NCBI RefSeq assembly: GCF_008973485.1
Contig: NZ_CP031223.1
Span: forward strand, 2,108,001 to 2,172,000
Length of the DNA: 64,000 nucleotides
From: Psychrobacillus glaciei
GTDB lineage: Bacteria > Bacillota > Bacilli > Bacillales_A > Planococcaceae
Direction: 5' to 3'
Numbering within the stretch: position 1 is the first letter of the stretch; the number at the start of each line of letters is the position of its first letter. Below the pieces are notes generated by a model, which saw only the letters and a list, made by a program, of their open reading frames with translations, was not told where the DNA came from and ran no database searches. The position numbers and the translations under genes were made by a program. This document shows positions 1-64,000 of the stretch, one piece after another.

Positions 1-1
1 A

Positions 2-64
2 GGACATAAATGGGCTTTAGATCATTTTAAAAATACGCTAGGTGCTAATGTTCTAATAAAATAA
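2..64 (+). CDS. 3' end of an unidentified protein
   Basis: An open frame runs in from the left edge and ends in TAA at 62-64, giving the last 20 residues of a protein (ending NTLGANVLIK). The composition looks coding, but the fragment is too short to assign to a family. It lies on the same strand as the next gene, 80 bases downstream. It could also be a chance frame. Confidence 0.35.
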   Translation, partial: GHKWALDHFKNTLGANVLIK

Positions 65-144
65 TTATATTATGTTTAGCATTTCTCCATAATGGTTATA
101 TAAAGAGTGTTACTAATTAAAACATATTAAAGGAGTTGGATTTA

Positions 145-393
145 ATGGGATTTATTCTATATTTAATTATTGGTGGTATTATCGGATGGTTAGCAGGTTT
201 AATCTTAGGTAGAGACATTCCAGGTGGAATTATTGGAAATATCATTGCTGGTATCATTGGGGCGTGGATAGGGGGATTAATCTTCTCAGATATGGGTCCT
301 ATTGTATGGGGAATGGCAATTATTCCAGCTTTAATAGGTGCAATTATTTTAGTCGCTATTTTAAGTCTAATCTTAAAATCTATGCGTAGATAA
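145..393 (+). CDS. GlsB/YeaQ/YmgE family stress-response membrane protein
   Basis: An 82-residue, very hydrophobic and glycine-rich protein of the transglycosylase-associated (GlsB/YeaQ/YmgE) family. The GlyXXXGly-rich pattern (IIGGIIGWLAG, GGIIGNIIAGIIGAWIGG) and three predicted membrane segments are typical of the family, whose members run about 80-90 residues. They are small membrane proteins linked to envelope or general stress; the molecular role is not established. The ATG at 145 was chosen over the TTG at 136 because AGGAG at 131-135 lies nine bases upstream of it. The gene stands alone and ends just before a strong terminator hairpin. The family assignment is firm; any role in this organism is inferred. 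Confidence 0.85.
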   Translation: MGFILYLIIGGIIGWLAGLILGRDIPGGIIGNIIAGIIGAWIGGLIFSDMGPIVWGMAIIPALIGAIILVAILSLILKSMRR

Positions 394-402
394 TGATTAG
401 GA

Positions 403-431
403 GGCTGGACCATTAGAGTCCAGCCTTTTTT
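403..431 (+). terminator. Rho-independent terminator after the GlsB-like gene
   Basis: A perfect 8-bp stem (GGCTGGAC / GTCCAGCC) with a 7-base loop is followed by six Ts. The loop contains the stop codon of the convergent lytic transglycosylase gene, so the hairpin also separates the two convergent genes. Confidence 0.85.
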
Positions 432-1093
432 ATAGAAGCAGCTTGTATTTCATCTAACTGGCTTTCATATAAATGATAAAAATGAAGAACATCCTCCACA
501 TATTTTTCGCTATGATTATAATGAAAAATTGCTTTTTCTATTTCCCCATTTGCTGCACCACTTGCGGCTAAATAATTTGCTGCACTAAAGATTGCATCTT
601 CCAAATCATAAGGATCAGCTTTTCCGTCTCCGTTTGCATCTATCCCAAAACCGCCATATTTAGCGATTATTTCGGGATTAACTTTATCCTTTTCCGGTAT
701 ATCCCCCTTGCCTAAACCACTACAACTAGGATGAGACCAACCTACAAATGTACAAGGCATAAACTGCATATGCCCTTCTGCTCCAAATGGAGAAAGTAAT
801 GGATCCATCGTTGAAAATTTTGTTTCGATACGATGATGCGCAGCAAGAAGAGTCCAAGGTATACTGTATTTTTCAGCTGCTTTTTTGTATATAGGAATGT
901 ATTCACTTGGAACATCTAATTTCTTTCCATTCGGTCCTTGCTGTATAGATTCCGCCCATTCTTGTACCGCGGGTATTTTCTGAAGCTCTTGCCACCCGAT
1001 GATTGCTAAAATATAAATAGTAATCGTAAGAGGTAGAAGTAAGATAATGGTCCAAGCCTTTACTTTATAAGACATTTTCTCTTTTTGTTTCAT
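413..1093 (-). CDS. membrane-anchored lytic transglycosylase
   Basis: A 226-residue protein with one N-terminal membrane segment (about residues 13-34) followed by an extracellular lysozyme-like fold. The goose-lysozyme/SLT signature is visible: the catalytic glutamate is in RIETKF (Glu90), followed by GAEGHMQFMP (104-113), matching the family's G-A-x-G-x-M-Q-F-M-P motif. Such enzymes cleave the MurNAc-GlcNAc bond of peptidoglycan, forming a 1,6-anhydro end. An aspartate-rich stretch (DANGDGKADPYD) after the motif is typical of the MltB-like branch and may bind calcium. The gene is monocistronic and convergent with the preceding gene. The biological role (cell-wall turnover, or DNA or protein passage) cannot be told from the context. 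Confidence 0.85.
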   Translation of the reverse strand: MKQKEKMSYKVKAWTIILLLPLTITIYILAIIGWQELQKIPAVQEWAESIQQGPNGKKLDVPSEYIPIYKKAAEKYSIPWTLLAAHHRIETKFSTMDPLLSPFGAEGHMQFMPCTFVGWSHPSCSGLGKGDIPEKDKVNPEIIAKYGGFGIDANGDGKADPYDLEDAIFSAANYLAASGAANGEIEKAIFHYNHSEKYVEDVLHFYHLYESQLDEIQAASIKKAGL

Positions 1094-1546
1094 CTTTCCT
1101 TCACCTATTCCATAAAGTACTTTTTATATTCTACAAGCATTGGCATTTTTACTATTAATTAAACGATTGGATAAAATAGGTTCTATATAAACAAAATTTT
1201 AGGAAACATGTTATTTATCTTCTAGGAAAACAATAGCATAAAATCAAAATAAACAGTAGCCTGAAAATAAAAGGATTGGACAGTTAGTTATGAAATAATA
1301 AGAAAAGTGCAAGCATTATCTAAGTGCATCTTGTCTTTACTATCTCCAGATTGCTATGGACTAAACATTTGCCACGCTATTAACGAGGGACTTTACGGAA
1401 GATTTAGAAGTAACTGCATCACTCTAAATCCTCTATTTTCCTTAATCTTGTTGCGGATGTTTGTCCGTCGCCCTCTTGAAATACGTAGTGACATGGTACA
1501 TTTGGTTTGGTTAATGAGAGACTAGATCCATACTAATTTTTTAAAA

Positions 1547-1574
1547 AGCGGACGAAGATGCAATTTCGTCCGCT
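1547..1574 (-). terminator. minus-strand terminator without an intact gene
   Basis: A 10-bp perfect stem (AGCGGACGAA / TTCGTCCGCT) with an 8-base loop. Read on the minus strand it is followed by TTTTTT, so it is a good Rho-independent terminator. The only coding signal upstream on that strand is the decayed remnant at 1602-1707. Confidence 0.7.
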
Positions 1575-1601
1575 CAGCGCTCCATTATCAATAAATGCTA
1601 A

Positions 1602-1707
1602 CTATTTTACAGGTTCCACTTGCCCTATAGATAAACGATGGAAAGTAATAGTTCATTATTTTTACGAAGCATATTTTCTTTCTTAATCGCACGGTTGATT
1701 GGAGTGG
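1602..1707 (-). pseudogene. C-terminal remnant of a decayed gene
   Basis: Read on the minus strand, two overlapping frames each look coding. One reads TPINRAIKKENMLRKNNELL and then stops; the other ends LSIGQVEPVK with TAG at 1602-1604, followed within 30 bases by a terminator. This pattern fits the 3' end of a frameshifted gene. The family was not recognised. Confidence 0.4.
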
Positions 1708-1842
1708 AAATCAACTTGTTCCTGGCATGGAAATATATTCTTTAAGAAAAGTGTAATCACCTTAAATGCACCTTGTTTTTATGATCCTAAATAACCTAGA
1801 TAGATCATGCAGAAAAAAATATGCGTTTTCCTCAGTAAAAAA

Positions 1843-1865
1843 CAACCTATCACTGGGATAGGTTG
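1843..1865 (-). terminator. terminator of the Sco1-family gene
   Basis: The stem CAACCTAT / ATAGGTTG with a 7-base loop is followed, on the minus strand, by TTTTTTAC. It starts five bases after the stop codon of the Sco1 gene. Confidence 0.85.
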
Positions 1866-1870
1866 CTCCG

Positions 1871-2461
1871 TTATTTACCGTCTTCAACTAAATTTTCCAC
1901 ATCCATCACAATTTCTTCTTTTGGTACATCCGACACTCCACTATAGTTTTTTACAACTACCCCGTTTTGGTCTACTAAATAAAAGGAGGTACCGTGAATA
2001 ACTTGATTGGATTTCGGATCATCTTTTACTAGCGTTTTAAATGATTTCTCTGCGAAATTCGCAATTTCATCTTGTTTATAACCAGTTAAAAGCTGCCACT
2101 TGCTTTCATCAGCTACATCATAGTTTCCTAAGTACTCTTGAAGCTTCTGAGGTGTATCTACTTCAGGATCTACACTAAAGGCAACAATTTTGTAATCTTT
2201 TACCCCTTTATCTACAAGCATTTGTTGAATTTCGCTCATATTAAAGGTCATTGGAGGACAAACGGAAGTACAGTTTGTAAAGACAAATGTAGCTAGCCAA
2301 ACAGTTCCTTTCAGACCTTCTAACGAAACCTTTTTATTATGTTGGTTTACATAATTGAAATCTTGCACTTCCCAATTTGTTTGTGCTTCAAAATTTCCAC
2401 TACTTCCACAACCTGCAAGGACAAGTAATGATATAGAAATAATAGCTATTAATTTCTTCAT
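1871..2461 (-). CDS. ypmQ: Sco1/SenC family copper chaperone lipoprotein
   Basis: A 196-residue lipoprotein with a signal peptide ending in the lipobox LAGC (lipidated Cys18), then a thioredoxin-like Sco1/SenC domain. The copper-binding pair lies in TNCTSVCPP (Cys64, Cys68) with the third ligand, His156, in VIHGTSF. The family delivers copper to the CuA centre of cytochrome c oxidase on the outer face of the membrane; the Bacillus subtilis orthologue is YpmQ (also called ScoP). It is monocistronic with its own terminator, about 2 kb from the cytochrome c biogenesis genes ccdABC, which fits a role in respiratory-chain assembly. Confidence 0.9.
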   Translation of the reverse strand: MKKLIAIISISLLVLAGCGSSGNFEAQTNWEVQDFNYVNQHNKKVSLEGLKGTVWLATFVFTNCTSVCPPMTFNMSEIQQMLVDKGVKDYKIVAFSVDPEVDTPQKLQEYLGNYDVADESKWQLLTGYKQDEIANFAEKSFKTLVKDDPKSNQVIHGTSFYLVDQNGVVVKNYSGVSDVPKEEIVMDVENLVEDGK

Positions 2462-2566
2462 CTATGAGACCTCTCTTTTTTTGTTCATAATCTTATCTTA
2501 TCGAAAGAATTTTGTTCCTTCAACTACCTTGTCTCATCTATTTCAACAGTTTTGTGAATAGAGAAC

Positions 2567-2689
2567 CTATTTTAAAGATAACAGTGCATGTTTGATTTCT
2601 TCTAGTTTGCTTTCTACCCTGTGCATTAGGTAAAATGACACAAATATAGGGAAGCCTACATCTTGAATCAATGAAAGCCACTGTTCCAT
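2567..2689 (-). CDS. YvrJ family small protein
   Basis: A 40-residue gene beginning MEQWLSLIQDVGFPIFVSFY and ending in TAG at 2567-2569. The start has a good ribosome site (AGGAAGTG, seven bases upstream). The sequence fits the YvrJ family, whose members are about 40-50 residues with one membrane helix and a short charged amphipathic tail; the tail here carries RVESKLEEIKHALL. YvrJ genes commonly sit next to DUF2922 and DUF1659 genes, exactly as here. Function is unknown; the tail has been likened to holins of the BhlA type, which is inference only. A terminator separates it from the DUF2922 gene. Confidence 0.8.
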   Translation of the reverse strand: MEQWLSLIQDVGFPIFVSFYLMHRVESKLEEIKHALLSLK

Positions 2690-2705
2690 ATTATTCACTT
2701 CCTTT

Positions 2706-2736
2706 TAAAAATAGACCCTCCAATGCTGGAGAGTCT
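2706..2736 (-). terminator. terminator between the DUF2922 and YvrJ genes
   Basis: The 10-bp stem AGACCCTCCA / TGGAGAGTCT with one mismatch and a 4-base loop is followed, on the minus strand, by ATTTTTAAAA. It lies just after the stop codon of the DUF2922 gene and before the YvrJ gene. Confidence 0.7.
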
Positions 2737-2743
2737 AAAATTA

Positions 2744-2956
2744 TTAGATAATTTGTGTGACGTTGCGTTCTACTACTCTTGCACTTTTTACAATCGACAG
2801 TGGTATACCTTCTACATGGAAGACATTACTAGCAATAATCGCTTCCATCCCAACTTCTATTTCTGTATTCGTTAGTGAATCTTTCGGATCATCTACAGTT
2901 ACCATTAATCTTTTCCCAGTTGTTGTTTCAAATTGCAGTTGTAATGATTTTGCCAT
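2744..2956 (-). CDS. DUF2922 family protein
   Basis: A 70-residue protein that fits DUF2922: LQLQFETTTGKRLMVTVDDPKD at the N-terminus, then a conserved middle (EVEVGMEAIIASNVF-like) and a short C-terminal strand. Members are small soluble proteins of unknown function, almost always beside DUF1659 and YvrJ genes in Bacillaceae. Start ATG at 2956 with GGGGGAAATGAG upstream. It is downstream of the DUF1659 gene with a 26-base gap and probably co-transcribed with it. Confidence 0.8.
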   Translation of the reverse strand: MAKSLQLQFETTTGKRLMVTVDDPKDSLTNTEIEVGMEAIIASNVFHVEGIPLSIVKSARVVERNVTQII

Positions 2957-2982
2957 CTCATTTCCCCCTTACTAATTTTAAA

Positions 2983-3198
2983 TTAGATTAAATTCAATGT
3001 TTCTACTTTTTCAGCTCCAATATAGGGACTGTTTGAAAAGTTTGCAAGTGTTGTGGCAACCGTATCTAATCCTTCCGCTGATGCGCTTGCTTGAATGTTA
3101 CGATAAGATTTAGATTTCGTTTTCATTTTCCCTTCTTCTGTCAATCCTCCTTCAAATACTAACTTTAAGACTGCTTGCTTATATTCTAGATTTGCCAT
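2983..3198 (-). CDS. DUF1659 family protein
   Basis: A 71-residue protein (MANLEYKQAVLKLVFEGG...) that fits DUF1659, a small family of about 70-75 residues found only with DUF2922 and YvrJ partners in Bacillaceae. The ATG at 3198 was chosen over an in-frame GTG at 3207 because the GTG lies inside the ribosome site AAAGGAGGTGA, and the ATG has normal spacing. It is the first gene of the DUF1659-DUF2922 pair. Function unknown. Confidence 0.85.
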   Translation of the reverse strand: MANLEYKQAVLKLVFEGGLTEEGKMKTKSKSYRNIQASASAEGLDTVATTLANFSNSPYIGAEKVETLNLI

Positions 3199-3312
3199 GT
3201 AAATCACCTCCTTTCAACTAGTAAATAGAAACTTTTTGAAAGAAAGAATACAAAGAGAGTGAAATTTCTATCGGAACATCTTATACTTAAGATAGAAAAA
3301 TGAGGTGATAGT

Positions 3313-3771
3313 TTGGCTTTAACTGGTTGGTTTTTATGGTTTATTCTATTTTGGGTTGTTCTTTTAGTAGGTTTAATGGCCATCGGTGGATTCTTCATGT
3401 TCCGTAAGTTCCTAAAAGCACTTCCAAAAAACGATGGAAAATCAGATTTAGATTGGGAAGCATATTATGTAGATAACACCATTCATCTTTGGAATGATGA
3501 TCAAAAAGCGCTTTTAAATGAATTAGTGAGTCCTGTGCCAGATCTTTTTAGACCAGTTGCAAAGCAAAAAATCGCTGGTAAAATTGGTCAGTTGGCACTC
3601 GAAGAAAAAGCGACTTCGATTACTCGCGAGTTACTAATTAGGGGCTATATAATTGCAACTCCAAAGCGAGATCATAAATTTCTGCGAAAAAAGTTAGCGG
3701 AAATGGAAATAGACGTTAGCCCGTTTAACAAGTTCTTTCAGGAATCTGAAACTAGAAAAAAGGCACAATAA
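3313..3771 (+). CDS. yneK: DUF2621 family protein (YneK-like)
   Basis: A 152-residue protein with one N-terminal membrane helix (about residues 5-30, WFLWFILFWVVLLVGLMAIG) and a charged cytoplasmic domain (SDLDWEAYYVDNTIHLWNDD...). It matches DUF2621, of which B. subtilis YneK is the type. In B. subtilis yneK lies in the same cluster as ccdA-ccdB-ccdC; here it is convergent with ccdC, the two separated by a bidirectional terminator. The start is TTG at 3313 with AGGTGA five to six bases upstream. Function unknown; the conserved neighbourhood suggests a link to membrane redox or cytochrome c maturation, which is inference. Confidence 0.8.
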   Translation: MALTGWFLWFILFWVVLLVGLMAIGGFFMFRKFLKALPKNDGKSDLDWEAYYVDNTIHLWNDDQKALLNELVSPVPDLFRPVAKQKIAGKIGQLALEEKATSITRELLIRGYIIATPKRDHKFLRKKLAEMEIDVSPFNKFFQESETRKKAQ

Positions 3772-3772
3772 T

Positions 3773-3810
3773 AAAAGCGAGTACTCCACTTTTAGGAGGT
3801 ACTCGCTTTT
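3773..3810. terminator. bidirectional terminator between yneK and ccdC
   Basis: The inverted repeat AAAAGCGAGTAC / GTACTCGCTTTT forms a long stem, with A and T tracts at both ends, so it can stop transcription of both convergent genes. Confidence 0.85.
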
Positions 3811-3816
3811 GATTTT

Positions 3817-4308
3817 CTATTCAATTACTCCTGCTTTTTGGAGTTTCATATACTGCAAAAACATGGCAATACGCCAAGGTACAATCATTCCAAAAGCTAG
3901 TATCCAAAACATTCCACTAAGTTGTCCAACATCAATGGTTGAGCTTAATATTAACTTTCCGACTATACGAACTACTAGCAATCCAATAATGATGAAAATA
4001 AAAGCTTTAGATTGCTTTAAATAGATTTCTCCATCTCTCCGCTCAAACTTCGAGGTCCAAATAAGTACAGTAGAGAATAGCATCCCTACTGCGATTGCTT
4101 CTAGTACTTCCATCCCTGTTACCCGAAAGTATGGTAATACAAACATGAGTGCACCTGTGGACATAAATAACGGTGGTAATAATATCTTTTTGACACTTGC
4201 AGGTTTTTTGGAAGACTTTGCTCGAATCGTCGTTACGAGAATCCCCATTCCGATAGCAAAAATGGAGGAAAGAATAATCATAATATTAGGTTGGATTTTA
4301 TCAAACAT
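3817..4308 (-). CDS. ccdC: CcdC family membrane protein
   Basis: A 163-residue integral membrane protein with about five hydrophobic segments. It matches CcdC/YneJ, encoded in the B. subtilis ccd cluster next to CcdA and the CheY-like CcdB. CcdC is not essential for cytochrome c synthesis in B. subtilis, and its role is unclear. It is the last gene of the minus-strand ccdA-ccdB-ccdC set, 77 bases after ccdB, and stops right before the bidirectional terminator shared with yneK. The ribosome site is GGGGAA. Confidence 0.85.
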   Translation of the reverse strand: MFDKIQPNIMIILSSIFAIGMGILVTTIRAKSSKKPASVKKILLPPLFMSTGALMFVLPYFRVTGMEVLEAIAVGMLFSTVLIWTSKFERRDGEIYLKQSKAFIFIIIGLLVVRIVGKLILSSTIDVGQLSGMFWILAFGMIVPWRIAMFLQYMKLQKAGVIE

Positions 4309-4385
4309 AAGAATTCCCCATATCTTGTAAGTCTTTTACTGTGTTAGGAACATCTTTTATACAGTATTCTAGACATTTTTTTGAA

Positions 4386-4757
4386 TCAATTTTCGGCCCA
4401 ATTTGTTACATTTTGTAATATCTGTACAATTTGATCTGGATTAAAAGGTTTAGTGATAAAATCTTTTGCCCCACTTTCAATTGCTTCTACAATCAGTTTT
4501 TGTTGACCTAATGCAGTAACCATCACAACTTTTGCTTCTGGAAACTCCGTCATAATCTTTTTCACTGCTTCAATACCAGTCATTACTGGCATTGTAATAT
4601 CCATTGTCACTACATCTGGCAATAATTCGCGATACTTTTCTACAGCTTCTTTACCATTGGCTGCTTCACCAATTATTTCAAATTGATGGTTCTCTAGCAT
4701 TCTTTTTATAGTCGCGCGCATGAAGACTGCATCGTCTACTACTAATACTGTTGGCAT
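4386..4757 (-). CDS. ccdB: CheY-like single-domain response regulator
   Basis: A 123-residue stand-alone receiver domain. The acidic pocket (Asp8, Asp9), the phospho-acceptor Asp53 in VTMDITMP, the switch Thr81 and the conserved Lys103 in ITKPF are all present, so it should be phosphorylatable. There is no output domain. It matches YneI/CcdB of B. subtilis, which lies between ccdA and ccdC. The ATG at 4757 was preferred to one at 4763, because GGAGG is only one base from the latter and seven from the former. Twelve to eighteen bases separate it from ccdA, so the two are surely co-transcribed. Its cognate kinase is not in the window. Confidence 0.85.
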   Translation of the reverse strand: MPTVLVVDDAVFMRATIKRMLENHQFEIIGEAANGKEAVEKYRELLPDVVTMDITMPVMTGIEAVKKIMTEFPEAKVVMVTALGQQKLIVEAIESGAKDFITKPFNPDQIVQILQNVTNWAEN

Positions 4758-4775
4758 TATCATGCCTCCTTCTCT

Positions 4776-5486
4776 TTAAAATCCTTGAAACTCTCCGAAA
4801 ATTGGACTTAGAATTTGAATAATATAAGTTAAACCATCAAAAAATAATAGGATTCCAAGAGCAATCATAATATAACCGCCAACTTTCACGATTAAATTAC
4901 TATTTTTACGAATCCAGTTAAGGCGCGTGACAAAGAATGACAATACAAAAAATGGAATAGCAAATCCAAATACATAGGCTAGCATATACAACATCCCAGC
5001 ATCAGGATTCGATCCAGCCATAACTATTACTGCAGCTAAAATCGGTCCAGTACATGGCGTCCAACCAGCAGCAAATGCCATTCCGATTAAAATAGTTCCG
5101 AAATAACCAGCAGGACGATTTTTAAACTGAAGACGCTTCTCTTTCATTAAGAACTCTGGATTAAAGACCCCTACGATGATTAAACCAAAAATGACAATAA
5201 AAATTGCTCCAACTTGGCGAAGTAGATCATCATATTGAATGAAAAAAGTACCTACAAATGATGTTGCAAATCCGATTGCAACAAAGATAATAGAAAATCC
5301 TAATAAGAAGAATAATGTATGTAACATTCCTCTTTTTTGCATTTGTTTCTTATCGGTTTTAATTTCTTCTAATGACATTCCTGTAATATAGGATAAGAAT
5401 GCGGGATACAGTGGCAACGTACAAGGTGAAATAAAACTTAAAAAACCTGCACCAAATGCCAGTAAAAAGTTTATATCGGTATTCAC
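4776..5486 (-). CDS. ccdA: cytochrome c biogenesis protein CcdA
   Basis: A 236-residue thiol-disulfide transporter with six membrane helices, homologous to the DsbD membrane core. The two redox-active cysteines lie in the hallmark motifs [10 protein letters not shown] (Cys22) and GWTPCTGP (Cys145). CcdA passes electrons from cytoplasmic thioredoxin to extracytoplasmic thioredoxin-like proteins, needed for apocytochrome c reduction and, in Bacillus, for sporulation. Translation starts at GTG with AAAGGAAG eight bases upstream. It is the first gene of ccdA-ccdB-ccdC. Identification is confident. Confidence 0.92.
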
Positions 5487-5576
5487 GGCAGTCTTCCTTT
5501 CCGATTTACTGTCCCTATCGTACCAAATTTTTCACACTTTTACTCTAGTAAAGCTTGTGACAGCTTTTTGACTTTT

Positions 5577-7361
5577 TTAAGCGATATCCTCTATAACACC
5601 GTTTTGAAGTAAGTACATTTTATGATATAAACCTTTCTCGTTCAACAGTTGTTGGTGAGTACCTCGTTCTACTATTTCTCCGTGATGAAGTACTAATATT
5701 AACTCAGCATCTTGTATCGTACTTAATCGATGGGCAATTGCAATCGTTGTCCGTCCTTTCCGCATTTTCTCTAGACTACTTTGTATAGCAACTTCTGTCT
5801 CTGTATCAATATTCGCTGTCGCTTCATCTAATACAAGTATTTTCGGATTCGTTGCAATCGTTCGCGCAAATGCTACCAATTGTCTTTGTCCACTTGAGAA
5901 GGTAGAGCCTCTCTCGGTTACTTTTTGCTTGTAAGCAAACGGAAGTTTTTCTATAAAATGATTCGCCTGCACGAATTCCGCTGCGGCTTTCACTTCTTCA
6001 TCGGTCATTTTTTTGGCATGCAATCGTATGTTGCTTGCAATATCCCCATAGAATAGAAATGGATCTTGCAGTACTAGACCCACTTTCTCGCGAATTTCCT
6101 CCGTTTTAAAATCTTTGACAGAATGACCGTCAATTTTAATATCCCCTTGTTCAAATTCATAGAAACGCATGAGTAAGTTAATAATAGAACTTTTTCCGCT
6201 TCCAGTGTGTCCCACTAAAGCAACAGTTTGACCTGGTTCCGCTGTGAATGAAATATTTTTCAGTACATCTGTTTTTCCATCATACGAAAACGTCACATTT
6301 TTAAATTCTATTTTCCCTTGTTCAATGTTAGCTTCTTCCACATTTTTTTGTACTGGAGCTAAATCTTCTTCATCCAATAGCTTGAATACTCGAGAGGCAG
6401 CAACAATTGCCTGTTGAAAGATAGATAGCCGTTGCATCACTTGATTGATTGGCTCAAAGAAACGGTCTATATAAGTGACAAATGCGTATATAACTCCAAC
6501 TTCCACGACGTTATTCATGGAAGTAATCCCAAAATAACTGAGTACCATGATAATGGCCAAAGCGTACACTAAATCGATTGCAGGACGTAGGAGAATACTA
6601 TCTAGCTTGATATTCCGTTTTCCTGCATTCCAATGCGAGTCGTTTATATCATTAAATTCATCTTGTAATCTGTCTTCTTGCCTAAAGGCTTGAATCATTG
6701 TCATCCCTTGCAACGACTCTGCAAGCTTTGCGTTAAGTTGACTAAGTCGTTCACGTAAATCTTGGTAAACAACGGAACTATACTTTCTATATGTTTTTAT
6801 AACAACAAACATTATTGGTAATAATATTGTTGCGAACAATGCTAATTTAACATTCAATATGAACATAGCAATGTACACACCTATTATTAAAAATCCACTT
6901 TGTACAAACCCTACTAATACACTAACGAACATATCTTTTATCGCTTCTGTATCGTTCGTCACGCGTGACACAATACTTCCTGCAGGTGTTTTGTCAAAAT
7001 ATCGCATCCCTAGTTTATGCACTTTAGTAAATACATCAATGCGCATTTGTTGAATAATTTTCAGTGCGATCTCCTGAAATTTCAATAATTGAAAATAACT
7101 AACGACAACATTTCCTACTTGAATAAACACATAACCAAGTGCTAATCCGACTAGTGGTCCAGTAGGGAAATTTCTTGGAGTTAAATAGTCATCCATAAAT
7201 GTTTTGATTAAATATGGTCCGAGTATATCTCCGGTTACTGTTAATATTAGTAAAAATAATGCAATACTAATTACTTTTGTATGTGGTTTTAAAAATGTTA
7301 ATAATCTTTTTAGTATGTTCCACTGATCTTTTCCTGTAAGCTGTGGCTGCTTTTCATTCAT
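5577..7361 (-). CDS. ABC exporter half-transporter, BmrD/YheH-like (catalytic NBD)
   Basis: A 594-residue type I exporter half: a six-helix transmembrane domain (about residues 30-320) fused to a nucleotide-binding domain. Visible motifs are Walker A VGHTGSGKSS, an ABC signature of the form STFSSGQRQ (SSGQ rather than SGGQ), and Walker B LVLDEATANID with the catalytic glutamate. It overlaps the preceding half-transporter gene by one base (TAATG). The pair resembles B. subtilis BmrC/BmrD (YheI/YheH), a multidrug exporter with one good and one degenerate ATP site, and the sequences show the same asymmetry. It is shorter than BmrD (about 670 residues). The exported substrate is unknown. Confidence 0.88.
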   Translation of the reverse strand: MNEKQPQLTGKDQWNILKRLLTFLKPHTKVISIALFLLILTVTGDILGPYLIKTFMDDYLTPRNFPTGPLVGLALGYVFIQVGNVVVSYFQLLKFQEIALKIIQQMRIDVFTKVHKLGMRYFDKTPAGSIVSRVTNDTEAIKDMFVSVLVGFVQSGFLIIGVYIAMFILNVKLALFATILLPIMFVVIKTYRKYSSVVYQDLRERLSQLNAKLAESLQGMTMIQAFRQEDRLQDEFNDINDSHWNAGKRNIKLDSILLRPAIDLVYALAIIMVLSYFGITSMNNVVEVGVIYAFVTYIDRFFEPINQVMQRLSIFQQAIVAASRVFKLLDEEDLAPVQKNVEEANIEQGKIEFKNVTFSYDGKTDVLKNISFTAEPGQTVALVGHTGSGKSSIINLLMRFYEFEQGDIKIDGHSVKDFKTEEIREKVGLVLQDPFLFYGDIASNIRLHAKKMTDEEVKAAAEFVQANHFIEKLPFAYKQKVTERGSTFSSGQRQLVAFARTIATNPKILVLDEATANIDTETEVAIQSSLEKMRKGRTTIAIAHRLSTIQDAELILVLHHGEIVERGTHQQLLNEKGLYHKMYLLQNGVIEDIA

Positions 7362-9115
7362 TACTCTTCACCACCCTTTTCAACTAATGTCTCTAGTTGC
7401 TGCAATTGATACATTTCAAAATATACTCCTTTTACTTCCATTAATTGTTCGTGAGACCCTTTTTCAATGATGGTCCCTTCACTCATGACAATAATTTGGT
7501 GGGCATGTTGAATCGCACTGAGACGATGAGATGTAATGATTGTTGTTTCATCCGTCCGTTTTGCTTTCAATGCTTCTAAAATAGCTTCTTCCGTGCGTGC
7601 ATCCACTGCTGATAAAGAATCATCCAAAATAAGTAATTCAGGCTCCATCATTAATGCACGTGCAATCGAAATACGTTGCTTTTGTCCACCTGAAAGAGAT
7701 ACCCCTCGTTCCCCTACTATCGTGTCATAGCCTTCTGTAAACTGTAATATGTCTTCATGAATGTAAGCTAGTTTTGCTGCTTCGTGTACTTGCTCTGTTG
7801 TCGCATCTGCATTTGCGAAAGCAATATTGCCTGCAACAGTCGTTGAAAACAAGAAGTGATCTTGTGGTACATAGCCAATTGCTTCTCGTAATCGTCGCTT
7901 TTTATAATCATCGATAGCATGATCTCCGTAGATGATTTGCCCTGTATGCCCTTCAAATTCTCTCATTAATAGTTTTAAAATTGCCGTCTTTCCTGCTCCA
8001 GTTTTGCCGACTATCCCTAATGTTTCTCCTCGTTTTAACGTGAAGTGTACATTATGCATAGCTACTCGATCATCGCCAGGGAATTTAAACTCTTCTATAT
8101 GAAACTGTAAGTCCCCTTCTGGCTTTTGGTCTAATGCACCTTCTTTGTCGTCAATTTCCACTTTTTCTTCTAATAAATTATTAATACGGTCATATGAAGC
8201 ACGACCACGCTCCACAATATTAAATAACCAACCAAAGGCAAGCATTGGCCAAACAAGAAGACCTAAATATGACGTAAATGCAAATAAATCACCAATGGAC
8301 ATATCGCCAGCGAGGATAAATCGAGTTCCAAACACAATGGATAAGAAGAAACACATACCGACAATGAGTGATATGGTCGGATCGAATAACGAATCTACTT
8401 TTGCAACATGAATATTTTTATCCACGACTTCTTGTGATAACTGAACAAAATCCTCAGTGTCTTCTTTTTCCTGTCCGAATGTTTTAATAACCTTTACACC
8501 AGAAATACTTTCTTGTGCCTTGTCATTTAAATCAGAAAAAGCTTCTTGGGCATAACGAAAACGCTGATGTAATAACTTTCCGTAATAACTCGTCAATATC
8601 GCCATCAAAGGAAGCGGGATAAGTGCAATTAACGTAAGCTTCCAGTTAATCGTTATTGCCATGGCTGCTATAACAAACCCACCAGTAGTAATGGAATCTA
8701 CAAGTGTTAGAACACCAGCACCTGCAGTTTGTTGAACGGCGGACAAATCATTCGTTGCGTGAGCCATTAAATCTCCCACACGTTTTTTCTGATAAAACGA
8801 AGGAGACATTTTCGTAAAATGATGAAATAATTTCTCTCTAAGCTGTCTAGCTAAGAAGATAGAAGAACCGAATATCATAATACGCCAATAATAGCGGAGA
8901 ATGTACATCCCAATAGCAGCAAGTGCTAAAATTCCAAGCCATTTGACTAGAAATGCTTTACCCAATGTTCCTTCGCTTATTTCGTCCACAATAAGACCAA
9001 TTATTTTTGGTGGAAGCAGCTGGAGAAATGCAACAAACATAAGCATGAGAATCCCAATTAAATACTGCTTTTTCCTTTCTTTAAAAAACCATCCCAAATC
9101 TAAAAATACTTTCAC
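7361..9115 (-). CDS. ABC exporter half-transporter, BmrC/YheI-like (degenerate site)
   Basis: A 584-residue transmembrane/ATPase fusion, first gene of the two-gene exporter operon. Motifs are Walker A VGKTGAGKTA, signature VSLSGGQKQR and Walker B LLILDDSLSAVD. The residue after the Walker B aspartate is Asp, not the usual catalytic Glu, as in BmrC-type partners of heterodimeric exporters, so one composite ATP site should be degenerate. The start is GTG with GGGGGAAA upstream. Overall sequence and length (BmrC is 585 residues) fit BmrC/YheI. It should form a heterodimer with the downstream gene product, with drugs or amphiphiles as plausible substrates. Confidence 0.88.
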   Translation of the reverse strand: MKVFLDLGWFFKERKKQYLIGILMLMFVAFLQLLPPKIIGLIVDEISEGTLGKAFLVKWLGILALAAIGMYILRYYWRIMIFGSSIFLARQLREKLFHHFTKMSPSFYQKKRVGDLMAHATNDLSAVQQTAGAGVLTLVDSITTGGFVIAAMAITINWKLTLIALIPLPLMAILTSYYGKLLHQRFRYAQEAFSDLNDKAQESISGVKVIKTFGQEKEDTEDFVQLSQEVVDKNIHVAKVDSLFDPTISLIVGMCFFLSIVFGTRFILAGDMSIGDLFAFTSYLGLLVWPMLAFGWLFNIVERGRASYDRINNLLEEKVEIDDKEGALDQKPEGDLQFHIEEFKFPGDDRVAMHNVHFTLKRGETLGIVGKTGAGKTAILKLLMREFEGHTGQIIYGDHAIDDYKKRRLREAIGYVPQDHFLFSTTVAGNIAFANADATTEQVHEAAKLAYIHEDILQFTEGYDTIVGERGVSLSGGQKQRISIARALMMEPELLILDDSLSAVDARTEEAILEALKAKRTDETTIITSHRLSAIQHAHQIIVMSEGTIIEKGSHEQLMEVKGVYFEMYQLQQLETLVEKGGEE

Positions 9116-9230
9116 TTTATTTCCCCCAACTTTATATATTAAGACTTTACTAGTTTAGCAAATGTTCGAACATTGGGAAAGATAAGAAAACGAAATTATT
9201 CGGATTTTGAAATACTTTTTATGTAACGGG

Positions 9231-9560
9231 GTTATCTGCGCATAACCTGTGGCTATAACCACCTAAAAAGACATCTTTAGCCCCAAATCTGAGTTATCCG
9301 CACCTACACCAAGACCTAAATTGTCGCTATAAGCACCAAAAGTGAGGCTATCCACCCCTAAACAGATGGCATAAACCCCTACAAATTGCATTCACCCCTA
9401 AACCGGCTCTATATGCCCCTAAAGCGAGATTATCCATCCCTAAACGGATGGTATAAGCCCCTACCTATTCTCTAAACCCATAAATCCGTGCTATATGCTC
9501 CTAAAGCGAGGCTATCCGCCCCTATACAAATGGTATAAACCCCTAAATTGGATTTATCTA
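9231..9560. repeat. degenerate tandem repeat array, 19-22-bp units
   Basis: About sixteen imperfect units fill the gap between the ABC operon and serC. Most are 20-21 bp; reading from CTAT, the core is CTATANGCCCCTAAA followed by a variable tail that often ends in GG. Clear units start near 9253, 9326, 9347, 9408, 9429, 9450, 9490, 9511 and 9532. The first part of each unit (CTAT then CCCCTAAA) is kept and the tail varies. No ribosome site or long open frame uses it. The rest of the gap (9116-9230 and 9561-9695) shows nothing else. Confidence 0.8.
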
Positions 9561-9695
9561 AACCTATATAGTGATATCAGACATAGAAAGTGCTTATCCT
9601 TTACAACGTCTTAAGGCATTTCTGTTATTTTTACATTGTTAGTTTAGTAACGTTAACAATTTATTCACTTTTTTAAAAAAATTTCGCTAGTTTCA

Positions 9696-9723
9696 TTGTC
9701 TAGCAAGTAAAAGCGTATATAAT
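9696..9723 (+). promoter_or_regulatory. probable sigma-A promoter of serC
   Basis: TTGTCT at 9696-9701 and TATAAT at 9718-9723, separated by 16 bases, give a fair -35 and a perfect -10. The gene starts about 36 bases downstream. Confidence 0.6.
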
Positions 9724-9759
9724 AAATAAAAATGAATCAATTCGACTGGAGTGTTTATT

Positions 9760-10857
9760 TTGGATCAATCAAATCAACGGACTTTTAATTTTAATGCAGG
9801 TCCTTCCGCTCTACCTCTAGAAGTTCTAGAGAAAGCTCAAAAGGAACTTGTTAATTTCCGTGGGACAGGTATGTCTATTATGGAGATGAGTCACCGTAGT
9901 GCTCCATTTGAAGATATACATAATGGAGCAATCTCTCGATTGAGAAAGCTATACTCTATTCCAGATAATTATGAAGTGCTTTTTCTTCAAGGTGGAGCTA
10001 GCCTTCAATTTTCGATGATACCTATGAACTTCTTAAAAATTGGCCAACAAGCGGGATACATAATGACGGGTTCTTGGTCAGAGAAAGCATTAGAAGAAGC
10101 TAAACTATTTGGGGAACCATATGAAGTAGCAAGTACAAAATCGAATAGTTACCGAAACATTCCTACACTAGAAGAGCTTCAGTTTCATTTAGACGACGCA
10201 TATGTTCATGTAACATCGAATAATACGATTTACGGTACGCAGTGGTCTGTTTTTCCTGACACTGGTGAGATTCCATTAATCGCAGATATGTCGAGTGATA
10301 TTATGTCGAAGCCAATTGATATAAGTAAATTTGGCATGATTTATGCTGGTGCGCAGAAAAACCTTGGACCTTCGGGTGTGACCGTTGTGATTGTTCGCAA
10401 AGACTTACTTGTAAAAGCAAATGAGGAAATTCCGACTATTTTAAAATACAGTACACATGTAGATGGTAATTCCTTATATAACACACCACCTACATTTGGT
10501 ATTTATATGCTAGGTGAAGTACTCAACTGGGTAGAAGAAAAAGGTGGACTAGAGGTAATTGCTAAAAACAATGAGGTTAAAGCGAAAGTAATTTATGATG
10601 CAATTGATAATAGCAACGGTTTTTACACTGGGCATGCAACATTAGAAAGCCGTTCACTTATGAACATCACCTTCCGAGTTGCTGATGAATCATTAGAAAA
10701 ACTGTTTTTATCCGAAGCAAAAGAAGTTGGTTTTGTCGGTTTAAATGGACATCGCTCTGTAGGTGGTTGCCGAGCTTCTACGTATAACGCAGTCCCATTA
10801 GAAGCTTGCCAAGCACTTAGTGACTTCATGGTTCAATTTCAGAACAAGCATAATTAA
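9760..10857 (+). CDS. serC: phosphoserine aminotransferase SerC
   Basis: A 365-residue PLP enzyme of the class-V aminotransferase fold that converts 3-phosphohydroxypyruvate and glutamate to O-phosphoserine and 2-oxoglutarate, in serine biosynthesis. The N-terminal FNFNAGPSALP, the GTGMSIMEMSHRS block and the PLP lysine in YAGAQKNLGPSG (Lys200) are diagnostic, and the ending carries the conserved GHRSVGGCRASTYNA. TTG at 9760 is preferred because GGAGTG lies six bases upstream; an in-frame GTG at 9751 overlaps that ribosome site. Length matches the family (about 360). The gene is monocistronic with its own promoter and terminator; serA is not adjacent. Confidence 0.95.
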   Translation: MDQSNQRTFNFNAGPSALPLEVLEKAQKELVNFRGTGMSIMEMSHRSAPFEDIHNGAISRLRKLYSIPDNYEVLFLQGGASLQFSMIPMNFLKIGQQAGYIMTGSWSEKALEEAKLFGEPYEVASTKSNSYRNIPTLEELQFHLDDAYVHVTSNNTIYGTQWSVFPDTGEIPLIADMSSDIMSKPIDISKFGMIYAGAQKNLGPSGVTVVIVRKDLLVKANEEIPTILKYSTHVDGNSLYNTPPTFGIYMLGEVLNWVEEKGGLEVIAKNNEVKAKVIYDAIDNSNGFYTGHATLESRSLMNITFRVADESLEKLFLSEAKEVGFVGLNGHRSVGGCRASTYNAVPLEACQALSDFMVQFQNKHN

Positions 10858-10861
10858 TGTA

Positions 10862-10906
10862 AAAAAGGCTTACCATTCATAGTGCTTGAATGACAGGCCT
10901 TTTTTA
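10862..10906 (+). terminator. serC terminator
   Basis: A stem-loop starting AAAAAAGGCT and ending AGGCCTTTTTTAG, with an inner ATTCA/TGAAT pairing, begins five bases after the serC stop and finishes in a T tract. Confidence 0.75.
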
Positions 10907-10919
10907 GTTTATATGTCTA

Positions 10920-11114
10920 TTAAAATGAATATATCCCATTCTTGTCTACACATTTTTTACATATACATTGCTTTACTATTGTTTCGAATGGAACCAATTC
11001 TAACAATGTATTAGGAAATCTAACCTCATTCATACACCAACAGCTTCCTTGCTCAACTGTCTCCATCTTACTATTATTTTCTTCACCGCAAATAGGACAA
11101 TATTTATTAGACAT
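10920..11114 (-). CDS. small cysteine-rich (CWC-type) zinc-ribbon protein
   Basis: A 64-residue protein with paired cysteines: CPICGEENN near the start, a central SCWCMN and CICKKC near the end. The CPxCG...CWC...CxxC layout is the cysteine-rich CWC pattern seen in small bacterial proteins that probably bind zinc. The ATG at 11114 has AAAGGAG eight bases upstream; an upstream ATG at 11135 would place that site inside the gene. Function unknown. It lies just downstream of the broken ynfA-like gene on the same strand. Confidence 0.7.
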   Translation of the reverse strand: MSNKYCPICGEENNSKMETVEQGSCWCMNEVRFPNTLLELVPFETIVKQCICKKCVDKNGIYSF

Positions 11115-11149
11115 AACAAAACGCTCCTTTACCATCCATTGTTATGTTG

Positions 11150-11476
11150 TTAATGCCTTGGTGCCATCAACATCACACAGACACCCACCAAACATATAGC
11201 AGCACCTATCCAGTCATATACATCCGGTGTTTTTTTATCTACGCCCCACCCTCATAATACAGATAGAACGATAAAAACCCCTCCATATGCTGCATAAACT
11301 CTACCGAACGATGGGAATGACTGAAATGTAGCGATGCCTCCATATAGTGCCAAAGCCATCCCTCCAAAAACCCCCCAATAAACCGGCTTATTTTCCCTTA
11401 ACCATAACCAAATGAGATAACTACCACCAATTTCAGCAAGCCCAGCGAAAATAAATAATATAATTGCATAAAACAT
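11150..11476 (-). pseudogene. YnfA/UPF0060 family membrane protein, broken by an in-frame TGA
   Basis: The frame codes for a typical 108-residue UPF0060 four-helix membrane protein: it opens [20 protein letters not shown] and continues [17 protein letters not shown], then meets TGA at 11252-11254. The same frame continues without gap as [20 protein letters not shown] and ends PRH at TAA 11150-11152. Relatives usually have tryptophan where the TGA lies, so a single TGG-to-TGA change explains the break. The start is ATG 11476. YnfA-like proteins resemble small multidrug-resistance transporters, but function is unproven. A sequencing error cannot be excluded. Confidence 0.8.
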
Positions 11477-11526
11477 TTCCCTATCACTTCCTTGAACACT
11501 TATTAATTCTAATTTTTCATAATCTC

Positions 11527-12021
11527 TCACCGAGAATAAAGTACCTTAGAAACTATGAAATAAGCGATAAAACCTACTATTGGAAGAGAAGCAATGGCAA
11601 AGACTGCATAAGATAACGGATTATTCAAAGCATATGGAACTAAAGAAAAACTAGCCATTAAAATAAAACTAAAAACAAACATGATAGAAAATGCTGCTTT
11701 TGCTGATTTACCTGTTATTTCAGATTCCCTTTCATCATCATGAATCATTTCAGGAATGACTATTTCTTTCATTATTATTCTACCATTATTACGTTTTTTT
11801 GATTGATAGTGTGTGTACCATGAGTTTAAAGTAGCAAAAAATAGAGCAACTACATTGTACAATCCGGTATTAACCTCATTTTCCATATAATATTCAAAGC
11901 TTATTTCACGTTTTAAAAACATATCAGAGAGCTGCGCATTTTTAACAAGAACGAATGCAAAGATTGCAAAAGAAATAATTAGAAGTATTCGTAAAACAAT
12001 TGTTATAAGTAAATTTTTCAT
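11527..12021 (-). CDS. four-helix membrane protein of unknown function
   Basis: A 164-residue protein with predicted membrane helices near residues 5-25, 55-70, 110-130 and 138-158, and a charged cytoplasmic loop ([27 protein letters not shown]). No family recognised with certainty. The layout and the small XRE regulator just upstream on the same strand resemble the common Firmicute pairing of a DUF-type membrane protein with an XRE regulator of about 68 residues. ATG 12021 was chosen because AGGTGG lies seven bases upstream; an in-frame TTG directly precedes it. Confidence 0.65.
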
Positions 12022-12201
12022 CAATTCCCACCTCGTATTTTCTATCTAGCATGTAATTTTCTAAATGTAACTAAATATATGAGAAGAACCAAAACTGGTA
12101 TCGAAGGGGTTGGAAATTTTGCACCATTTTAACAAAGTCATAAACTATTATAGCGAGAGGTATGTAAAGTTACTGCCTCAAAGTAACAGTAATATACATC
12201 C

Positions 12202-12408
12202 TCATTTTGGGTCTTCCTTCTTATAAAAAATCTGTTCAATAGGCTCCCCAAACACTTCTGCGATATTCATTGCTAGTAGCAATGAAGGTATGTAATTTCC
12301 TTTTTCCAATGAAACAATTGTTTGCCTTGTTACGCCTGTTTTCTCTGCAAGATCCCCTTGCGTCAAATTAAATCTTGCTCTTAATTCTTTCACACGATTT
12401 TTTAGCAA
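12202..12408 (-). CDS. XRE family transcriptional regulator (short type)
   Basis: A 68-residue single-domain regulator consisting almost wholly of a Cro/C1-type helix-turn-helix: VKELRARFNLTQGDLAEKTG then VTRQTIVSLEKGNYIPSLLLA and ending IEQIFY. The length and sequence are those of the short YvaO/YozG-like class of about 67 residues. The start is taken as TTG 12408 (sequence M-LKNRVKELR), as GGAGGG lies six bases upstream; a longer frame back to 12456 would put that site inside the gene. Followed by a membrane-protein gene on the same strand, a frequent pairing in which the regulator controls the operon. Confidence 0.8.
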   Translation of the reverse strand: MLKNRVKELRARFNLTQGDLAEKTGVTRQTIVSLEKGNYIPSLLLAMNIAEVFGEPIEQIFYKKEDPK

Positions 12409-12694
12409 ACTGCTCCCTCCAAACATTCTATTTTTATTGTATAGTTTACTGGTCATTTTGTATAGTTTCCTTTACTTTATGATTAGTTCACTTTACTTGG
12501 AATTGTAAAAAAAGGATCTATTTCAGAAAATCAACAATCAAACTTGGAAACATTTAGTGAAATACGCGCTACTTTGTTACAATAAATATAAAAAGTGTTA
12601 GAGTTCAAATCATTAACAAATGGTTGAAAACCTTCTCTCTCACAGCAAATAATGGTTTAACAGAATACATCTTTGAAAGAGAGCGAGGAGTTGT

Positions 12695-13225
12695 ATGTTT
12701 GAAACAATAGATTATTTACAATTCGGAAATAAAAATCAAAAGCGTGCTTTTTTAGCAATTGAAAATTTGGGAATCATTCATTCCTTATCTGAATACCATC
12801 CCATTCTTTGTGGTACTTTACCTATAGGAATTGATATTTTAGGTTCCGACCTAGATATTATTATGAATGTTGTAGAGTTCACTTCTTTTGAGAAAAAGGT
12901 TACTGCGTTCTTTGGAAATCACCATGATTTCAAGCTTAAAAAAACTTCAATCAGAAATGTACCAGTAATTAAAGCCAATTTTACGTTTGAGGGGTTCGAA
13001 TTTGAAATATTTGGTCAACCACAACCAGTAAAAGAACAATATGCATACATCCATATGATAATTGAAAATACAATACTCAATCATAATCCTTGTCTCAAAG
13101 ATGAAGTAATTAAATTAAAAGAACAAGGTCTTAAAACGGAGCCTGCTTTTTGCAAACTTCTGGGGTTAGAAGGTGATCCGTATGAATCACTTTTAGAATT
13201 CGGTAAAAGTAAACAAATCATTTGA
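12695..13225 (+). CDS. DUF4269 domain protein (nucleotidyltransferase-like)
   Basis: A 176-residue protein matching DUF4269. The core GTLPIGIDILGSDLDI resembles the G-S-x9-D-x-D signature of minimal nucleotidyltransferases (here G-[TS] then DLD), followed by a long beta-rich region with FEFEIFGQPQPV and a helical C-terminus ending in KLLGLEGDPYESLL. The family is common in Bacillaceae and of unknown substrate. ATG 12695 has GAGCGAGGAG upstream. It stands alone. Confidence 0.8.
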   Translation: MFETIDYLQFGNKNQKRAFLAIENLGIIHSLSEYHPILCGTLPIGIDILGSDLDIIMNVVEFTSFEKKVTAFFGNHHDFKLKKTSIRNVPVIKANFTFEGFEFEIFGQPQPVKEQYAYIHMIIENTILNHNPCLKDEVIKLKEQGLKTEPAFCKLLGLEGDPYESLLEFGKSKQII

Positions 13226-13386
13226 TCTCTTTATTAAATAAACAACTATATTATTTGCATACAGGAAATGGATAAGATTTGACGTATCATATTAAGTGAA
13301 TAAGAACCAATAAAACTTGCTTCTATCATTAGCTACTTGTATATTCAAAATAAATGAATACCAATACATGTTAAAGAGTGATGTAA

Positions 13387-13833
13387 TTGCCTTCTAAAAA
13401 TGAATATATCAAACTGGGTTACCGTAATATGAGGATAGTTTATATGTTTGCTGTTGTTATTACCATTTTACTAGGTCTATCCTCCAGAAAATACAGCCAA
13501 TCTCTTCTTCCATTTGTTGCTCAGAATGCTGGGGATGTTATGTGGGCTATGATGGTCTATTTCGGGTTTCGTTTCCTTCTAGTACGTAAAAGCTTGCTGA
13601 CAGCAATCTGGCTTAGTTTCTCTTTCAGTTTTGGCATTGAAATCAGTCAGCTGTATCAAGCAGAATGGATTAATCAAATTCGTAATACTTTGCTCGGAGC
13701 TTTGATTTTAGGTATAGGATTTCTTGAAGTGGACCTGATTCGATATGCTGTAGGAATTATGTTTGCTACTGTTTTGGACAAGATGCTGCCTGTATTAATT
13801 CATCAAAGATATATCAAAAGAATAGCTGAATAA
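13387..13833 (+). CDS. DUF2809 family membrane protein
   Basis: A 148-residue protein with about five membrane helices, matching DUF2809: the conserved GLSSRKYSQ...LPFVAQNAGDVMWAMMVYFGFRFL and FSFGIEISQLYQ blocks are easily seen. Function unknown; relatives occur in many Firmicutes. The start is uncertain: TTG 13387 has only a weak GAGTGA upstream, and ATG codons further in would give a protein closer to the usual length of about 130. A long palindromic terminator follows at 13890. Confidence 0.75.
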   Translation: MPSKNEYIKLGYRNMRIVYMFAVVITILLGLSSRKYSQSLLPFVAQNAGDVMWAMMVYFGFRFLLVRKSLLTAIWLSFSFSFGIEISQLYQAEWINQIRNTLLGALILGIGFLEVDLIRYAVGIMFATVLDKMLPVLIHQRYIKRIAE

Positions 13834-13889
13834 AAGTAAATTCTGCTAACGGGTTTTCTTATTGAAAAATTCTTCAGTGGTAGGAAATG

Positions 13890-13945
13890 ATTATATTAAA
13901 AAGACTGACTAGTGCCTCAACACTAGTCAGTCTTTTTAATATAAT
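13890..13945. terminator. 25-bp perfect inverted repeat, bidirectional terminator
   Basis: Two perfectly complementary 25-base arms (13890-13914 and 13921-13945) enclose a 6-base loop CCTCAA. Each arm has TTAAAAAG next to GACTGACTAGTG, so both strands end in a T-rich tract. It sits between the plus-strand DUF2809 gene and the minus-strand small gene at 14057. It is longer than needed for a terminator. Confidence 0.8.
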
Positions 13946-14056
13946 GTTTCGCTCGAAACTCGATCAGCATCTACGAAGTAAATCATCCTATCCATCGTGA
14001 CAGGGACGGGTAATTTTTTTTAGTTGTATATGACAAGGTTTATATCATCTAAATTT

Positions 14057-14245
14057 TTAGTAATTAGATTCTTTGTTGTTTTTTCTCCATACTATTGCGG
14101 ATAGTAGTAATACTATACCTAAGAAAAGCCCTATAATTTGGTCTATCAAAAGTTCACCTGTTCTAAAATATCGAAGAGTAAAAGTCCCACCAAATATTAG
14201 GATTACAATTTTCGCCAATGGAATTAGTTTCGAGTTAATTTTCAT
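14057..14245 (-). CDS. small membrane protein of unknown function
   Basis: A 62-residue hydrophobic protein, MKINSKLIPLAKIVILIFGG..., with two predicted helices (about residues 10-25 and 33-52) and a basic tail RKNNKES. No family recognised. ATG 14245 has a weak GTAGG site; an in-frame GTG at 14269 gives an 8-residue extension. It is convergent with the DUF2809 gene, separated by the long palindrome. The hydrophobic pattern suggests a real gene, but the evidence is modest. Confidence 0.5.
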   Translation of the reverse strand: MKINSKLIPLAKIVILIFGGTFTLRYFRTGELLIDQIIGLFLGIVLLLSAIVWRKNNKESNY

Positions 14246-14496
14246 TCTTTTATACCTACCGTTGTTCACTATATAATCCCACTAGTTTTACCATCGTTTC
14301 TAATACTCATTATTAGGAATTTTACCATACCAGATTATTCATATGTACTAATTCGTCCAATCATTTAATTGTAGAATAACCTCTTTGATAAAAAATACCT
14401 TATCTGAATAAGAGCTTTTATTTGGTCATTTACGTAGGTGCGGCATCATATATCAGATTATGTAACGAATGCCTTCTAACGAGAGGAGTTTATGAA

Positions 14497-15687
14497 ATGG
14501 AAAACCCGAAACAGGATTATAGTATGTACGAAAATGTGCCCCAGCCTATCCGAAATGACGGTACTGGAGGGTATGATACCGGTCCAAGGGATATTTTGCG
14601 GGATTTTGAAAACCCTGACTTACTCGTTCCACCGAAAACGGATGCTGGCTTGCTCCCTAATCTAAAATTTTCATTCTCGGACACTTCCATGAAATTAAAT
14701 CTAGGAGGATGGTCAAGGGAAATCACCGTTAGGGAGCTCCCCGTAGCTACTACACTTGCAGGTGTAAATATGAGCTTGACACCTGGTGGAGTTCGGGAAT
14801 TACATTGGCATCAGCAAGCGGAATGGGCCTATATGATATTAGGTAGAGCGCGTATCTCGTCAATCGACTCAGAAGGACGGAATTTCATTGCAGATGTTGG
14901 TCCAGGTGACCTGTGGTACTTTCCACCTGGTCTTCCACATTCCATTCAAGGGTTAGAACACTGCGAATTTCTGCTTGTCTTTGACGACGGGACTTTTTCG
15001 GATCTGAACACCTTATCCATTTCCGATTGGTTTGCTCACACTCCAAAGGATGTACTATCTGCCAATTTTGGCGTACCCATTAGTGTCTTTGACCACATTC
15101 CTTCTGGGCAGGTCTATATCTATCAAGACAATGTGCCTGGTCCGCTTGAAAGTCAGAAAGTCGATTCCCCTTATGGAAATATACCCCAAAGCTTCATACA
15201 TCAGCTGCTTGCACAAAAACCAATTAAGACACCTGGGGGCAGCGTACGAATCGTAGACTCTTCTAATTTTCCTATATCTAAAAATATCGCAGCTGCACTT
15301 GTTGAGATTGAACCTGGCGCAATGAGAGAATTACATTGGCATCCGAATAATGATGAGTGGCAATATTATCTCTCAGGACAGGGACGTATGACGGTATTTG
15401 CTGGAAATGGCAGAGCCCGTACATTTGATTATAGAGCTGGTGATGTCGGTTATGTACCATTTGCTAGTGGGCACTATATTCAGAATACTGGGGATCAAAC
15501 GTTATGGTTTTTGGAAATGTTCAAGAGCGATCGCTTTGTCGATGTGTCATTAAATCAATGGATGGCGCTTACCCCTAGCGATCTGGTTAGAGACAATTTG
15601 CATGTTGGAGCAGAATTAATGGATGATCTCCGCAAAGTGAAATATCCGGTCGTCAAATATCCTGGGTTTTCCTACTACCCCAAATAA
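14497..15687 (+). CDS. oxdC: bicupin oxalate decarboxylase-like protein
   Basis: A 396-residue protein with two cupin domains in the OxdC/OxdD family (oxalate to formate and CO2, Mn-dependent). Both metal sites are complete: His103, His105, Glu109, His148 in the N-terminal cupin ([18 protein letters not shown]) and His280, His282, Glu287, His326 in the C-terminal one; the second-site Glu340 (FLEMF) is also kept. The flexible lid, SENST in B. subtilis OxdC with the general-acid Glu162, reads SDLNT here (168-172), so the key Glu is Asp or displaced. Start ATG 14497 has GAGAGGAG nine bases upstream. No signal peptide; monocistronic. Decarboxylase activity is probable but not certain given the lid. 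Confidence 0.85.
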
Positions 15688-15740
15688 GATTTGAACAGGC
15701 ATTAGTCACTAATAAGGGGTCATTAATATTCTCGGAAACA

Positions 15741-15784
15741 GCTAGAAACTAGACTTGTTTTTAGCAACAAGTCTAGTTTCTAGC
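15741..15784. terminator. 19-bp stem-loop between oxdC and the convergent gene
   Basis: Perfect 19-base arms (15741-15759 and 15766-15784) around a 6-base loop TTTAGC. The stop codon of the convergent minus-strand gene (15773-15775) lies in the right arm. T tracts are short on both sides, so termination strength is uncertain. Confidence 0.65.
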
Positions 15785-16069
15785 TTTCCAAAGGTGTGGA
15801 GTCTTTTTTACAAACAGAAGAATAAAGAAGTTTATCCAAGTTATTACTGGAATCGAAAAAATCAACATTAATAAACCAGAATAACCAAAGCCAAACATTC
15901 TTGCTTCTTCATTTAAGCTATATAAAAAACAAGTTGCTGTAATTATAACAAAAACATTTATAAAAAAAGCCAATAACATCGCCAACCGCTTGTTGTTTCT
16001 GCTTTTCAGTATCTGCACAGATGCAACCGTCGAAACTAAAAAAGAAAATAACAGAATAAAGTAATTCAA
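15773..16069 (-). CDS. small membrane protein of unknown function
   Basis: About 98 residues with three predicted helices (FILLFSFLVSTVASV; LLAFFINVFVIITATCFLY; LLMLIFSIPVITWINFFILL) and a basic C-terminus. No family recognised. The start is taken as TTG 16069, seven bases after GGTGG; the open frame extends to 16117 but has no ribosome site there. It converges on oxdC. Confidence 0.5.
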   Translation of the reverse strand: MNYFILLFSFLVSTVASVQILKSRNNKRLAMLLAFFINVFVIITATCFLYSLNEEARMFGFGYSGLLMLIFSIPVITWINFFILLFVKKTPHLWKARN

Positions 16070-16167
16070 CTCAACACCACCATTAACTTTAAAATAATTA
16101 AATGATTTACGATACAAGTATGAAAAGTAATAAAACGAACAATAATTCCAATAATAACATTCTATAT

Positions 16168-16878
16168 CTATTTATCATTCGTTGCTTTTACAATCATAAA
16201 ATGTGGATTCTTCATTAATTTTTCATACTTTACAGGCTCTTTCATTTGAAATTCTTTTGTAGGTTGTGGTTCATTTACTTTTTTAAGCGTAAAGTACGCA
16301 AGGGTTTCATTCATTATTTCATGAAGAGGACGTCGATAAAATGGTACTTCAATCAAATTACCTTCTCTTTCCCATTGATCAATTATCAATTCATTTGAAA
16401 AGTAATCATCGTTTTTGGATAATTTAATATCCATGAATGGATGGTGAACTGAAAAAAGCAATGTCCCACGTGGTTTCAATATTCTGCGAAACTCGCTAAA
16501 AGGCTTGCTCCAATCCTTTATATAATGAAGAACTAAAGAGCTTACGATTAAATCAAAAGATTTATCTTCAAAAGGTAATTCATTCTCTAAATCTAAACAC
16601 AAAACTTTCGCATCTTCTCCAACACGACGTTTAGTAGCCACCACCATTTTCGGACTTATATAAGTAGCAATTACATTAGCGCCTAAATTAATTAATTGAG
16701 ACATATACCAGCCTGCTGCACATCCTGCATCTAAAACCTTCTTATTTTTTATATCAGATGGAAGTAGTTTTATCATCGCTGGTCTTTCATATTCCGTATT
16801 AAATAGGCTCATTTTATCTACGTTGTGCTCATAATCATTTGCAAGCTGGTTATAGCTTTCTTTTACTTTATAATTCAT
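16168..16878 (-). CDS. class I SAM-dependent methyltransferase
   Basis: A 236-residue Rossmann-fold methyltransferase. Motif I is VLDAGCAAGWYMSQL (E/DxGxGxG variant with a central AAG), the acidic post-I strand is less clear, the motif II/III region reads LPFEDKSFDLIVSSLVLHYIKDW and the downstream strand RILKPRGTLLFSVHHP is typical of UbiE/Methyltransf_11 proteins. The small-molecule or macromolecular substrate cannot be told. ATG 16878 follows GGGGTGT; the open frame reaches 16890 without a better start. It is monocistronic, with no informative neighbours. Confidence 0.8.
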   Translation of the reverse strand: MNYKVKESYNQLANDYEHNVDKMSLFNTEYERPAMIKLLPSDIKNKKVLDAGCAAGWYMSQLINLGANVIATYISPKMVVATKRRVGEDAKVLCLDLENELPFEDKSFDLIVSSLVLHYIKDWSKPFSEFRRILKPRGTLLFSVHHPFMDIKLSKNDDYFSNELIIDQWEREGNLIEVPFYRRPLHEIMNETLAYFTLKKVNEPQPTKEFQMKEPVKYEKLMKNPHFMIVKATNDK

Positions 16879-17088
16879 AATACACCCCAAAAAGAAATAT
16901 TTTACATTGCAGTTTTACATAACTTTCTTTATTCAACAAAATTATTTTAAATACCTTCTTTTTTTGTTTGAATAAGATATGTCATCATTGTGTAGGAAAC
17001 GGAGACCTTCGTTCAAAATGGTTTAGAAAAGCAGCTTGAATTATAGTGTTTATACGTTTGCTGAGTATATTGATCGAGCCTAAAACAT

Positions 17089-17140
17089 AATAAGCGCCAC
17101 CGCTATGAGGACTTACTTGCTCATAGCGGTGGCGCTTATT
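17089..17140 (-). terminator. terminator of the sigma/anti-sigma operon
   Basis: A 21-bp perfect stem (arms 17089-17109 and 17120-17140, core AGCGCCACCGCTATGAG) with a 10-base loop lies 37 bases after the DUF4179 gene. On the minus strand it is followed by a T-rich stretch (TTATTATGTTTT). The remaining gap to 16879 shows no gene. Confidence 0.75.
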
Positions 17141-17177
17141 GTATTTTTAAAGTTACAATTTTTAAAGAGGTAAAAGC

Positions 17178-18488
17178 CTATTCATTAAGTGGAATATCAA
17201 TTTCTACCTTGCCGTCCAAATACAATGGATAGCTATTAATATAGAGTCGAATTGGATTCACTGCAATATCATAATCAAATGTAAAGACCCATGTGGAAAA
17301 AGGTACTTCTCTTTTAACAACATGCATTTCGATTAGATTATTACTGAAATCATTGCCTTCTTGATCCACTATCCCATCCAATAGTTGCCCACCGCCAGTT
17401 CCAGTTGGATAAGTGACTTCCAATGTATTGCGTGACGGTACTTGAACATCGATATCCAGTTCACTAGGCACATATAGTACTTTCTTTTGTTCAAAATCTA
17501 CTTCGATATAGTCGGAGCCTTTTGGAAGTGCTTCAATCCACTCCATCACTAACGTTAATTTTTTCGGCTGCCTGAAGTAATTGCTTTGTATAAACAGGCT
17601 CACTTCACCGTTACGCAAATTGCCGAACTCCATTCCTCCACCACTTGGTTTCCCCCATTCTTCGCCATTCTCATCAATTAACCGGACCGATGTGAATTTT
17701 AGTAATTGCATCGTGTTTTGTTCGTCAGCAGCTAATCGGATTTCTGCACGTAACGGCGAAATTTTCAACTGTTTAATGTCAATTGTTTGACCATCTACGA
17801 CAACGGCTTGGTTCACATCATATACTTTTGGTTGTTCAATAGGTGTGGTAAGTGTGAATGGCACGGCGAAATTTGTCTTTGCTGCATCACTCAAGTGCAA
17901 ATTAAATTCAAATGTCATATTGTCATATGATAATTCATCAACAGACATAATTTCAACTTTGTCTGCACGTAACGTTCCATCCACTAGAGAGCTATTGTAG
18001 GAACTTGTGACACCCCATGGAATGCCTTGTTGAGACACCCCAAAAGAAGTTATATTCACTTTCGAAAGTTCAAAGGTTGATTCAATATTATAGAATATTG
18101 TCATGCCCGAATAATCAGCTACGACGCTCTGTAAAGTCAATGTATAATCGCCCTGCGTTACCACAATTCCGAGTTCTTCATAGTAATTATTTTCGACAAT
18201 GTCACTGATTCCTTTATCATAAGCAATCATGTTTACGATAGAAGAAAATCCAGTGATTTTAGCAACTGCCTGTGCAAATACGGGAGATACACGAATTGTA
18301 GTTACAAACAGCAACAGTACAATAGCAGCTACACTGGCAACTGAACACAGACGGCGTTTTCTCCTTTTGGTCAACCGATGCTGATGCACAGCTTTTACAC
18401 GTGCTTGATGTAAGGCTTCTTTAGGGATTTCAATCGCTTCTAATGCCTCGGTTAGCTTCTGCCAATCCTGCTCGTTCAAGTTAGTCAT
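17178..18488 (-). CDS. DUF4179 domain anti-sigma factor
   Basis: A 436-residue single-pass membrane protein. The first 40 residues form a cytoplasmic segment rich in basic residues (KAVHQHRLTKRRKRR), the membrane helix is about 46-67, and the large outer part starts with the DUF4179 signature SPVFAQAVAKITGFSSIVNMI. Later beta-rich repeats resemble the DUF5643-type C-terminal domain. Such proteins pair with ECF sigma factors and act as membrane anti-sigma factors that release the sigma on an outside signal. The ATG directly follows the sigma stop codon (TAAATG), so translation is coupled. The inducing signal is unknown. Confidence 0.82.
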   Translation of the reverse strand: MTNLNEQDWQKLTEALEAIEIPKEALHQARVKAVHQHRLTKRRKRRLCSVASVAAIVLLLFVTTIRVSPVFAQAVAKITGFSSIVNMIAYDKGISDIVENNYYEELGIVVTQGDYTLTLQSVVADYSGMTIFYNIESTFELSKVNITSFGVSQQGIPWGVTSSYNSSLVDGTLRADKVEIMSVDELSYDNMTFEFNLHLSDAAKTNFAVPFTLTTPIEQPKVYDVNQAVVVDGQTIDIKQLKISPLRAEIRLAADEQNTMQLLKFTSVRLIDENGEEWGKPSGGGMEFGNLRNGEVSLFIQSNYFRQPKKLTLVMEWIEALPKGSDYIEVDFEQKKVLYVPSELDIDVQVPSRNTLEVTYPTGTGGGQLLDGIVDQEGNDFSNNLIEMHVVKREVPFSTWVFTFDYDIAVNPIRLYINSYPLYLDGKVEIDIPLNE

Positions 18489-18980
18489 TTACAGTTCCTC
18501 CTTTTCAATGAGTACGCGTAATCTTTTTAGCGTCGTGTGTAGTCTTGATTTCACAGTACCTTCGGGAATTTGCTTCAACTGTGCAATGTCAGCGTTCTTC
18601 ATATCCTGGAAATATTTTAAGTAAATCAGTTCCTGTTGTTCTGTTGGCAAACTTGCGATGATATCAGCCATTTCGTATGGTTTTTGATCTGTCGATGCAA
18701 TTTCCACATCATGATTATAGACAAATTTCTCTTGCTTCTTTTTCACATCTAAACAAATATTAATGATAATTCGAACAAGCCATGTTGCTATGTATGCGGG
18801 TTCTTTGACGCTATGAATCTTTTTTAAAGCTCGATACGTCAGCTCTTGTACCGCTTCAATAGCATCATGTTCATTTTTCAAGTAGGCATAGGCTGTCCGA
18901 TAGAGAGTATCTTCATGTCGTGTCAATAGTTCCATTAACGCCTGTTCTTCACCCGCAATTGCTCGCTTTTCCAAATTCAT
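18489..18980 (-). CDS. ECF RNA polymerase sigma factor
   Basis: A 163-residue sigma-70 family factor with only regions 2 and 4. Region 2 covers HEDTLYRTAYAYLKNEHDAIEAVQ to TWLVRIIINIC, and region 4 has LPTEQQELIYLKYFQDMKNADIAQ then IPEGTVKSRLHTTLKRLR, a clear helix-turn-helix. It is the first gene of a two-gene operon with its DUF4179 anti-sigma partner, which resembles SigV/YlaC-type arrangements. Ribosome site GGGGGTGGGAG upstream of the ATG. ECF factors of this type usually transcribe their own operon; no matching promoter was assigned. Confidence 0.88.
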   Translation of the reverse strand: MNLEKRAIAGEEQALMELLTRHEDTLYRTAYAYLKNEHDAIEAVQELTYRALKKIHSVKEPAYIATWLVRIIINICLDVKKKQEKFVYNHDVEIASTDQKPYEMADIIASLPTEQQELIYLKYFQDMKNADIAQLKQIPEGTVKSRLHTTLKRLRVLIEKEEL

Positions 18981-19039
18981 ACTCCCACCCCCTCGTTATC
19001 TATTAGACAGTTCGAAATGATAAATCGTTCATTCTATTT

Positions 19040-19205
19040 TTGCTCAATAACAAAAGCGCAGCGCCTATGTCTGCCTCGACAGGCAAATGGGGAGAAGCGA
19101 GGAGGCAGCTCCTCAGCCACCACAAACGTCCTTGTTTGCGACGAGCTTGCACAGGAGCAGCTTTTTCACATTTGACTCCGAGGGGCAAGGCGCTGGAGTC
19201 TGGAT
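19040..19205. repeat. GC-rich interspersed repeat element
   Basis: A GC-rich island in AT-rich DNA starting AAAAGCGCAGCGCC and ending near GGGGCAAGGCGCTGGAGTC, with internal partial inverted repeats (GGAGGCAGCTCCTCAG, TGTCTGCCTCGACAGGC). It resembles the short GC-rich intergenic repeats common in Bacillaceae genomes. Frames crossing it (19003-19188, 19040-19291) are shadows. The rest of the gap 18981-19462 holds a terminator-like hairpin and a short repeat, listed separately. Confidence 0.6.
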
Positions 19206-19265
19206 GTAGGAACTCTTGTAGAAAGTTTTCTACATGCCGTAGATTTTATAGTTTCCTAAGCAATA

Positions 19266-19296
19266 AAAAACGAGTTCAACTACGTAAGTGAACTCG
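19266..19296 (-). terminator. minus-strand terminator
   Basis: The stem CGAGTTCA / TGAACTCG with a 10-base loop is followed on the minus strand by TTTTTTATTG. It lies about 170 bases after the stop of the membrane protein gene at 19463 and probably ends that transcript. Confidence 0.65.
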
Positions 19297-19351
19297 CTTT
19301 CCAACTTCCCTTATCAGCAAGGAAAGAAGGTACTTTTATAATCTAATTTTA

Positions 19352-19411
19352 AGTGCCAGGTTCTTATTGAATCCAGAATTGTATTAGAACTTGGTACTCG
19401 ACACTTTTAAC
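19352..19411. repeat. short hairpin repeat, copy 1
   Basis: An imperfect inverted repeat (AAGTGCCAGGTTCT ... AGAACTTGGTACTCGACACTT). A diverged copy with the shared block ATTGAATNNAGAATNG then TTAGAAC lies at 19921-19972, on the other side of the membrane-protein gene. About 29 of 37 core positions match by eye. Confidence 0.55.
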
Positions 19412-19462
19412 TATCTATTACGACATAGTTTTCTAGAGCTAAAAACGACTACTTATATTACT

Positions 19463-19903
19463 TTATTTTCTTTTAATAAAATAGTAAGCTCCTCTGTAAA
19501 GTAAATATGTAACAAAATTTAGGGGGAATAAAATAACTAACTGTAATGTAGAATGAATACAGACGAATAAAAATAAATCCCAATACGCTTCACCATGAGG
19601 AAAATCCGCCCACTCTGATATATCTACATTAATATAATTAATAAAATAAAAAATGAAAATGGAACAAAAGTAACCTATGTATGCAAAGTTACAATGCAGA
19701 TAAAATTCGATTCTAAATTTACTAAACCAAAGGATTAAATTTATAGACATAATAATTAAAGGAACGAAGAAAAGAGGTAAAATGGTAATTTCCTTTTTGT
19801 CTATTAACATCAAAGCATAGAAACATTGAGCTATACCAATAAAAAAATGTTTGTCAAAACTACTAAAACAACTGGTGAAAGGCCGTTTTTTTCTATTATG
19901 CAT
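19463..19903 (-). CDS. membrane protein of unknown function
   Basis: A 146-residue protein with four predicted helices (about residues 18-35, 40-60, 70-90 and 110-135) and aromatic-rich loops; the ends are basic (MHNRKKRPF, FIKRK). No family recognised. The start ATG at 19903 has GGAAATGAGG just upstream, with somewhat short spacing. It is framed by two copies of a short hairpin repeat and lies between the ECF operon and the IS-disrupted NUDIX gene, in a zone rich in decayed genes. Confidence 0.55.
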   Translation of the reverse strand: MHNRKKRPFTSCFSSFDKHFFIGIAQCFYALMLIDKKEITILPLFFVPLIIMSINLILWFSKFRIEFYLHCNFAYIGYFCSIFIFYFINYINVDISEWADFPHGEAYWDLFLFVCIHSTLQLVILFPLNFVTYLLYRGAYYFIKRK

Positions 19904-19920
19904 ACCTCATTTCCAAATGT

Positions 19921-19972
19921 TTGGTATCAGCTTGTCATTGAATTTAGAATGGTGTTAGAACCTGATAACTAG
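19921..19972. repeat. short hairpin repeat, copy 2
   Basis: A diverged copy of the element at 19352-19411: GGTATCAGCTTGTCATTGAA and later GTGTTAGAACCTGATAAC, again an imperfect inverted repeat (TATCAG / CTGATA). Together the two copies bracket one gene. Confidence 0.5.
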
Positions 19973-19980
19973 TTTTTTTC

Positions 19981-20454
19981 CTAAACAGTTCTGTTCAACT
20001 TAATTTCAAACGTAGGGCTAGTTACATATTCCATATAATTTATTTTTCCATCAAACTCCAAATAAGCTTGATATCGGGTACGGATCGCTGGTGCTGTTAC
20101 TAAATCAAGGACTTTATCCTTAGATACCCACCTACTATCTGATGTTTCTTCTGAAATAGCCAATTCTCCACCCACAGGTTTACATGCATAATCTAGCATT
20201 AACTTCATAGGAACATCTGTTATGCCATCGTAAAATTTATGAATTCCTGTATTGGAATAAACACCAAGTAAATTAGAAACAACTACGAGTATCCCACTTT
20301 CCTCTTTTATCTCCCTTTTTAATGCATCCATAAGATTTTCTCCAACTTCTACTTGCCCACTAGGAAATACCCACCCACCGTGTATACGATAAGTGTCGAA
20401 AATAGGAATTATAAAAAGAGCAAGTATTTGAACTGACCTAGCGATATGAGACAC
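19981..20454 (-). CDS. NUDIX hydrolase, 5' end replaced by the IS3 element
   Basis: A 157-residue frame with a perfect Nudix box: G-x5-E in GQVEVGE, then x7, then REIKEESGI, which binds metal and hydrolyses a nucleoside-diphosphate-linked substrate. Only about 33 residues precede the box, fewer than usual, and the first two codons (GTG TCT) plus part of the third lie in the terminal inverted repeat of the adjacent IS. The N-terminal strand (SVQILALFIIPIF) looks shortened, and FPSGQ replaces the usual FPGGQ. The native start and ribosome site are therefore probably lost; the GTG at 20454 with AAAAGGTGT upstream, from the IS, may allow a hybrid product. Activity is doubtful. Confidence 0.7.
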   Translation of the reverse strand: MSHIARSVQILALFIIPIFDTYRIHGGWVFPSGQVEVGENLMDALKREIKEESGILVVVSNLLGVYSNTGIHKFYDGITDVPMKLMLDYACKPVGGELAISEETSDSRWVSKDKVLDLVTAPAIRTRYQAYLEFDGKINYMEYVTSPTFEIKLNRTV

Positions 20455-20469
20455 ATATAAAACACCTTT

Positions 20470-21306
20470 TTAGGCTGCCGCAATGCCAAATTCTTTTGGC
20501 GTAAGGTAGCCTAATTTTTCTTGGATCCGTTCTTCATTGTAATGACGAATATACTCGTCAATTCTTTGCACAACACTGACATTACTTAATGAATTAAACT
20601 TGGCTAGGCTAAACTCTTCTGTTTTTAAACTAGAATGAAAGGACTCAATTACTGCATTATCCCAACAGTTTCCACGTCTGGACATACTGCTAACTAAATG
20701 GTTTTCCTTCAAGGCATTTTGATAAGCATACGATGTATAGACACTTCCTTGATCAGAATGAACAATAACACCTTGGGGGTTTCCGCGAGCTATTAACGCT
20801 TCACGCAACGTATCCATGACTAACGGAGTCTGTTGGTGATTATAAAGCTTATAAGTGACAATTTCATTGTTATATAAATCCATGATCGTCGAAAGATATA
20901 ATGTGACGCTACCATATTGAATATACGTAATATCCGTTACCCATTTTTCGTTCGGTTTACTAGCTATAAAGTTACGATTCAATACATTTGGGGCAATTAC
21001 TACTGACTCACCTTGAGATTTCCATTTTCTTTTTTGCTTTACTTTGCATTGAAGATGAAACTTTTGCATGGTTTTCTGAACGGTATTGCGGTCTAATTTA
21101 ATTCCATAATCTCTTTTCAATAACGCCTTTATTTTACGATGACCATTGCGGTATTTCGTTTTCTTGCATAGTTCGATGATTGCTTCTTCTGCTAAGGTTA
21201 AAATCTTCTCAACACCTTCAGCTAACCAACGATAAAAGCTGGAACGTGGTATTTCTAAGGCTGATAAAATGACACTTACTGTATAGTTTTTCCGGAACTT
21301 TTCCAC
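20470..21306 (-). CDS. IS3-family transposase OrfB (DDE integrase core)
   Basis: A 278-residue product. The catalytic triad is visible as WVTDITY, VIVHSDQGSVY and the glutamate in DNAVIESFHSSLK, with the usual GNCWDNA block. The N-terminal HTH_21 region (ELCKKTKYRNGHRKIKALLKRDYG) is complete. The frame is open upstream of the GTG and joins orfA by a -1 shift at G-AAA-AAC near the end of orfA, giving KGVEKHIVLQIVEKFRKNY at the junction, as in IS150-type programmed frameshifting that yields the OrfAB transposase. Confidence 0.9.
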   Translation of the reverse strand: MEKFRKNYTVSVILSALEIPRSSFYRWLAEGVEKILTLAEEAIIELCKKTKYRNGHRKIKALLKRDYGIKLDRNTVQKTMQKFHLQCKVKQKRKWKSQGESVVIAPNVLNRNFIASKPNEKWVTDITYIQYGSVTLYLSTIMDLYNNEIVTYKLYNHQQTPLVMDTLREALIARGNPQGVIVHSDQGSVYTSYAYQNALKENHLVSSMSRRGNCWDNAVIESFHSSLKTEEFSLAKFNSLSNVSVVQRIDEYIRHYNEERIQEKLGYLTPKEFGIAAA

Positions 21307-21317
21307 GATTTGAAGAA

Positions 21318-21635
21318 CTATGTGTTTTTCAACTCCTTTATCATTTCCAAATACTTTTTTAGAATCTCATTCTCCATTTTTAAATGGTTCATCTGCGTAT
21401 CTTTCTTCTCTTCTTCACTTTTAAAATCAGGCCCATGCCCAAACGTATATTGTTTCCCAATCGGTTGGTCAAAACGATGAATTTCATTCGCTCTATACCA
21501 TCTCATCCATGTCTCAACTTGAGATTTATTCTTAATTCCGTATTTCTCCATAATTTCTTTCGTTGTTAGTTTACCACTCATTTTTTCTTTGACGACTGCC
21601 CATTTAATCTCGCTTGTATACACGTTTTTGCCCAT
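21318..21635 (-). CDS. IS3-family transposase OrfA (helix-turn-helix)
   Basis: A 105-residue DNA-binding protein: the N-terminal helix-turn-helix (MSGKLTTKEIMEKYGIKNKSQVETWMRWY) is followed by a C-terminal coiled-coil (MNHLKMENEILKKYLEMIKEL), which usually mediates dimerisation. Strong ribosome site CGGAGGTG before ATG 21635. The last codons (TTG AAA AAC ACA TAG) contain the likely slippery site for -1 frameshifting into orfB. Confidence 0.88.
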   Translation of the reverse strand: MGKNVYTSEIKWAVVKEKMSGKLTTKEIMEKYGIKNKSQVETWMRWYRANEIHRFDQPIGKQYTFGHGPDFKSEEEKKDTQMNHLKMENEILKKYLEMIKELKNT

Positions 21636-21956
21636 GCAAAAACACCTCCGATTTAAGTACTTGTTTTAAGTGTACCATTACCGAAGGTGTTTTATATTGT
21701 CTCACTATTTTAGGTTAGTCCAATTACTATTACCCATATTGATAATCTATTTATTAAGTTGAAAAGCCAATAATCATTAAGTAACAAAGTGCATTATTAG
21801 ATAGCCATACCATTCGTAATTTTGTGTTTTCAAACAAATTATCCCCGTTTGTTTAAAATACGGTTTTATAAGGGAAACGGTTATATAAAAAGAAATGCCA
21901 TATCTATAAATTTGTAGAGTTCTATCTTTATTAAAAACATAGTGCTAAATACACCA

Positions 21957-22200
21957 TCAATCTAATAGTTCAGTATAAAATGAGAAGTTGGTACTTTTCA
22001 TTACTTTTGCAAGTAATATTTCACTATTAGGATCCTCTAGTAATTCTTGAAAGTAAGTATCAGGCATTACTTGTTCTATTTTTTTGAAGATATAAGGTAA
22101 TGCCTCAGCTTGTTAACCGTACCCTTCTTTCACAATTAAATTAACTGCATTGAAATCATTAATGTTTGCAGACTCCATATGGACTGTCATTTTATTTTCT
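21957..22200 (-). pseudogene. GNAT acetyltransferase N-terminal remnant
   Basis: From ATG 22200 the frame reads MTVHMESANINDFNAVNLIV, then KEGYG, a TAA stop, and continues QAEALPYIFKKIEQVMPDTY and FQELLEDPNSEILLAKV before ending at TGA 21957-21959. This looks like the first half of a GNAT N-acetyltransferase; the acetyl-CoA-binding half is missing. An internal stop plus truncation mark it as a pseudogene. The remaining gap to the IS (21705-21956) shows nothing recognisable. Confidence 0.65.
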
Positions 22201-22219
22201 ACTCGAATATATTATGATT

Positions 22220-22717
22220 TTATGTATTATCAATTTTTAGGGCTTCTTTTAAGATTAACAGCGATATTTCATGGTCATTCATCACATATGGAACTTCTTC
22301 TGGTTCAACCCAAATGCGGGATGTCGTTTCATTTACTCGCAAAAACGGAAAGCACTTTTCAACGTCCATTCTATAAAATAATTGATAACCTATAAGCGGA
22401 TAGGGTCCATTTTGTTCAAAGTTAGGATTATCTTTATGGTTGACTTCAATCGCACCAATATACTTAATTTCCCCTGAAACATAACCTTCTTCGTAAGCCT
22501 CCCTACACAACGCTTCATCAGGAGTTTCATTGAACTCTACATGCCCACCTGGAATGTTAAATCCTCTTTCTTTCACCTGAACTAATAACACTTTACCCTG
22601 GCTAAAACAATAACTATGAACACTAGTTACTATTTCACTTTGGTTTATATTTTTGTAGGGATGCCATCTAAGGCTAACTTGATTTCCTCCCCAATTAACA
22701 TATATTTGATTATTCAT
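22220..22717 (-). CDS. NUDIX hydrolase
   Basis: A 165-residue Nudix protein. The box is GHVEFNE (G-x5-E), then TPDEALC and REAYEEGYV, with the acidic metal ligands present. It is preceded by VHSYCFSQGKVLLVQVKERGFNIPGG, the normal first strands, so the gene is full length. The substrate is unknown; Nudix enzymes hydrolyse nucleoside diphosphates linked to another group. GGGGAAG precedes ATG 22717. It is followed downstream by the decayed GNAT gene and, further on, the IS, and lies next to a frameshifted lipoprotein. Confidence 0.85.
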   Translation of the reverse strand: MNNQIYVNWGGNQVSLRWHPYKNINQSEIVTSVHSYCFSQGKVLLVQVKERGFNIPGGHVEFNETPDEALCREAYEEGYVSGEIKYIGAIEVNHKDNPNFEQNGPYPLIGYQLFYRMDVEKCFPFLRVNETTSRIWVEPEEVPYVMNDHEISLLILKEALKIDNT

Positions 22718-22772
22718 TAGAAATCTTCCCCTTTAAAAATTCATAAATCTACTAGTAATCAAGTAAACAGAT

Positions 22773-23215
22773 TTATTTAGTAGTCAACGTTTTATTGTCC
22801 AGTAAAATCGATTCTTCCACATCATCCCATTTTACTTCTACTAGTATCACTTCATCTTCATTTATTTTAGCCCCGTTTTTTGAGCCCCCTGAAGAAGAAA
22901 ATATTTTCATTGTATTGGGTACAGTGAACTCCTCTATACTTTTTCCATTACTGTGAAGTGTACTATAAGAATATTCCAATCTTCGCATGGAAGATAACTC
23001 CTCTATAGAACCTTTATATGTTAATGTAAATTTATAATTTTCCTCATTCGAATAAGTTCCTATGCCGTTATCTACTCCCCGTGTTCGGTTCCCTTATAGG
23101 AATATTCCGCTTCCCAATGTTCACTTTCTCCGGTAAATTTATAATCGTTATACGTAATATCCGCACAAGCCGTTAAAAGAAATTGTGGAAATAATATTAT
23201 AAGTATTTTTTTCAA
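22773..23215 (-). pseudogene. small lipoprotein with a frameshift
   Basis: From TTG 23215 the frame reads MKKILIILFPQFLLTACADI, a signal peptide with lipobox LTAC, then continues to YSYKGTEHGE and stops. One base added to the run of four Gs (plus-strand C run 23077-23080) would restore the frame to GVDNGIGTYSNEENYKFTLTY and then the 71-residue C-terminal part starting MRRLEYSYS at 22988 and ending at 22773. The whole would be about 147 residues. It overlaps the stop codon of the upstream DUF1835 gene (TTGA) and so is the third gene of that operon. It may be a real frameshift or a homopolymer sequencing error. Family unknown. Confidence 0.7.
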
Positions 23216-24267
23216 TTTACGAATTTATTTCTCCCCCCATTTGTTGAATTATATTCCTCTTTCAATTTCACACTATAGAATCTCATCGCCTTTGGTACAC
23301 CTTCTATTTCAAATATTCCTTGTAATATTAGCTGTCGTAAACGGTATTCTATGAATTCGTCACCGATGTATTGGTTTACATGTCCAAGTACTTCTCCAAT
23401 AAGTCGAGCAGATTTCATAAATTCGGGTTTAGTTTGTTCACTATGTAGATAACGGGCTTTATCTACGATGAATGTATCGAAGTAATTTTCAGGTACATTT
23501 TTTATTTCGTCGTCTCCCCAAATGCGGAGTACTTCTGTTGTTTTCGAAAGTTTTTCCCATTCTTTTGCCAGTTTGTTGCGAAGTTCCTTTGTTAACGGTT
23601 GACCGCATTTATTTGCTTCATAGATTATTTTTAACTTTTCCGGTGCTACTTCTCCAGTACCCAAAGGATAATGTTCCCTGGGAGGAGTTGACCAGTGATT
23701 TTGATAAGCCTCGTTTACATTCAGAAGGTGAATGTCGTTTTGTTTGTCTTGTAGTGAGTGTAGGACAAATCGTGCAGCTGTTTGTTCGTGTGCATTGTTT
23801 GCTGTCCAAATGTAAATTGGCATGTGATCGGGTATGTTCTTTATTTCCGCTACCAGTTGTTGATAATTCTCTAAGTATTCATGGATGTATTGTTCGTCTA
23901 AATTAATATGTTGGAACAACCATTTTCTTCGTTGCTCCAGTCCTTTTTTAGTATGTAGTAGATGTACGGGACCAATTGAAAAAAGTTCGGAAAATACAAT
24001 GATCTTTTCTTCTCTTGGTAGTGCAACTTTGAGGCTACCTGCTGGTGAATATCCGAAAACGATATGTATTGTTGTATAGTTTTTTTGTCTTGGTTTGGAA
24101 AGAAATCGCAATAGTCCTTGATACTCTTTTTTCATATGTTCTAAAAACTGTTCCTCCGTATAGTCCGTTTCCTCTAGCATTTGAACTAGCGAAAGATGTT
24201 GAAATAGAAGTGATTTTGCTTCTTTCTCCGTCAAATGCTCCACGACTTTTTTGATTTTTTCTGTCAT
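23212..24267 (-). CDS. DUF1835 domain protein
   Basis: A 351-residue cytoplasmic protein. The central block TTIHIVFGYSPAGSLKVAL then EKIIVFSELFSIGPVHLLHT fits DUF1835, and the later LRIWGDDEIKNVPENYFDTFIV region fits the DUF3658-type C-terminal domain that accompanies it. Function unknown; the family is widespread in Bacillus. ATG 24267 has AAGGAGAA eight bases upstream; the open frame goes to 24291 but that overlaps the preceding gene. Second gene of a three-gene set (membrane protein, DUF1835, lipoprotein). Confidence 0.8.
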   Translation of the reverse strand: MTEKIKKVVEHLTEKEAKSLLFQHLSLVQMLEETDYTEEQFLEHMKKEYQGLLRFLSKPRQKNYTTIHIVFGYSPAGSLKVALPREEKIIVFSELFSIGPVHLLHTKKGLEQRRKWLFQHINLDEQYIHEYLENYQQLVAEIKNIPDHMPIYIWTANNAHEQTAARFVLHSLQDKQNDIHLLNVNEAYQNHWSTPPREHYPLGTGEVAPEKLKIIYEANKCGQPLTKELRNKLAKEWEKLSKTTEVLRIWGDDEIKNVPENYFDTFIVDKARYLHSEQTKPEFMKSARLIGEVLGHVNQYIGDEFIEYRLRQLILQGIFEIEGVPKAMRFYSVKLKEEYNSTNGGRNKFVN

Positions 24268-24287
24268 TGAAATAATTCTCCTTTCTT

Positions 24288-24734
24288 TCATCGAGAAATC
24301 AAACTTTGGATACTATGCCATGCGCTTTTTAAAGATACGAGGGGAATTAATATAGCAAAGATCAGATTACTTTGAAAGATTGCCTTCCAAACACGCATAC
24401 CATTTCGCACGTACATGACGATTAAAGTCGCTGATATACTTACGAATGAAAAAATCATCCATAAAGAATCATTTTGTCTTTTAACGTCATATTCGATTTG
24501 TTCCACTTTCCATGCATCATCTTTTCCAAGTGATATGGTTTGGATACTTTTTTCTTTGCCAATTAAATTAAATAATTTGATCGTTAACTCGTTGTTTTGT
24601 TGTGAAATAATCTTATAACCATTTGGCAAAAAAGAAGCTTGGTAAACGAGGATGTACGACAAACTGCCGAGGACGATCATAACGAAAAAATATGGAACAA
24701 ATGCTTTTAATTTTCTTGTGAAAGTTTTCCACAT
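24288..24734 (-). CDS. membrane protein of unknown function
   Basis: A 148-residue protein with an N-terminal helix (about residues 12-33), an outer domain of about 55 residues (SQQNNELTIKLFNLIGKEKS...), and two more helices (about 92-110 and 118-135). No family recognised. It is the first gene of the operon with the DUF1835 gene 20 bases downstream. Confidence 0.6.
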   Translation of the reverse strand: MWKTFTRKLKAFVPYFFVMIVLGSLSYILVYQASFLPNGYKIISQQNNELTIKLFNLIGKEKSIQTISLGKDDAWKVEQIEYDVKRQNDSLWMIFSFVSISATLIVMYVRNGMRVWKAIFQSNLIFAILIPLVSLKSAWHSIQSLISR

Positions 24735-24854
24735 TTCTTTTATCTATCCCTTCATTTGTTGTATACAAATAGTTCCTTTTCATTGAAATTTCCCCTCATA
24801 TTATATTCTTCTTAGAGACTGTAAAATCCTTCTTTAATAGGGGAAATTGAATAT

Positions 24855-24887
24855 AAAAAAGACCAAACGCATGCAACCGTTTGATCT
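24855..24887 (-). terminator. terminator of the first DinB-like gene
   Basis: The stem AGACCAAACG / CGTTTGATCT (one mismatch), 8-base loop, is followed on the minus strand by TTTTTATA. The right arm and next bases resemble the sequence after the UvrX-like polymerase gene at 28.0 kb. Confidence 0.7.
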
Positions 24888-24920
24888 TTTTGTTATTTCT
24901 TATGTTCATTAAGCAAACTC
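24879..24920 (-). pseudogene. remnant of the 3' end of the UvrX-like gene (copy 2)
   Basis: This stretch aligns by eye with 27998-28040, the terminator arm, stop codon and last codons of the UvrX-like polymerase: both carry TTATTTCTTATGT then AAGCAA. Read on the minus strand it ends in LLNEHKK-stop, against LLGGHKK-stop in the intact gene. It is fused directly behind the first DinB-like gene. Confidence 0.55.
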
Positions 24921-24923
24921 ATT

Positions 24924-25397
24924 TTAATCCACCAAAATAGATTGATATATTCTTTTAATCGTTTCCATATGAAGTGCTTCATGGTAAAAGCTAAAAAGAA
25001 ATGTTTCTCCAAGTGTGTGAAATGTGTTGCCAAAATGGTTCGTCATTGGTTTTGGTAGTTTTCTATGCATGTTCCCTTCAAGAGATTGTTGGATTCTTAA
25101 TTTTTGTTCAGATAAAACGGAAAAAATGTCAGCTAATGAAGGAGGTGTTTCAATCCAATCAGCTGGCTTAGTTCCTGCTCTAAAAAATTCTCTATATTCT
25201 TTCGGGAGATTTATCTTTTCATCTAATACCCCATAGACCAGGTATTCCTGAATATATGCTATATGGCCGAAATTCCAACGAATATTGTTCTTAAAACCTT
25301 TTGGTACTAAATCCGCAAGTTCTTCTGGTATCTTTAGGATAGATTGCTCCGTTATTCCTCTCACAGTTTCCATATGGTGAAAAATTGTTTGTTCCAT
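24924..25397 (-). CDS. DinB-like four-helix metal-binding protein, paralogue A
   Basis: A 157-residue DinB/YfiT superfamily protein. Likely metal histidines are in NFGHIAYIQ (about residue 46) and in the C-terminal pair YHEALHME (about 138 and 142). Family members are four-helix-bundle proteins; several are thiol-dependent transferases using bacillithiol or mycothiol, and some are DNA-damage induced. It is a clear paralogue of the gene at 27254-27727 (same length, roughly two-thirds identical by eye), and the pair appears to come from a local duplication that also copied parts of the neighbouring polymerase gene. Confidence 0.82.
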   Translation of the reverse strand: MEQTIFHHMETVRGITEQSILKIPEELADLVPKGFKNNIRWNFGHIAYIQEYLVYGVLDEKINLPKEYREFFRAGTKPADWIETPPSLADIFSVLSEQKLRIQQSLEGNMHRKLPKPMTNHFGNTFHTLGETFLFSFYHEALHMETIKRIYQSILVD

Positions 25398-25533
25398 TTA
25401 AAAGTCCTCTTTTCTACTCTAATAGTAATTTCTAAAAAATAGGATACTCGATATTCAATCAGTTGTTATTGAACATATTCCTTTTCATTTACTTCGATAA
25501 ATTTTTGAATTTCCCTTTAATTTCTTTTTACTT

Positions 25534-25695
25534 TTTATGTCCACTCAGTAATCTCGCTCTATTTCTTACGTTTCCCGCATCAGTGTAGGTACTGCACGCA
25601 AAATTACTGGGGGTCATTATTTACTTCGTAGCAGATCTATTGTTTTCCTATTTTTCGTTCCTTCCAATCACCTTCTTCAAATAAACTTACGCAAC
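25534..25695 (-). pseudogene. decayed 3' fragment of a UvrX-like polymerase gene (copy 3)
   Basis: There is no open frame, but the sequence aligns base by base with 28018-28180, the 3' end of the intact Y-family polymerase: shared blocks include TTATGTCCAC, ACTGCACG[CT]AAAATT, TTATT[TG]ACTTCGTA-like and the long exact CACCTTCTTCAAATAA-type match (intact gene: TATCTTCTTCAAATAA). It lies directly upstream of DinB-like paralogue A, as the intact gene lies upstream of paralogue B. The rest of the gap 25398-25770 shows nothing else apart from a terminator. Confidence 0.7.
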
Positions 25696-25717
25696 AGTAC
25701 AAATGTTGAAAAGTGCA

Positions 25718-25741
25718 TAAAAAAAGACCCTAGTTAGGATC
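25718..25741 (-). terminator. terminator of the PH-domain gene
   Basis: On the minus strand GATCCT, a 4-base loop and AGGGTC are followed by TTTTTTTAT, about 30 bases after the stop codon at 25771. Confidence 0.65.
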
Positions 25742-25770
25742 AAATTTGTTTGCACCATTTACTCGAACTT

Positions 25771-26199
25771 TTAAATTTGTGTATTAGAACATCTTTTTCT
25801 TAACTCGGTGATGAACTCCATTTTATCCATTGGTAAAATCTTTATACTTCCAAGGTTTGCTGATTTCAAAAATAGTTCAAGTCCCTTATCAAATGATGAA
25901 ATTCGATAACCAGTGAATCCATCTGTCTTTGGAGAAACCTTTGTTATGTTTTGATACGGAATTTTCCTTCTGAATGGCCCGCCTTTAATTAATAGATAAT
26001 CTTTACAGAAAACATATTTAATAGAAGCTCCATACCACAATATAAAACCTAATGAAATTATAAAGATACCAAATATATTAATTATAATTGATAATGATAC
26101 TTCTTTATAAACAGGATGCAGTGGTATATTAGCCATTATTAAAACTACTAAAAATATAAGTGTAAAAAAAGAAATGTCTCCTTTTGAACGGAAAACCAT
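25771..26199 (-). CDS. membrane protein with a bacterial PH-like domain
   Basis: A 142-residue protein with two N-terminal helices (about residues 10-25 and 36-55) followed by a small beta domain: YVFCKDYLLIKGGPFRRKIPYQNITKVSPKTDG..., the pattern of bacterial PH (bPH) domains in which a strand is followed by R-x-I-P-Y-x-x-I-x-x-V. Function unknown. It lies in the duplicated DinB/UvrX zone but is not itself duplicated. It is probably monocistronic with its own terminator. Confidence 0.65.
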   Translation of the reverse strand: MVFRSKGDISFFTLIFLVVLIMANIPLHPVYKEVSLSIIINIFGIFIISLGFILWYGASIKYVFCKDYLLIKGGPFRRKIPYQNITKVSPKTDGFTGYRISSFDKGLELFLKSANLGSIKILPMDKMEFITELRKRCSNTQI

Positions 26200-26288
26200 T
26201 AGTTAATCACACCTTTCTTTTAGTATTATACAGTTACTTATCATAATGGTTTCATTTTAAAAAAAGAAACCATGGCTACTAAAACACC

Positions 26289-27023
26289 TTAATTTAAATA
26301 TTCATTCGCATCAATCACTGTACACACCTCGGATTCCTCCAAAAATTGTTTAATAAGATGAACGTGGCCGCCGCCGACCAATAGCAAAATCCGATCCTGT
26401 GGATTTGAAATCAGCCTTCGCACATTCGTGTAAATAATTAAGTTGCGTTTGTACCACCAAGTTAACCAACCTGTTGCGTAATAATCTTTCTTTTTTCCAA
26501 TCATCGCGAGTTCCATGTAAACTTGGTGCATCTTTTTAACAGTTTCTGCTTCATTCACACGCTTATAACCTTCTAAAATCGAGAGCTGGGATAATTTTTC
26601 AAATTCGCGTTGCATCGGTTCTACATACGTTGTCATTATTTTCTTATAGCGTTCAGGTTCATATTCTTCTGCATACTTAAGTATATCTTCTAATGATGTG
26701 TCTTCATTATCGTCACCTCTCCAATCGACACAAGAAACTTCGCTTAACCCCGATTTTTTAGCTAAAGGAAAACCGATCATTTGTATTTCATTCTTCGTTG
26801 GTTTCGGATCATCTAATTGGTACTTCCGATAACTTTCATTTAACTTTGATTGTACTTCCCATTCAGCTTCGACAGCCAGTTTTGTGGGATTAAACCGACT
26901 TAGTGCGTCAACGACTTCCTTTGCTTGTAGCTTTAAATCATTATCATCTTTACTTTCAAACTTGATTAAATCCGATGTGTCTCCTAAATGATACACCCCG
27001 ACGATCATCACTTCCGGTCTCAT
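26289..27023 (-). CDS. DUF5694/TraB-like domain protein
   Basis: A 244-residue soluble protein. The opening MIVGVYHLGDTSD and the ending ILLLVGGGHVHLIKQFLEES resemble the conserved H and GGGH motifs of the TraB/PrgY-related (DUF5694) proteins; the middle VCVDWRGDD-like block (SCVDWRGDDNED) also fits. Members are proposed metal-dependent hydrolases, but no function is established. ATG 27023, ribosome site GGAGAG. It lies between the two DinB-like paralogues. Confidence 0.7.
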   Translation of the reverse strand: MRPEVMIVGVYHLGDTSDLIKFESKDDNDLKLQAKEVVDALSRFNPTKLAVEAEWEVQSKLNESYRKYQLDDPKPTKNEIQMIGFPLAKKSGLSEVSCVDWRGDDNEDTSLEDILKYAEEYEPERYKKIMTTYVEPMQREFEKLSQLSILEGYKRVNEAETVKKMHQVYMELAMIGKKKDYYATGWLTWWYKRNLIIYTNVRRLISNPQDRILLLVGGGHVHLIKQFLEESEVCTVIDANEYLN

Positions 27024-27253
27024 GTTAACTCTCCACTCGCTTATTAGTTTATAATCGGAAATTGTTATTATTCTTTCAATTAATTTATATTATCACTAAG
27101 TTCATCTTATGGTTCTTAATTTTTGCTGGTTCATGATAATAAAATTGTTTAATTGCAAGCGCCAAATATTGTTGACTTATTTTTTCAAGTAGGCATTATT
27201 TGACGCTTACGCTTATCTGACAAAAATCACTTGGGACATTGGAGAATATCCCT

Positions 27254-27727
27254 TCATTCCACCGTAATCGCACGATAGATTCTTTTAATCGCTTCCATAT
27301 GCATTGCTTCATGGTAAAAGCTAAAGAGAAATGTCTCCCCTCTGGTATGAAATGTGATGCCTAATCGGTTTGTAAATGGATCTGGTAGTGGCTCGTTTAT
27401 ATTTCCTTCAATAGCATCCTTTATTCTTGATTTTTGTTCGGTTAATACAGAAAGAATATCTGCAAATGATGGCGGAGTTATTTTCCAGTCAGCTGGTTTA
27501 GTTCCACCGCTAAATAGTTCTTCATAATTGCTTGGCACATTCATCTTTTCCCCTAAAACTGCAAATACGAGCCTTTCCTGTATAAACGCAATATGACCGA
27601 AATTCCAACGAATACTATTGTTAAAACCTATAGGTACTCTATCAGCTAACTCTTCTGGTATCTTTTTTATAGATTCCTCCGTTATGCCACGCACTGTTTC
27701 CATATGTTGAAAAATTGTTTGTTCCAA
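27254..27727 (-). CDS. DinB-like four-helix metal-binding protein, paralogue B
   Basis: A 157-residue paralogue of the gene at 24924-25397, with the same opening (MEQTIF.HMETVRGITE) and the same histidine motifs NFGHIAFIQ and YHEAMHME. It starts with TTG (27727) after GGTGGAG. It sits about 280 bases downstream of the LexA-controlled UvrX-like polymerase on the same strand. Whether it is part of that SOS transcript is unclear, because a terminator lies between them. Confidence 0.82.
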   Translation of the reverse strand: MEQTIFQHMETVRGITEESIKKIPEELADRVPIGFNNSIRWNFGHIAFIQERLVFAVLGEKMNVPSNYEELFSGGTKPADWKITPPSFADILSVLTEQKSRIKDAIEGNINEPLPDPFTNRLGITFHTRGETFLFSFYHEAMHMEAIKRIYRAITVE

Positions 27728-27971
27728 ATTAACTCCACCTTTTTAATTTTTTTAGTTTGCCAATACTAACTATAAATAATTTATCCTTTACTTTTCATTC
27801 GCGCTCATCTACCTAATATACCTATTCCACAATTAGGTGAGAAAACCCTTTTAAAACAAGAAAATCAAGTTTGGTGAGATACTTTCATTGGTTAGCGGAA
27901 CACTCATATATATGAACACCACAAATTTTCATGTAGCTCCAACCTTCTTCCTCAGGAAAGAGATCAAGCAA

Positions 27972-28005
27972 CAAAAAAAGATCGAACCGGTATAAGGTTC
28001 AATCT
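27972..28005 (-). terminator. terminator of the UvrX-like gene
   Basis: The stem AGATCGAACC / GGTTCAATCT (one mismatch), 7-base loop, is followed on the minus strand by TTTTTTT. It starts six bases after the polymerase stop codon. Confidence 0.75.
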
Positions 28006-28010
28006 TTCTA

Positions 28011-29264
28011 TTATTTCTTATGTCCACCAAGCAATCCAGCTCGTTTTATCGCCGTTCCTGCTTCTGTATAAGACACTGCACGTAAAATTGCAGAGGAGCC
28101 ATATTTGCTTCGTAAGTCATCCATTGTTTTTCCTAATTTCCGTACTTTCCATTTATCTTCTTCAAATAAGCTTAGTTGCATCGAGTGCTCCGGTTCTAAA
28201 TTCGTTAAAGATATCGATAATCTGCGAACGGGACGATGATCATAAAACTCGTCAAAAATCCGATCACATACTTTATATATTTTCATCGTGGCATTCGTTG
28301 ATTCTTCAATTGAGCGAGAACGGTCAAATCCTCCTCCGAAAGCCTCTTTACTATATCCAACAGCAAGATGTATCGTTCTTCCAACCATTTCTGCCTCTCT
28401 TGCTCGTCTTGCCACGTCTTCACACATCTCAAGTACTACCGCCATTACTTCTTTTTTCGTTCTGTAATCCCGAAACAGTACTTGCCCTTTCCCGTAACTA
28501 ATTTGTCCTTCTACTAGAGGTGCACCAAGTTCAGATAGATCTACCCCCCAAGCATGGTAATATAACTGGTTTCCCATCACACCAAATTTACTTTCCAATA
28601 TTTCTAAAGAAGTTTGTGCTAACTGTCCTACAGTGAAAATACCCATATTATTTAATGTTTTTTCGAGGCGTGAGCCAATTCCCCACATTTTACTTAAAGG
28701 GGAAATCGGCCACAACTTTTTGGGAACATCTTCATACATCCATTTGGCAAAACCTGATTTTTTCGCATCTAAATCTAGCGCCAGCTTCGCCAGTAGCATA
28801 TTCGGTCCCATTCCAACTGCACATGGCAATTGAAACTGACTATACATCCCATCTTGTATGCGCTTAATTGTGTTCTCTACTGGTCCCCAAAGTTTTTCGG
28901 TTCCACCTAGATCAGCAAAGCATTCATCCACGCTATACACATGAATCGCTTCATTTGGAACAAACTGATTTAAATAACGGACTATTTCGACGGAAACTCG
29001 AACAAAAAACTCCATCTTTGGTTCGATTAAATGAATAGACGGATGATCTGGAATTTCGAATAGCCTAGTTCCTGTTTTCACACCGAATTCTTTTTTCATT
29101 CTCGGCGAAGCAGCCAGTACAATACTCCCCTTTTGCTCTAAATTACCAATCACAGCAATAGGCTCTGTCATCACATCGAGCCCAGCATCCGCTGCCGCAC
29201 AACTTGCAAAAAAGCTTCGCATATCAATGCATATAATTTTTCGATTTTCTAACCCTTCGTACAC
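28011..29264 (-). CDS. uvrX: Y-family DNA polymerase (UvrX/ImpB type)
   Basis: A 417-residue translesion polymerase. Catalytic acids are in ICIDMRSFFASC and the YSVDECFAD motif; the helix-hairpin-helix thumb (GIGSRLEKTLNNMGIFTVGQ) and C-terminal little-finger domain follow. The sequence and length match UvrX of Bacillus and its phages rather than DinB/YqjH (polymerase IV). Start GTG 29264 lies five bases after AGAGGGGGTGG; the open frame reaches 29291. Two LexA-type boxes overlap the promoter, so it should be SOS-induced. Remnants of its 3' end occur twice more to the left (24879-24920, 25534-25695). Confidence 0.87.
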   Translation of the reverse strand: MYEGLENRKIICIDMRSFFASCAAADAGLDVMTEPIAVIGNLEQKGSIVLAASPRMKKEFGVKTGTRLFEIPDHPSIHLIEPKMEFFVRVSVEIVRYLNQFVPNEAIHVYSVDECFADLGGTEKLWGPVENTIKRIQDGMYSQFQLPCAVGMGPNMLLAKLALDLDAKKSGFAKWMYEDVPKKLWPISPLSKMWGIGSRLEKTLNNMGIFTVGQLAQTSLEILESKFGVMGNQLYYHAWGVDLSELGAPLVEGQISYGKGQVLFRDYRTKKEVMAVVLEMCEDVARRAREAEMVGRTIHLAVGYSKEAFGGGFDRSRSIEESTNATMKIYKVCDRIFDEFYDHRPVRRLSISLTNLEPEHSMQLSLFEEDKWKVRKLGKTMDDLRSKYGSSAILRAVSYTEAGTAIKRAGLLGGHKK

Positions 29265-29285
29265 GATATCCACCCCCTCTAAAAG

Positions 29286-29297
29286 GAACATTTGTTC
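29286..29297 (-). promoter_or_regulatory. LexA (SOS) box, proximal
   Basis: GAACATTTGTTC, a perfect GAAC-N4-GTTC palindrome matching the Bacillus LexA/DinR consensus core CGAAC-N4-GTTCG. It lies between the promoter and the ribosome site of the polymerase gene. Confidence 0.8.
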
Positions 29298-29312
29298 TTA
29301 ATAGTATATTAC

Positions 29313-29324
29313 AAACGTTCGTTC
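29313..29324 (-). promoter_or_regulatory. LexA (SOS) box, distal, within the promoter
   Basis: On the minus strand GAACGAACGTTT, one mismatch from GAAC-N4-GTTC. It lies between a candidate -35 (TTGAAT) and -10 (TATACT) with 18-base spacing, so LexA bound here would cover the promoter. Confidence 0.7.
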
Positions 29325-29373
29325 TTATTCAATGGTAAATAATAGTTTTGTATTTTACAGAAAAAGGCTTATC

Positions 29374-29475
29374 GAGACTATTTCAAACACAAGCGAAACC
29401 AATTTGATCCCAACCGGTACCAATCACTATGTGAGCGAGACTAAATGTAGCCGAACCGAGACCAATACAAAAAGA
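29374..29475. repeat. 21-bp degenerate tandem repeat (GAGACCAAT family), five units
   Basis: Four full units of exactly 21 bp start at 29374, 29395, 29416 and 29437, with a fifth partial unit at 29458. The first 9-10 bases (GAGACTATT, GAAACCAAT, GGTACCAAT, GAGACTAAA, GAGACCAAT) and the last bases (AGC/ACC) are similar, while about ten bases between vary. The same family appears at 40087-40149. No gene is seen in the gap 29325-29585. Confidence 0.75.
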
Positions 29476-29585
29476 GTGCATTTTGAAATAAATAAATAAA
29501 TAAATCAAAACGCACTTTGGCAATGGACTATTAAATTCTTCTTGGTATTTTTAGTAATGCTGAATATTTCCTAGTTGGATTTAAA

Positions 29586-30122
29586 TTAGCTTTTTGGGTA
29601 AGCTTCGGAAGAAATATATCGTTCTCTAATTATGTTACAATGATGCAGTTCATGACCGGCAATAATAACGATTAGTGCACGTACTGTTACTTCGGAATTG
29701 TTTGCTGTTCCACGGCGCAGAAAATCTTTGCTTAATAGACTTTTAATTAAATGAATGGTTGATTGGCGAACTATATACAAATTTTGGAGAAGATCCTCTA
29801 CTGACTCCTTATCAAAAGATGCATTTCGAACATATTCATTGTCATTATAACCAGGAAGCGCTACGGTTTCGCCTCGAGCTATGGAGAGTAGCCTAAATCC
29901 CATGATACGCTCTGTATCTGCCATATGCCCAATCACTTCTTTTAAGCTCCATTTTTCAGGCGCATAACGGTAAAGAGCTTGCTGATCAGAAATGTCTTGC
30001 AGTAAGGTAATAGTCACTTCAATTTGATGTTGTAAAGTTTGTATGAAATCCCCTTCAGCTACCAATTGTACATAAGTTGAATAATATGGTGCGTATTCAT
30101 TTTTCTTTAGCAATTTGTGCAT
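29586..30122 (-). CDS. DinB family protein (DinB_2 type)
   Basis: A 178-residue DinB-superfamily protein of the longer DinB_2/YfiT-like branch: the motif WSLKEVIGHMADTERIMGFR carries the first metal histidine and GHELHHCNIIRERY near the C-terminus the other two. This layout matches the branch that uses bacillithiol-type or general metal chemistry; the substrate is unknown. ATG 30122 with AAAGGAGA six bases upstream. It is the third DinB-superfamily gene within 5.2 kb but is not a close relative of the other two. Confidence 0.85.
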   Translation of the reverse strand: MHKLLKKNEYAPYYSTYVQLVAEGDFIQTLQHQIEVTITLLQDISDQQALYRYAPEKWSLKEVIGHMADTERIMGFRLLSIARGETVALPGYNDNEYVRNASFDKESVEDLLQNLYIVRQSTIHLIKSLLSKDFLRRGTANNSEVTVRALIVIIAGHELHHCNIIRERYISSEAYPKS

Positions 30123-30210
30123 ACATATTCTCCTTTTTATTACTTCTCTACACTATAAAACATATCGTATCATATTTAATAATACCTTTCGTATATAATC
30201 AATGATTGCA

Positions 30211-30240
30211 AAAAGGACAGACTCATTTCAGCCTGTCCTT
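30211..30240 (-). terminator. terminator of the rib operon
   Basis: The stem AAGGACAG / CTGTCCTT, with a 14-base interior, is followed on the minus strand by TTTTTGC, 27 bases after ribH. A near-identical hairpin follows the methyltransferase gene at 32697-32729. Confidence 0.8.
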
Positions 30241-30266
30241 AGATGTATATTTAATTGCTAATTTTC

Positions 30267-30731
30267 TTAAAATAAACGATTCAAATTCGCCATTTCAATT
30301 GCGGACACTGCAGCATCATATCCTTTGTTCCCTACTTTTGTACCAGCACGTTCAATCGCTTGTTCAATTGTTTCCGTAGTTACAATGCCGAACATAACTG
30401 GAACACCAGTAGATAAACCGACACTTGCAATGCCCTTAGCAGTTTCATTACATACATAATCGTAGTGTGTAGTAGAACCACGAATAACAGTACCAAGACC
30501 GATAATTGCATCATATTTTTTCGTTTCTGCCATCTTTTTTGCAATAAAAGGAACTTCAAATGCACCAGGTACCCACGCAACATCTACATTTTCCTCTGCA
30601 ACGCCATGACGTTTCAAGCCATCCAATGCACCGTCCAATAATTTACCATTAATAAATTCATTAAATCTACCAACAACTACACCAATTTTTAAATCTGTAC
30701 CTATTAAATTTGCTTCAAATACTTTTCCCAT
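30267..30731 (-). CDS. ribH: 6,7-dimethyl-8-ribityllumazine synthase
   Basis: A 154-residue lumazine synthase that condenses 5-amino-6-ribitylamino-uracil with 3,4-dihydroxy-2-butanone 4-phosphate. The motifs [37 protein letters not shown] (with the catalytic His) and the C-terminal [21 protein letters not shown] are all present, and length matches the family. Last gene of ribE-ribB-ribH, 36 bases after ribB, with AGGAGAGA upstream. Confidence 0.95.
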
Positions 30732-30767
30732 TCTTCATCTCTCCTATTAGTTCATTTTTATATTTAA

Positions 30768-31382
30768 TCAAACTGTTTGTTCTTGTTCATTTAGATATTT
30801 CACTAATGCTTCAATCGTTACAAACTTTAAATTATGAGTCTCCGCAATAGTATGTAATTCTGGAACTCTCGCCATGGAACCATCCTCACTCATAATTTCA
30901 CAAATGACTCCGGCTAGTTGAACTCCACAAAGTTTAGCAAAATCAACGGCAGCTTCCGTGTGACCAGGACGCTCTAGCACACCATTTTCTTTTGCTACAA
31001 GTGGGAACACATGACCAGGTCGGCGGAAATCTGAGCTAACTGATTCTACATTTAATAGCTGCAACATCGTTTCGGAGCGCTCAAATGCGCTAATACCTGT
31101 TTCCGTCGTTTTATAATCGATACTGACAGTAAAGGCTGTTTGATGATTGTCCGTATTGTGTTGGACCATCGGATTCAAATCAAGACGATCCGCTAACTTT
31201 TGGGTTATAGGTGTGCAAATCAACCCACGACCATACGTTGCCATAAAGTTAATGTTTTCTGGGGTCGCATAATCTGCCAACACTAGAAAATCTCCTTCAT
31301 TTTCTCTACTTTCATCATCTACAACAATAATGATTTTTCCTTTTTTTAAATCTTCTACTGCTTCTTCAATTGTATTGAACAT
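30768..31382 (-). CDS. ribB: 3,4-dihydroxy-2-butanone-4-phosphate synthase (RibB only)
   Basis: A 204-residue enzyme that makes the four-carbon riboflavin precursor from ribulose 5-phosphate. The acidic motif [11 protein letters not shown], the [14 protein letters not shown] block and [28 protein letters not shown] are complete. In most Bacillaceae this domain is fused to GTP cyclohydrolase II (RibBA, about 400 residues); here the frame ends cleanly at the end of the RibB domain, and no RibA sequence follows. It lies 21 bases after ribE. Confidence 0.92.
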
Positions 31383-31403
31383 ATGTAACGTACCGCCTTT
31401 TCG

Positions 31404-32042
31404 TTAGAATCCATTTTGCCTTAAAAAGTCCATTGTGATAGGTGAACTTTCTTTCTTTCGCTCCAAGTGATTTATCACGTACTTGCCAAGTAAATCATTT
31501 TCAATGTTCACTACATCATGCTCTCGTTTAATGCCGAGAAGTGTTTCACTAAATGTAAGTGGAATAAGGGAAACAGTCAGCTGCTTTGGCTTTATATCGA
31601 AAATAGTTAAACTAATGCCATCTACTGCAACCGAACCTTTTAGCATACAAAATTTACTTAGTTCTTCACTAATGTCAATATCCACGTATACGGCGTTTTC
31701 GACTTTTCTTTTTCTTAAAATGACGCCGGTTCCATCCACATGTCCGGAAACAAAGTGACCGCCAAATCGACCGTTTGCAGGCATTGCACGCTCCAAATTA
31801 ACCGCATGACCAATTTGTAAAGATTGAATGCTTGTAGACTTTACTGTTTCTGGCATAACATCCACTGTAAAGAGATTATTCGAGAAGGAAATGACTGTTA
31901 AACAGACACCATTAACCGCAATACTATCGCCTAAATGGATGTCTTCTACAATCTTTTTAGATTCCAGCGTTAACTGCATACTATTTAGTCCGCTTTTCAT
32001 CGATTTAACCTTGCCTAAGTCTTCTACAATTCCCGTGAACAT
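31404..32042 (-). CDS. ribE: riboflavin synthase alpha subunit
   Basis: A 212-residue riboflavin synthase that dismutates two 6,7-dimethyl-8-ribityllumazine molecules. The two lumazine-binding domains are visible: MFTGIVEDLGKV at the start, NGVCLTV, then GGHFVSGHVDGTG, followed by a second VDGISLTI barrel. ATG 32042 has AAGAGGTGT upstream. It is the first gene of the operon; ribD, usually first in Bacillus, is absent. Expression should be controlled by the two FMN riboswitches upstream. Confidence 0.93.
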   Translation of the reverse strand: MFTGIVEDLGKVKSMKSGLNSMQLTLESKKIVEDIHLGDSIAVNGVCLTVISFSNNLFTVDVMPETVKSTSIQSLQIGHAVNLERAMPANGRFGGHFVSGHVDGTGVILRKRKVENAVYVDIDISEELSKFCMLKGSVAVDGISLTIFDIKPKQLTVSLIPLTFSETLLGIKREHDVVNIENDLLGKYVINHLERKKESSPITMDFLRQNGF

Positions 32043-32079
32043 TAAATACACCTCTTTTCTATTTCGAAATTTTTACTCA

Positions 32080-32113
32080 AAATTAAAACCCCATAGAAAC
32101 ATCTCTAAGGGGG
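32080..32113 (-). terminator. regulated terminator of the gene-proximal FMN riboswitch
   Basis: On the minus strand CCCC...TTAGAGA, TGT, TTCTA...GGGG is followed by TTTTAATTTT. It lies after aptamer A and 38 bases before ribE, as expected for the expression platform of an FMN riboswitch. Confidence 0.75.
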
Positions 32114-32198
32114 ATTTAGGAAAGTTATGTTTTACGCGTCAACAAATAGACCTCTTGAAGTAGTATTTTTCTCCATAAGGAAATAAGCCTGCACGTAC

Positions 32199-32326
32199 AT
32201 CCTTCTCCCATCCAGACTATACTGTCGGCTTTGGAGTTGCACCAAATCCTGCCTTTTAAAAAAGGCTCACGGGCTTAGAATTGCTTCATCACCGTCGATT
32301 GGGAATTTCACCCGACCCCGAAGGAC
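32199..32326 (-). ncRNA. FMN riboswitch (RFN element), copy A, proximal to ribE
   Basis: Read on the minus strand the element runs from CTTCGGGGTCGGGTGAAATT through AATTCCCAATCGACGGTGAT, GTGAGCC, GGATTTGGTG and CCGACAGTATAGTC to GGATGGGAGAAGGA. These are the conserved RFN blocks that bind FMN. The element senses FMN and, with the terminator at 32080-32113, turns off ribE-ribB-ribH when FMN is abundant. Confidence 0.95.
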
Positions 32327-32354
32327 TACATGTATGAAATTTTGCTAGGTTTTA

Positions 32355-32391
32355 TTCAAAAATAAAACCCCATAGATATATCTCTACGGGG
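32355..32391 (-). terminator. regulated terminator of the distal FMN riboswitch
   Basis: On the minus strand CCCCGTAGA, a 6-base loop and TCTATGGGG form a perfect 9-bp stem followed by TTTTATTTTT. It is the expression platform of aptamer B and is stronger than the copy near ribE. Confidence 0.8.
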
Positions 32392-32476
32392 TGATTAGGA
32401 AAATTACAATTTACGCAACAACAAATAAACGTATGGAAGTGTATTTTTCTCCATAAGAAAATAAGCTTGCTCGTAC

Positions 32477-32603
32477 ATCCTTCTCCCATCCAGACTATAC
32501 TGTCGGCTTTGGAGTTGCACCAAATCCTGCCTTAAAAAAGGCTCACGGGCTTAGAATTGCTTCATCACCGTCGATTGGGAATTTCACCCGACCCCGAAGG
32601 ACT
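32477..32603 (-). ncRNA. FMN riboswitch (RFN element), copy B, distal
   Basis: A second complete RFN element, almost identical to copy A over the conserved blocks; the only clear difference in the aptamer is a shorter variable hairpin (CCTTTTTTAAGG against CCTTTTTTAAAAGG). It lies about 277 bases upstream of copy A and has its own terminator. The flanking linker (TTTTTCTCCATAAG...GCTTG and TTACGC) is also shared, so the whole unit was duplicated. Confidence 0.95.
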
Positions 32604-32696
32604 ATTCATCTATAAAAAAATTATAGCACTTTAAGAGAAAATTTTCATGTATAAAAATAAACTTAAATTGCTTCATTTCTTTTCTTGAAAGTGAAC

Positions 32697-32729
32697 ACAA
32701 AGAAAGACAGACTTATTTCAGCCTGTCCA
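32697..32729 (-). terminator. terminator of the methyltransferase gene
   Basis: On the minus strand GACAG-GCTGAAATAAGT-CTGTC is followed by TTTCTTTG. It is nearly the same hairpin as the rib operon terminator at 30211-30240 (GACAGGCTGAAATGAGTCTG). Confidence 0.7.
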
Positions 32730-32746
32730 TCTACTTTCTTTACATA

Positions 32747-33487
32747 TTATTTTTTTACTAGTTTAACCATATAAGACATTGCTTCATTTAAGTCAACATT
32801 CTCATGATACTCCCAAGTCTTGTAGTTCATCGCCCCACCAGGTTTAATATCGACAAGCATAAGGTCAGTATTCTCTAATAACATTTTCAAATCTTGAGGA
32901 GAATAACATCTTAAAGATTGAGTAACTTTCCCATCCTCATCAAACCAAGTATCAAGCATGCGGCAATTCATGAAATCAAAGTCATACTTTCGTAGTGTAC
33001 TTCCTGTCCTCATCTTTTGGCCTGCAACACTTGCCCAATACCAAGGAGTATAAATATCGATTAATATACATCCATCGGGTTTTAGCCAATTGCTCAATCG
33101 TTTTAATAATTTGTGTTGATCTTGATCATCACCAATGACAAATCCATCTATATAACAAATAACGTCAAAGGATTTATCAAGTTCGACCTTATAAAAGTCC
33201 CCCTCGATGATTTCAAGATCACCGATTAGCCTAAGTTCGCTTTTCAGCTTTTTCATGTAGTCAATTCGAGATGTTACTAGCTCTACAGCTGTAACATCAT
33301 ATCCTTTTTTAGCAGCTGTTATTGCAAACTCACCGCCTCCAGCACCTAACTCCAAAATGGACTGGAAAGGTCTAGAAGCAAAAGTCTCTATTTTCGTCAA
33401 TATTTCCTCATGCTCTTCGTTCGGGCCTTTAAAGCCGTCTTTATATAATTGAAATTGTTTGTCGTAAAAATTCTTTACCCATTCCAT
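32747..33487 (-). CDS. class I SAM-dependent methyltransferase
   Basis: A 246-residue methyltransferase. Motif I is ILELGAGGGEFAITAAKKG, followed by VTAVELVTSRIDYM (acidic residue at the strand end), EGDFYKV, FDVICYIDGFVIGD and LKPDGCILIDIYTPWYW. It resembles UbiE/Methyltransf_25-type enzymes of unknown substrate. ATG 33487 lies eight bases after AAGGAGTG. It sits upstream of the rib leader on the same strand but is separated from it by a terminator that copies the rib operon terminator, so the neighbourhood may have been rearranged. Confidence 0.82.
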   Translation of the reverse strand: MEWVKNFYDKQFQLYKDGFKGPNEEHEEILTKIETFASRPFQSILELGAGGGEFAITAAKKGYDVTAVELVTSRIDYMKKLKSELRLIGDLEIIEGDFYKVELDKSFDVICYIDGFVIGDDQDQHKLLKRLSNWLKPDGCILIDIYTPWYWASVAGQKMRTGSTLRKYDFDFMNCRMLDTWFDEDGKVTQSLRCYSPQDLKMLLENTDLMLVDIKPGGAMNYKTWEYHENVDLNEAMSYMVKLVKK

Positions 33488-33738
33488 ACTGAACACTCCT
33501 TATTCAACATTTTTTTCATTCAATAAGGTCGATCAGGATGAATCAATTGTAAAGCAGCATATAATGCCCTCCGATAAATTGTAGTTCAATATATTATAAC
33601 AAAAAAATCGTTCTATTCAAAAAAAACAAAAAAATGGATCAGTAACATAAACAGATAATAGGTTACATGCCTTTTTAGTCAATATATATTCGAAAAAACA
33701 TATGAAATAATTAAAATAGTATTGGAACTTACATAAAA

Positions 33739-34302
33739 TCACCACTCATGAATCCTCTCAAACGGGATATTTAACTCTCGTATTTTTTGGTCGATTCGGA
33801 TTCGAATTTCCTCTGTTAATAGACCATTTTTCTTAAGTTGAAATTCCTCTCCATCTGGAAAGTAGAATACATAAAATGGCTGGACGTCATTTTCTAAGTC
33901 ATCAAAATAATGAATACTATCTATACTATCCCACGTGTAGCTTTGTTTATCTTGGGAAAATGCATGACGGAATGTTATGGCTTCCCCTGATAATGATACA
34001 TACGATAAAGATCCACCATGTAAAAGAACAAGGCACCCACATGTACATAAAACAGCGAGTACTATTGATAATTTATTCATATTCATTAGCCATAATGCAA
34101 CAAATGCTAGGAGTAGCAAGAGCATCGCAATTCCACATAGCATAAAGTTAATCTTAGGAACCTGTGTTATCCAAACGCCTCGCTCATAATACAAAGTCTC
34201 CGCAACAATAAGTGGTTCAAAGAAAATAACAAGCGGAGAAAATAAAAATAAACATATGGCCAATGCCATAAAAATATGTCGTCCTTCTGTTCTACGATAC
34301 AT
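33739..34302 (-). CDS. membrane protein with C-terminal PH-like domain
   Basis: A 187-residue protein with three or four helices in the first 105 residues and a cytoplasmic beta-rich C-terminal domain (LSGEAITFRHAFSQDKQSYTWDSIDSIHYFDD...FYVFYFPDGEEFQLKKNG), resembling a bacterial PH domain. No firm family. AGGAGGGGG lies seven bases before ATG 34302. The start overlaps the end of the small gene 34292-34453 by 11 bases, so it is translationally coupled, and it is the fourth gene of the ECF sigma operon. A role in sensing or envelope stress is inference from context. Confidence 0.65.
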   Translation of the reverse strand: MYRRTEGRHIFMALAICLFLFSPLVIFFEPLIVAETLYYERGVWITQVPKINFMLCGIAMLLLLLAFVALWLMNMNKLSIVLAVLCTCGCLVLLHGGSLSYVSLSGEAITFRHAFSQDKQSYTWDSIDSIHYFDDLENDVQPFYVFYFPDGEEFQLKKNGLLTEEIRIRIDQKIRELNIPFERIHEW

Positions 34303-34453
34303 GATACATCCCCCTCCTCTTTGCCCAAACGAACAATAAAATTACAATAAGGATACTAGTGACACATACGAGCATTCCACTTGTAAAATCCATATGAAAG
34401 TTCCATAATTGCCTAGCGATCTCTCCATCTAGAATGCTAGGAATTTTGAGCAT
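34292..34453 (-). CDS. 53-residue single-helix membrane protein
   Basis: A small gene reading MLKIPSILDGEIARQLWNFH then a membrane helix (about residues 24-43, FTSGMLVCVTSILIVILLFVWA) and a basic tail KRRGMYHVS. ATG 34453 follows GGAGAGGTGAG with correct spacing, and the 3' end overlaps the next gene. Position between the anti-sigma-like gene and the PH-like gene, plus tight spacing on both sides, supports a real gene. No homologue recognised. Confidence 0.7.
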   Translation of the reverse strand: MLKIPSILDGEIARQLWNFHMDFTSGMLVCVTSILIVILLFVWAKRRGMYHVS

Positions 34454-34479
34454 TTACTCACCTCTCCGACTCAAATAGT

Positions 34480-35196
34480 TTATTTTTTCAAATACGCTTC
34501 AATTTCCAGATATTCATTCTTCAGTAATAACTTAAAATAATCAAGCGTTTCATAATCAAAGCAATCCAAATAAGGAACAACTTTAAAGTAAAGCGTTATA
34601 TCTTCTCCTTGCTTGACTTTACTTCGCGCATCGCCTTTAAAATGAAGGAGAAAATAAGATTTTGTATCATTTTCAAAACGAATGGTTGTTAGATTCGTTG
34701 TTGCATCATATTTAACTTGCATTACTTTATCTAAGATAGCAATCTTATCTCCGATTTCGTAGCCACCAAAGTACTGTACGTACGAGCGATTTTCTTCATC
34801 AAATTGTAGATCATCCATTTCCCAAAGTGTCATTGGATGCTTTTCACCTACTTTGTTTTTATGACTTGCTGATACACGGACAAACTTATACTCTTCATCT
34901 CCTATAATTTCCTGACTACCACGGATGAAACTTGTTGGCTTATCTACGCATGCCCCAGCGCTATTAACAAATACACTTTCTGTTTTAAAATCCTGCCGAA
35001 CGATAAAAAACAGAACTAGAGCTACTACAATCGTTAGTGGCATTATGATGACCATTGGTACAAATGCACTTTTCCAAGAGGAATGAATCGGAGTATGAAT
35101 TTTATTACGCAGTGATTCAACGAAATCTTTGTCAGGTTCTAAATCTGGACGATCTGCTAAGGCCTTTAACCAATTAGGATCTTTTTCATCTTGCAT
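34480..35196 (-). CDS. membrane protein, probable anti-sigma factor
   Basis: A 238-residue single-pass protein: about 40 cytoplasmic residues (MQDEKDPNWLKALADRPDLE...), a helix at about 45-66 (AFVPMVIIMPLTIVVALVLFFIV), then an outer domain of about 170 residues of mostly beta character. The N-terminus is short and lacks a zinc motif. Being second after an ECF sigma gene with overlapping codons, it is probably its anti-sigma factor. ATG 35196 lies inside the sigma gene's last codons with GGAGTGG upstream. No DUF4179 signature, so it is not a close relative of the pair at 17-19 kb. Confidence 0.65.
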   Translation of the reverse strand: MQDEKDPNWLKALADRPDLEPDKDFVESLRNKIHTPIHSSWKSAFVPMVIIMPLTIVVALVLFFIVRQDFKTESVFVNSAGACVDKPTSFIRGSQEIIGDEEYKFVRVSASHKNKVGEKHPMTLWEMDDLQFDEENRSYVQYFGGYEIGDKIAILDKVMQVKYDATTNLTTIRFENDTKSYFLLHFKGDARSKVKQGEDITLYFKVVPYLDCFDYETLDYFKLLLKNEYLEIEAYLKK

Positions 35197-35716
35197 ACAG
35201 GTCCACTCCAATCTCTAGCTTTCTATCCTTCTTCATTTTTGCAATCGCTCGGTGATAATCCACTCGTACCTTTAACTCGGTGCATCCTAAAATGGCTGCC
35301 GTTTCTTTATTACTGAATTCTTTTAATCCTTTTAAAATAACGAGGCTACGGTAATGCGGTTTTAAAGAGAGTAGTGCCTCTTGCAATAAAGCCCAATCCT
35401 CCTGCATCAGCACTCGCTGTTCTGCAGTTTCCCCACTAAGTTGGCTCTTTTTTTCTAACTTGCTAGGAAGTAGCCGTCTTAACACCTGTTTCCTATGAAT
35501 ATCGACAGCTGTATTGCGAGCAATGGATAATATCCAAGTTTTTTGCTTCGTTTCATCCTTCAGTTGTGAAAAGTTTCTCATCACTTTAATAAATGTTTCT
35601 TGTGTAATATCCTCTGCATCCTGCTTATTGTTTGTATAATACAACGCAAATTGATAGACATCCCGGTAATATTGGTTGTATAGCTCTTCTATGTATCTAT
35701 TTGTTCGATCCAACAT
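35186..35716 (-). CDS. ECF RNA polymerase sigma factor
   Basis: A 176-residue sigma factor with regions 2 and 4 only: region 2 contains YNQYYRDVYQFALYYTNNKQDAEDITQETFIKV then TWILSIARNTAVDIHR, and region 4 LKPHYRSLVILKGLKEFSNKETAAILGCTELKVRVDYHRAIAKMKK. The open frame extends to 35812, but residues before MLDRTNRYIEEL look non-coding, and GGGGTGAG sits just before ATG 35716 (TTG 35713 is an alternative). It leads an operon of four genes (sigma, anti-sigma-like, small membrane protein, PH-like membrane protein). The signal is unknown. Confidence 0.85.
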   Translation of the reverse strand: MLDRTNRYIEELYNQYYRDVYQFALYYTNNKQDAEDITQETFIKVMRNFSQLKDETKQKTWILSIARNTAVDIHRKQVLRRLLPSKLEKKSQLSGETAEQRVLMQEDWALLQEALLSLKPHYRSLVILKGLKEFSNKETAAILGCTELKVRVDYHRAIAKMKKDRKLEIGVDLYAR

Positions 35717-35958
35717 CTCACCCCATTTATTGGCGTTTGTAATAAGTCGTTTGAGAATTAAACCTGTTTCAAAAAAAAGAAGCATATTCAAAAGAAATTT
35801 GAATATACCCATAAATTCCTTATTAAGTTAATTATACCATTCGAATAATTTCAATTTGAATTTTCTAAAAATAATTAGAAGTGAATAGATTTTTAAGTTA
35901 ATATATACAGAAGATTACATTTAGTTTTATTCAAATTTGTAGAAAGAAGGTTTTTAAA

Positions 35959-36594
35959 ATAAATATATGCTTTATTGGTGGTGGGAATCATCTTAACAAC
36001 GAACTGAAAGAGGTTATTCATCAATTATCTAATTATGTTATGACAGAACACAAAGTATTAATCATTCCATTTGCAACGGAAGTATCTAAATATGAAGGCT
36101 GGTTTAAAATAATTGAGCAAACTTTCAACATAATAGGAAACAAAAATGTGGAGCTGCTCCAGTTTGAAACGGATGCTCACGACATGGTTAGGAAAATTAG
36201 TGCACACGATGTACTTTATTTAATTGGAGGAAGACCAGATTTGTTAATGCAAAGATTACACGAAAAAAATCTAATACCTGTAATTAAGCAGTTTCAAGGC
36301 TTAATAATTGGTTATAGCGCAGGTGCGTTAGTTTTATCTAATGATTGTATTATTTCAAAAGATGGGGATTATCCCAAAACCAATGTAATAAAAGGGATAG
36401 GATTGGTTGATTTTAGTATAGAAGTACATTACGAACCGAGCATAGATGAAGAAATAATAGGATTATCTAATAAAAGGGAGATATACGCCATTCCGAATGG
36501 TTCTGCAATTTTTTCGGATGGTACAAAAATAATGTGTATAAACGAAATATATCACTTCAGTAATTTAAAAAAAGAAAAAATTGCTCTCTTATAA
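35959..36594 (+). CDS. peptidase S51-like (peptidase E family) protein with non-standard start
   Basis: A 211-residue protein of the class-I glutamine-amidotransferase-like peptidase E (S51) fold. The nucleophile elbow is GYSAGAL, and IEVHYEPS supplies a candidate histidine; LIGGRPD is the usual oxyanion-loop block. The first ATG in frame is 36040, but the frame continues upstream as NICFIGGGNHLNNELKEVIH, the conserved first strand and GGGN motif of the family. The natural start position carries ATA (35959-35961), eight bases after GAAAGAAGG. Either ATA is used as a start, or a start codon was lost and only a shortened product is made. Substrate unknown. It is followed by the RelA/SpoT-like gene after 61 bases. 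Confidence 0.75.
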   Translation: MNICFIGGGNHLNNELKEVIHQLSNYVMTEHKVLIIPFATEVSKYEGWFKIIEQTFNIIGNKNVELLQFETDAHDMVRKISAHDVLYLIGGRPDLLMQRLHEKNLIPVIKQFQGLIIGYSAGALVLSNDCIISKDGDYPKTNVIKGIGLVDFSIEVHYEPSIDEEIIGLSNKREIYAIPNGSAIFSDGTKIMCINEIYHFSNLKKEKIALL

Positions 36595-36655
36595 TCTTCA
36601 TAATTGTCTAATCTAAGTATTTCCAGTTGAAATAGAATAAAATGAGGTGGGATAG

Positions 36656-38071
36656 TTGGTAAATGATGTGAAAGTTTTGCTCATGTATAAATGTAAATAC
36701 TTATCCGATGAGGAAAAAGTAGAATTACAAAAGGCAATAGAATTCTCAGAGAAAGCACATATTTATCAAAAAAGAGCGACGGGAGAGCCATATGTTATTC
36801 ATCCACTGGAAGTATGTCTAATATTATCGGAGTATGAGGCAGATTTAACCACTTTAATATGTGCATTACTGCATGATGTTGTGGAGGATACCGAAGTTTC
36901 TTTGTCTGAAATCGAAGAGCATTTTGGCAGTCAAGTTGCTTACATTGTGGATGGTTTAACAAAGTTTGAAAAAGGTGTATTTGAAAAAGAAGAGTACAGT
37001 GCGGTTAACACAGAAAAACTTCTCTCCATGGCGATACTTGACATTCGAATTGCTGTAGTTAAACTGGCAGATCGGCTGCATAATATGAGAACGCTCGCAA
37101 TTAAAAGAATCGAAAAGAAAATACCTTATGCAAATGAAACCTTATTATTCTTTTCCCCACTTGCCGAAAAGATAGGCTTGTATAAGATGCAAGAGGAATT
37201 AGAAGACTTAGGATTTAGCTATTTAAATCCTCCAAGATATACTCTGTTTAAAAAAATTATGAATGATTATACGCAAGTATATTCTGAGATATTTAATCAA
37301 TTTCTTCATCATGTACATGAAGAAGATTCAAGTGAATTCATCGTTCATACAAATTGGAAGAAACCACCCCTCTTTCAATTATATAATCTAGTAAGCGAAG
37401 GACATAATTTGCAAGAACTTTTTACAATTCACATAACTACGAAAACAACCCTTAATTGTTATATTGTTCTTGGCACTATCCACTCCCTATTCGAGCCGGT
37501 GCCTAATCAATTTGTAGACAAAATAGCGATTGAAAATCACCCATTTTTAAAATATCTAGAGACTAAGGTTAAAATTGAAGATTTGATTCTCCGTGTGATT
37601 ATTCAGGATGAAGCTACAAAAACCTACTATGAACATGGTGTTTTTGCCAAGCTAAAAGAAAATGATATTCAAAGTTTAAGTAATTCTTTATTAGGTACGT
37701 CTATCCATTCTGTAAAAACGATTGCTAAAAATTCAATAGCATTTTGTGAGTTAATTTCATTTGAATTATTTCAGAAAGAAATAACGGTGTTCACTCCGAA
37801 AATGGATGTGATCATATTACCAATAAATTCAAACATCATTGATTTTGCATATGCTTTAGATCCTTCACTTGCAAATAGAATGTCTTTCGCAAAAGTAAAT
37901 AGTGAATTCCAGTCACCCCAAACAGTCCTACAAGACATGGACATTATAGAAATCCACACCAAAAATAAAATAACAGTGGATGCTAAATGGTTACACCATG
38001 TACAAACATCGAAGGCCCTTAAAGAAATAATGGGGGTTGTTAATAAAAGTAAAAAAATACTAAATTTTTGA
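36656..38071 (+). CDS. RelA/SpoT homologue with HD hydrolase and degenerate synthetase
   Basis: A 471-residue long-RSH-like protein. The N-terminal (p)ppGpp hydrolase HD domain is intact: YQKRATGEPYVIHP (His49), LLHDVVEDTE (His73-Asp74, Glu77-Asp78) and KLADRLHNMRTL (Asp139). The next region (about 220-335) can be followed against Rel synthetases (CYIVLGTIHSLFEPVP, FVDKIAI), but the substrate and catalytic residues are lost: the R-x-K...YS block, YDLLAVRI (here QELFTIHI), YQSLHTTV (here FLKYLETKV) and EVQIRT. A TGS domain follows (about 380-440). There is no ACT/RRM domain. TTG 36656 lies five bases after AGGTGG. It probably acts as a hydrolase only, perhaps of an alarmone made by another enzyme; this is inference. 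Confidence 0.82.
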   Translation: MVNDVKVLLMYKCKYLSDEEKVELQKAIEFSEKAHIYQKRATGEPYVIHPLEVCLILSEYEADLTTLICALLHDVVEDTEVSLSEIEEHFGSQVAYIVDGLTKFEKGVFEKEEYSAVNTEKLLSMAILDIRIAVVKLADRLHNMRTLAIKRIEKKIPYANETLLFFSPLAEKIGLYKMQEELEDLGFSYLNPPRYTLFKKIMNDYTQVYSEIFNQFLHHVHEEDSSEFIVHTNWKKPPLFQLYNLVSEGHNLQELFTIHITTKTTLNCYIVLGTIHSLFEPVPNQFVDKIAIENHPFLKYLETKVKIEDLILRVIIQDEATKTYYEHGVFAKLKENDIQSLSNSLLGTSIHSVKTIAKNSIAFCELISFELFQKEITVFTPKMDVIILPINSNIIDFAYALDPSLANRMSFAKVNSEFQSPQTVLQDMDIIEIHTKNKITVDAKWLHHVQTSKALKEIMGVVNKSKKILNF

Positions 38072-38203
38072 CTATGTCAAGTCAACGGAAACTGTCTAAT
38101 TATCTCATAGCAACCCCTTGAAAACATACCATTCAGTCTTTTAAACAATATTACCATTTCTTTTTACAGATATATTTCCGCTTTCATTTAACATTTTCAT
38201 TTA

Positions 38204-38602
38204 CTAACCTTCCAACAATTTAATGTAAGGTATCTCGGTACCATCAACAACAGCAACGTAAAATCCCTTGCCCGTTGCGTATATTTTCGTTCCAACAGGC
38301 AACTTACTTGCTGTACCATTATTAAAGTTGAATGCTGATACTTTTTGTTTTGTTATTTCCCCAACTTGGTTCCCTAGCGTATAGTAGGTATCTTGTACCC
38401 ATTCAATATCTTGAGCATTGGCATATACAATATCTTCTAAAAGAAAAATATCTGCATCTCCATTTTTAAGCATATCTTTTGGTGTTGGATTTCCAGTTGT
38501 CATTCCATTGGAACAACCTGAAACTATTAATGAAACCAAAGAAACAAAGAATAATACACGAACTATTCTTACTTGATTATTCCATTGTTTTAACAAAAAC
38601 AC
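38204..38602 (-). CDS. lipoprotein of unknown function
   Basis: A 132-residue lipoprotein: a signal peptide with basic start and lipobox (VSGC) is followed by about 100 residues of small beta domain (VSAFNFNNGTASKLPVGTKIYATGKGFYVAVVDGTEIPYIKL), SH3-like in pattern. The start is set at GTG 38602, which follows AAAGGAAGTG; the open frame goes on to 38680 but without a good site and with unlikely signal-peptide content. No family recognised. It lies just downstream of an ArsR-type regulator on the same strand, so it may be its target. Confidence 0.65.
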   Translation of the reverse strand: MFLLKQWNNQVRIVRVLFFVSLVSLIVSGCSNGMTTGNPTPKDMLKNGDADIFLLEDIVYANAQDIEWVQDTYYTLGNQVGEITKQKVSAFNFNNGTASKLPVGTKIYATGKGFYVAVVDGTEIPYIKLLEG

Positions 38603-38676
38603 AGAATTTACACTTCCTTTTATTAGAAAAAAAGAGAAAGGGCGGCTCTTTAATAAATTGTTAAGCATCCCTCTAC

Positions 38677-39720
38677 TCATTGATTTAGATATAACTCCAA
38701 TTCTTTTGATAGCACATCAAACGCTATTCTTTTAAGAGAATACTTTGCATCGATAATCTCCACTAACTTAGCTGCTCTTAATATCTTTAGATGATGGTGG
38801 ATGGTAGATTTACCGATATTTAAATTTTCGGTAATATCCTGCAATGTTCGATCGTGTTCATATAGTAATTTAACGATTCTTAGACGTACCTCATCCCCGA
38901 GTGCTTTGTGTTTTTGCACAATAAAGTTATTCGGTGTATAACGATCATTAGGTGTAATACTTTCATCGGCAATAGGATAATAAAAGACCTTTGTACCTTC
39001 AATATCTGCCTCAATGTTCCACGGACGATAGATGTATTGTGGGATTAACAACACGTTATGAATACTAGGTTCTGGCAAATATGAGACGCCCCTTGTAGCC
39101 CATTCAACCAACTCTTCTGGAGGCATATTATCTAACATCTTTTTCTTCATTTCATAATCTGTTTTCAAGATGGTTTGAAGACGGTATAAATCTTTCTCAA
39201 TAATCGCTTCATACCAATCCGTCATCACATTAATAAGGTGTTCTTTTAATCGTCTTCCATTCGCTTGGCAAATGAATTCAATATAGTTAGGAAAAAATGA
39301 ATGATCATTTGTAAGCTTCATCATTTCCTTCATGGCCGATTCTTCGCCTAATGCAGCTCTTCGTCTTAATTCTTGGTATTTATTTCCGATAAAAGGTAGA
39401 CAAATAAATGTTAAATCCTCTAAAGGTAGTGCCTGAATAAAAGAAGTAAACTCTTTTAACTCATTGAAGTCCCCAATATGGAGCAACTGTAGCAAAGCCT
39501 TCCATGTATTTTTATTTGAAACAAAGTCTAATTCCACTAGTAATCCAACAGGTAGGGACTCTTTTAATTCCTCCCAATAATCTGCTGGTTTTTCTAACGT
39601 TTTAATAATAGGTGTATTAGTAATTGCAGCAATCCCAAGTGCACACTCCCACAATACCGAGTATGTAACGTGAACTTGATACGTTTCCCTCTTTCTACTT
39701 GTATGATTTAATACTTCCAT
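38677..39720 (-). CDS. ArsR-family regulator with long N-terminal domain
   Basis: A 347-residue protein. The last 75 residues form an ArsR/SmtB winged helix (KALGDEVRLRIVKLLYEHDRTLQDITENLNIGKSTIHHHLKILRAAKLVEI), matching the HTH_20/ArsR family. The first 265 residues are a helical domain without recognised family, seen in some Bacillaceae ArsR-type regulators. No metal-binding cysteine box is visible. ATG 39720 lies after GGGGGGTGATG. The DNA and inducer are unknown; the lipoprotein gene downstream may be regulated. Confidence 0.75.
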   Translation of the reverse strand: MEVLNHTSRKRETYQVHVTYSVLWECALGIAAITNTPIIKTLEKPADYWEELKESLPVGLLVELDFVSNKNTWKALLQLLHIGDFNELKEFTSFIQALPLEDLTFICLPFIGNKYQELRRRAALGEESAMKEMMKLTNDHSFFPNYIEFICQANGRRLKEHLINVMTDWYEAIIEKDLYRLQTILKTDYEMKKKMLDNMPPEELVEWATRGVSYLPEPSIHNVLLIPQYIYRPWNIEADIEGTKVFYYPIADESITPNDRYTPNNFIVQKHKALGDEVRLRIVKLLYEHDRTLQDITENLNIGKSTIHHHLKILRAAKLVEIIDAKYSLKRIAFDVLSKELELYLNQ

Positions 39721-39827
39721 TTCATCACCCCCCACTGTAAAATTCTATGTATTTAGAATATACTATTCAATTGTTTTGGAATCAATAGAGAAATTTATTA
39801 TTACAAGAAAAACGGTTTTTCGTAGTG

Positions 39828-40004
39828 TTATGCCCCTAGTTGCAATGATTTGAGTCCCTCTAATTGATGGATAAATTCCCCAGAGTACTTAATATTCTTA
39901 TAGAACATGTGAATATCTCTACCTTTAAGTTCTGTATTTATAGCTCATTTACCGTAGTAACCTTGATCGCGAAGTGATTCCGCCACTTCATGAACCTTTT
40001 TGAG
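39828..40004 (-). pseudogene. coding remnant with in-frame stop
   Basis: The minus-strand frame reads KKVHEVAESLRDQGYYGK, a TGA, then AINTELKGRDIHMFYKNIKY and SGEFIHQLEGLKSLQLGA with TAA at 39828-39830. The composition is clearly coding, but no start or ribosome site is seen, and the internal stop marks it as decayed. It looks like the C-terminal 60 residues of a protein of unrecognised family. The rest of the gap 39721-40508 holds a repeat (40087), a hairpin (40272) and nothing else recognisable. Confidence 0.55.
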
Positions 40005-40086
40005 TACTCAGTACTAATTGCAAAACAATTTATAGAAATCATGTGTTGCTTAGCTAGGTGAATCTATTTACACTTTATAGAACTTC

Positions 40087-40149
40087 GAGACCAGTAGTAC
40101 TAGAACCAAGACCAATTCAACTTAAAGCGAGACTAATTGGGGTTCACTG
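40087..40149. repeat. 21-bp degenerate tandem repeat (GAGACCAAT family), three units
   Basis: Three units of exactly 21 bp start at 40087, 40108 and 40129: GAGACCAGT, AAGACCAAT and GAGACTAAT are followed by about 10 variable bases. The conserved half and the period match the array at 29374-29475, so both belong to one dispersed family. Confidence 0.7.
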
Positions 40150-40271
40150 TAAATTTTTATTCTCCTTTAGACAATAGATTGAAAGCATTTATAAATACTT
40201 TTACTTTGAATGGCATGTTTAGATAAAAATAGATTTTCTCAGCCAACGAGGCTTCTCTTCAAAATAGCATA

Positions 40272-40308
40272 AAAACTCATTTGCAATTTATCATTGCAAA
40301 TGAGTTTT
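40272..40308. terminator. hairpin, probable bidirectional terminator
   Basis: Perfect 16-base arms AAAACTCATTTGCAAT and ATTGCAAATGAGTTTT around a 5-base loop, with A and T tracts on both ends. It lies 200 bases downstream of the SRPBCC gene (minus strand), which it may terminate. Confidence 0.65.
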
Positions 40309-40508
40309 CTTCTACAACTATCCTAAGACATTTGCTAAATTCAATTATGAAAAAACCTGTTATTTAACTAGATTTTTCATTCCATTAAAAAGACGTTTTT
40401 CCGCATTCTGGAAAAACTTCTAATATCAACAATCTTTGCAATAGTTCTTGTTCTAATTCAATAATCGTTTATAGTTTTTGGAGTTGCACAGACATTATAA
40501 TTGTAGTG

Positions 40509-40910
40509 TTACAGTTCGCCCAATAATTTTTTAAGTTTTCCAATACTTTCTGTTTGACCGTATTTAGCCCCTTCGAACGCCCCTGGATTATCACTGATTC
40601 CAGTTTGATCAAGATGTAGATGGGTACCTCCATCTTCGGACTTTGTAAAAGTCCAAGTGACTGTATGAATTTCAGAACCGGTTCCCAATTTGTAAGACAA
40701 CTTATGAGGTTCGTCCACTTCGAGTACTTCCCCATTTAAAATTCCATCCCACCATTCATTTGGCTCCGCTCTGAATTGAAAAACATGTCCAACGACCGGT
40801 TTAAAGTCATTTTTCCACATCCATTTCGCAAGCACTTCTGAATCTGTTAGTGATTCCCACACTTTATTGATTGAACTTGTAAATTGAAAATCTAATGATA
40901 AATCTTTCAT
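40509..40910 (-). CDS. SRPBCC (AHSA1-like) domain protein
   Basis: A 133-residue START-like fold protein of the AHSA1 family (activator of Hsp90 ATPase homologue 1-like): FTSSINKVWESLTDSEVLAKWMW at the start, VVGHVFQFR, LEVDEPHKLSYKLG, VTWTFTKSEDGGTHLHL and the ending W-less KLKKLL. These proteins bind hydrophobic ligands; the function in bacteria is unclear. It begins three bases after the ArsR gene with GGAGG upstream; ArsR-AHSA1 pairs are a very common Bacillus operon layout in which the regulator probably controls both. Confidence 0.85.
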   Translation of the reverse strand: MKDLSLDFQFTSSINKVWESLTDSEVLAKWMWKNDFKPVVGHVFQFRAEPNEWWDGILNGEVLEVDEPHKLSYKLGTGSEIHTVTWTFTKSEDGGTHLHLDQTGISDNPGAFEGAKYGQTESIGKLKKLLGEL

Positions 40911-40913
40911 TTT

Positions 40914-41237
40914 TTAATCCTCCATTAATAATTTTTTTAAAAGTGCTACTTTATCATTCCAAAACTTCTCATAAAAGGTTACCCAATCCTGAATTTCCCT
41001 TAAGGGATCCGCATTTAGTCGATATCTTGTTTCTCTCCCAACTTTACGATCGGCAACTAGACCAACTTCTTTAAGGATAGCTAAATGTTTTGAAACAGCA
41101 GTACGACCCATTTGAAATTGAGTAGTTAATTCGTGAAGTGGTAACTCTTCTGCCTCTGCCAACAAACGTAGCAATTTACGCCTAGTTGGATCAGCAATAG
41201 CTACATAAACATCACGCTCTTGACTTTTCTCGTTCAA
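40914..41237 (-). CDS. ArsR family transcriptional regulator
   Basis: A 107-residue winged-helix repressor: VYVAIADPTRRKLLRLLAEAEELPLHELTTQFQMGRTAVSKHLAILKEVGLVADRKVGRETRYRL. This is the ArsR/SmtB HTH_20 form with DPTRRKLL and the recognition helix RTAVSKHL, with no metal-binding cysteines, like those paired with SRPBCC genes. TTG 41237 follows AAGGGTGGGTG, and the upstream open frame (to 41294) looks non-coding. First gene of the two-gene operon. The promoter region contains direct/inverted TTGGTG-type repeats (CACCAATTGGTGTC near 41262), a possible operator. Confidence 0.82.
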   Translation of the reverse strand: MNEKSQERDVYVAIADPTRRKLLRLLAEAEELPLHELTTQFQMGRTAVSKHLAILKEVGLVADRKVGRETRYRLNADPLREIQDWVTFYEKFWNDKVALLKKLLMED

Positions 41238-41401
41238 AATCACCCACCCTTTATAAATCGGCCACCAATTGGTGTCTTTATTATATGACACCATTTAGTG
41301 TCCAGTCAATATATATATTTTTGACATAATGCATTTATTTTATTCGCCTATCATCAAGAATATTTGTGCCCTCTTTATTATGAGTAAAATTGAAAACAAA
41401 T

Positions 41402-42370
41402 TTAACTGGGGTCAAATAAATCAACTAGAAGTAATGACACTGCACCTATTAATGTAGCATCGTCACCAAGTTTAGTTATCCTTATTTCAGTTTGTTTTGC
41501 CTTTGGTGTTAATGTACACATGTCAATTGTTTTAAGTATTTCCGGTAAGATAAATTTCTCTGACTTAGTAACTCCTCCTCCGAGAACGATTCTTTGAGGG
41601 TTAATAATATGGATTAAATTCGTTAAACCAATGCCGATAATTCTTCCGGTTTCCTTTAATATTGCCGAAAACTTTTCATTGCCTCTCTCAGCAAATTCAT
41701 AGATTTTTTCTGCACTTAAATAGGGAAACTCATCATGATTTTGTGACGTTCTCTTAGTTACTTTCCTTGCAATGGCAGGACCAGTTATAAATGTTTGCAA
41801 ACACCCACTATTGCCACATTCACAAATTTCACCATGAAGATCAATGGTAATATGTCCCACTTCCCCAGCAATATCATGAGCACCATGATATAATTTCCCG
41901 TTAACAACAAGTCCAGCTCCTACTCCGTGACCTATATTCACAGCAAGCATACTATCTAAGACAGCATGATCCCCAAACCAAAACTCTCCTAATGCCATCG
42001 CACGTGCATCATCTTCTACTTTAACAGTCAGATCAAATTCCTTTTCTAGTTCTGCTTTAATCGGAATGTTCGTCAGACCTAATATAGGAGCAAATAGAGA
42101 TGTACCTGTTTCTACGTCCACCACGCCATGCATGGCAACACCTATACCGATGACATCTTTCGAATCTGAAGAAGTGATTTCTAGTACATTACGTATGCAT
42201 GCCTTTAAAGTATCTAAGAATTGGTCGTTGGTTGATAGTATTGTCAACATACTGGAATTCCGTTGCATAATATTTCCTGACAAATCGGTTAAGACAGACT
42301 CGATCATTTCCAGTCCAGCGTCAATGCCAATAATAAAAAATCCTTGATTGTTGATTAGGAGCATGGTCAA
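41402..42370 (-). CDS. ROK family protein lacking its DNA-binding domain
   Basis: A 322-residue ROK sugar-kinase-like protein. The ROK motifs are clear: EVGHITIDLHGEICECGNSGCLQTF (zinc site with three cysteines), NIGHGVGAGLVV and NLIHIINPQRIVLGGGV. The N-terminus FFIIGIDAGLEMIESVLTDL is the XylR-repressor type rather than the kinase DxGxT type, and the HTH that should precede it is missing. The coding sequence begins right at a junction with a truncated galM gene, so the 5' end was probably lost by deletion. It may be non-functional as a regulator, though the ROK domain itself is complete. Confidence 0.75.
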   Translation of the reverse strand: MTMLLINNQGFFIIGIDAGLEMIESVLTDLSGNIMQRNSSMLTILSTNDQFLDTLKACIRNVLEITSSDSKDVIGIGVAMHGVVDVETGTSLFAPILGLTNIPIKAELEKEFDLTVKVEDDARAMALGEFWFGDHAVLDSMLAVNIGHGVGAGLVVNGKLYHGAHDIAGEVGHITIDLHGEICECGNSGCLQTFITGPAIARKVTKRTSQNHDEFPYLSAEKIYEFAERGNEKFSAILKETGRIIGIGLTNLIHIINPQRIVLGGGVTKSEKFILPEILKTIDMCTLTPKAKQTEIRITKLGDDATLIGAVSLLLVDLFDPS

Positions 42371-43003
42371 GGTAGATACCCTACCAAATTAGATATTACA
42401 GTAGTTTATACATTGAATAATAAAAATGAGTTCCTCATAGATTATTCCGCTAAGACGAATAAAACAACAGTTCTTACAATGACAAATCATTCGTATTTCA
42501 ATTTAAGCGAGAATTTAGCTTCGACGATACACAATCATCATATCGTGATTGATAGTGATGAATTTGTTGAACTGGATAAAGAATTAATTCCTACCGGAAA
42601 GAAAATCCACGTAATGAATACTCCATTTGATTTTCGAAATGGAAGAAAGCTTGCGGACGGCATTAACTCCAAATTCACACAAAATATGGTTGTAAATAAT
42701 GGCTATGATCATTATTTTATCTTTAATCATCAGCAACTAGAAAATATTGTTGTAATAGATGAAACGAGTGGACGTAAAATGACAATTAAGACAAATCAAC
42801 CTGGTGTACTAATGTACACAGCAAATTCCCTTGATGAAAACCTTGCATTAGCGAATGGAAATTCAAAACCTTATGTAGGCGTTTGTTTTGAGACACAAGC
42901 CTCTCCCGCCTCTTTGCATCACGATGGGTTTCCCACAGTTACATTGAATGCGCAGGAAACATACAAAAAACAAACTGTTTTTGCATTCGGTCTAGTAGAA
43001 TAA
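42359..43003 (+). pseudogene. aldose 1-epimerase (GalM), 5'-truncated
   Basis: From about 42359 the frame reads HGQGRYPTKLDITVVYTLNN and continues to MTNHSYFNL (with the conserved NHxYFNL histidine), NGYDHYFIF and GVCFETQASPASLHHDGFP (catalytic glutamate), so it is the C-terminal two-thirds of a mutarotase (normally about 340 residues). The first 140 or so residues, including the other catalytic histidine region, are missing, and TAG lies just upstream of the fragment. A TTG at 42413 would give a 196-residue fragment. It faces the truncated ROK gene at the deletion junction. Function is unlikely. Confidence 0.75.
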
Positions 43004-43047
43004 GTTTAATAAAATATTAGAGTCAAGCTAAATTCTGAACAAGAAAA

Positions 43048-43079
43048 ACCGCTAATGAGGATTATTAGCGGTGTTTTTT
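43048..43079 (+). terminator. terminator of the galM fragment
   Basis: The 9-bp stem ACCGCTAAT / ATTAGCGGT with a 7-base loop is followed by GTTTTTTG, 45 bases after the stop codon. The rest of the gap to mntH holds the mntH promoter region. Confidence 0.8.
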
Positions 43080-43306
43080 GTTTTAATTACCTTCCCTTTA
43101 ACTTTTTACAAGTTTAGCTAGATAAGGTATACAAGTTATTTCTGTTATCCTAAAATGAGTGATCAAATTCTCAGATCAACCTCATCGTTTTTTCAAAAAG
43201 TTCCTATCGTAATAAAAGTTTCTTTTGAGCAAAATATTTTTACAAAGACAAGATACCGTGTTATTATATTTACATATACTAAAAAGTGGATTTTATTACC
43301 TTAAAA

Positions 43307-43322
43307 GTTGGCCTAAGGAAAC
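43307..43322 (+). promoter_or_regulatory. MntR-like operator upstream of mntH
   Basis: GTTGGCCTAAGGAAAC matches the B. subtilis MntR box (TTTGCCTTAAGGAAAC) at 13 of 16 positions, and lies 37 bases before the mntH start. MntR represses manganese uptake when Mn is plentiful. Confidence 0.6.
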
Positions 43323-43358
43323 ATTTTGACATATAAAGAAATTTAGGAGGGATGAATA

Positions 43359-44717
43359 ATGAGTTCTCAATCCAAAAATAAGTCCAACCAGCAGGGATGG
43401 TTGAAAGAAAGTTCTAATGTGAGTTTGGAAGAGGTAAATAGCTCAGTTAATGTTCCAACTAAGGGAGGATTTTGGCGAAAACTTTTGGCTTTTGCAGGAC
43501 CAGGTTCGTTAGTAGCTGTAGGATATGTAGATCCAGGAAACTGGGCGACATCCATTGCCGGCGGTGCACGCTTTGGATACACCCTATTGAGTGTCATTCT
43601 ACTTTCTAATTTAATCGCCATGTTACTGCAATCATTGTCTGCAAAACTTGGTATAGTTACCGGAAGAGACCTCGCACAAGCAACAAGGGACGCAACTGGC
43701 AAGAAAACGGCCATTTTTCTTTGGATTTTAACGGAACTTGCAATAATTGCAACAGATCTTGCAGAAGTTATTGGTTCAGCTATAGCCTTAAATTTATTGT
43801 TTGGAATTCCCCTTCTGTTAGGAATTACTATTACCACATTAGATGTATTACTTTTACTTTATTTGCAAAAGAAAAGCTTTCGGATTATCGAATCGATTGT
43901 CATCGTATTAATGTTTACTATTTTCGTTATATTTGCATTTGAAGTGATTATTTCCAAACCTGAGATTTCTGCATTATTTGGCGGGTATGTACCACAAATG
44001 GAAATTGTCACGAATCCAGGCATGCTCTTTATTTCCCTTGGTATATTAGGCGCTACAGTCATGCCGCATAACTTATATTTACATTCTTCCATCGTTCAAA
44101 CGAGAAACTACAAAAGAACAATAGAAGGAAAAAAAGAGGCATTAAAATTTTCACTTATTGATACTACATTTTCTTTAACTACAGCATTTCTTATCAATTC
44201 GGCTATTTTAATTCTTGGAGCGGCTGCATTTTATGGAACGAGTTTAAATGTGTCTGAAATAGAGGCAGCATATGCATTATTAAGCCCAACGTTAGGAGTT
44301 GGGATTGCAAGTACATTATTTGCGGTTGCTTTACTTGCTTCCGGGCAAAACGCTACGATTACCGGAACAATGAGTGGTCAAATTGTGATGGAAGGATTTA
44401 TTCATTTACGAATTTCCCCATGGCTACGTCGCTTGATCACACGTTTATTAGCAGTTATCCCTGCTTTTATTGTGACTTGGATTGCTGGATCAAAAGGAAC
44501 AGGGGAACTACTTTTGTGGAGTCAAGTTGTATTAAGTTTAGCCCTCCCATTTGCAGTTGTACCTTTAGTTTTGTTTACTAGCGATAAAAGGAAAATGGGT
44601 CAATTCGCCAATAAATTACCCGTTAAATTATTAGCATGGATATGTACCGTGTTAATCATCATTTTGAATATATTTTTAATCGGTTATATTATCATTACTG
44701 GGCAAGACTTAGGTTAA
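43359..44717 (+). CDS. mntH: Nramp family Mn2+/H+ symporter MntH
   Basis: A 452-residue transporter with eleven predicted helices. The Nramp metal-binding motifs are present: DPGNWATS in helix 1 and MPHNLYLHSS in helix 6, plus GQNATITGTMSGQIVMEGF, the transport signature. Nramp proteins of this branch import Mn2+ (also Fe2+) with protons. The N-terminal 35 residues are a charged cytoplasmic tail. GGAGGG precedes ATG 43359. A box like that of MntR lies upstream and a strong terminator follows, so it is a single-gene, probably manganese-repressed unit. Confidence 0.93.
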   Translation: MSSQSKNKSNQQGWLKESSNVSLEEVNSSVNVPTKGGFWRKLLAFAGPGSLVAVGYVDPGNWATSIAGGARFGYTLLSVILLSNLIAMLLQSLSAKLGIVTGRDLAQATRDATGKKTAIFLWILTELAIIATDLAEVIGSAIALNLLFGIPLLLGITITTLDVLLLLYLQKKSFRIIESIVIVLMFTIFVIFAFEVIISKPEISALFGGYVPQMEIVTNPGMLFISLGILGATVMPHNLYLHSSIVQTRNYKRTIEGKKEALKFSLIDTTFSLTTAFLINSAILILGAAAFYGTSLNVSEIEAAYALLSPTLGVGIASTLFAVALLASGQNATITGTMSGQIVMEGFIHLRISPWLRRLITRLLAVIPAFIVTWIAGSKGTGELLLWSQVVLSLALPFAVVPLVLFTSDKRKMGQFANKLPVKLLAWICTVLIIILNIFLIGYIIITGQDLG

Positions 44718-44728
44718 AATATACATTG

Positions 44729-44770
44729 AAAAAGCGGTATGATTTGATCAATAATAATACCGCTTTTTTT
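44729..44770 (+). terminator. mntH terminator
   Basis: AAAAGCGGTAT pairs with ATACCGCTTTT around a 16-base loop and is followed by more Ts, 12 bases after the mntH stop. Confidence 0.85.
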
Positions 44771-44828
44771 CATGTGAAAGTTTTAGAAGCTTATTGGTAA
44801 ATTTAATAGAAAAACACTTTTTCTTGTA

Positions 44829-44891
44829 GTTAACTGGTACTCAGATTAAGTTATGTGGCACTCACTCCGGGTTATATGTTACTCAAGTGAA
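44829..44891. repeat. 21-bp degenerate tandem repeat (GTTANNTGGNACTCA family), three units
   Basis: Three units of exactly 21 bp start at 44829, 44850 and 44871: GTTAACTGGTACTCA, GTTATGTGGCACTCA and GTTATATGTTACTCA are each followed by six variable bases. The conserved-half/variable-half layout and the period match the other arrays in the window, but the core sequence differs. No gene is seen in the gap 44771-45000. Confidence 0.65.
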
Positions 44892-45000
44892 AAAAGCATG
44901 TAAAGAGAAATAAAAGTAAGAAAAACTATCTAACTTAAGCTTTATTTCAACACATTCTTGTGTTTCCCTGTGTTAGTCATTATTTAAAGACGATTTGTTT

Positions 45001-45816
45001 CTAACAGGGGGCCTGGCTTGCTGTGTCTAAATTTATTTCGTATTTTACTTCAGCATAGTTTTTAATAAGTAGTTCTTCGTTTATACAGTTACCTGTTCTT
45101 TTATCAATCGTTTTTCTCCAAATTTCATTTTGTCTATAATTCTCGTCTTTCTTCTTAGAAAATATGTGATTTCTTTCTTCTATATGGTAAGAATAATAAA
45201 CTTTTTCGTTTGTATAGATGGATCCTTTTAAGTGCATATCAGTTAACCAAACATGAATTTGATAGGAATGTTCCGTTTTATTTTGAAATCTTAAATCTAC
45301 AAAGTTGAAAAAAACACTTGCACCGCTTCCAAAAGGAAGAACTCTTCCTTCGTCAGGGAATGGGTCAAAACTATGATGATGTCTTTCTAAAATGGTTAAT
45401 GGAGTGTGTAAGACCATCCAATAGAGTAGGTTTGCGAGTTGACAGATTCCACCACCAACTCCTGTTTTCACTTCTCCCCTTGAGAGTTGCATACCTTCAA
45501 TATATCCTTTTGCTTTAGTTGTTTTCCCTACTAATTCCCAAAATGAAAAAATCTCACCAGGGTGGATGACGATTCCATCTATTCTATTCGATGCAATGGA
45601 TAGATTCACTATTTTATTTTCTTGAAGTTGTGGATCGCTATCACCCAACCGCCTCCTTAAGAGCGATTGGTGTTTTTTACATGTATAAGGATAAGAAATC
45701 TTGCTCTTATTCCTTGCAAAATTTTTTCTATCTCTCACGTTTTGTAAAAAACGAAATAAGGTCTTTTGTTTAACTCGAATACGGTATAGAGACGGATGAA
45801 TCTCTGAAAATCTCAA
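45001..45816 (-). CDS. VanW family protein
   Basis: A 271-residue VanW-family protein (PF04294): NLSIASNRIDGIVIHPGEIFSFWELVGKTT, GYIEGMQLSRGEVKTGVGGGICQLANLLYWMVLHTPL and LERHHHSFDPFPDEGRVLPFGSGASVFFN are diagnostic. VanW was named from a vancomycin-resistance cluster, but its function is unknown and most members, like this one, have no link to vanHAX genes. No signal peptide. TTG 45816 follows GAAGGGGGAA. It is followed (upstream in transcription) by a metallophosphatase gene, possibly in one unit. Confidence 0.85.
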   Translation of the reverse strand: MRFSEIHPSLYRIRVKQKTLFRFLQNVRDRKNFARNKSKISYPYTCKKHQSLLRRRLGDSDPQLQENKIVNLSIASNRIDGIVIHPGEIFSFWELVGKTTKAKGYIEGMQLSRGEVKTGVGGGICQLANLLYWMVLHTPLTILERHHHSFDPFPDEGRVLPFGSGASVFFNFVDLRFQNKTEHSYQIHVWLTDMHLKGSIYTNEKVYYSYHIEERNHIFSKKKDENYRQNEIWRKTIDKRTGNCINEELLIKNYAEVKYEINLDTASQAPC

Positions 45817-45871
45817 ATTATTCCCCCTTCCAGATCATTCAGTTATTGGACCGATCCTTCAAAAAAATTCC

Positions 45872-46969
45872 TTAAAGTATAACATTCAAACAGTTTTTTG
45901 GTATCCAGCCTACTTCACCATTTATCCTTTTAATAAGAATATATCCGTCACATTCCTTATCCACGAGCCAAATCTTTTCATCTCGTTTAACAGACAAAAA
46001 AGTTGTACTGAGATCAGTCTTACAAAATATCAAACCATCATTAACTCTTAGATATTCATTTTTTATCCATTGTTTTATTCCTAGTTTACTATTTTCACAA
46101 AGAGTAAAGAATTCCTCTCGCTTTATAATCTGCATTTCATAATTTGGATAAGTCACGGTTCCAATTCTGTTCGTTAAATCGGAATAATCTTTTTGTACAA
46201 TCATTTCTTCTGTTAACTCATCTACATATGTATATGAAAATGTATTGTTTTTAATAATTAGTGCATTTAACTGTCCGTCTTTTTTTATTTGATTTCCCCC
46301 ATCTAATGCGATTACTTTTTTATCCAAGTCAATTAACGGGTTATGTGAACTTATCTGCTTTGCTCGATAGTTCACGACAGGCCAGTGCCCTACTATGACA
46401 GTTTTATCAGCTTGGTGTGCTTTTTTATAAAAAGATTCTGTATATAAAGCAAACTCTTCTCCTGTTTGATGCCAATCTTCTATGTTTTCAATGCCTGCAT
46501 GAATGACAATAAATTCATCTGTTTCATAAGCATTTGGCAGTGATTCCATCCATCCAATTTCATCATGAAAATACTCTCGATAAAAATGAGCTAATTCAGT
46601 TAAGTTATTAAAATCATCCAATGTTTTACTATGTAATGTTAGCATTTCATTCAAAACAGAATTCTGTTGTTTGTTCATGTAAGGAATGATTCCCTTACTC
46701 CCATTAAATACATAACGATATACAAGATCACAATTTCCTTTTGTTATATACACTTTATGAGATTGCTCGGATAACTCCCTAACATATTTAACAATCTCTA
46801 AGCTGTTTGGCCCTTTTTCGCAAAGATCTCCGTTTATAAATAAATAATCCTCATTCGTATAATTCACCTTGCTCAAGAGTTCTTTAAAAAGCTTTAAATT
46901 TGCATGTATATCGGAAATAACTATTGAACGCACTGTTTTATCTAATTGCACCCTTCTTACGTCAATCAT
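45872..46969 (-). CDS. calcineurin-like metallophosphoesterase with SH3-like C-terminus
   Basis: A 365-residue protein. The first 235 residues are a metallophosphoesterase: ISDIHANLKLF (D-x-H), FINGDLCEKGPNS (G-D), KGNCDLV (G-N with Asp in place of the usual His-rich run), VIHAGIEN and VGHWPV (histidines), the set seen in PrpE/ApaH-like Ser/Thr phosphatases. The C-terminal 60 residues (SVKRDEKIWLVDKECDGYILIKRINGEVGWIPKNCL) resemble an SH3-like domain. The substrate is unknown. ATG 46969 with GGAGTTGAG upstream. It is the last gene before the phosphorylase cluster but transcribed separately from it by position. Confidence 0.75.
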   Translation of the reverse strand: MIDVRRVQLDKTVRSIVISDIHANLKLFKELLSKVNYTNEDYLFINGDLCEKGPNSLEIVKYVRELSEQSHKVYITKGNCDLVYRYVFNGSKGIIPYMNKQQNSVLNEMLTLHSKTLDDFNNLTELAHFYREYFHDEIGWMESLPNAYETDEFIVIHAGIENIEDWHQTGEEFALYTESFYKKAHQADKTVIVGHWPVVNYRAKQISSHNPLIDLDKKVIALDGGNQIKKDGQLNALIIKNNTFSYTYVDELTEEMIVQKDYSDLTNRIGTVTYPNYEMQIIKREEFFTLCENSKLGIKQWIKNEYLRVNDGLIFCKTDLSTTFLSVKRDEKIWLVDKECDGYILIKRINGEVGWIPKNCLNVIL

Positions 46970-47053
46970 TAACTCAACTCCAGAATATTTTTTCTTTTAA
47001 GAATATTATATCAAAAGAACCTTATTGTTTGTAATTTAATAGAGATTAATTCA

Positions 47054-47096
47054 TATAAAAAAAGCTTTAGACACACCCGAAAAAGCGTGTCTAAAG
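47054..47096 (-). terminator. terminator of the first GH65 transcript
   Basis: CTTTAGACAC and GTGTCTAAAG form the stem, followed on the minus strand by CTTTTTTTATA. It lies 37 bases after the GH65 gene ending at 47133 and separates it from the metallophosphatase. Confidence 0.8.
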
Positions 47097-47132
47097 ACTT
47101 TATTACTCTATATGTTCAATTTGAACCAGATG

Positions 47133-49403
47133 TTATGGAATCTTCACTTCTTTTCCAGTTTGGAGGTAAATAATATTTCCTTTATGAGAAAGGGACATTT
47201 CCTCGCCTTCCATTAGCAAATAGGTTAGTGCATTTCTTTCCATACTGACCTTTATTAATCTATCTTGATATTTTAAACGAAACTCAAGCGAATCCCATTC
47301 TTCTGGAAGTGATGGTGCTAAGAAAAGACCGCTTTCCTTAACTCGTAAACCAGCAAAACCAAAAACAATAGCTAGCCAAGTACCACCCATATTCGCCATA
47401 TGAAGGCCGTCTTTTGTATTACCATGTGTATTTTCCAAATCTAGTCGGGCAGTTTCTTTAAAATAAGCATACGCTTTTTCTTTATCTCCTAATTTAGAAG
47501 CCATGACACTAAAAACACAGGAAGAAAGCGAAGAATCATGTGTTGTAATTTGTTCATAGTAATTATAGGAATTTTCTATTGTTTCGATATTTTGTTCATC
47601 TTCCAACAAAAAATGTGCCAGGATGGTATCCGCCTGTTTACATACTTGGTACCGATAGAGTGTTAAAGGATGATAATTCAGCAAAAGCGGAAATTTATCT
47701 TTTGGCGTATTTTCTAGATCCCAACGATCCTTTTGTAAAAAACTATCGTCTTGTGCATTGATTTTGAATTTCTCATCATATGGAAGATACATTTTTTCTC
47801 CCGCAACGGTCCATTCGTTTACTTCTTGTTCTGAAAGACTTAGCCTTTCCGATAATTGCTTCAGATAGTTGCTATCATTTTCTTTTAATCGATAATACAC
47901 CTTAGCAGCCCAAAGTAAATTATGTTTTGCCATGACATTTGTATAATAATTATTATTCACAATACACGAGTATTCATCTGGACCAGTTACACTATCGATT
48001 CGAAAGATGTCATTTATCATATGACCAGTATCTATCCATAAACGAGCAGTTTCAAATAGGACCTCTGCCATATAATCTCTTAAAAATGTTTCCTCTTTCG
48101 TTACTAAATAATATTGGATATAACTATACGCAATATCTGCGCTTATATGATACTGCGCAGTTCCTGCAGGAAAAAATGCCGAACTTTCTGGCCCTGTAAT
48201 CGTTCTCCACGGGAATAAAGCTCCCTTTTTATGTCCCATCTCTTTCGCTCTTTCTCTAGCACTATCTAAAATAGAGAATCGATGTAGTAATAGATTTTTA
48301 GCAATGGACGGATTCGTCATTAAGAAAACCGGGAACATATAGATTTCTGTGTCCCAAAAATAATGCCCTTCATAGCCTTCGCCAGATAAGCCTTTCGCAG
48401 CAATATTACTTACAGGATCTTTTCCAACGGATTGTAACAGTTGATAGAGATTAAAGCGAATTCCCTCTTGAAGTTTCATATCTCCATTAATGATCACATC
48501 AGAAGTACTCCAAAAGTTATCGAGGTATTCTTTTTGTTCTATTAATAAGTCTTCAAAGGTTGCTGCTTTTAGCTGTTGTTGTATAGCAATTGCTTTTTCG
48601 ATAACTGTGTCCTCATGCCTTAATGTATCTGTGTAAACATTGTACTTTGTAAAATGAATAGCTTTACCCTCACATATATACGTCTCCTCTACACTAGTAT
48701 CCGTTGTTTTACTTTCATACTTATATTCTTCAGAATTAACCGTAGAAGAAACGACACATGCCACTTCGAGCTTGGTTGCATAGGTCCTATTTTTAACAAT
48801 GCTAAAATTTTCTTCCTTTCGAACTTCTGTTACATGTAATCGTTTTGCATGACCAGAAGCAACTCGAGGATCATTTTTATCCACAAAATTTGAAACGTCC
48901 CCATTTACCGACGAAACAATCTTCACCTGCTGCACTTGACTTAACAGCTCTATTTTAACGTCTATCGCAAAAAGTTCTCTTGTAACAAAAGATATGAGTC
49001 GTCTAAAATTGATTTTAACTTCTTTCCCTCTCGGAGATTTCCAATGTACGATTCGTTCAGTATAGCCTGCATCCATATGCAAGTTTCGTTCAAAACTTAT
49101 AACTTCTCCTTCATACAAAGTGAAAAGTTCATCATCTAAATAGATTTCAACGGTTTGCCCATCAATGACATTTAAGATTTTTTGTTGAGTCTCTGGAAAA
49201 CCATGCAATTTCTCCCCATAACTAATTTCTATTTCATCATGAAAAGCATTGATATATGTACCTCGAATCGAATTATATGTATCCTTATAGCCCTCCTCGA
49301 AATTTCCTCTTACACCTAAATAACCATTCCCTAAAGATAAAAGGCTTTCGTTTAACAATAGGTTTTGATTATCCATTTCTGACTTAGTCAATTTCCAGGT
49401 CAT
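47133..49403 (-). CDS. glycoside hydrolase family 65 disaccharide phosphorylase
   Basis: A 756-residue GH65 enzyme that uses inorganic phosphate to split an alpha-glucoside into beta-glucose-1-phosphate and a second sugar. The N-terminal beta-sandwich (LSLGNGYLGVRGNFEEGY) is followed by the (alpha/alpha)6 barrel with GLSGEGYEGHYFWDTEIYMFP and the catalytic-acid motif TGPDEYSCIVNNNYYTN, then HDSSLSSCVFSVMA and the jelly-roll end. Its partner gene pgmB metabolises beta-G1P. The substrate (maltose, trehalose, kojibiose, nigerose or other) cannot be set from sequence alone. It is 28 bases downstream of pgmB and is the last gene of a lacI-pgmB-GH65 unit. Confidence 0.88.
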   Translation of the reverse strand: MTWKLTKSEMDNQNLLLNESLLSLGNGYLGVRGNFEEGYKDTYNSIRGTYINAFHDEIEISYGEKLHGFPETQQKILNVIDGQTVEIYLDDELFTLYEGEVISFERNLHMDAGYTERIVHWKSPRGKEVKINFRRLISFVTRELFAIDVKIELLSQVQQVKIVSSVNGDVSNFVDKNDPRVASGHAKRLHVTEVRKEENFSIVKNRTYATKLEVACVVSSTVNSEEYKYESKTTDTSVEETYICEGKAIHFTKYNVYTDTLRHEDTVIEKAIAIQQQLKAATFEDLLIEQKEYLDNFWSTSDVIINGDMKLQEGIRFNLYQLLQSVGKDPVSNIAAKGLSGEGYEGHYFWDTEIYMFPVFLMTNPSIAKNLLLHRFSILDSARERAKEMGHKKGALFPWRTITGPESSAFFPAGTAQYHISADIAYSYIQYYLVTKEETFLRDYMAEVLFETARLWIDTGHMINDIFRIDSVTGPDEYSCIVNNNYYTNVMAKHNLLWAAKVYYRLKENDSNYLKQLSERLSLSEQEVNEWTVAGEKMYLPYDEKFKINAQDDSFLQKDRWDLENTPKDKFPLLLNYHPLTLYRYQVCKQADTILAHFLLEDEQNIETIENSYNYYEQITTHDSSLSSCVFSVMASKLGDKEKAYAYFKETARLDLENTHGNTKDGLHMANMGGTWLAIVFGFAGLRVKESGLFLAPSLPEEWDSLEFRLKYQDRLIKVSMERNALTYLLMEGEEMSLSHKGNIIYLQTGKEVKIP

Positions 49404-49430
49404 AAAGCCTTCACTCCTCCATAATGTATG

Positions 49431-50114
49431 TTAACGAAATACAGTTTTCTCTTTATATCGCTTTACGATTTCTTCAAAAACCAATTTGGAAGTATCCCCC
49501 ACTAAATAGTCCGCATGAGATAAATGTTCTATTGTACCAACACCAACGGAGAACATATTTGCTTCATTAATAGCTTCTATCCCAGCTGCAGCATCTTCTA
49601 TCCCTATACAACTAGAATAAGGAATCCCTAAGTGATCTGCGGCAGTTGTGAAAGTTTCAGGATTTGGTTTTCCTTTTTTGACTTTAGATGCATCTACGAT
49701 AAAATCGAAGTATTTCGTAAGTCCTAGCTGATTTAATACTTGAACCGCATTTTTACTTGCTGAGCCAAGAGCAACTTTAATATTTAGCTCTTTATTTTTT
49801 TTCAATAAACACTCTATACCCGGTAAAATATTTGTAGAATTAATAGATTCTATTAATTCCAAATAGTACACATTTTTTTGATTTGCAAGATTCACTTTTT
49901 CTTCTTTAGTGAATCTAACTAAAGAAGAATTTAGTTTCAGAATTTGTTCTAAAGAATCCATGCGACTTATTCCTTTAAGTTGCTCATTAAACTGTCTATC
50001 TATGGATACGCCAAGTCCATCTGCAAGTTTCTTCCATGCAAAAAAATGAAATTCTGCCGTATCGGTAATAACACCATCAAGATCGTATATAAAAGCTTGT
50101 GGATATTGGGTCAT
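49431..50114 (-). CDS. pgmB: beta-phosphoglucomutase
   Basis: A 227-residue HAD phosphatase-like mutase converting beta-glucose-1-phosphate to glucose-6-phosphate. The nucleophile and general acid/base are in YDLDGVITDTAEFHF (Asp11, Asp13), with the cap-domain residues after it, ALGSASKN (Ser/Thr motif), the Lys in KKGKPNPETF and GIEDAAAGIEA (metal site). This substrate is what GH65 phosphorylases make, hence the placement between a LacI regulator and GH65. ATG 50114 follows AAAGGAAA. Confidence 0.92.
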   Translation of the reverse strand: MTQYPQAFIYDLDGVITDTAEFHFFAWKKLADGLGVSIDRQFNEQLKGISRMDSLEQILKLNSSLVRFTKEEKVNLANQKNVYYLELIESINSTNILPGIECLLKKNKELNIKVALGSASKNAVQVLNQLGLTKYFDFIVDASKVKKGKPNPETFTTAADHLGIPYSSCIGIEDAAAGIEAINEANMFSVGVGTIEHLSHADYLVGDTSKLVFEEIVKRYKEKTVFR

Positions 50115-50135
50115 TTGGTTCCTTTCCTTTCTTTA

Positions 50136-51158
50136 TCAGTGATTTAACAGTGTTTTAACACTTTCTCGTTCCATTAATAGATGTTGTGCATAAACATGCT
50201 TCTCATCCATTCTATTTTCGATCAAGTCTAGCAAAAGTAGTGCTGACAACTTGCCGATTTCAAAAAAATTTTGGCCAATCGTAGTAAGCTGTGGTTGAGT
50301 AAAACTGCTAAGCAGTAAATCATCAAATCCAGTAACGGAAATATCTTCTGGAATTCTCAATCCTGCTTCTTTTACAGCCTTCATCACACCAAATGCCATT
50401 AGATCACTAAAGCAAAGAAATGCGGTAGGTTGTTTCCTTTGCAAATATTCTTTTGCTAAAACATACGCTTCTTGTTCTGAAAATTGAGCATACAGCACGT
50501 GTTTATCATCTAATTCCAAATTATTAGCTTTAAAGGCATCCTGCACTCCTTTCATACGCTCTGTATTCACGTAGGTTTCTATCGTACCTGCAATGATGAC
50601 AATATCACGATGATTACGTTCCAATAAATACTCGGCAATCTCTCTACTAGCATCAGAGTTGTTAATGGAGACGCTTCCTATCAATCCATTTTCTGTTTCT
50701 GTCATAATGTCAAGCACTACACAAGGTATATTGGTATCTATTAGTTCCTTATAATACGGGTCATCAATACGAATTCCCTGTAAAATTGCCCCACCGATAT
50801 TTCGCTCTCGACAATATTGAGCATAGCTTTTTTGTTTTTGTCGCAACGAATCGATAAGATAGATGGACAATTCAAACTGACTTTCCGAAACAGCGGTATA
50901 GACTCCTTTGAATATATCAAATGCATTGTTGTCTTTTTCATTATTGTTAAGGACACCAGAAGATATCAATCCAACAGTCATTTGTTTTTTGGATGATAAA
51001 TTTTTAGCGACTATATTTGGTGTATAATTCAGTTCATTCGCAATATCGAATATCCTTTGTCTTGTTTTTTCATTGACATCTACATAATTATTAAATGCTT
51101 TTGACACAATACTTATGGATACTCCCGCTTCTTTGGCGACATCTTTTATCGTAGCCAT
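50136..51158 (-). CDS. LacI family transcriptional regulator
   Basis: A 340-residue regulator with an N-terminal HTH (ATIKDVAKEAGVSISIVSKAFNNYVDVNEKTRQRI), the hinge LSSKK and a periplasmic-binding-protein-like effector domain ending CFSDLMAFGVMKAVKEAGLRIPEDISVTGFDD, typical of MalR/YvdE-type repressors. It leads the lacI-pgmB-GH65 unit and should bind the AAAACGTTTT-type operators upstream of the GH65-transport operon. The inducer is unknown. ATG 51158 with AGGAAGTGAC upstream. Confidence 0.9.
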   Translation of the reverse strand: MATIKDVAKEAGVSISIVSKAFNNYVDVNEKTRQRIFDIANELNYTPNIVAKNLSSKKQMTVGLISSGVLNNNEKDNNAFDIFKGVYTAVSESQFELSIYLIDSLRQKQKSYAQYCRERNIGGAILQGIRIDDPYYKELIDTNIPCVVLDIMTETENGLIGSVSINNSDASREIAEYLLERNHRDIVIIAGTIETYVNTERMKGVQDAFKANNLELDDKHVLYAQFSEQEAYVLAKEYLQRKQPTAFLCFSDLMAFGVMKAVKEAGLRIPEDISVTGFDDLLLSSFTQPQLTTIGQNFFEIGKLSALLLLDLIENRMDEKHVYAQHLLMERESVKTLLNH

Positions 51159-51401
51159 TTCAAAAAGTCACTTCCTACATTTATTTTATATTCACACTTC
51201 TGTTGTTTACCACTTTTTTACACAGAATACTTATATGGAAAGCAGTAGAATTTGTTTATTTTCATTACGGTATGGAAGATATAATTTCTGGTACTCCACC
51301 ATTTTTTATTACACGTAATATAGAACGAATTAGGGATTATGCGCAGTATTTATATAATGCGCAACATGTAATCTAAATAGTAACCACCGGGATTTAGCGC
51401 T

Positions 51402-51450
51402 CTGGTATTCGCTTTCCGCGGGCGTTGCCTCAGCCGCCGCGCTAAATCCA
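51402..51450. repeat. GC-rich interspersed repeat fragment
   Basis: CGCTTTCCGCGGGCGTTGCC followed by TCAGCCGCCGCGCTAAATCC, unlike the surrounding AT-rich DNA and like the start of a repeat often seen between Bacillaceae genes. Confidence 0.5.
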
Positions 51451-51721
51451 CATTATGTAGTATTATATAAAATAATAACCAATAAGTGAATAAGCTAAAA
51501 AATACGCTTTGAATGTGTCCACTGTCTCTTAATATAGCTTTTACTTTTGCATGGTATTACACATTATTAAATGTCCACTACATAAATTGCACATAACGGT
51601 AGTTATCTTGCAATTAGCAAAAAATGGCATCTTCTTATAGTAGAAAGCATCTATCCTATGGTAACGAGTCCCTTTTTGAGCTTTTCGCGACGGCACACAC
51701 AGAATAGCCAACAAGCTACGT

Positions 51722-51838
51722 TGATTGTAGCGGAAGGGCGGCGACTCCTGTCGGATAAGTGAGGAAGATGAGCTATCTCAAACGACGCGAATGCGGCGGT
51801 GATGGCTCATCGCTCACCCGGCGGAAATCCTATCGGAA
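51722..51838. repeat. GC-rich interspersed repeat fragment
   Basis: Starts TTGTAGCGGAAGGGCGGCGA and ends CGCTCACCCGGCGGAAATCC, a GC-rich stretch in the pattern of the other half of Bacillaceae interspersed repeats. Confidence 0.5.
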
Positions 51839-51945
51839 ACTAACTAATGCGCACTATATAAACAATGCGTTCCTTGCAAGCTTTAATATAGGCAATGCTA
51901 GTTTATATAAATGCTGCATATACAAAGTTAAGCAGTCATTTTTGG

Positions 51946-52671
51946 CTAATCAACAGATCTGTTATATTTATTAACTAATTTATTGGTCAGTGTTTTATTC
52001 TCTATCTTTAAAGTTAATCGGTAAAAAACGGCGAAACATAGATAAGCACTTAAAGATCCTGTAAAAAGAGGAAACAAGAAAAGAACCTTTGTTGCACTTA
52101 AATAAAACAAAACAAGATTGCTAGTTAAGACGAAAAAGAATAAAATAGGATTTCCAACTGTGACAAAAAACGTATGAATAATCAACTTCTTAATCCCCAT
52201 TTGATAATGTACACTAAGAGCAAAGAAAATAATTGAATACACAAATAAGGTAACTCCTACTATCAAAAAAATCATTCTTAATAAATCGTTTTTGCTAAAA
52301 TAATAAAAATCCGCTATCCAAATGAGCCAAATAGACATCAAAATTAGCCCCGACAAAAAACTTTTCTTGTAGTCAGACTTCATGTAGGCAAAGAACGCTT
52401 TTGTAAGGGAACTTTGGTCCTTTTTCAACACCCAGTCACGGACTGTAGCAAACATGGCAATTGTACTTGGGATAAATAATGCCGGTATGAAAAGTAATAA
52501 TGGCAATAAAGATAAAACAAATTCAATGCCGAAATTATTCAAGTATAGACTTAAGATGATAAATGTAATGGGAACGTTCATGAGAAACCATATAATATTA
52601 ATGGTAGAAAATCGCATGATCCATTCAGTTGATCCGTATATTACTCCCATGAAACCTGAAAACTCTCGCAT
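51946..52671 (-). CDS. YesL/DUF624 family membrane protein
   Basis: A 241-residue integral membrane protein with about five or six helices. The N-terminal region (EFSGFMGVIYGSTEWIMRFSTINIIWFLMNVPITFI) matches the DUF624/YesL family, which is almost always found next to carbohydrate ABC permeases in Bacillales. Function unknown. ATG 52671 lies six bases after GGAGGTG. It is the last gene of the GH65-SBP-MalF-MalG-YesL operon, 25 bases after the MalG-type gene. Confidence 0.82.
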   Translation of the reverse strand: MREFSGFMGVIYGSTEWIMRFSTINIIWFLMNVPITFIILSLYLNNFGIEFVLSLLPLLLFIPALFIPSTIAMFATVRDWVLKKDQSSLTKAFFAYMKSDYKKSFLSGLILMSIWLIWIADFYYFSKNDLLRMIFLIVGVTLFVYSIIFFALSVHYQMGIKKLIIHTFFVTVGNPILFFFVLTSNLVLFYLSATKVLFLFPLFTGSLSAYLCFAVFYRLTLKIENKTLTNKLVNKYNRSVD

Positions 52672-52696
52672 GTTCACACCTCCTGCAAGAATCGAT

Positions 52697-53533
52697 TTAT
52701 TTTACTGCACCTTCTCCAATTCCTTTAATAATATGTTTTTGTGCAAGTACATAGAAAATCACAACGGGAATGATCGTTAACATCAAGCCTGCCATTGCTA
52801 AATTCCACTTAATCGTAAATTCCCCAAAAAAATAGAACGTAGACAGGGGAATTGTACGAAGTCCCTTATCAGTAAGTGTAAGAGAAGGCAATAGATAATC
52901 ATTCCAAATATTAATTACGTTTAAAATCATCACCGTAACCGTAATCGGTTTTAACATTGGGAAAATAACTCGCCAAAAAACCCCAAATTTAGAAGCTCCG
53001 TCAATAGTTGCTGCTTCCTCTAAGGTAATCGGAATAGACTTAACGAAACCGTGATAAAGAAAAACAGAAATGCTGGAACTAAATCCTATATGCATGAAGA
53101 TTAAACCTTCACGAGTGTTGAACATAGGTATGTGTAGTGTATTCGTAATTGTGCTCATGAACTGCATTAAAGGCATCATAAGTGTTTGGAAAGGTATAAG
53201 CATGGTAGCAATTAGTGTCATGAATATAATTTTACTTAGCTTATTGTCTGTTCTAGCTAACATCCAAGCTGTCATGGAGGATAAAACGACAATGATCAAA
53301 ACGGATAGTATCGTAATATATAACGAATTTCCAAGTGCATGTAAGAAATTCATTTTTTCCATAGCCTCTAGGTAATATTGAAAACTAAAACTTTTAGGCA
53401 ATGCAAGTGCATTTTCATAAAGTTCCTGACGATCTTTAAATGAATTAACAATTATTATGTAGATAGGAGAAAGGAAGAAAAGCGCAACTACGAGGAGTAA
53501 TAATTCTTTTGTGATTTTACGTATTTTTCTCAT
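52697..53533 (-). CDS. carbohydrate ABC transporter permease, MalG type
   Basis: A 278-residue permease with six helices; the EAA motif for ATPase contact is visible as EEAATIDGASKFGVFWRVIFPMLKPITVTV. It belongs to the MalG/CUT1 family (binding-protein-dependent sugar importers). ATG 53533 overlaps the stop codon of the MalF-type gene by one base (TGATG), and GGGAGGTAG lies eight bases upstream. With the MalF partner it forms the membrane channel; the ATPase is not encoded here. Confidence 0.9.
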   Translation of the reverse strand: MRKIRKITKELLLLVVALFFLSPIYIIIVNSFKDRQELYENALALPKSFSFQYYLEAMEKMNFLHALGNSLYITILSVLIIVVLSSMTAWMLARTDNKLSKIIFMTLIATMLIPFQTLMMPLMQFMSTITNTLHIPMFNTREGLIFMHIGFSSSISVFLYHGFVKSIPITLEEAATIDGASKFGVFWRVIFPMLKPITVTVMILNVINIWNDYLLPSLTLTDKGLRTIPLSTFYFFGEFTIKWNLAMAGLMLTIIPVVIFYVLAQKHIIKGIGEGAVK

Positions 53534-54408
53534 CACATCTCTACCTCCCGCTTCTTCGTAATATAGACTTGAGTAAGTGTAATTGCAGCAACGATAAAGA
53601 AGAAAACAATTGCTTTTGCTTGACCAAATCCATAATTACTATAACCAAAAATTTCATTGTAAATATTCATCGCAAACATTTCTGTGGAATTAGCTGGTCC
53701 ACCATTCGTTAAAGATAGGTTGACATCGTAAATCTTAAATGCCGATGACAGTGTTAAAAAAAGACTGATTGTAAAAGCTGGCATTAAAAGAGGAAAAGTG
53801 ATTTTCCTAAGTCTTTGCCATCCGTTTGCGCCATCAATTTTTGATGCTTCGATTACATCATTTGGAATACCTTGAATACCGGCAATATAAATAATCATTA
53901 TATAACCAGCCATTTGCCAAGTAAATACGAAAACTAAAGCATATAAAGCATAATCAATATCAATAAGCCAATTAAAAAACACATTATCAAAGCCTGTTAC
54001 TTTACCAAAAAGCGTAAATACATCTAAAAATATAAACTGCCAAATATATCCCAATATTAATCCCCCAATTAAATAAGGCATAAATATCATCGTACGTGCC
54101 GCATTCGCAGTTCGAAGCTTAGATGTCACCAATAATGCAAAAACGAGGCCTACCACATTAACTGAAATAACTGCTAATAATGTAAATAATATTGTTTTCC
54201 AAGTAGATGCAAGAAAACGTGTATCACCAAACAATTGGACAAAATTCTCAAACCCCACAAACACTTTTGGATTTGCTGCAATACCATCCCACTCGAAAAA
54301 GGCATAATAAATTCCGATTAAAAATGGAATAATCACGACTGTTATAAAAATTAATAATAGTGGAGTAGTAAATAATAGATACCACCACTTATTACTTTTA
54401 TTTGACAT
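53533..54408 (-). CDS. carbohydrate ABC transporter permease, MalF type
   Basis: A 291-residue permease with six helices and the EAA loop IPNDVIEASKIDGANGWQRLRKITFPLLMPAFTISL, typical of the MalF/CUT1 family. ATG 54408 has GAAGTGGTGAC upstream; the frame extends to 54462 but has no ribosome site there. It follows the binding-protein gene after a 109-base gap that holds a stem-loop, a layout often seen where the binding protein is made in excess. Confidence 0.9.
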   Translation of the reverse strand: MSNKSNKWWYLLFTTPLLLIFITVVIIPFLIGIYYAFFEWDGIAANPKVFVGFENFVQLFGDTRFLASTWKTILFTLLAVISVNVVGLVFALLVTSKLRTANAARTMIFMPYLIGGLILGYIWQFIFLDVFTLFGKVTGFDNVFFNWLIDIDYALYALVFVFTWQMAGYIMIIYIAGIQGIPNDVIEASKIDGANGWQRLRKITFPLLMPAFTISLFLTLSSAFKIYDVNLSLTNGGPANSTEMFAMNIYNEIFGYSNYGFGQAKAIVFFFIVAAITLTQVYITKKREVEM

Positions 54409-54456
54409 GTCACCACTTCTTTCATGTAGTTTGTAAAAAACATAATAGTTAGTAAT

Positions 54457-54480
54457 GGACACCTCATTTAAGAGATGTCC
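54457..54480 (-). other. stem-loop between the binding-protein and permease genes
   Basis: GGACACCTC and GAGATGTCC form a 9-bp stem with one mismatch and a 6-base loop. No T tract follows on the minus strand, so it is more likely an mRNA-stabilising hairpin that keeps the binding-protein message abundant than a terminator. Confidence 0.5.
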
Positions 54481-54516
54481 AGATGTTTATCATCTATCTT
54501 ACTATTAATTGAATAA

Positions 54517-55779
54517 TTATTTTACTGCGCTTTTCCATGCATCATCTAGCTTTTCGATAAATTCTTTACCAGTCATATCTTTTGAAAGGAAGAACTCTTC
54601 TGCTTTCGGTGCAAAATCATTCGGGATTATATTCGCTGGGAAATAATTTAATGCCCAAGGAATTGTTTTACCGCTGTTTGATGCATTCAATACATCTTGA
54701 GATAATGAATCCAATTTATCTGACTTGATATTTGTCAGTGCAGGAACAAATCCAAATTCCTCTACAATGTATCTCTGACCAATTTCACTTGTAAACATCC
54801 AATTTAAGAAATCGTTTGCTGCTTTAACTTCCGCTTCATCTTTTTTACCGTTGATCGCCCAGTTATTCCCTACTCCTACAGCCAATTTATCATTACCCAT
54901 TAATGGGAATGGCAACATGCCTACTTCGAAATCTACATTAAAATCTGAAAGCATTCCATAAGCCCAGTTTCCTTGATGAATCATAGCTGATTTTCCAGCA
55001 GCAAAGTCCCCAACTTCCTTATCATATGTCACATCTAAAGGACTAGGTGTGTTTGCTTTAATCGCATCCATAAACTTTCCAAATTCTTGGAATTCCTTTG
55101 TTTCAGCCATTGTTACTTTCCCGTCTGTCAACTCATCGATGTATTCATAATGGTTTTTTTGCAATGCAAAAGGATAGTTACTAATATGACCAATTAAGAA
55201 ATAAGCTTCTTTTGAAAGTCCAAATCCATTAATGCCTTCTGCTTTAAACTTTTCTAATGTACGTACAAAAGAGTCATAATCGGCAACATCTTCAGGTTTA
55301 ACTAGATCTTTGTTATAAACCAACCCAAACCCTTCAACTCCGTACGGTACTCCAACAACTTTGTCATTAACTTTTAGTTCCATGCCAGGAGCAATATTTT
55401 TTACATATCCTTCTGAATCCATATCGTAAACATATGATTTCATTTTTTCAGCTTCCGTAACATTTTGTAGACTAAAGATGGATGGTCCTTGATTGCTATT
55501 CATGCGAATTTGCAACTGTGAGAAATAATCATCACCTGTTGTTCCCCATACTTCGACCTCCACACCAGTCTCTTTCGTATATTCCTTTGCTAGTGCTTCT
55601 AACTGATCAGAAATTTCAACTTTACTTTGGAAAATAGTAATTTTTTGATTGGAAGATTTGCCAGCCCCCCCCTTGCTTTCGCTTTCTTTTCCGGCTTCCT
55701 CATTACCACTACATGCAGCTAAAATCATTAATAATGCTACTATTAGTAGACTACCTAACGTTCTTTTTTGGAACTTCAT
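54517..55779 (-). CDS. sugar ABC transporter solute-binding lipoprotein
   Basis: A 420-residue CUT1-type binding protein. The signal peptide ends at lipobox LAAC (about Cys23), followed by a Ser/Gly/Lys-rich linker (EEAGKESESKGGAGKSS), then a two-lobe fold (ITIFQSKVEISDQLEALAKEYTKETGVEVEVWGTTGDDY...) similar to sugar-binding proteins of the MalE/MsmE class. It delivers the oligosaccharide from the outside to the MalF/MalG permease. GGGGGAGG precedes the ATG. The ligand should be the substrate of the GH65 enzymes. Confidence 0.9.
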   Translation of the reverse strand: MKFQKRTLGSLLIVALLMILAACSGNEEAGKESESKGGAGKSSNQKITIFQSKVEISDQLEALAKEYTKETGVEVEVWGTTGDDYFSQLQIRMNSNQGPSIFSLQNVTEAEKMKSYVYDMDSEGYVKNIAPGMELKVNDKVVGVPYGVEGFGLVYNKDLVKPEDVADYDSFVRTLEKFKAEGINGFGLSKEAYFLIGHISNYPFALQKNHYEYIDELTDGKVTMAETKEFQEFGKFMDAIKANTPSPLDVTYDKEVGDFAAGKSAMIHQGNWAYGMLSDFNVDFEVGMLPFPLMGNDKLAVGVGNNWAINGKKDEAEVKAANDFLNWMFTSEIGQRYIVEEFGFVPALTNIKSDKLDSLSQDVLNASNSGKTIPWALNYFPANIIPNDFAPKAEEFFLSKDMTGKEFIEKLDDAWKSAVK

Positions 55780-55938
55780 TTGAATTCCTCCCCCTATAAT
55801 TTGAATTTCTATAGTAAATAAAATGAAAAATCATTTTATATCTACCCACAATTGTTACTTTCTCCTATTAGTATCTAAAGAGAATACTAGAAATGTTTGT
55901 TGTAATCTGCGACAACTTAATCCGTTGTCATCTATTGT

Positions 55939-58311
55939 TCACTCCATTGAATCTAATTTTATTTCAATGAAATCATTGCATTCATAGGTTTTTCCATACA
56001 TCTCAAATGCAACTTTTCCCTTGTTTTCTACTTTTACAGACAAGGTTGATGATGTAAGGAAAAATGTAACAGGTTGAGCTCGCCAATGAATCGTGAACTT
56101 CATATGATGCCAATGTTTTGGTAATTTTGGTCTGATACTTAGCAATCCATCTCTAAGTCTGATACCGGCAAAACCAAATACTGCGCCTTTCCAAATCCCA
56201 CCAATAGCAGCTGCATGTATGCCATCATCAGAAGTATTCATCATTTGCCCTAGATCGACTTCGCAAGACTTTTTAAATAAAGAATACGCTAAATCCATGT
56301 CACCAATATCATTAGCCAGTATTGAGTGTGTTGCCAAACTCAAAGAAGAATCGTGCAATGTTTTCGGTTCATAATAGTTGAAATTAGCCTGTTTAACAGT
56401 CTCTGAAATTCGGTTATCATCTTGTAAAAATGTTTGTTGTAACAAATAAAACAAGAGTAATGTATCTGCTTGTTTTGTCACTTGAAATGTATTAATTTGT
56501 GCAGGATTAAAATCACGATAGATTGTTCTAACTTTTTCTTGATTTTTATATTTGGAAATATCAATTTCTTTTAATTGTAAGTACGTATCGTCTTGTGGTA
56601 TTACTAGATCTTTTTCACGCGGCATCGGTAAAAATGTTTTTTCTGCTTTCAACTGCCAAAGTTTATACGATTCATCTAAATTTAATTGCTCAGTTAAATT
56701 TTTTAGAACTACTGAGTTTTCTTTCTTTAGTTTTTCATAATAACGGATTGCTAGTTTCATATTAAAATACGCCATATAATTCGTGAAAGCGTTGTCATTT
56801 ACATGTTCTTTGTATTCATCAGGACCAATTACATTATTGATATGAAATTCTTGCTTTTCATCATTCCATTCAAGACGACTTGCCCAAAAACTCGCTGTAT
56901 CAAAAATAATTTCATAACCGTAATCATCCATAAATTCAATATCACCTGTTACACTATAATATTGATAAACAGCGAAAGTAATATCTGCAGAAATATGCTG
57001 TTCTATGAATCCAGACCATATTTTCGTTTGTTCTCCCGTGATGATATCAATATCACCAAGTTTCGGTGTTACTTCACCGTCAGTCGGCCATGCTGCTTCC
57101 CAAGGGAACATCGCACCTAAGTAACCATTTTCAACCGCTTTTTTTCTAGCACCTTCTAATCCGTGATATCGATAAGTTAGAAGTGATTTAGCAACTTCCG
57201 GATTTGAAAAGATGAAAAATGGCAGAATGAATAATTCTGTATCCCAAAAGGAATGCCCTTTATAACCTTCTCCACTTAATGCTTTTGCAGCGATTCCCAT
57301 ACGTTCATCATGTGCAGGTGTCATAATGGTTAAATGATAGAGTGAAAATCTTAAGGCAATTTGGTCAAAAGAATCTTCACTTTTAATTTCAAAGTTATAT
57401 GCATTCCATACTTTGTTCTTCCATTCTTTCTTAGAAGACTGAAAAAGTAAATCATACCCTTTTTCTAAGCAATCTTGTAAATCTTTCAAAGAGCTCTCTT
57501 GAAGTGTATGAATTTGGTAGTCGGAGTTTTTATATTCCTTGTCGCGACTTGTGTACACTGTCGTTAACTTTTCCATTTCCAGTATATCGTTTGGCTGAAG
57601 GCTGAAATCGTAAGTTAGCCATACTTTTCGACGAGCCATGTTCATTTCAGGATCTTTTACTATTTCCTCACCGTTAATCATAATTTTGTGGGTAGTATTA
57701 ATGACAACATCCACTTTTGATTCATTTGTTGTTTGAACTAATTGAATTATTTTTTTATCAACAATTCTACGATCACCTTCAAGAAAATGTTGTGCGCCAG
57801 AATTACTCATTTGTGCATTAATACCTGAGTCAAAAGAAATTTGAACCGGATCTGATAAACTTTTAACGGTCATTTTCATGCCAATCAAATGTAAATTATG
57901 CAGGGAGACAAACCGTTTAAATTCAAAAGATAGTTTTTTTCCTTTAGGTGAGGTCCATTCAAAAATTCGCGTCAACTCTGCCGTCTTTAAATTTATTTGG
58001 CGTATATAGTCCTTCTTTTCGCCAAATTCAAGACTAAATCGTTCCCCATCTATCCGAATGTCGATCTTCGTAACATCCGCCAAATTCGGCAGCTCTGTGA
58101 CTTCATTAACTTGCGCTTTATTAAAAGTCCCATTAACAAATAAATTTCGTGTTTCTTTCATGTATGGCTCTTCTGTAGCAGAGCGTAATCCCATATAGCC
58201 ATTTCCAAGACACATGATTGCTTCGCTTTTCCCAAGTGTATCCGGATGAAATCCCAATTCCGAAACAATCCAATTTTCCAGGTCTTCCTTGCCATCTGAA
58301 TAACTAATCAT
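55939..58311 (-). CDS. glycoside hydrolase family 65 disaccharide phosphorylase
   Basis: A 790-residue GH65 enzyme, first gene of the transport operon. It shares LGNGYMGLRSATEEPYMKETR at the N-terminus, ALSGEGYKGHSFWDTELFILPFFIF in the barrel, and a catalytic-acid block VIGPDEYKEHVNDNAFTNYMA, different from the other GH65 (TGPDEYSCIVNNNYYTN). Its EHVNDNAFTNYMA pattern is like trehalose/kojibiose/maltose-type enzymes, but specificity is not decidable. It has no signal peptide, so it acts on imported sugar inside the cell. AAGGAGAG precedes ATG 58311. The binding-protein gene follows after 159 bases. Confidence 0.88.
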   Translation of the reverse strand: MISYSDGKEDLENWIVSELGFHPDTLGKSEAIMCLGNGYMGLRSATEEPYMKETRNLFVNGTFNKAQVNEVTELPNLADVTKIDIRIDGERFSLEFGEKKDYIRQINLKTAELTRIFEWTSPKGKKLSFEFKRFVSLHNLHLIGMKMTVKSLSDPVQISFDSGINAQMSNSGAQHFLEGDRRIVDKKIIQLVQTTNESKVDVVINTTHKIMINGEEIVKDPEMNMARRKVWLTYDFSLQPNDILEMEKLTTVYTSRDKEYKNSDYQIHTLQESSLKDLQDCLEKGYDLLFQSSKKEWKNKVWNAYNFEIKSEDSFDQIALRFSLYHLTIMTPAHDERMGIAAKALSGEGYKGHSFWDTELFILPFFIFSNPEVAKSLLTYRYHGLEGARKKAVENGYLGAMFPWEAAWPTDGEVTPKLGDIDIITGEQTKIWSGFIEQHISADITFAVYQYYSVTGDIEFMDDYGYEIIFDTASFWASRLEWNDEKQEFHINNVIGPDEYKEHVNDNAFTNYMAYFNMKLAIRYYEKLKKENSVVLKNLTEQLNLDESYKLWQLKAEKTFLPMPREKDLVIPQDDTYLQLKEIDISKYKNQEKVRTIYRDFNPAQINTFQVTKQADTLLLFYLLQQTFLQDDNRISETVKQANFNYYEPKTLHDSSLSLATHSILANDIGDMDLAYSLFKKSCEVDLGQMMNTSDDGIHAAAIGGIWKGAVFGFAGIRLRDGLLSIRPKLPKHWHHMKFTIHWRAQPVTFFLTSSTLSVKVENKGKVAFEMYGKTYECNDFIEIKLDSME

Positions 58312-58352
58312 GTAACCATACTCTCCTTTCTGAAAGGAATGGCAAACCGTTC

Positions 58353-58362
58353 CGAAAACGTT
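58353..58362 (-). promoter_or_regulatory. LacI-type operator, proximal
   Basis: AAAACGTTTT, a perfect 10-bp palindrome with CG preceding, as bound by LacI/GalR-family regulators. It lies 42 bases before the GH65 start codon, downstream of the promoter. Confidence 0.65.
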
Positions 58363-58419
58363 TTAGTTTTATTGAAAACGGATTCGATTTTATGGATAAT
58401 TCGTTATTACCATCCAACG

Positions 58420-58429
58420 AAAACGTTTT
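58420..58429 (-). promoter_or_regulatory. LacI-type operator, distal
   Basis: An identical AAAACGTTTT site (context CGAAAACGTTTTAG, the same as the proximal site) 67 bases away, about 40 bases downstream of the -10. Two identical sites near the promoter would allow cooperative or looped repression. Confidence 0.65.
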
Positions 58430-58466
58430 AGATTTTGGAAATGAATTGTAAGTCCTGACAATATCA

Positions 58467-58495
58467 ACTATAATTCTGGTATTCATAATTGTCAA
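58467..58495 (-). promoter_or_regulatory. sigma-A promoter of the GH65-transport operon
   Basis: On the minus strand TTGACA (58490-58495), a 17-base spacer and TATAGT (58467-58472) are a near-perfect -35/-10 pair. The transcript starts near 58460 and carries a leader of about 150 bases with both LacI-type sites. The frame 58304-58495 that overlaps it is a shadow. The rest of 58496-58740 shows nothing. Confidence 0.75.
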
Positions 58496-58747
58496 TAAAT
58501 TAATTGTAAATTTCCAGGTAATTTGTACTTGTGGATTTTTATTTAGTGAAATAGATCCACTTATTTTAGTAGGATAGGTATAGATTCAGTATGGTTATGT
58601 GAGAATAAGCATTTTCTAAGTGTGCAACTATTGTTAATATGACCAACACTTAGCTTTATGCTCATACTTTCTATCTCCAATATTCTAAATTTTATAAAAA
58701 GTAAATAAAATTTTCAATAAATATGTTATACTTTTCCATAGTAAAAA

Positions 58748-58832
58748 AAGGAGGTACAAGTCCAATGGTAAAAAAATAATATGAGAAAATCTTAAAATAT
58801 TTATTTTAAAATATACATGTAGATTTTCTCAT
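58748..58832 (+). promoter_or_regulatory. leader peptide MVKK and stem-loop before the MBL-fold gene
   Basis: AAGGAGGT at 58748-58755, nine bases upstream of ATG 58765, gives a strong ribosome site for a four-residue open frame (ATG GTA AAA AAA TAA). One base after its stop begins a 12-bp stem, ATGAGAAAATCT / AGATTTTCTCAT (58781-58792, 58821-58832), with an AT-rich loop. Such an arrangement suits attenuation of the gene that starts at 58871, but a chance occurrence in AT-rich DNA is possible. Confidence 0.45.
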
Positions 58833-58870
58833 TCATAAAATTATTATTAATAGAATAGAGGAGATATAAC

Positions 58871-59719
58871 ATGTTAAATAAATTAAGTAATACTATTTAT
58901 TATTTATCTAATCAAGATGATAAAGATCGACCAACATTAGGATTGGTATGTGGTGACCAATATAGTTTAGTAATCGATTCTGGTAATTCAACTCAGCATG
59001 CTAAAGACTTTTTACAAGAAATAGAGAAGCTAAATGTACCACCAGTTAAATATGTAGTGCTTACACATGCACATTGGGATCATTTCCTAGGTATGAATGA
59101 ATTTGATGCGACTGTTATAGTTAATAGTCAAACAAATGAAATGATAAAAGAATGGAGAAGCTATTCGTATGATGATAGGTCACTCCAGAACTATGTGGAT
59201 AATAATCAGATGAGTGCTATGTGTATGAAGATAATACAAACTGATATGCCAAACAGGAATAGTTTTAAGATGAAGTCTCCAGATGTTATCTTTGACAATA
59301 CATTAACTATTGATTTGGGAAATAAAATTTGCATACTTGAAAGAATCAAAAGCACTCATACCAACGATTCTACAATCATTTATATTCCAGATGAAAATGT
59401 TGTTTTTTTAGGGGATAGTGCCTATGGTACAACCACAAATTCATTATTTCATTACAAGCAATCATTGTTATTGCCAATGATTAAAGACATTCAAAAACAT
59501 GATGCTGAAATGTTCCTACTTGGTCATGAATCTATTTGCGATAGAAATGAAATGAATATATATTGGAAAGAGTTAACAGCAGCAAGTCAAGTTGTAAAAT
59601 CGACATCACTAGAAAATGCTTTAGAGCTCTTTAAGGTTGATAATAATAGGGATCCCAATGATAATGAATTTTTTTTCATAAAAGCATTTGTGAATGACCA
59701 TATTATTCAATCACAATAA
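58871..59719 (+). CDS. MBL-fold metallo-hydrolase
   Basis: A 282-residue metallo-beta-lactamase-fold protein: the metal motif is LTHAHWDHFLGM (H-x-H-x-D-H), preceded by the YVV strand, with a later VFLGDSAYG (Asp/His region) and LLGHESI. The family hydrolyses a wide range of substrates; the substrate here is unknown, and the sequence after the MBL core is a helical C-terminus. GAGGAG precedes ATG 58871. A small leader peptide and hairpin lie just upstream, and a terminator follows, so it is monocistronic. Confidence 0.85.
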   Translation: MLNKLSNTIYYLSNQDDKDRPTLGLVCGDQYSLVIDSGNSTQHAKDFLQEIEKLNVPPVKYVVLTHAHWDHFLGMNEFDATVIVNSQTNEMIKEWRSYSYDDRSLQNYVDNNQMSAMCMKIIQTDMPNRNSFKMKSPDVIFDNTLTIDLGNKICILERIKSTHTNDSTIIYIPDENVVFLGDSAYGTTTNSLFHYKQSLLLPMIKDIQKHDAEMFLLGHESICDRNEMNIYWKELTAASQVVKSTSLENALELFKVDNNRDPNDNEFFFIKAFVNDHIIQSQ

Positions 59720-59750
59720 TTTATAGATTAATCAATCAAATTTACACAAA

Positions 59751-59781
59751 AGCCATCTCATTTAAATTACTTGAGATGGCT
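59751..59781 (+). terminator. terminator of the MBL-fold gene
   Basis: AGCCATCTCA pairs with TGAGATGGCT around an 11-base loop, 32 bases after the stop codon. The T tract (CCTTATT) is weak. Confidence 0.7.
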
Positions 59782-59907
59782 CCTTATTAGTCAATAATTA
59801 ACTAGTTTGTGTCTTTTCGTCGTAATACAATCATTATGCGATATAAATTAATTAATCATCGAAAAAATATGTTACTCTACTATAAAAATGGAAATGTGGG
59901 CATTTAT

Positions 59908-60087
59908 ATGACAATAATTGATTTAATCTACTCTCAATTATTTGGACTAATTATTATCGTCATAATTTTTATTAGCTTATTTTTTCTTGTACGTTTATTC
60001 ATTATTAAAAAGCCAAATAAATTTAATTCTATTGAACAGAGACTTGATAGAATAATTGATTTACTAGAAAAAGATAATAAAGAGTAA
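59908..60087 (+). CDS. DUF4083-like small membrane protein
   Basis: A 59-residue protein with one N-terminal helix (about residues 7-32) and a charged, probably coiled-coil C-terminal end, NSIEQRLDRIIDLLEKDNKE. This layout (short helix, basic linker, LDRIIxLLE end) matches the DUF4083 family of Bacillus small membrane proteins, of unknown function. ATG 59908 was chosen because the longer frame from 59809 is not coding-like and GTGGG lies nine bases upstream. Confidence 0.65.
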   Translation: MTIIDLIYSQLFGLIIIVIIFISLFFLVRLFIIKKPNKFNSIEQRLDRIIDLLEKDNKE

Positions 60088-60206
60088 CCTTTTTATCCTT
60101 TTTACATTAATCCTTACTTCACTTTTTAAACGGACAGCGTACTAAGCAATTTCCTATTTCTTTTGTTCCGGTTGTTCAATAACCATTTACAATCATTCCT
60201 AATATC

Positions 60207-60390
60207 TTAATAGTTAGAGTGCCATCTTATTTCCAAAGAGTTCTTTTTTACTAATTCAGCTTCTAAGTCCCATAGTTCTACAATGCTGATATATTTCCCA
60301 AGCTCTTTCCAATAAATCACTTAAAGTCCTTCTTCACCTTTTGCCTTAGCTACATGTTCAAAAAACAAATGACTACGAGCAAAAAAAGAG
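60207..60390 (-). pseudogene. coding remnant with an internal stop
   Basis: The minus-strand frame reads RSHLFFEHVAKAKGEEGL, a TAA, then VIYWKELGKYISIVELWDLE and AELVKKNSLEIRWHSNY with TAA at 60207-60209. The composition is clearly coding, but a start and the N-terminal part are missing, so it is a decayed gene of unrecognised family. The rest of the gap 60088-60483 shows nothing else. Confidence 0.5.
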
Positions 60391-60483
60391 CGTATAAAAG
60401 AGCAGTGAATTAGTTCGGATATAAAATTACTTTTATTTCATCCATCAAAAGCATATAATTAATGTATTAAATGAAAGGAGAGA

Positions 60484-60663
60484 TTGAAACTGAAACATAA
60501 TGCATTGCACCAATGGCAAAAAGATCATAATAAACGCGTTGCAGAATTCCATAATATTCATGCTAATCAGCTAGCTAATGGAGAAAACGGAACTAGTTGG
60601 TTAGCCAAAATAGAAAGATTTGTTTATTTAAAAGGGAATGCTCTATTACAAAAAATGAAATAA
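60484..60663 (+). CDS. 59-residue hypothetical protein
   Basis: A small open frame from TTG 60484 (MKLKHNALHQWQKDHNKRVA...) to TAA 60661-60663, helical and rich in His, Asn and Gln, with no membrane segment. AAAGGAG at 60474-60480 is close to TTG; an in-frame CTG at 60490 has better spacing. No family recognised. It is not part of a longer gene, and the composition looks coding, but no function can be given. Confidence 0.5.
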   Translation: MKLKHNALHQWQKDHNKRVAEFHNIHANQLANGENGTSWLAKIERFVYLKGNALLQKMK

Positions 60664-60874
60664 TATTTGATTCAACTGTTCCTTTTTTGGACAGTCTTTT
60701 TTTATTTACTCTGTTTAACTTGATTGTTGTTTTTAGTCAAATTAAAAAGCGTATTCGAAATTTCTCAAATAGGCTTTTTTTCTTAAGCGACTAGAAATCA
60801 ATAATCACCCTATTAAATTAATGAAAAATATTATTCGAAAATTGTATCTTTCTATTATTGAAGTGAAACATCTA

Positions 60875-61528
60875 CTATAAAATGCGTATATTCTCCCCGT
60901 CAATTAATTTAAAATGAATATTCATCGATGTTCCACTGTCAATATGTTTAGGAACATCTGATAATTCAAGTAATTTCTCTAAATGAATAGACTTTTTACG
61001 ATTTTTTTCTATCGTAAAACGATACGGACCTCCTAAATTCATAAGTGACTCCATTCGTACTTCATCCTCCATAAAAGAGGAATCTAAAAATTCTAACTCA
61101 AATGACACAGCTTCATTGCTACGATTATGTAACACGATGTTACATTCCCCATCTAATAAGTCTTCGCTCACATACTCAAAATTGCAAGTACCATTGCCAT
61201 CGTATGAAATTGCTGTAATGCCACTTGCTAACGTTTCTTGGTACATCGTAATGAGAAGCTTTGGTAAAAAAGCGTATACTACTACAACGATTGCTAACGT
61301 TCGAAAATGATATTTCTTTATGCCTATTACAAGTAAAATCATGGCGCTTATAAACAAAACGGAACCTATTATACCAAGCAAGATATATCCATTATGATTT
61401 CGGATTGGAAATGACATGAATATGGTTCGAGCCTCTAACGTTCCATTATTAGGAAACGATATATATAAATACAAACATATACATAAAATAACCAAAGAAC
61501 TAATGAGTGCTACTTTATTTCTTATCAT
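60875..61528 (-). CDS. membrane protein of unknown function
   Basis: A 217-residue protein with three predicted helices (about residues 6-25, 47-69 and 75-94) and an outer C-terminal domain of about 110 residues (EYVSEDLLDGECNIVLHNRSNEAVSFELEFLDSSF...), immunoglobulin-like in strand pattern. No family recognised. It lies downstream of msmX on the same strand, with a terminator between. ATG 61528 with AGGGATAAG upstream. Confidence 0.6.
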   Translation of the reverse strand: MIRNKVALISSLVILCICLYLYISFPNNGTLEARTIFMSFPIRNHNGYILLGIIGSVLFISAMILLVIGIKKYHFRTLAIVVVVYAFLPKLLITMYQETLASGITAISYDGNGTCNFEYVSEDLLDGECNIVLHNRSNEAVSFELEFLDSSFMEDEVRMESLMNLGGPYRFTIEKNRKKSIHLEKLLELSDVPKHIDSGTSMNIHFKLIDGENIRIL

Positions 61529-61728
61529 CTTATCCCTTTCCTCTAAAAACGTCTTTTATCGAATTCATGTTAGATTAAATTTTAACAAATATTCCCAAAA
61601 ACCTTTTTAGGGTATCAACTACTGTCACACAATCCTTCCTTTCAAAAAGTGAAAAATAGAGTTGTTTTTCTTTTTACCAATCTACTTCTATATCTCTATC
61701 ATTTTTCAAAGTCCAGATCATTTCACCA

Positions 61729-61765
61729 TAAAAAAACGCTAAAGGAAAATCAATTTCCCATAGCG
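61729..61765 (-). terminator. msmX terminator
   Basis: On the minus strand CGCTA-GGGAAA ... TTTCC-TAGCG forms a long stem-loop, followed by TTTTTTTATGG. It begins about 45 bases after the msmX stop codon. Confidence 0.75.
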
Positions 61766-61811
61766 GCTCTATAAAATAGGATTTATGTATATCTCTTCTA
61801 AAAAAATGCGT

Positions 61812-62909
61812 TTATTTAATTCGTAATTCTGTTTTCTTATCGAAAAAGTGTGCTTTACTTAGATCAAATGCCAAGTCAATTGTATCACCCGCAACTACGT
61901 TGAAACGCGAGTCAATTCGTGCAACAAAGTCTTGGTCATTCACTTTAGAATAAAGTACTATTTCTGAGCCCATTAACTCTGCAACTTCTATGGATGCTTT
62001 GATTTTAGTATCCTGAGAAAAATCAAGGAATACTGGTTCATCATGAATATCTTCTGGACGAATGCCAAGAATGATATCTTTCCCTTCATAACCTTGATCA
62101 CGAAGCAATTTCAGTTTCCCTTCAGGAACCAGAACTTTTACATCTCCCATGACAAAATAATTCTCTACTATTTTACCATCCAAGAAGTTCATCGCAGGAG
62201 AACCGATAAATCCTCCAACAAAAACATTGTTAGGCTCATCGTAAACTTCCTTAGGTGCACCTACTTGTTGTATAAAACCATCTTTCATTACTACAAGACG
62301 AGTTGCCATTGTCATTGCTTCCGTTTGATCATGAGTTACATAAATGGTAGTTGTTTGTAAACGTCTGTGTAGTTTTTGGATCTCCGTACGCATTTGAACA
62401 CGCAACTTTGCATCTAAGTTGGATAATGGCTCATCCATTAAAAATACTTCCGCGTCACGAACAATAGCACGTCCTAAAGCAACACGCTGCCGCTGACCTC
62501 CTGAAAGTGCTTTTGGTTTACGATTTAAAAGTTCCTCAAGTCCCAAAATTTTAGCAGCATTATCAACACGCTTTTTTATTTCATCTTTTTTAAATTTACG
62601 AAGCTTTAAACCAAAAGCCATGTTGTCGTAAACGTTCATATGTGGATAAAGCGCATAGTTTTGAAAAACCATTGCAATATTTCGCTCTTTTGGTGGAACA
62701 TCATTTACTCTTTTTTCACCAATGAAAAGGTCGCCTTCTGATATTTCCTCCAAACCAGCAATCATTCTAAGTGTAGTTGATTTCCCACAACCCGATGGTC
62801 CAACTAATACTAAAAATTCTTTGTCTCTAATTTCTAGATTAAAGTCTTGTACAGACACTACATCTTTATCATATACTTTTTTAATATTCACTAACTTTAA
62901 TTCAGCCAT
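61812..62909 (-). CDS. msmX: multiple-sugar ABC transporter ATP-binding protein MsmX
   Basis: A 365-residue CUT1-type ATPase with Walker A LVGPSGCGKST, Q-loop, signature ALSGGQRQRVALGRA, Walker B AEVFLMDEPLSNLDAK and H-loop VTHDQ, then a TOBE-type C-terminal domain (GSPAMNFLDGKI, GIRPEDI). In B. subtilis MsmX energises several sugar importers that lack their own ATPase. The GH65-MalF-MalG operon 6-9 kb to the left has no ATPase gene, so MsmX very likely serves it. Single gene with its own terminator and a CcpA-type cre-like site upstream. ATG 62909 with GGGGG upstream. Confidence 0.92.
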   Translation of the reverse strand: MAELKLVNIKKVYDKDVVSVQDFNLEIRDKEFLVLVGPSGCGKSTTLRMIAGLEEISEGDLFIGEKRVNDVPPKERNIAMVFQNYALYPHMNVYDNMAFGLKLRKFKKDEIKKRVDNAAKILGLEELLNRKPKALSGGQRQRVALGRAIVRDAEVFLMDEPLSNLDAKLRVQMRTEIQKLHRRLQTTTIYVTHDQTEAMTMATRLVVMKDGFIQQVGAPKEVYDEPNNVFVGGFIGSPAMNFLDGKIVENYFVMGDVKVLVPEGKLKLLRDQGYEGKDIILGIRPEDIHDEPVFLDFSQDTKIKASIEVAELMGSEIVLYSKVNDQDFVARIDSRFNVVAGDTIDLAFDLSKAHFFDKKTELRIK

Positions 62910-62922
62910 TTTAATCCCCCTA

Positions 62923-62936
62923 TGTAAGTGCTTTCA
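62923..62936 (-). promoter_or_regulatory. possible CcpA (cre) site before msmX
   Basis: On the minus strand TGAAAGCACTTACA differs from the Bacillus cre consensus TGAAANCGNTTNCA at one position. It lies between the probable promoter and the ribosome site of msmX, where CcpA often represses sugar genes. Confidence 0.45.
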
Positions 62937-63051
62937 CTAACTACTAAAAGTATATAATATTTACTCAATTCGGATAATGGTAAATATGCACAAAGATTTG
63001 CTCATTTCTGGTGCATGTTTACTAGGAAGAATTTAGGGAATTAAAACAAGT

Positions 63052-63942
63052 TCATTTTCTTGATAATAATGCTAAGTAAACGGTCATTGCATGGTGAAAT
63101 TGTCGTACATCAATTCCCGTCTTTTCAAAAAAGCGATCTAATCGATATTGAAGACTATTTCGATGCATATGTAAAAATTTTGAAGTCTCTGATATATTTA
63201 AATTACATTGAAAAAACACTTCGATCATTTTCAGTGTTTCTTCATCCGTCAGTGTTTCTTGTAAAATAGTTTGACTTATATCGGTACGTAAGTCAGGTTC
63301 AGTTTGATTAATAAGTAGAAATGGTAATGCATCAATATACGTTACTACAGTCTTATTCGAATAGATAAATACTTTCTTGGCTACATTTGTTAATGATTGA
63401 AAGTGCTGTGCTACATCCTTCAAACTTTTCTTAAAAGGACCGACAAAGAAGTTGATTTTCACATATAAATCACTCATTAGTATATCGATAATCTGTTCGA
63501 ATGATATACTATCTTCATAGATTGTTTGTTCTTCTATAATGACCCCTTCATGTCCATTTTCCCACAAAATAGATACTTGTTTGGCAAAAAGCTCCTGTAT
63601 CACTTCTTTGAATAAAATAGGGTCAATTTGATTCTTTTGGATGGAGAAATAAACAAAACGATAAGAATTACTCGACTTGAATTCAACGTGAGCATTTGAT
63701 TCAGAAGAATAAACTACTTCTCGCCACTTTTTTTCTTCCAACGTAGGAATTGGAAATTGTATATGATGAGGTAATAAAAAAGTAGTTAATAACGAAATAT
63801 CTTTGGCGGTTAATTCCTCTTCACAAATCCCAATAATCTCATTTTTATCTGTCGTAAACCATTTATAGTTACTATCTAAATCATCAATTCCCGCTATATA
63901 TATACGTAGTGAAGGGTATATTTTTCTTAAATGATTGATCAT
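63052..63942 (-). CDS. PucR/CdaR-type helix-turn-helix regulator
   Basis: A 296-residue protein. The C-terminal 60 residues form the PucR-type HTH (VFFQCNLNISETSKFLHMHRNSLQYRLDRFFEKTGIDVRQFHHAMTVYLALL), matching HTH_30/PucR. The first 230 residues are an uncharacterised sensing domain. In B. subtilis the msmX neighbour YxkF is of this type, and the gene lies just upstream of msmX here too, so a role in sugar-transport regulation is plausible. ATG 63942 follows AAGAGGTG; the frame reaches 63966. The 142 bases between it and msmX hold the msmX promoter. Confidence 0.8.
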   Translation of the reverse strand: MINHLRKIYPSLRIYIAGIDDLDSNYKWFTTDKNEIIGICEEELTAKDISLLTTFLLPHHIQFPIPTLEEKKWREVVYSSESNAHVEFKSSNSYRFVYFSIQKNQIDPILFKEVIQELFAKQVSILWENGHEGVIIEEQTIYEDSISFEQIIDILMSDLYVKINFFVGPFKKSLKDVAQHFQSLTNVAKKVFIYSNKTVVTYIDALPFLLINQTEPDLRTDISQTILQETLTDEETLKMIEVFFQCNLNISETSKFLHMHRNSLQYRLDRFFEKTGIDVRQFHHAMTVYLALLSRK

Positions 63943-64000
63943 TGAAACACCTCTTTCGTTTACCAAGGGTTTTAATAGATAATTGTATCTATCATAATGT

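What the first reader, a model, noticed from the sequence alone, without database searches (positions are those of the whole stretch)
32080..32603. Two complete FMN riboswitches in tandem, each with its own terminator, before ribE
Two near-identical RFN aptamers (32199-32326, 32477-32603) lie head-to-tail about 277 bases apart, each followed on the minus strand by a terminator (32080-32113, 32355-32391). The linker is also shared, so the whole aptamer-terminator unit was duplicated. Tandem aptamers are established for glycine, TPP and some others, but two full FMN units in series are rare. Two terminators in series would give tighter or steeper FMN repression (a logical AND of anti-termination). 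The distal terminator has a perfect stem, the proximal one a weaker stem.
Basis: partly seen in the sequence, partly recalled or inferred. Interest (0 to 1): 0.75.

Follow-up and report, generated by a model that had tools for sequence, protein, structure and literature searches.

The report
Double FMN riboswitch before riboflavin genes
Two near-identical vitamin B2 (FMN) sensors sit in a row in front of riboflavin genes of a Psychrobacillus bacterium, each with its own stop signal; such doubles are already published, but some relatives carry four or five in a row and in some groups the sensors seem to be kept alike within each genome.

Summary
Rfam finds two full FMN aptamers on the minus strand (115.6 and 115.1 bits), 278 nt apart, each followed by a terminator-like hairpin, ahead of ribE-ribB-ribH in a Psychrobacillus genome. 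The aptamers match at 131 of 132 aligned positions, the linkers at about 77%. An assembly artefact is very unlikely and the array is not rare in this clade: 17 of 19 genomes of the genus sample carry two or three copies; the other two gave no ribE match. The arrangement is published: PMC9481103 (31 FMN doublets, 4 triplets) and PMC12452182 (ribE/ribB/ribH doublets and triplets). Best explanation: two FMN-OFF transcription attenuators in series, giving deeper and modestly steeper repression. Not found in print in my searches: relatives with four (two genomes) and five (one genome) FMN riboswitches in series; a hairpin plus TTATTT element, like a NusG-dependent pause, in 68 of 97 array units against 3.7 in shuffles, though not in window unit 2; and aptamers homogenised within genomes while linkers are old and diverged, clear in one clade, weak or absent in others.

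The parts
32620..32648 (-). promoter-like site: ATGAAA, 17 nt, TATAAT with TG before the -10
   Evidence: Only promoter-like hit in 31900-32900, where shuffles give 3.3 on average. In one search the stretch before aptamer 1 scores above its shuffles (z 3.4, p 0.01), that before aptamer 2 does not (z -0.2).
32474..32605 (-). FMN aptamer 1 (promoter-proximal)
   Evidence: Rfam RF00050, 115.1 bits, full length.
32423..32457 (-). pause-like element of unit 1: hairpin 32430-32457, then TTATTT 32423-32428
   Evidence: 8 pairs, 1 nt before TTATTT. Layout as described for B. subtilis NusG-dependent pauses (PMC12288461 passages). Prediction only.
32357..32392 (-). intrinsic terminator 1: 10-pair stem and T-rich tail
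32196..32329 (-). FMN aptamer 2 (ribE-proximal)
   Evidence: Rfam RF00050, 115.6 bits, full length.
32144..32180 (-). counterpart of the pause-like element in unit 2; the motif reads CTATTT (one mismatch to TTNTTT)
   Evidence: Reading of the sequence; the scan finds no hairpin plus motif in unit 2.
32081..32112 (-). intrinsic terminator 2: mismatched, weaker stem (32089-32112) and T-rich tail
   Evidence: -10.4 kcal/mol; not called by the stricter scan.
31404..32042 (-). ribE (riboflavin synthase, 212 aa)
   Evidence: ORF; its protein, used as query, matches its own place at 100%. Name recalled from the sequence.
30768..31382 (-). ribB (DHBP synthase only, 204 aa; no GTP cyclohydrolase II half)
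   Evidence: ORF; name recalled from the sequence. The only GTP cyclohydrolase II match of the genome lies elsewhere.
30267..30731 (-). ribH (lumazine synthase, 154 aa)
   Evidence: ORF; name recalled from the sequence.

Best explanation
The leader of ribE-ribB-ribH carries two FMN-OFF transcription attenuators in series behind one promoter. When FMN binds a nascent aptamer, its P1 helix is locked, the competing antiterminator cannot form, and the downstream hairpin terminates transcription. RNA polymerase must escape at both units to reach ribE, so repression multiplies (deeper shut-off, modestly sharper response). A hairpin plus TTATTT element between aptamer and terminator of unit 1 probably stalls polymerase (NusG-dependent pause) and gives FMN time to bind; in unit 2 the motif is degenerate. 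Shown by sequence: both aptamers, both terminator-like hairpins, a promoter-like site, the operon. Predicted: antiterminator and pause. Inferred: FMN binding, a single transcript, serial action and its effect on expression.
For: Both aptamers score at full length. Both units have a terminator-like hairpin. Over 24 arrays 47 of 55 units gave one at -7 kcal/mol or lower (at least one of the 47, G036 unit 1, is by position the pause-like hairpin); of the 8 missed, the five last units of clade B show an imperfect hairpin plus T-run by eye. In folds lacking the terminator's 3' arm, the 5' arm is paired at a mean of 0.6 or more in 36 of 41 units, mostly with aptamer strands: in window unit 1 with CCUUCGGGGU of P1/J1-2 (0.79), in window unit 2 (0.70) spread over two aptamer regions; in clade B with the 3' UGGAUGGG alone in 4 of 10 units, spread in the rest. 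Promoter-like score is raised before first aptamers (24 arrays: mean z 1.54, 8 of 24 at p<=0.05) and not before inner ones (31 units: mean z -0.26, 0 of 31). Hairpin plus TTATTT: 68 of 97 array units against a shuffle mean of 3.7 (max 8); 37 of 52 in a non-redundant set against 2.2. Two or more full-scoring aptamers are kept in 17 of 17 genus genomes that have a ribE match.
Against: No binding, transcription or expression data. The promoter scan finds fewer sites than shuffles (1 against 3.3), and 16 of 24 first-copy promoters are not above shuffles at p<=0.05. The pause element was not found in window unit 2, nor in TT[ACG]TTT form in the 9 first or inner units of clade B, which have a hairpin followed by TTTTTT instead. 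The terminator scan missed 8 of 55 units. The antiterminator folds had no shuffle control; pairing is under 0.6 in 5 of 41 units and often spread over several regions. Unit 2 of the window has the weaker terminator.
Confidence: 0.85

Rival explanations
1. Only one unit matters; the second is a tolerated duplicate with no added regulatory effect.
For: Array size varies from one to five in the family, and repeats can arise by unequal recombination. In the window, unit 2 has a weaker terminator and a degenerate pause motif.
Against: All 17 genus genomes with a ribE match keep at least two full-scoring aptamers. In clade B both linkers are conserved by position (first-first 83.6%, last-last 84.9%) although unlike each other within a genome (45.3%), as expected if both are selected. 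Neutral repeats would be expected to decay.
Confidence: 0.1
2. Each unit has its own promoter, so the aptamers act in parallel rather than in series.
For: The inter-unit spacers are AT-rich, and a few have partial promoter matches (for example G022 unit 2, p 0.08).
Against: 0 of 31 inner aptamers have an upstream promoter-like score at p<=0.05, mean z -0.26; in the window the second spacer scores no better than shuffles.
Confidence: 0.04
3. The duplication is an assembly or sequencing artefact.
For: Near-identical repeats can be mis-assembled, and I saw no reads.
Against: The copies differ in linker, terminator and flanking bases. Tandem arrays recur in 24 of 61 genomes, including four listed with a single contig.
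Confidence: 0.01

Closest known systems
Tandem FMN riboswitches listed by Sherlock et al. 2022 (PMC9481103; passages read)
   Same: FMN aptamers in series, placed in its Table 1 among pseudo-cooperative systems with multiple expression platforms; 31 doublets and 4 triplets.
   Different: The passages read give only counts for FMN. I find arrays of four (G035, G103) and five (G136), and describe linker elements and within-genome homogenisation.
FMN doublets and triplets on ribE, ribB, ribH in Bacillota, Morales & Merino 2025 (PMC12452182; outline and passages read)
   Same: Same genes and same arrangement (87% doublet, 13% triplet in their table).
   Different: No array above three in the passages read; its supplementary tables were not available to me.
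Bacillus subtilis ribD FMN riboswitch with NusG-dependent pause (review PMC12288461, passages read)
   Same: FMN-triggered termination; pause with hairpin and T-rich motif described for this class of site.
   Different: One unit, before ribD; here two units, before ribE. Pausing is not shown here.
Tandem TPP and other same-ligand tandem riboswitches (PMC9481103 and PMC2258182, passages read)
   Same: Riboswitches of one class in series, each with its own platform.
   Different: Different ligand.

Membership tests
FMN riboswitch (RF00050) | aptamer sequence and structure match to the family model | tested here: met
   Both copies, full length, 115.1 and 115.6 bits against a gathering score of 66.2.
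FMN riboswitch (RF00050) | position in the leader of a riboflavin biosynthesis or transport gene | tested here: met
   Upstream of ribE-ribB-ribH; the third copy of the genome precedes a ribU-like gene (gene name recalled from the sequence).
FMN riboswitch (RF00050) | binds FMN | not testable with these tools
   No experiment possible.
Tandem (pseudo-cooperative) riboswitch | two same-class aptamers, each with its own expression platform | tested here: met
   Two aptamers, two terminator-like hairpins; the second is missed by the stricter scan.
Tandem (pseudo-cooperative) riboswitch | one transcript carrying both units | tested here: inconclusive
   One promoter-like site, upstream of unit 1, but shuffles give more; score above shuffles before unit 1 only; no transcript data.
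Tandem (pseudo-cooperative) riboswitch | steeper or deeper response than a single copy | not testable with these tools
   Only an idealised model was computed.
NusG-dependent pause site (unit 1) | RNA hairpin directly upstream of a TTNTTT motif in the non-template strand | tested here: met
   Hairpin of 8 pairs, then TTATTT.
NusG-dependent pause site (unit 2) | RNA hairpin directly upstream of a TTNTTT motif in the non-template strand | tested here: not met
   Not found; the corresponding letters read CTATTT.
NusG-dependent pause site | RNA polymerase pausing that depends on NusG | not testable with these tools
   Needs in vitro transcription or pause mapping in cells.

The most novel reading that the evidence does not exclude
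In this family the FMN leader is an expandable multi-stage attenuator: two to five aptamer-pause-terminator modules in series. The aptamers are kept near-identical within a genome by gene conversion, while the linkers diverge and stay orthologous by position. Copy number grows by unequal crossing-over between aptamers, copying an inner linker and leaving the last, gene-proximal linker unique.
Probability: 0.5. Interest if true: 0.55.

Novelty: new member of a known kind. Interest (0 to 1): 0.4.

Why it matters
The window's doublet is a clean, ordinary example of a published arrangement. Its relatives form a natural copy-number series (one to five FMN riboswitches before riboflavin genes) in which the gain from each extra serial switch could be measured directly. 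They also offer a bacterial case in which repeated regulatory RNAs appear to evolve in concert within a short leader.

Tried and rejected
Assembly artefact: very unlikely, because arrays recur in 24 of 61 genomes. Internal promoters: no support. Clade B last units lacking a terminator (first suggested): withdrawn after reading the aligned linkers, which show an imperfect hairpin plus T-run. A first hairpin-plus-TTNTTT count was discarded because in short linkers it picked up the terminators; it was redone on a shorter stretch with TT[ACG]TTT (71 of 97, shuffle mean 9.4) and with TTATTT (68 of 97, 3.7). An earlier count of a looser bare motif gave 80 of 97 against 11.6 expected.

Split pathway idea: in 161 family genomes, three or more FMN matches occur in 66 of 86 genomes whose best GTP cyclohydrolase II match is of the stand-alone type and in 21 of 68 with a RibBA-type match (Fisher p 1.5e-8; 7 genomes with no such match left out, counts copied by hand; the 1e-60 dividing line is mine). 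I do not build on it: the counts are not corrected for descent, three or more matches is only a proxy for a tandem array (the match list was cut), and genus g7 goes the other way (1 of 8 against 5 of 10).

Homogenisation is not seen everywhere. In g5 (three genomes) and g14 (two) within-genome first-last aptamer identity (93.4, 95.8) is not clearly above same-position identity between genomes (first-first 94.3 and 96.6; last-last 93.3 and 98.3), though slightly above first-last between genomes (92.4, 94.1). In clade A the aptamer effect is small and the linkers lean the same way (73.0 against 71.0, 837 of 40320 pairings). Over 24 arrays pooled, both aptamers (96.0 against 82.8) and linkers (59.5 against 50.7) are more alike within genomes (0 of 20000 each), as separate duplications would also give. 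So the case rests on clade B, with three g18-like genomes agreeing.

The hairpin covariation test is mixed: covariation score, cells paired and cells changed on both sides exceed all 500 shuffles, but pairs with a change on both sides (3 against a mean of 2.0) and pair types (6 against 7.4) do not, and the structure was read from these same sequences.

Literature: searches for concerted evolution with tandem riboswitches (2 papers, neither on this by its listing) and for four or five riboswitches or gene conversion (12 of 2,059 listed) showed nothing relevant; one search listed 25 of 69 and 10 of 95. Only open-licence papers are held, so this is no proof of absence.

Full report
What is there. 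Rfam places two full-length FMN aptamers on the minus strand at 32474-32605 and 32196-32329, 115.1 and 115.6 bits. They differ at one aligned position and by a 2-nt loop gap; the linkers align along their length at about 77%. Each is followed by a hairpin and T-rich tail, the first perfect, the second mismatched. A promoter-like site lies just upstream of aptamer 1; the scan finds one in the region where shuffles give 3.3, so position rather than number is what speaks for it. Downstream lie ribE, a short ribB without the GTP cyclohydrolase II half, and ribH. Two genomes of the genus sample coincide with named Psychrobacillus contigs in contig length and ribE position (G010, G011), so the window is most likely a Psychrobacillus. 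The only GTP cyclohydrolase II match and the best RibD match of the genome lie side by side about 213 kb away. The genome has three FMN matches, the two here and one before a ribU-like gene; none lies at the ribA-ribD locus.

How common it is. Among 61 genomes (own, 18 same genus, 18 other genera of the family, 24 other families of the class), 24 carry FMN aptamers in tandem (same strand, about 200-370 nt apart): 17 of 19 in the genus (14 doublets, 3 triplets), 6 of 18 in other genera (3 doublets, 2 triplets, 1 quadruplet) and 1 of 24 outside the family. The two genus members without an array gave no ribE match. Of the 80 best ribE loci kept from genome contigs (586 relatives found), 5 have close tandem pairs: two Psychrobacillus, Lederbergia panacisoli, Bacillus sp. 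FJAT-49711 and Lysinibacillus fusiformis; one more has two matches 4.6 kb apart and is not counted (model R1 is my own, its structure an RNAalifold consensus). Thirteen family genomes, picked mostly for high match counts and so no sample, include one with five aptamers in series (G136) and one more with four (G103), both before a ribD-like gene. In G136 linkers 2 to 4 are identical, linker 1 is 85% like them, and the last is different.

How it works. Folding without the terminator's 3' arm leaves its 5' arm paired at a mean of 0.6 or more in 36 of 41 units, mostly with aptamer strands, though often spread over several regions and without a shuffle control. This fits the usual mutually exclusive arrangement of an FMN-OFF attenuator. 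Between aptamer and terminator most array units carry a hairpin followed at once by TTATTT: 68 of 97 against a shuffle mean of 3.7, 37 of 52 non-redundant units against 2.2, and 7 of 17 single units against 0.5, so it is not special to arrays. In 13 units of G035, G136 and G103 (10 distinct rows) the hairpin keeps 91.7% of pairs and its covariation score exceeds all 500 shuffles, while the number of pairs changed on both sides does not (131 of 500 reach it) and one pair fails in half the rows. A review (passages) describes NusG-dependent pauses in the B. subtilis ribD and fmnP FMN riboswitches and gives the layout as a hairpin 11-12 nt upstream of the RNA end with TTNTTT at -11 to -6. I therefore read each unit as aptamer, pause, terminator; pausing itself is untested. 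Window unit 2 has CTATTT instead and the weaker terminator. In an idealised serial model two copies cut the leak from 10% to 1% (terminators 90% efficient) and narrow the 90-10% FMN range from 81-fold to 40-fold; five copies reach 27.5-fold.

How it evolves. In clade B (G004, G005, G007, G008, G009, G014; my grouping by sequence) linkers match by position between species (first-first 83.6%, last-last 84.9%) but not between positions (within a genome 45.3%), so the array predates these species. Their first and last aptamers are nevertheless more alike within a genome (97.9%) than first-last across genomes (95.7%) or same-position across genomes (95.6, 96.0); of 720 pairings only the true one reaches the observed value, while for linkers 624 of 720 do. 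Species-specific loop changes shared by the copies are visible in the alignment. In the aptamer tree many copies group by genome (for example G007, G009, G136), others do not (G004, G005) or group by position (G010/G011 first copies; G073/G088 first copies). Three g18-like genomes agree with homogenisation (within 97.0; first-first 94.6, last-last 95.8). In clade A the effect is small (96.8 against 95.4, 7 of 40320) and its linkers lean the same way (837 of 40320); g5 and g14 show no clear excess over same-position identity. As a yardstick, in 12 genomes ribU aptamers are 91.2% identical between clades A and B, array aptamers 83.7% (first) and 83.1% (last), and ribU against own array 75.3%. 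Gene conversion between neighbouring copies is the simplest reading for clade B; repeated local duplication of aptamers is the alternative.

What is known. PMC9481103 (passages) lists 31 FMN doublets and 4 triplets and predicts such same-class tandems to be pseudo-cooperative. PMC12452182 (outline and passages) reports FMN doublets (87%) and triplets (13%) on ribE, ribB and ribH of Bacillota. The finding is therefore a further member of a published arrangement. In the searches (listings, several of them cut) and the passages read, I did not meet FMN arrays of four or five, a pause-like element in the units of an array, or concerted evolution of tandem aptamers.

Noticed in passing
L158 (G136), before a ribD-like gene: Five FMN riboswitches in series at about 202-nt spacing, each with a terminator-like hairpin by eye; linkers 2-4 identical, aptamers 94-99% identical to each other.
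   Followed up: partly
G000:C1:2353292-2354903 (L074, L075): ribA and ribD lie together, away from ribE-ribB-ribH, with no FMN aptamer match there.
   Followed up: partly
L080 and L081; G034: ribE of Lederbergia panacisoli (78%) and Bacillus sp. FJAT-49711 (76%), and of G034 in another genus of the family (78%), is closer to the window's than that of Lysinibacillus fusiformis (59%); L080 and L081 also carry FMN doublets, before ribD-like genes. This may mean horizontal transfer of the operon with its leader.
   Followed up: no
G012 and G018 (genus sample): Two genomes with a GTP cyclohydrolase II match and a riboswitch before a ribU-like gene but no ribE match: possible riboflavin auxotrophs.
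   Followed up: no
window 32459-32466 and 32181-32188: A further GCTTATTT lies 7 nt after each aptamer; in clade A 15 of 16 units have such a TTATTT stretch 6-8 nt after the aptamer. It might be a second pause motif using P1 as its hairpin.
   Followed up: no
G011:C30:401770-401905: A weak FMN match (34.3 bits, below the cut-off), about 48 kb from the ribA match of that genome; perhaps a decayed aptamer or chance.
   Followed up: no
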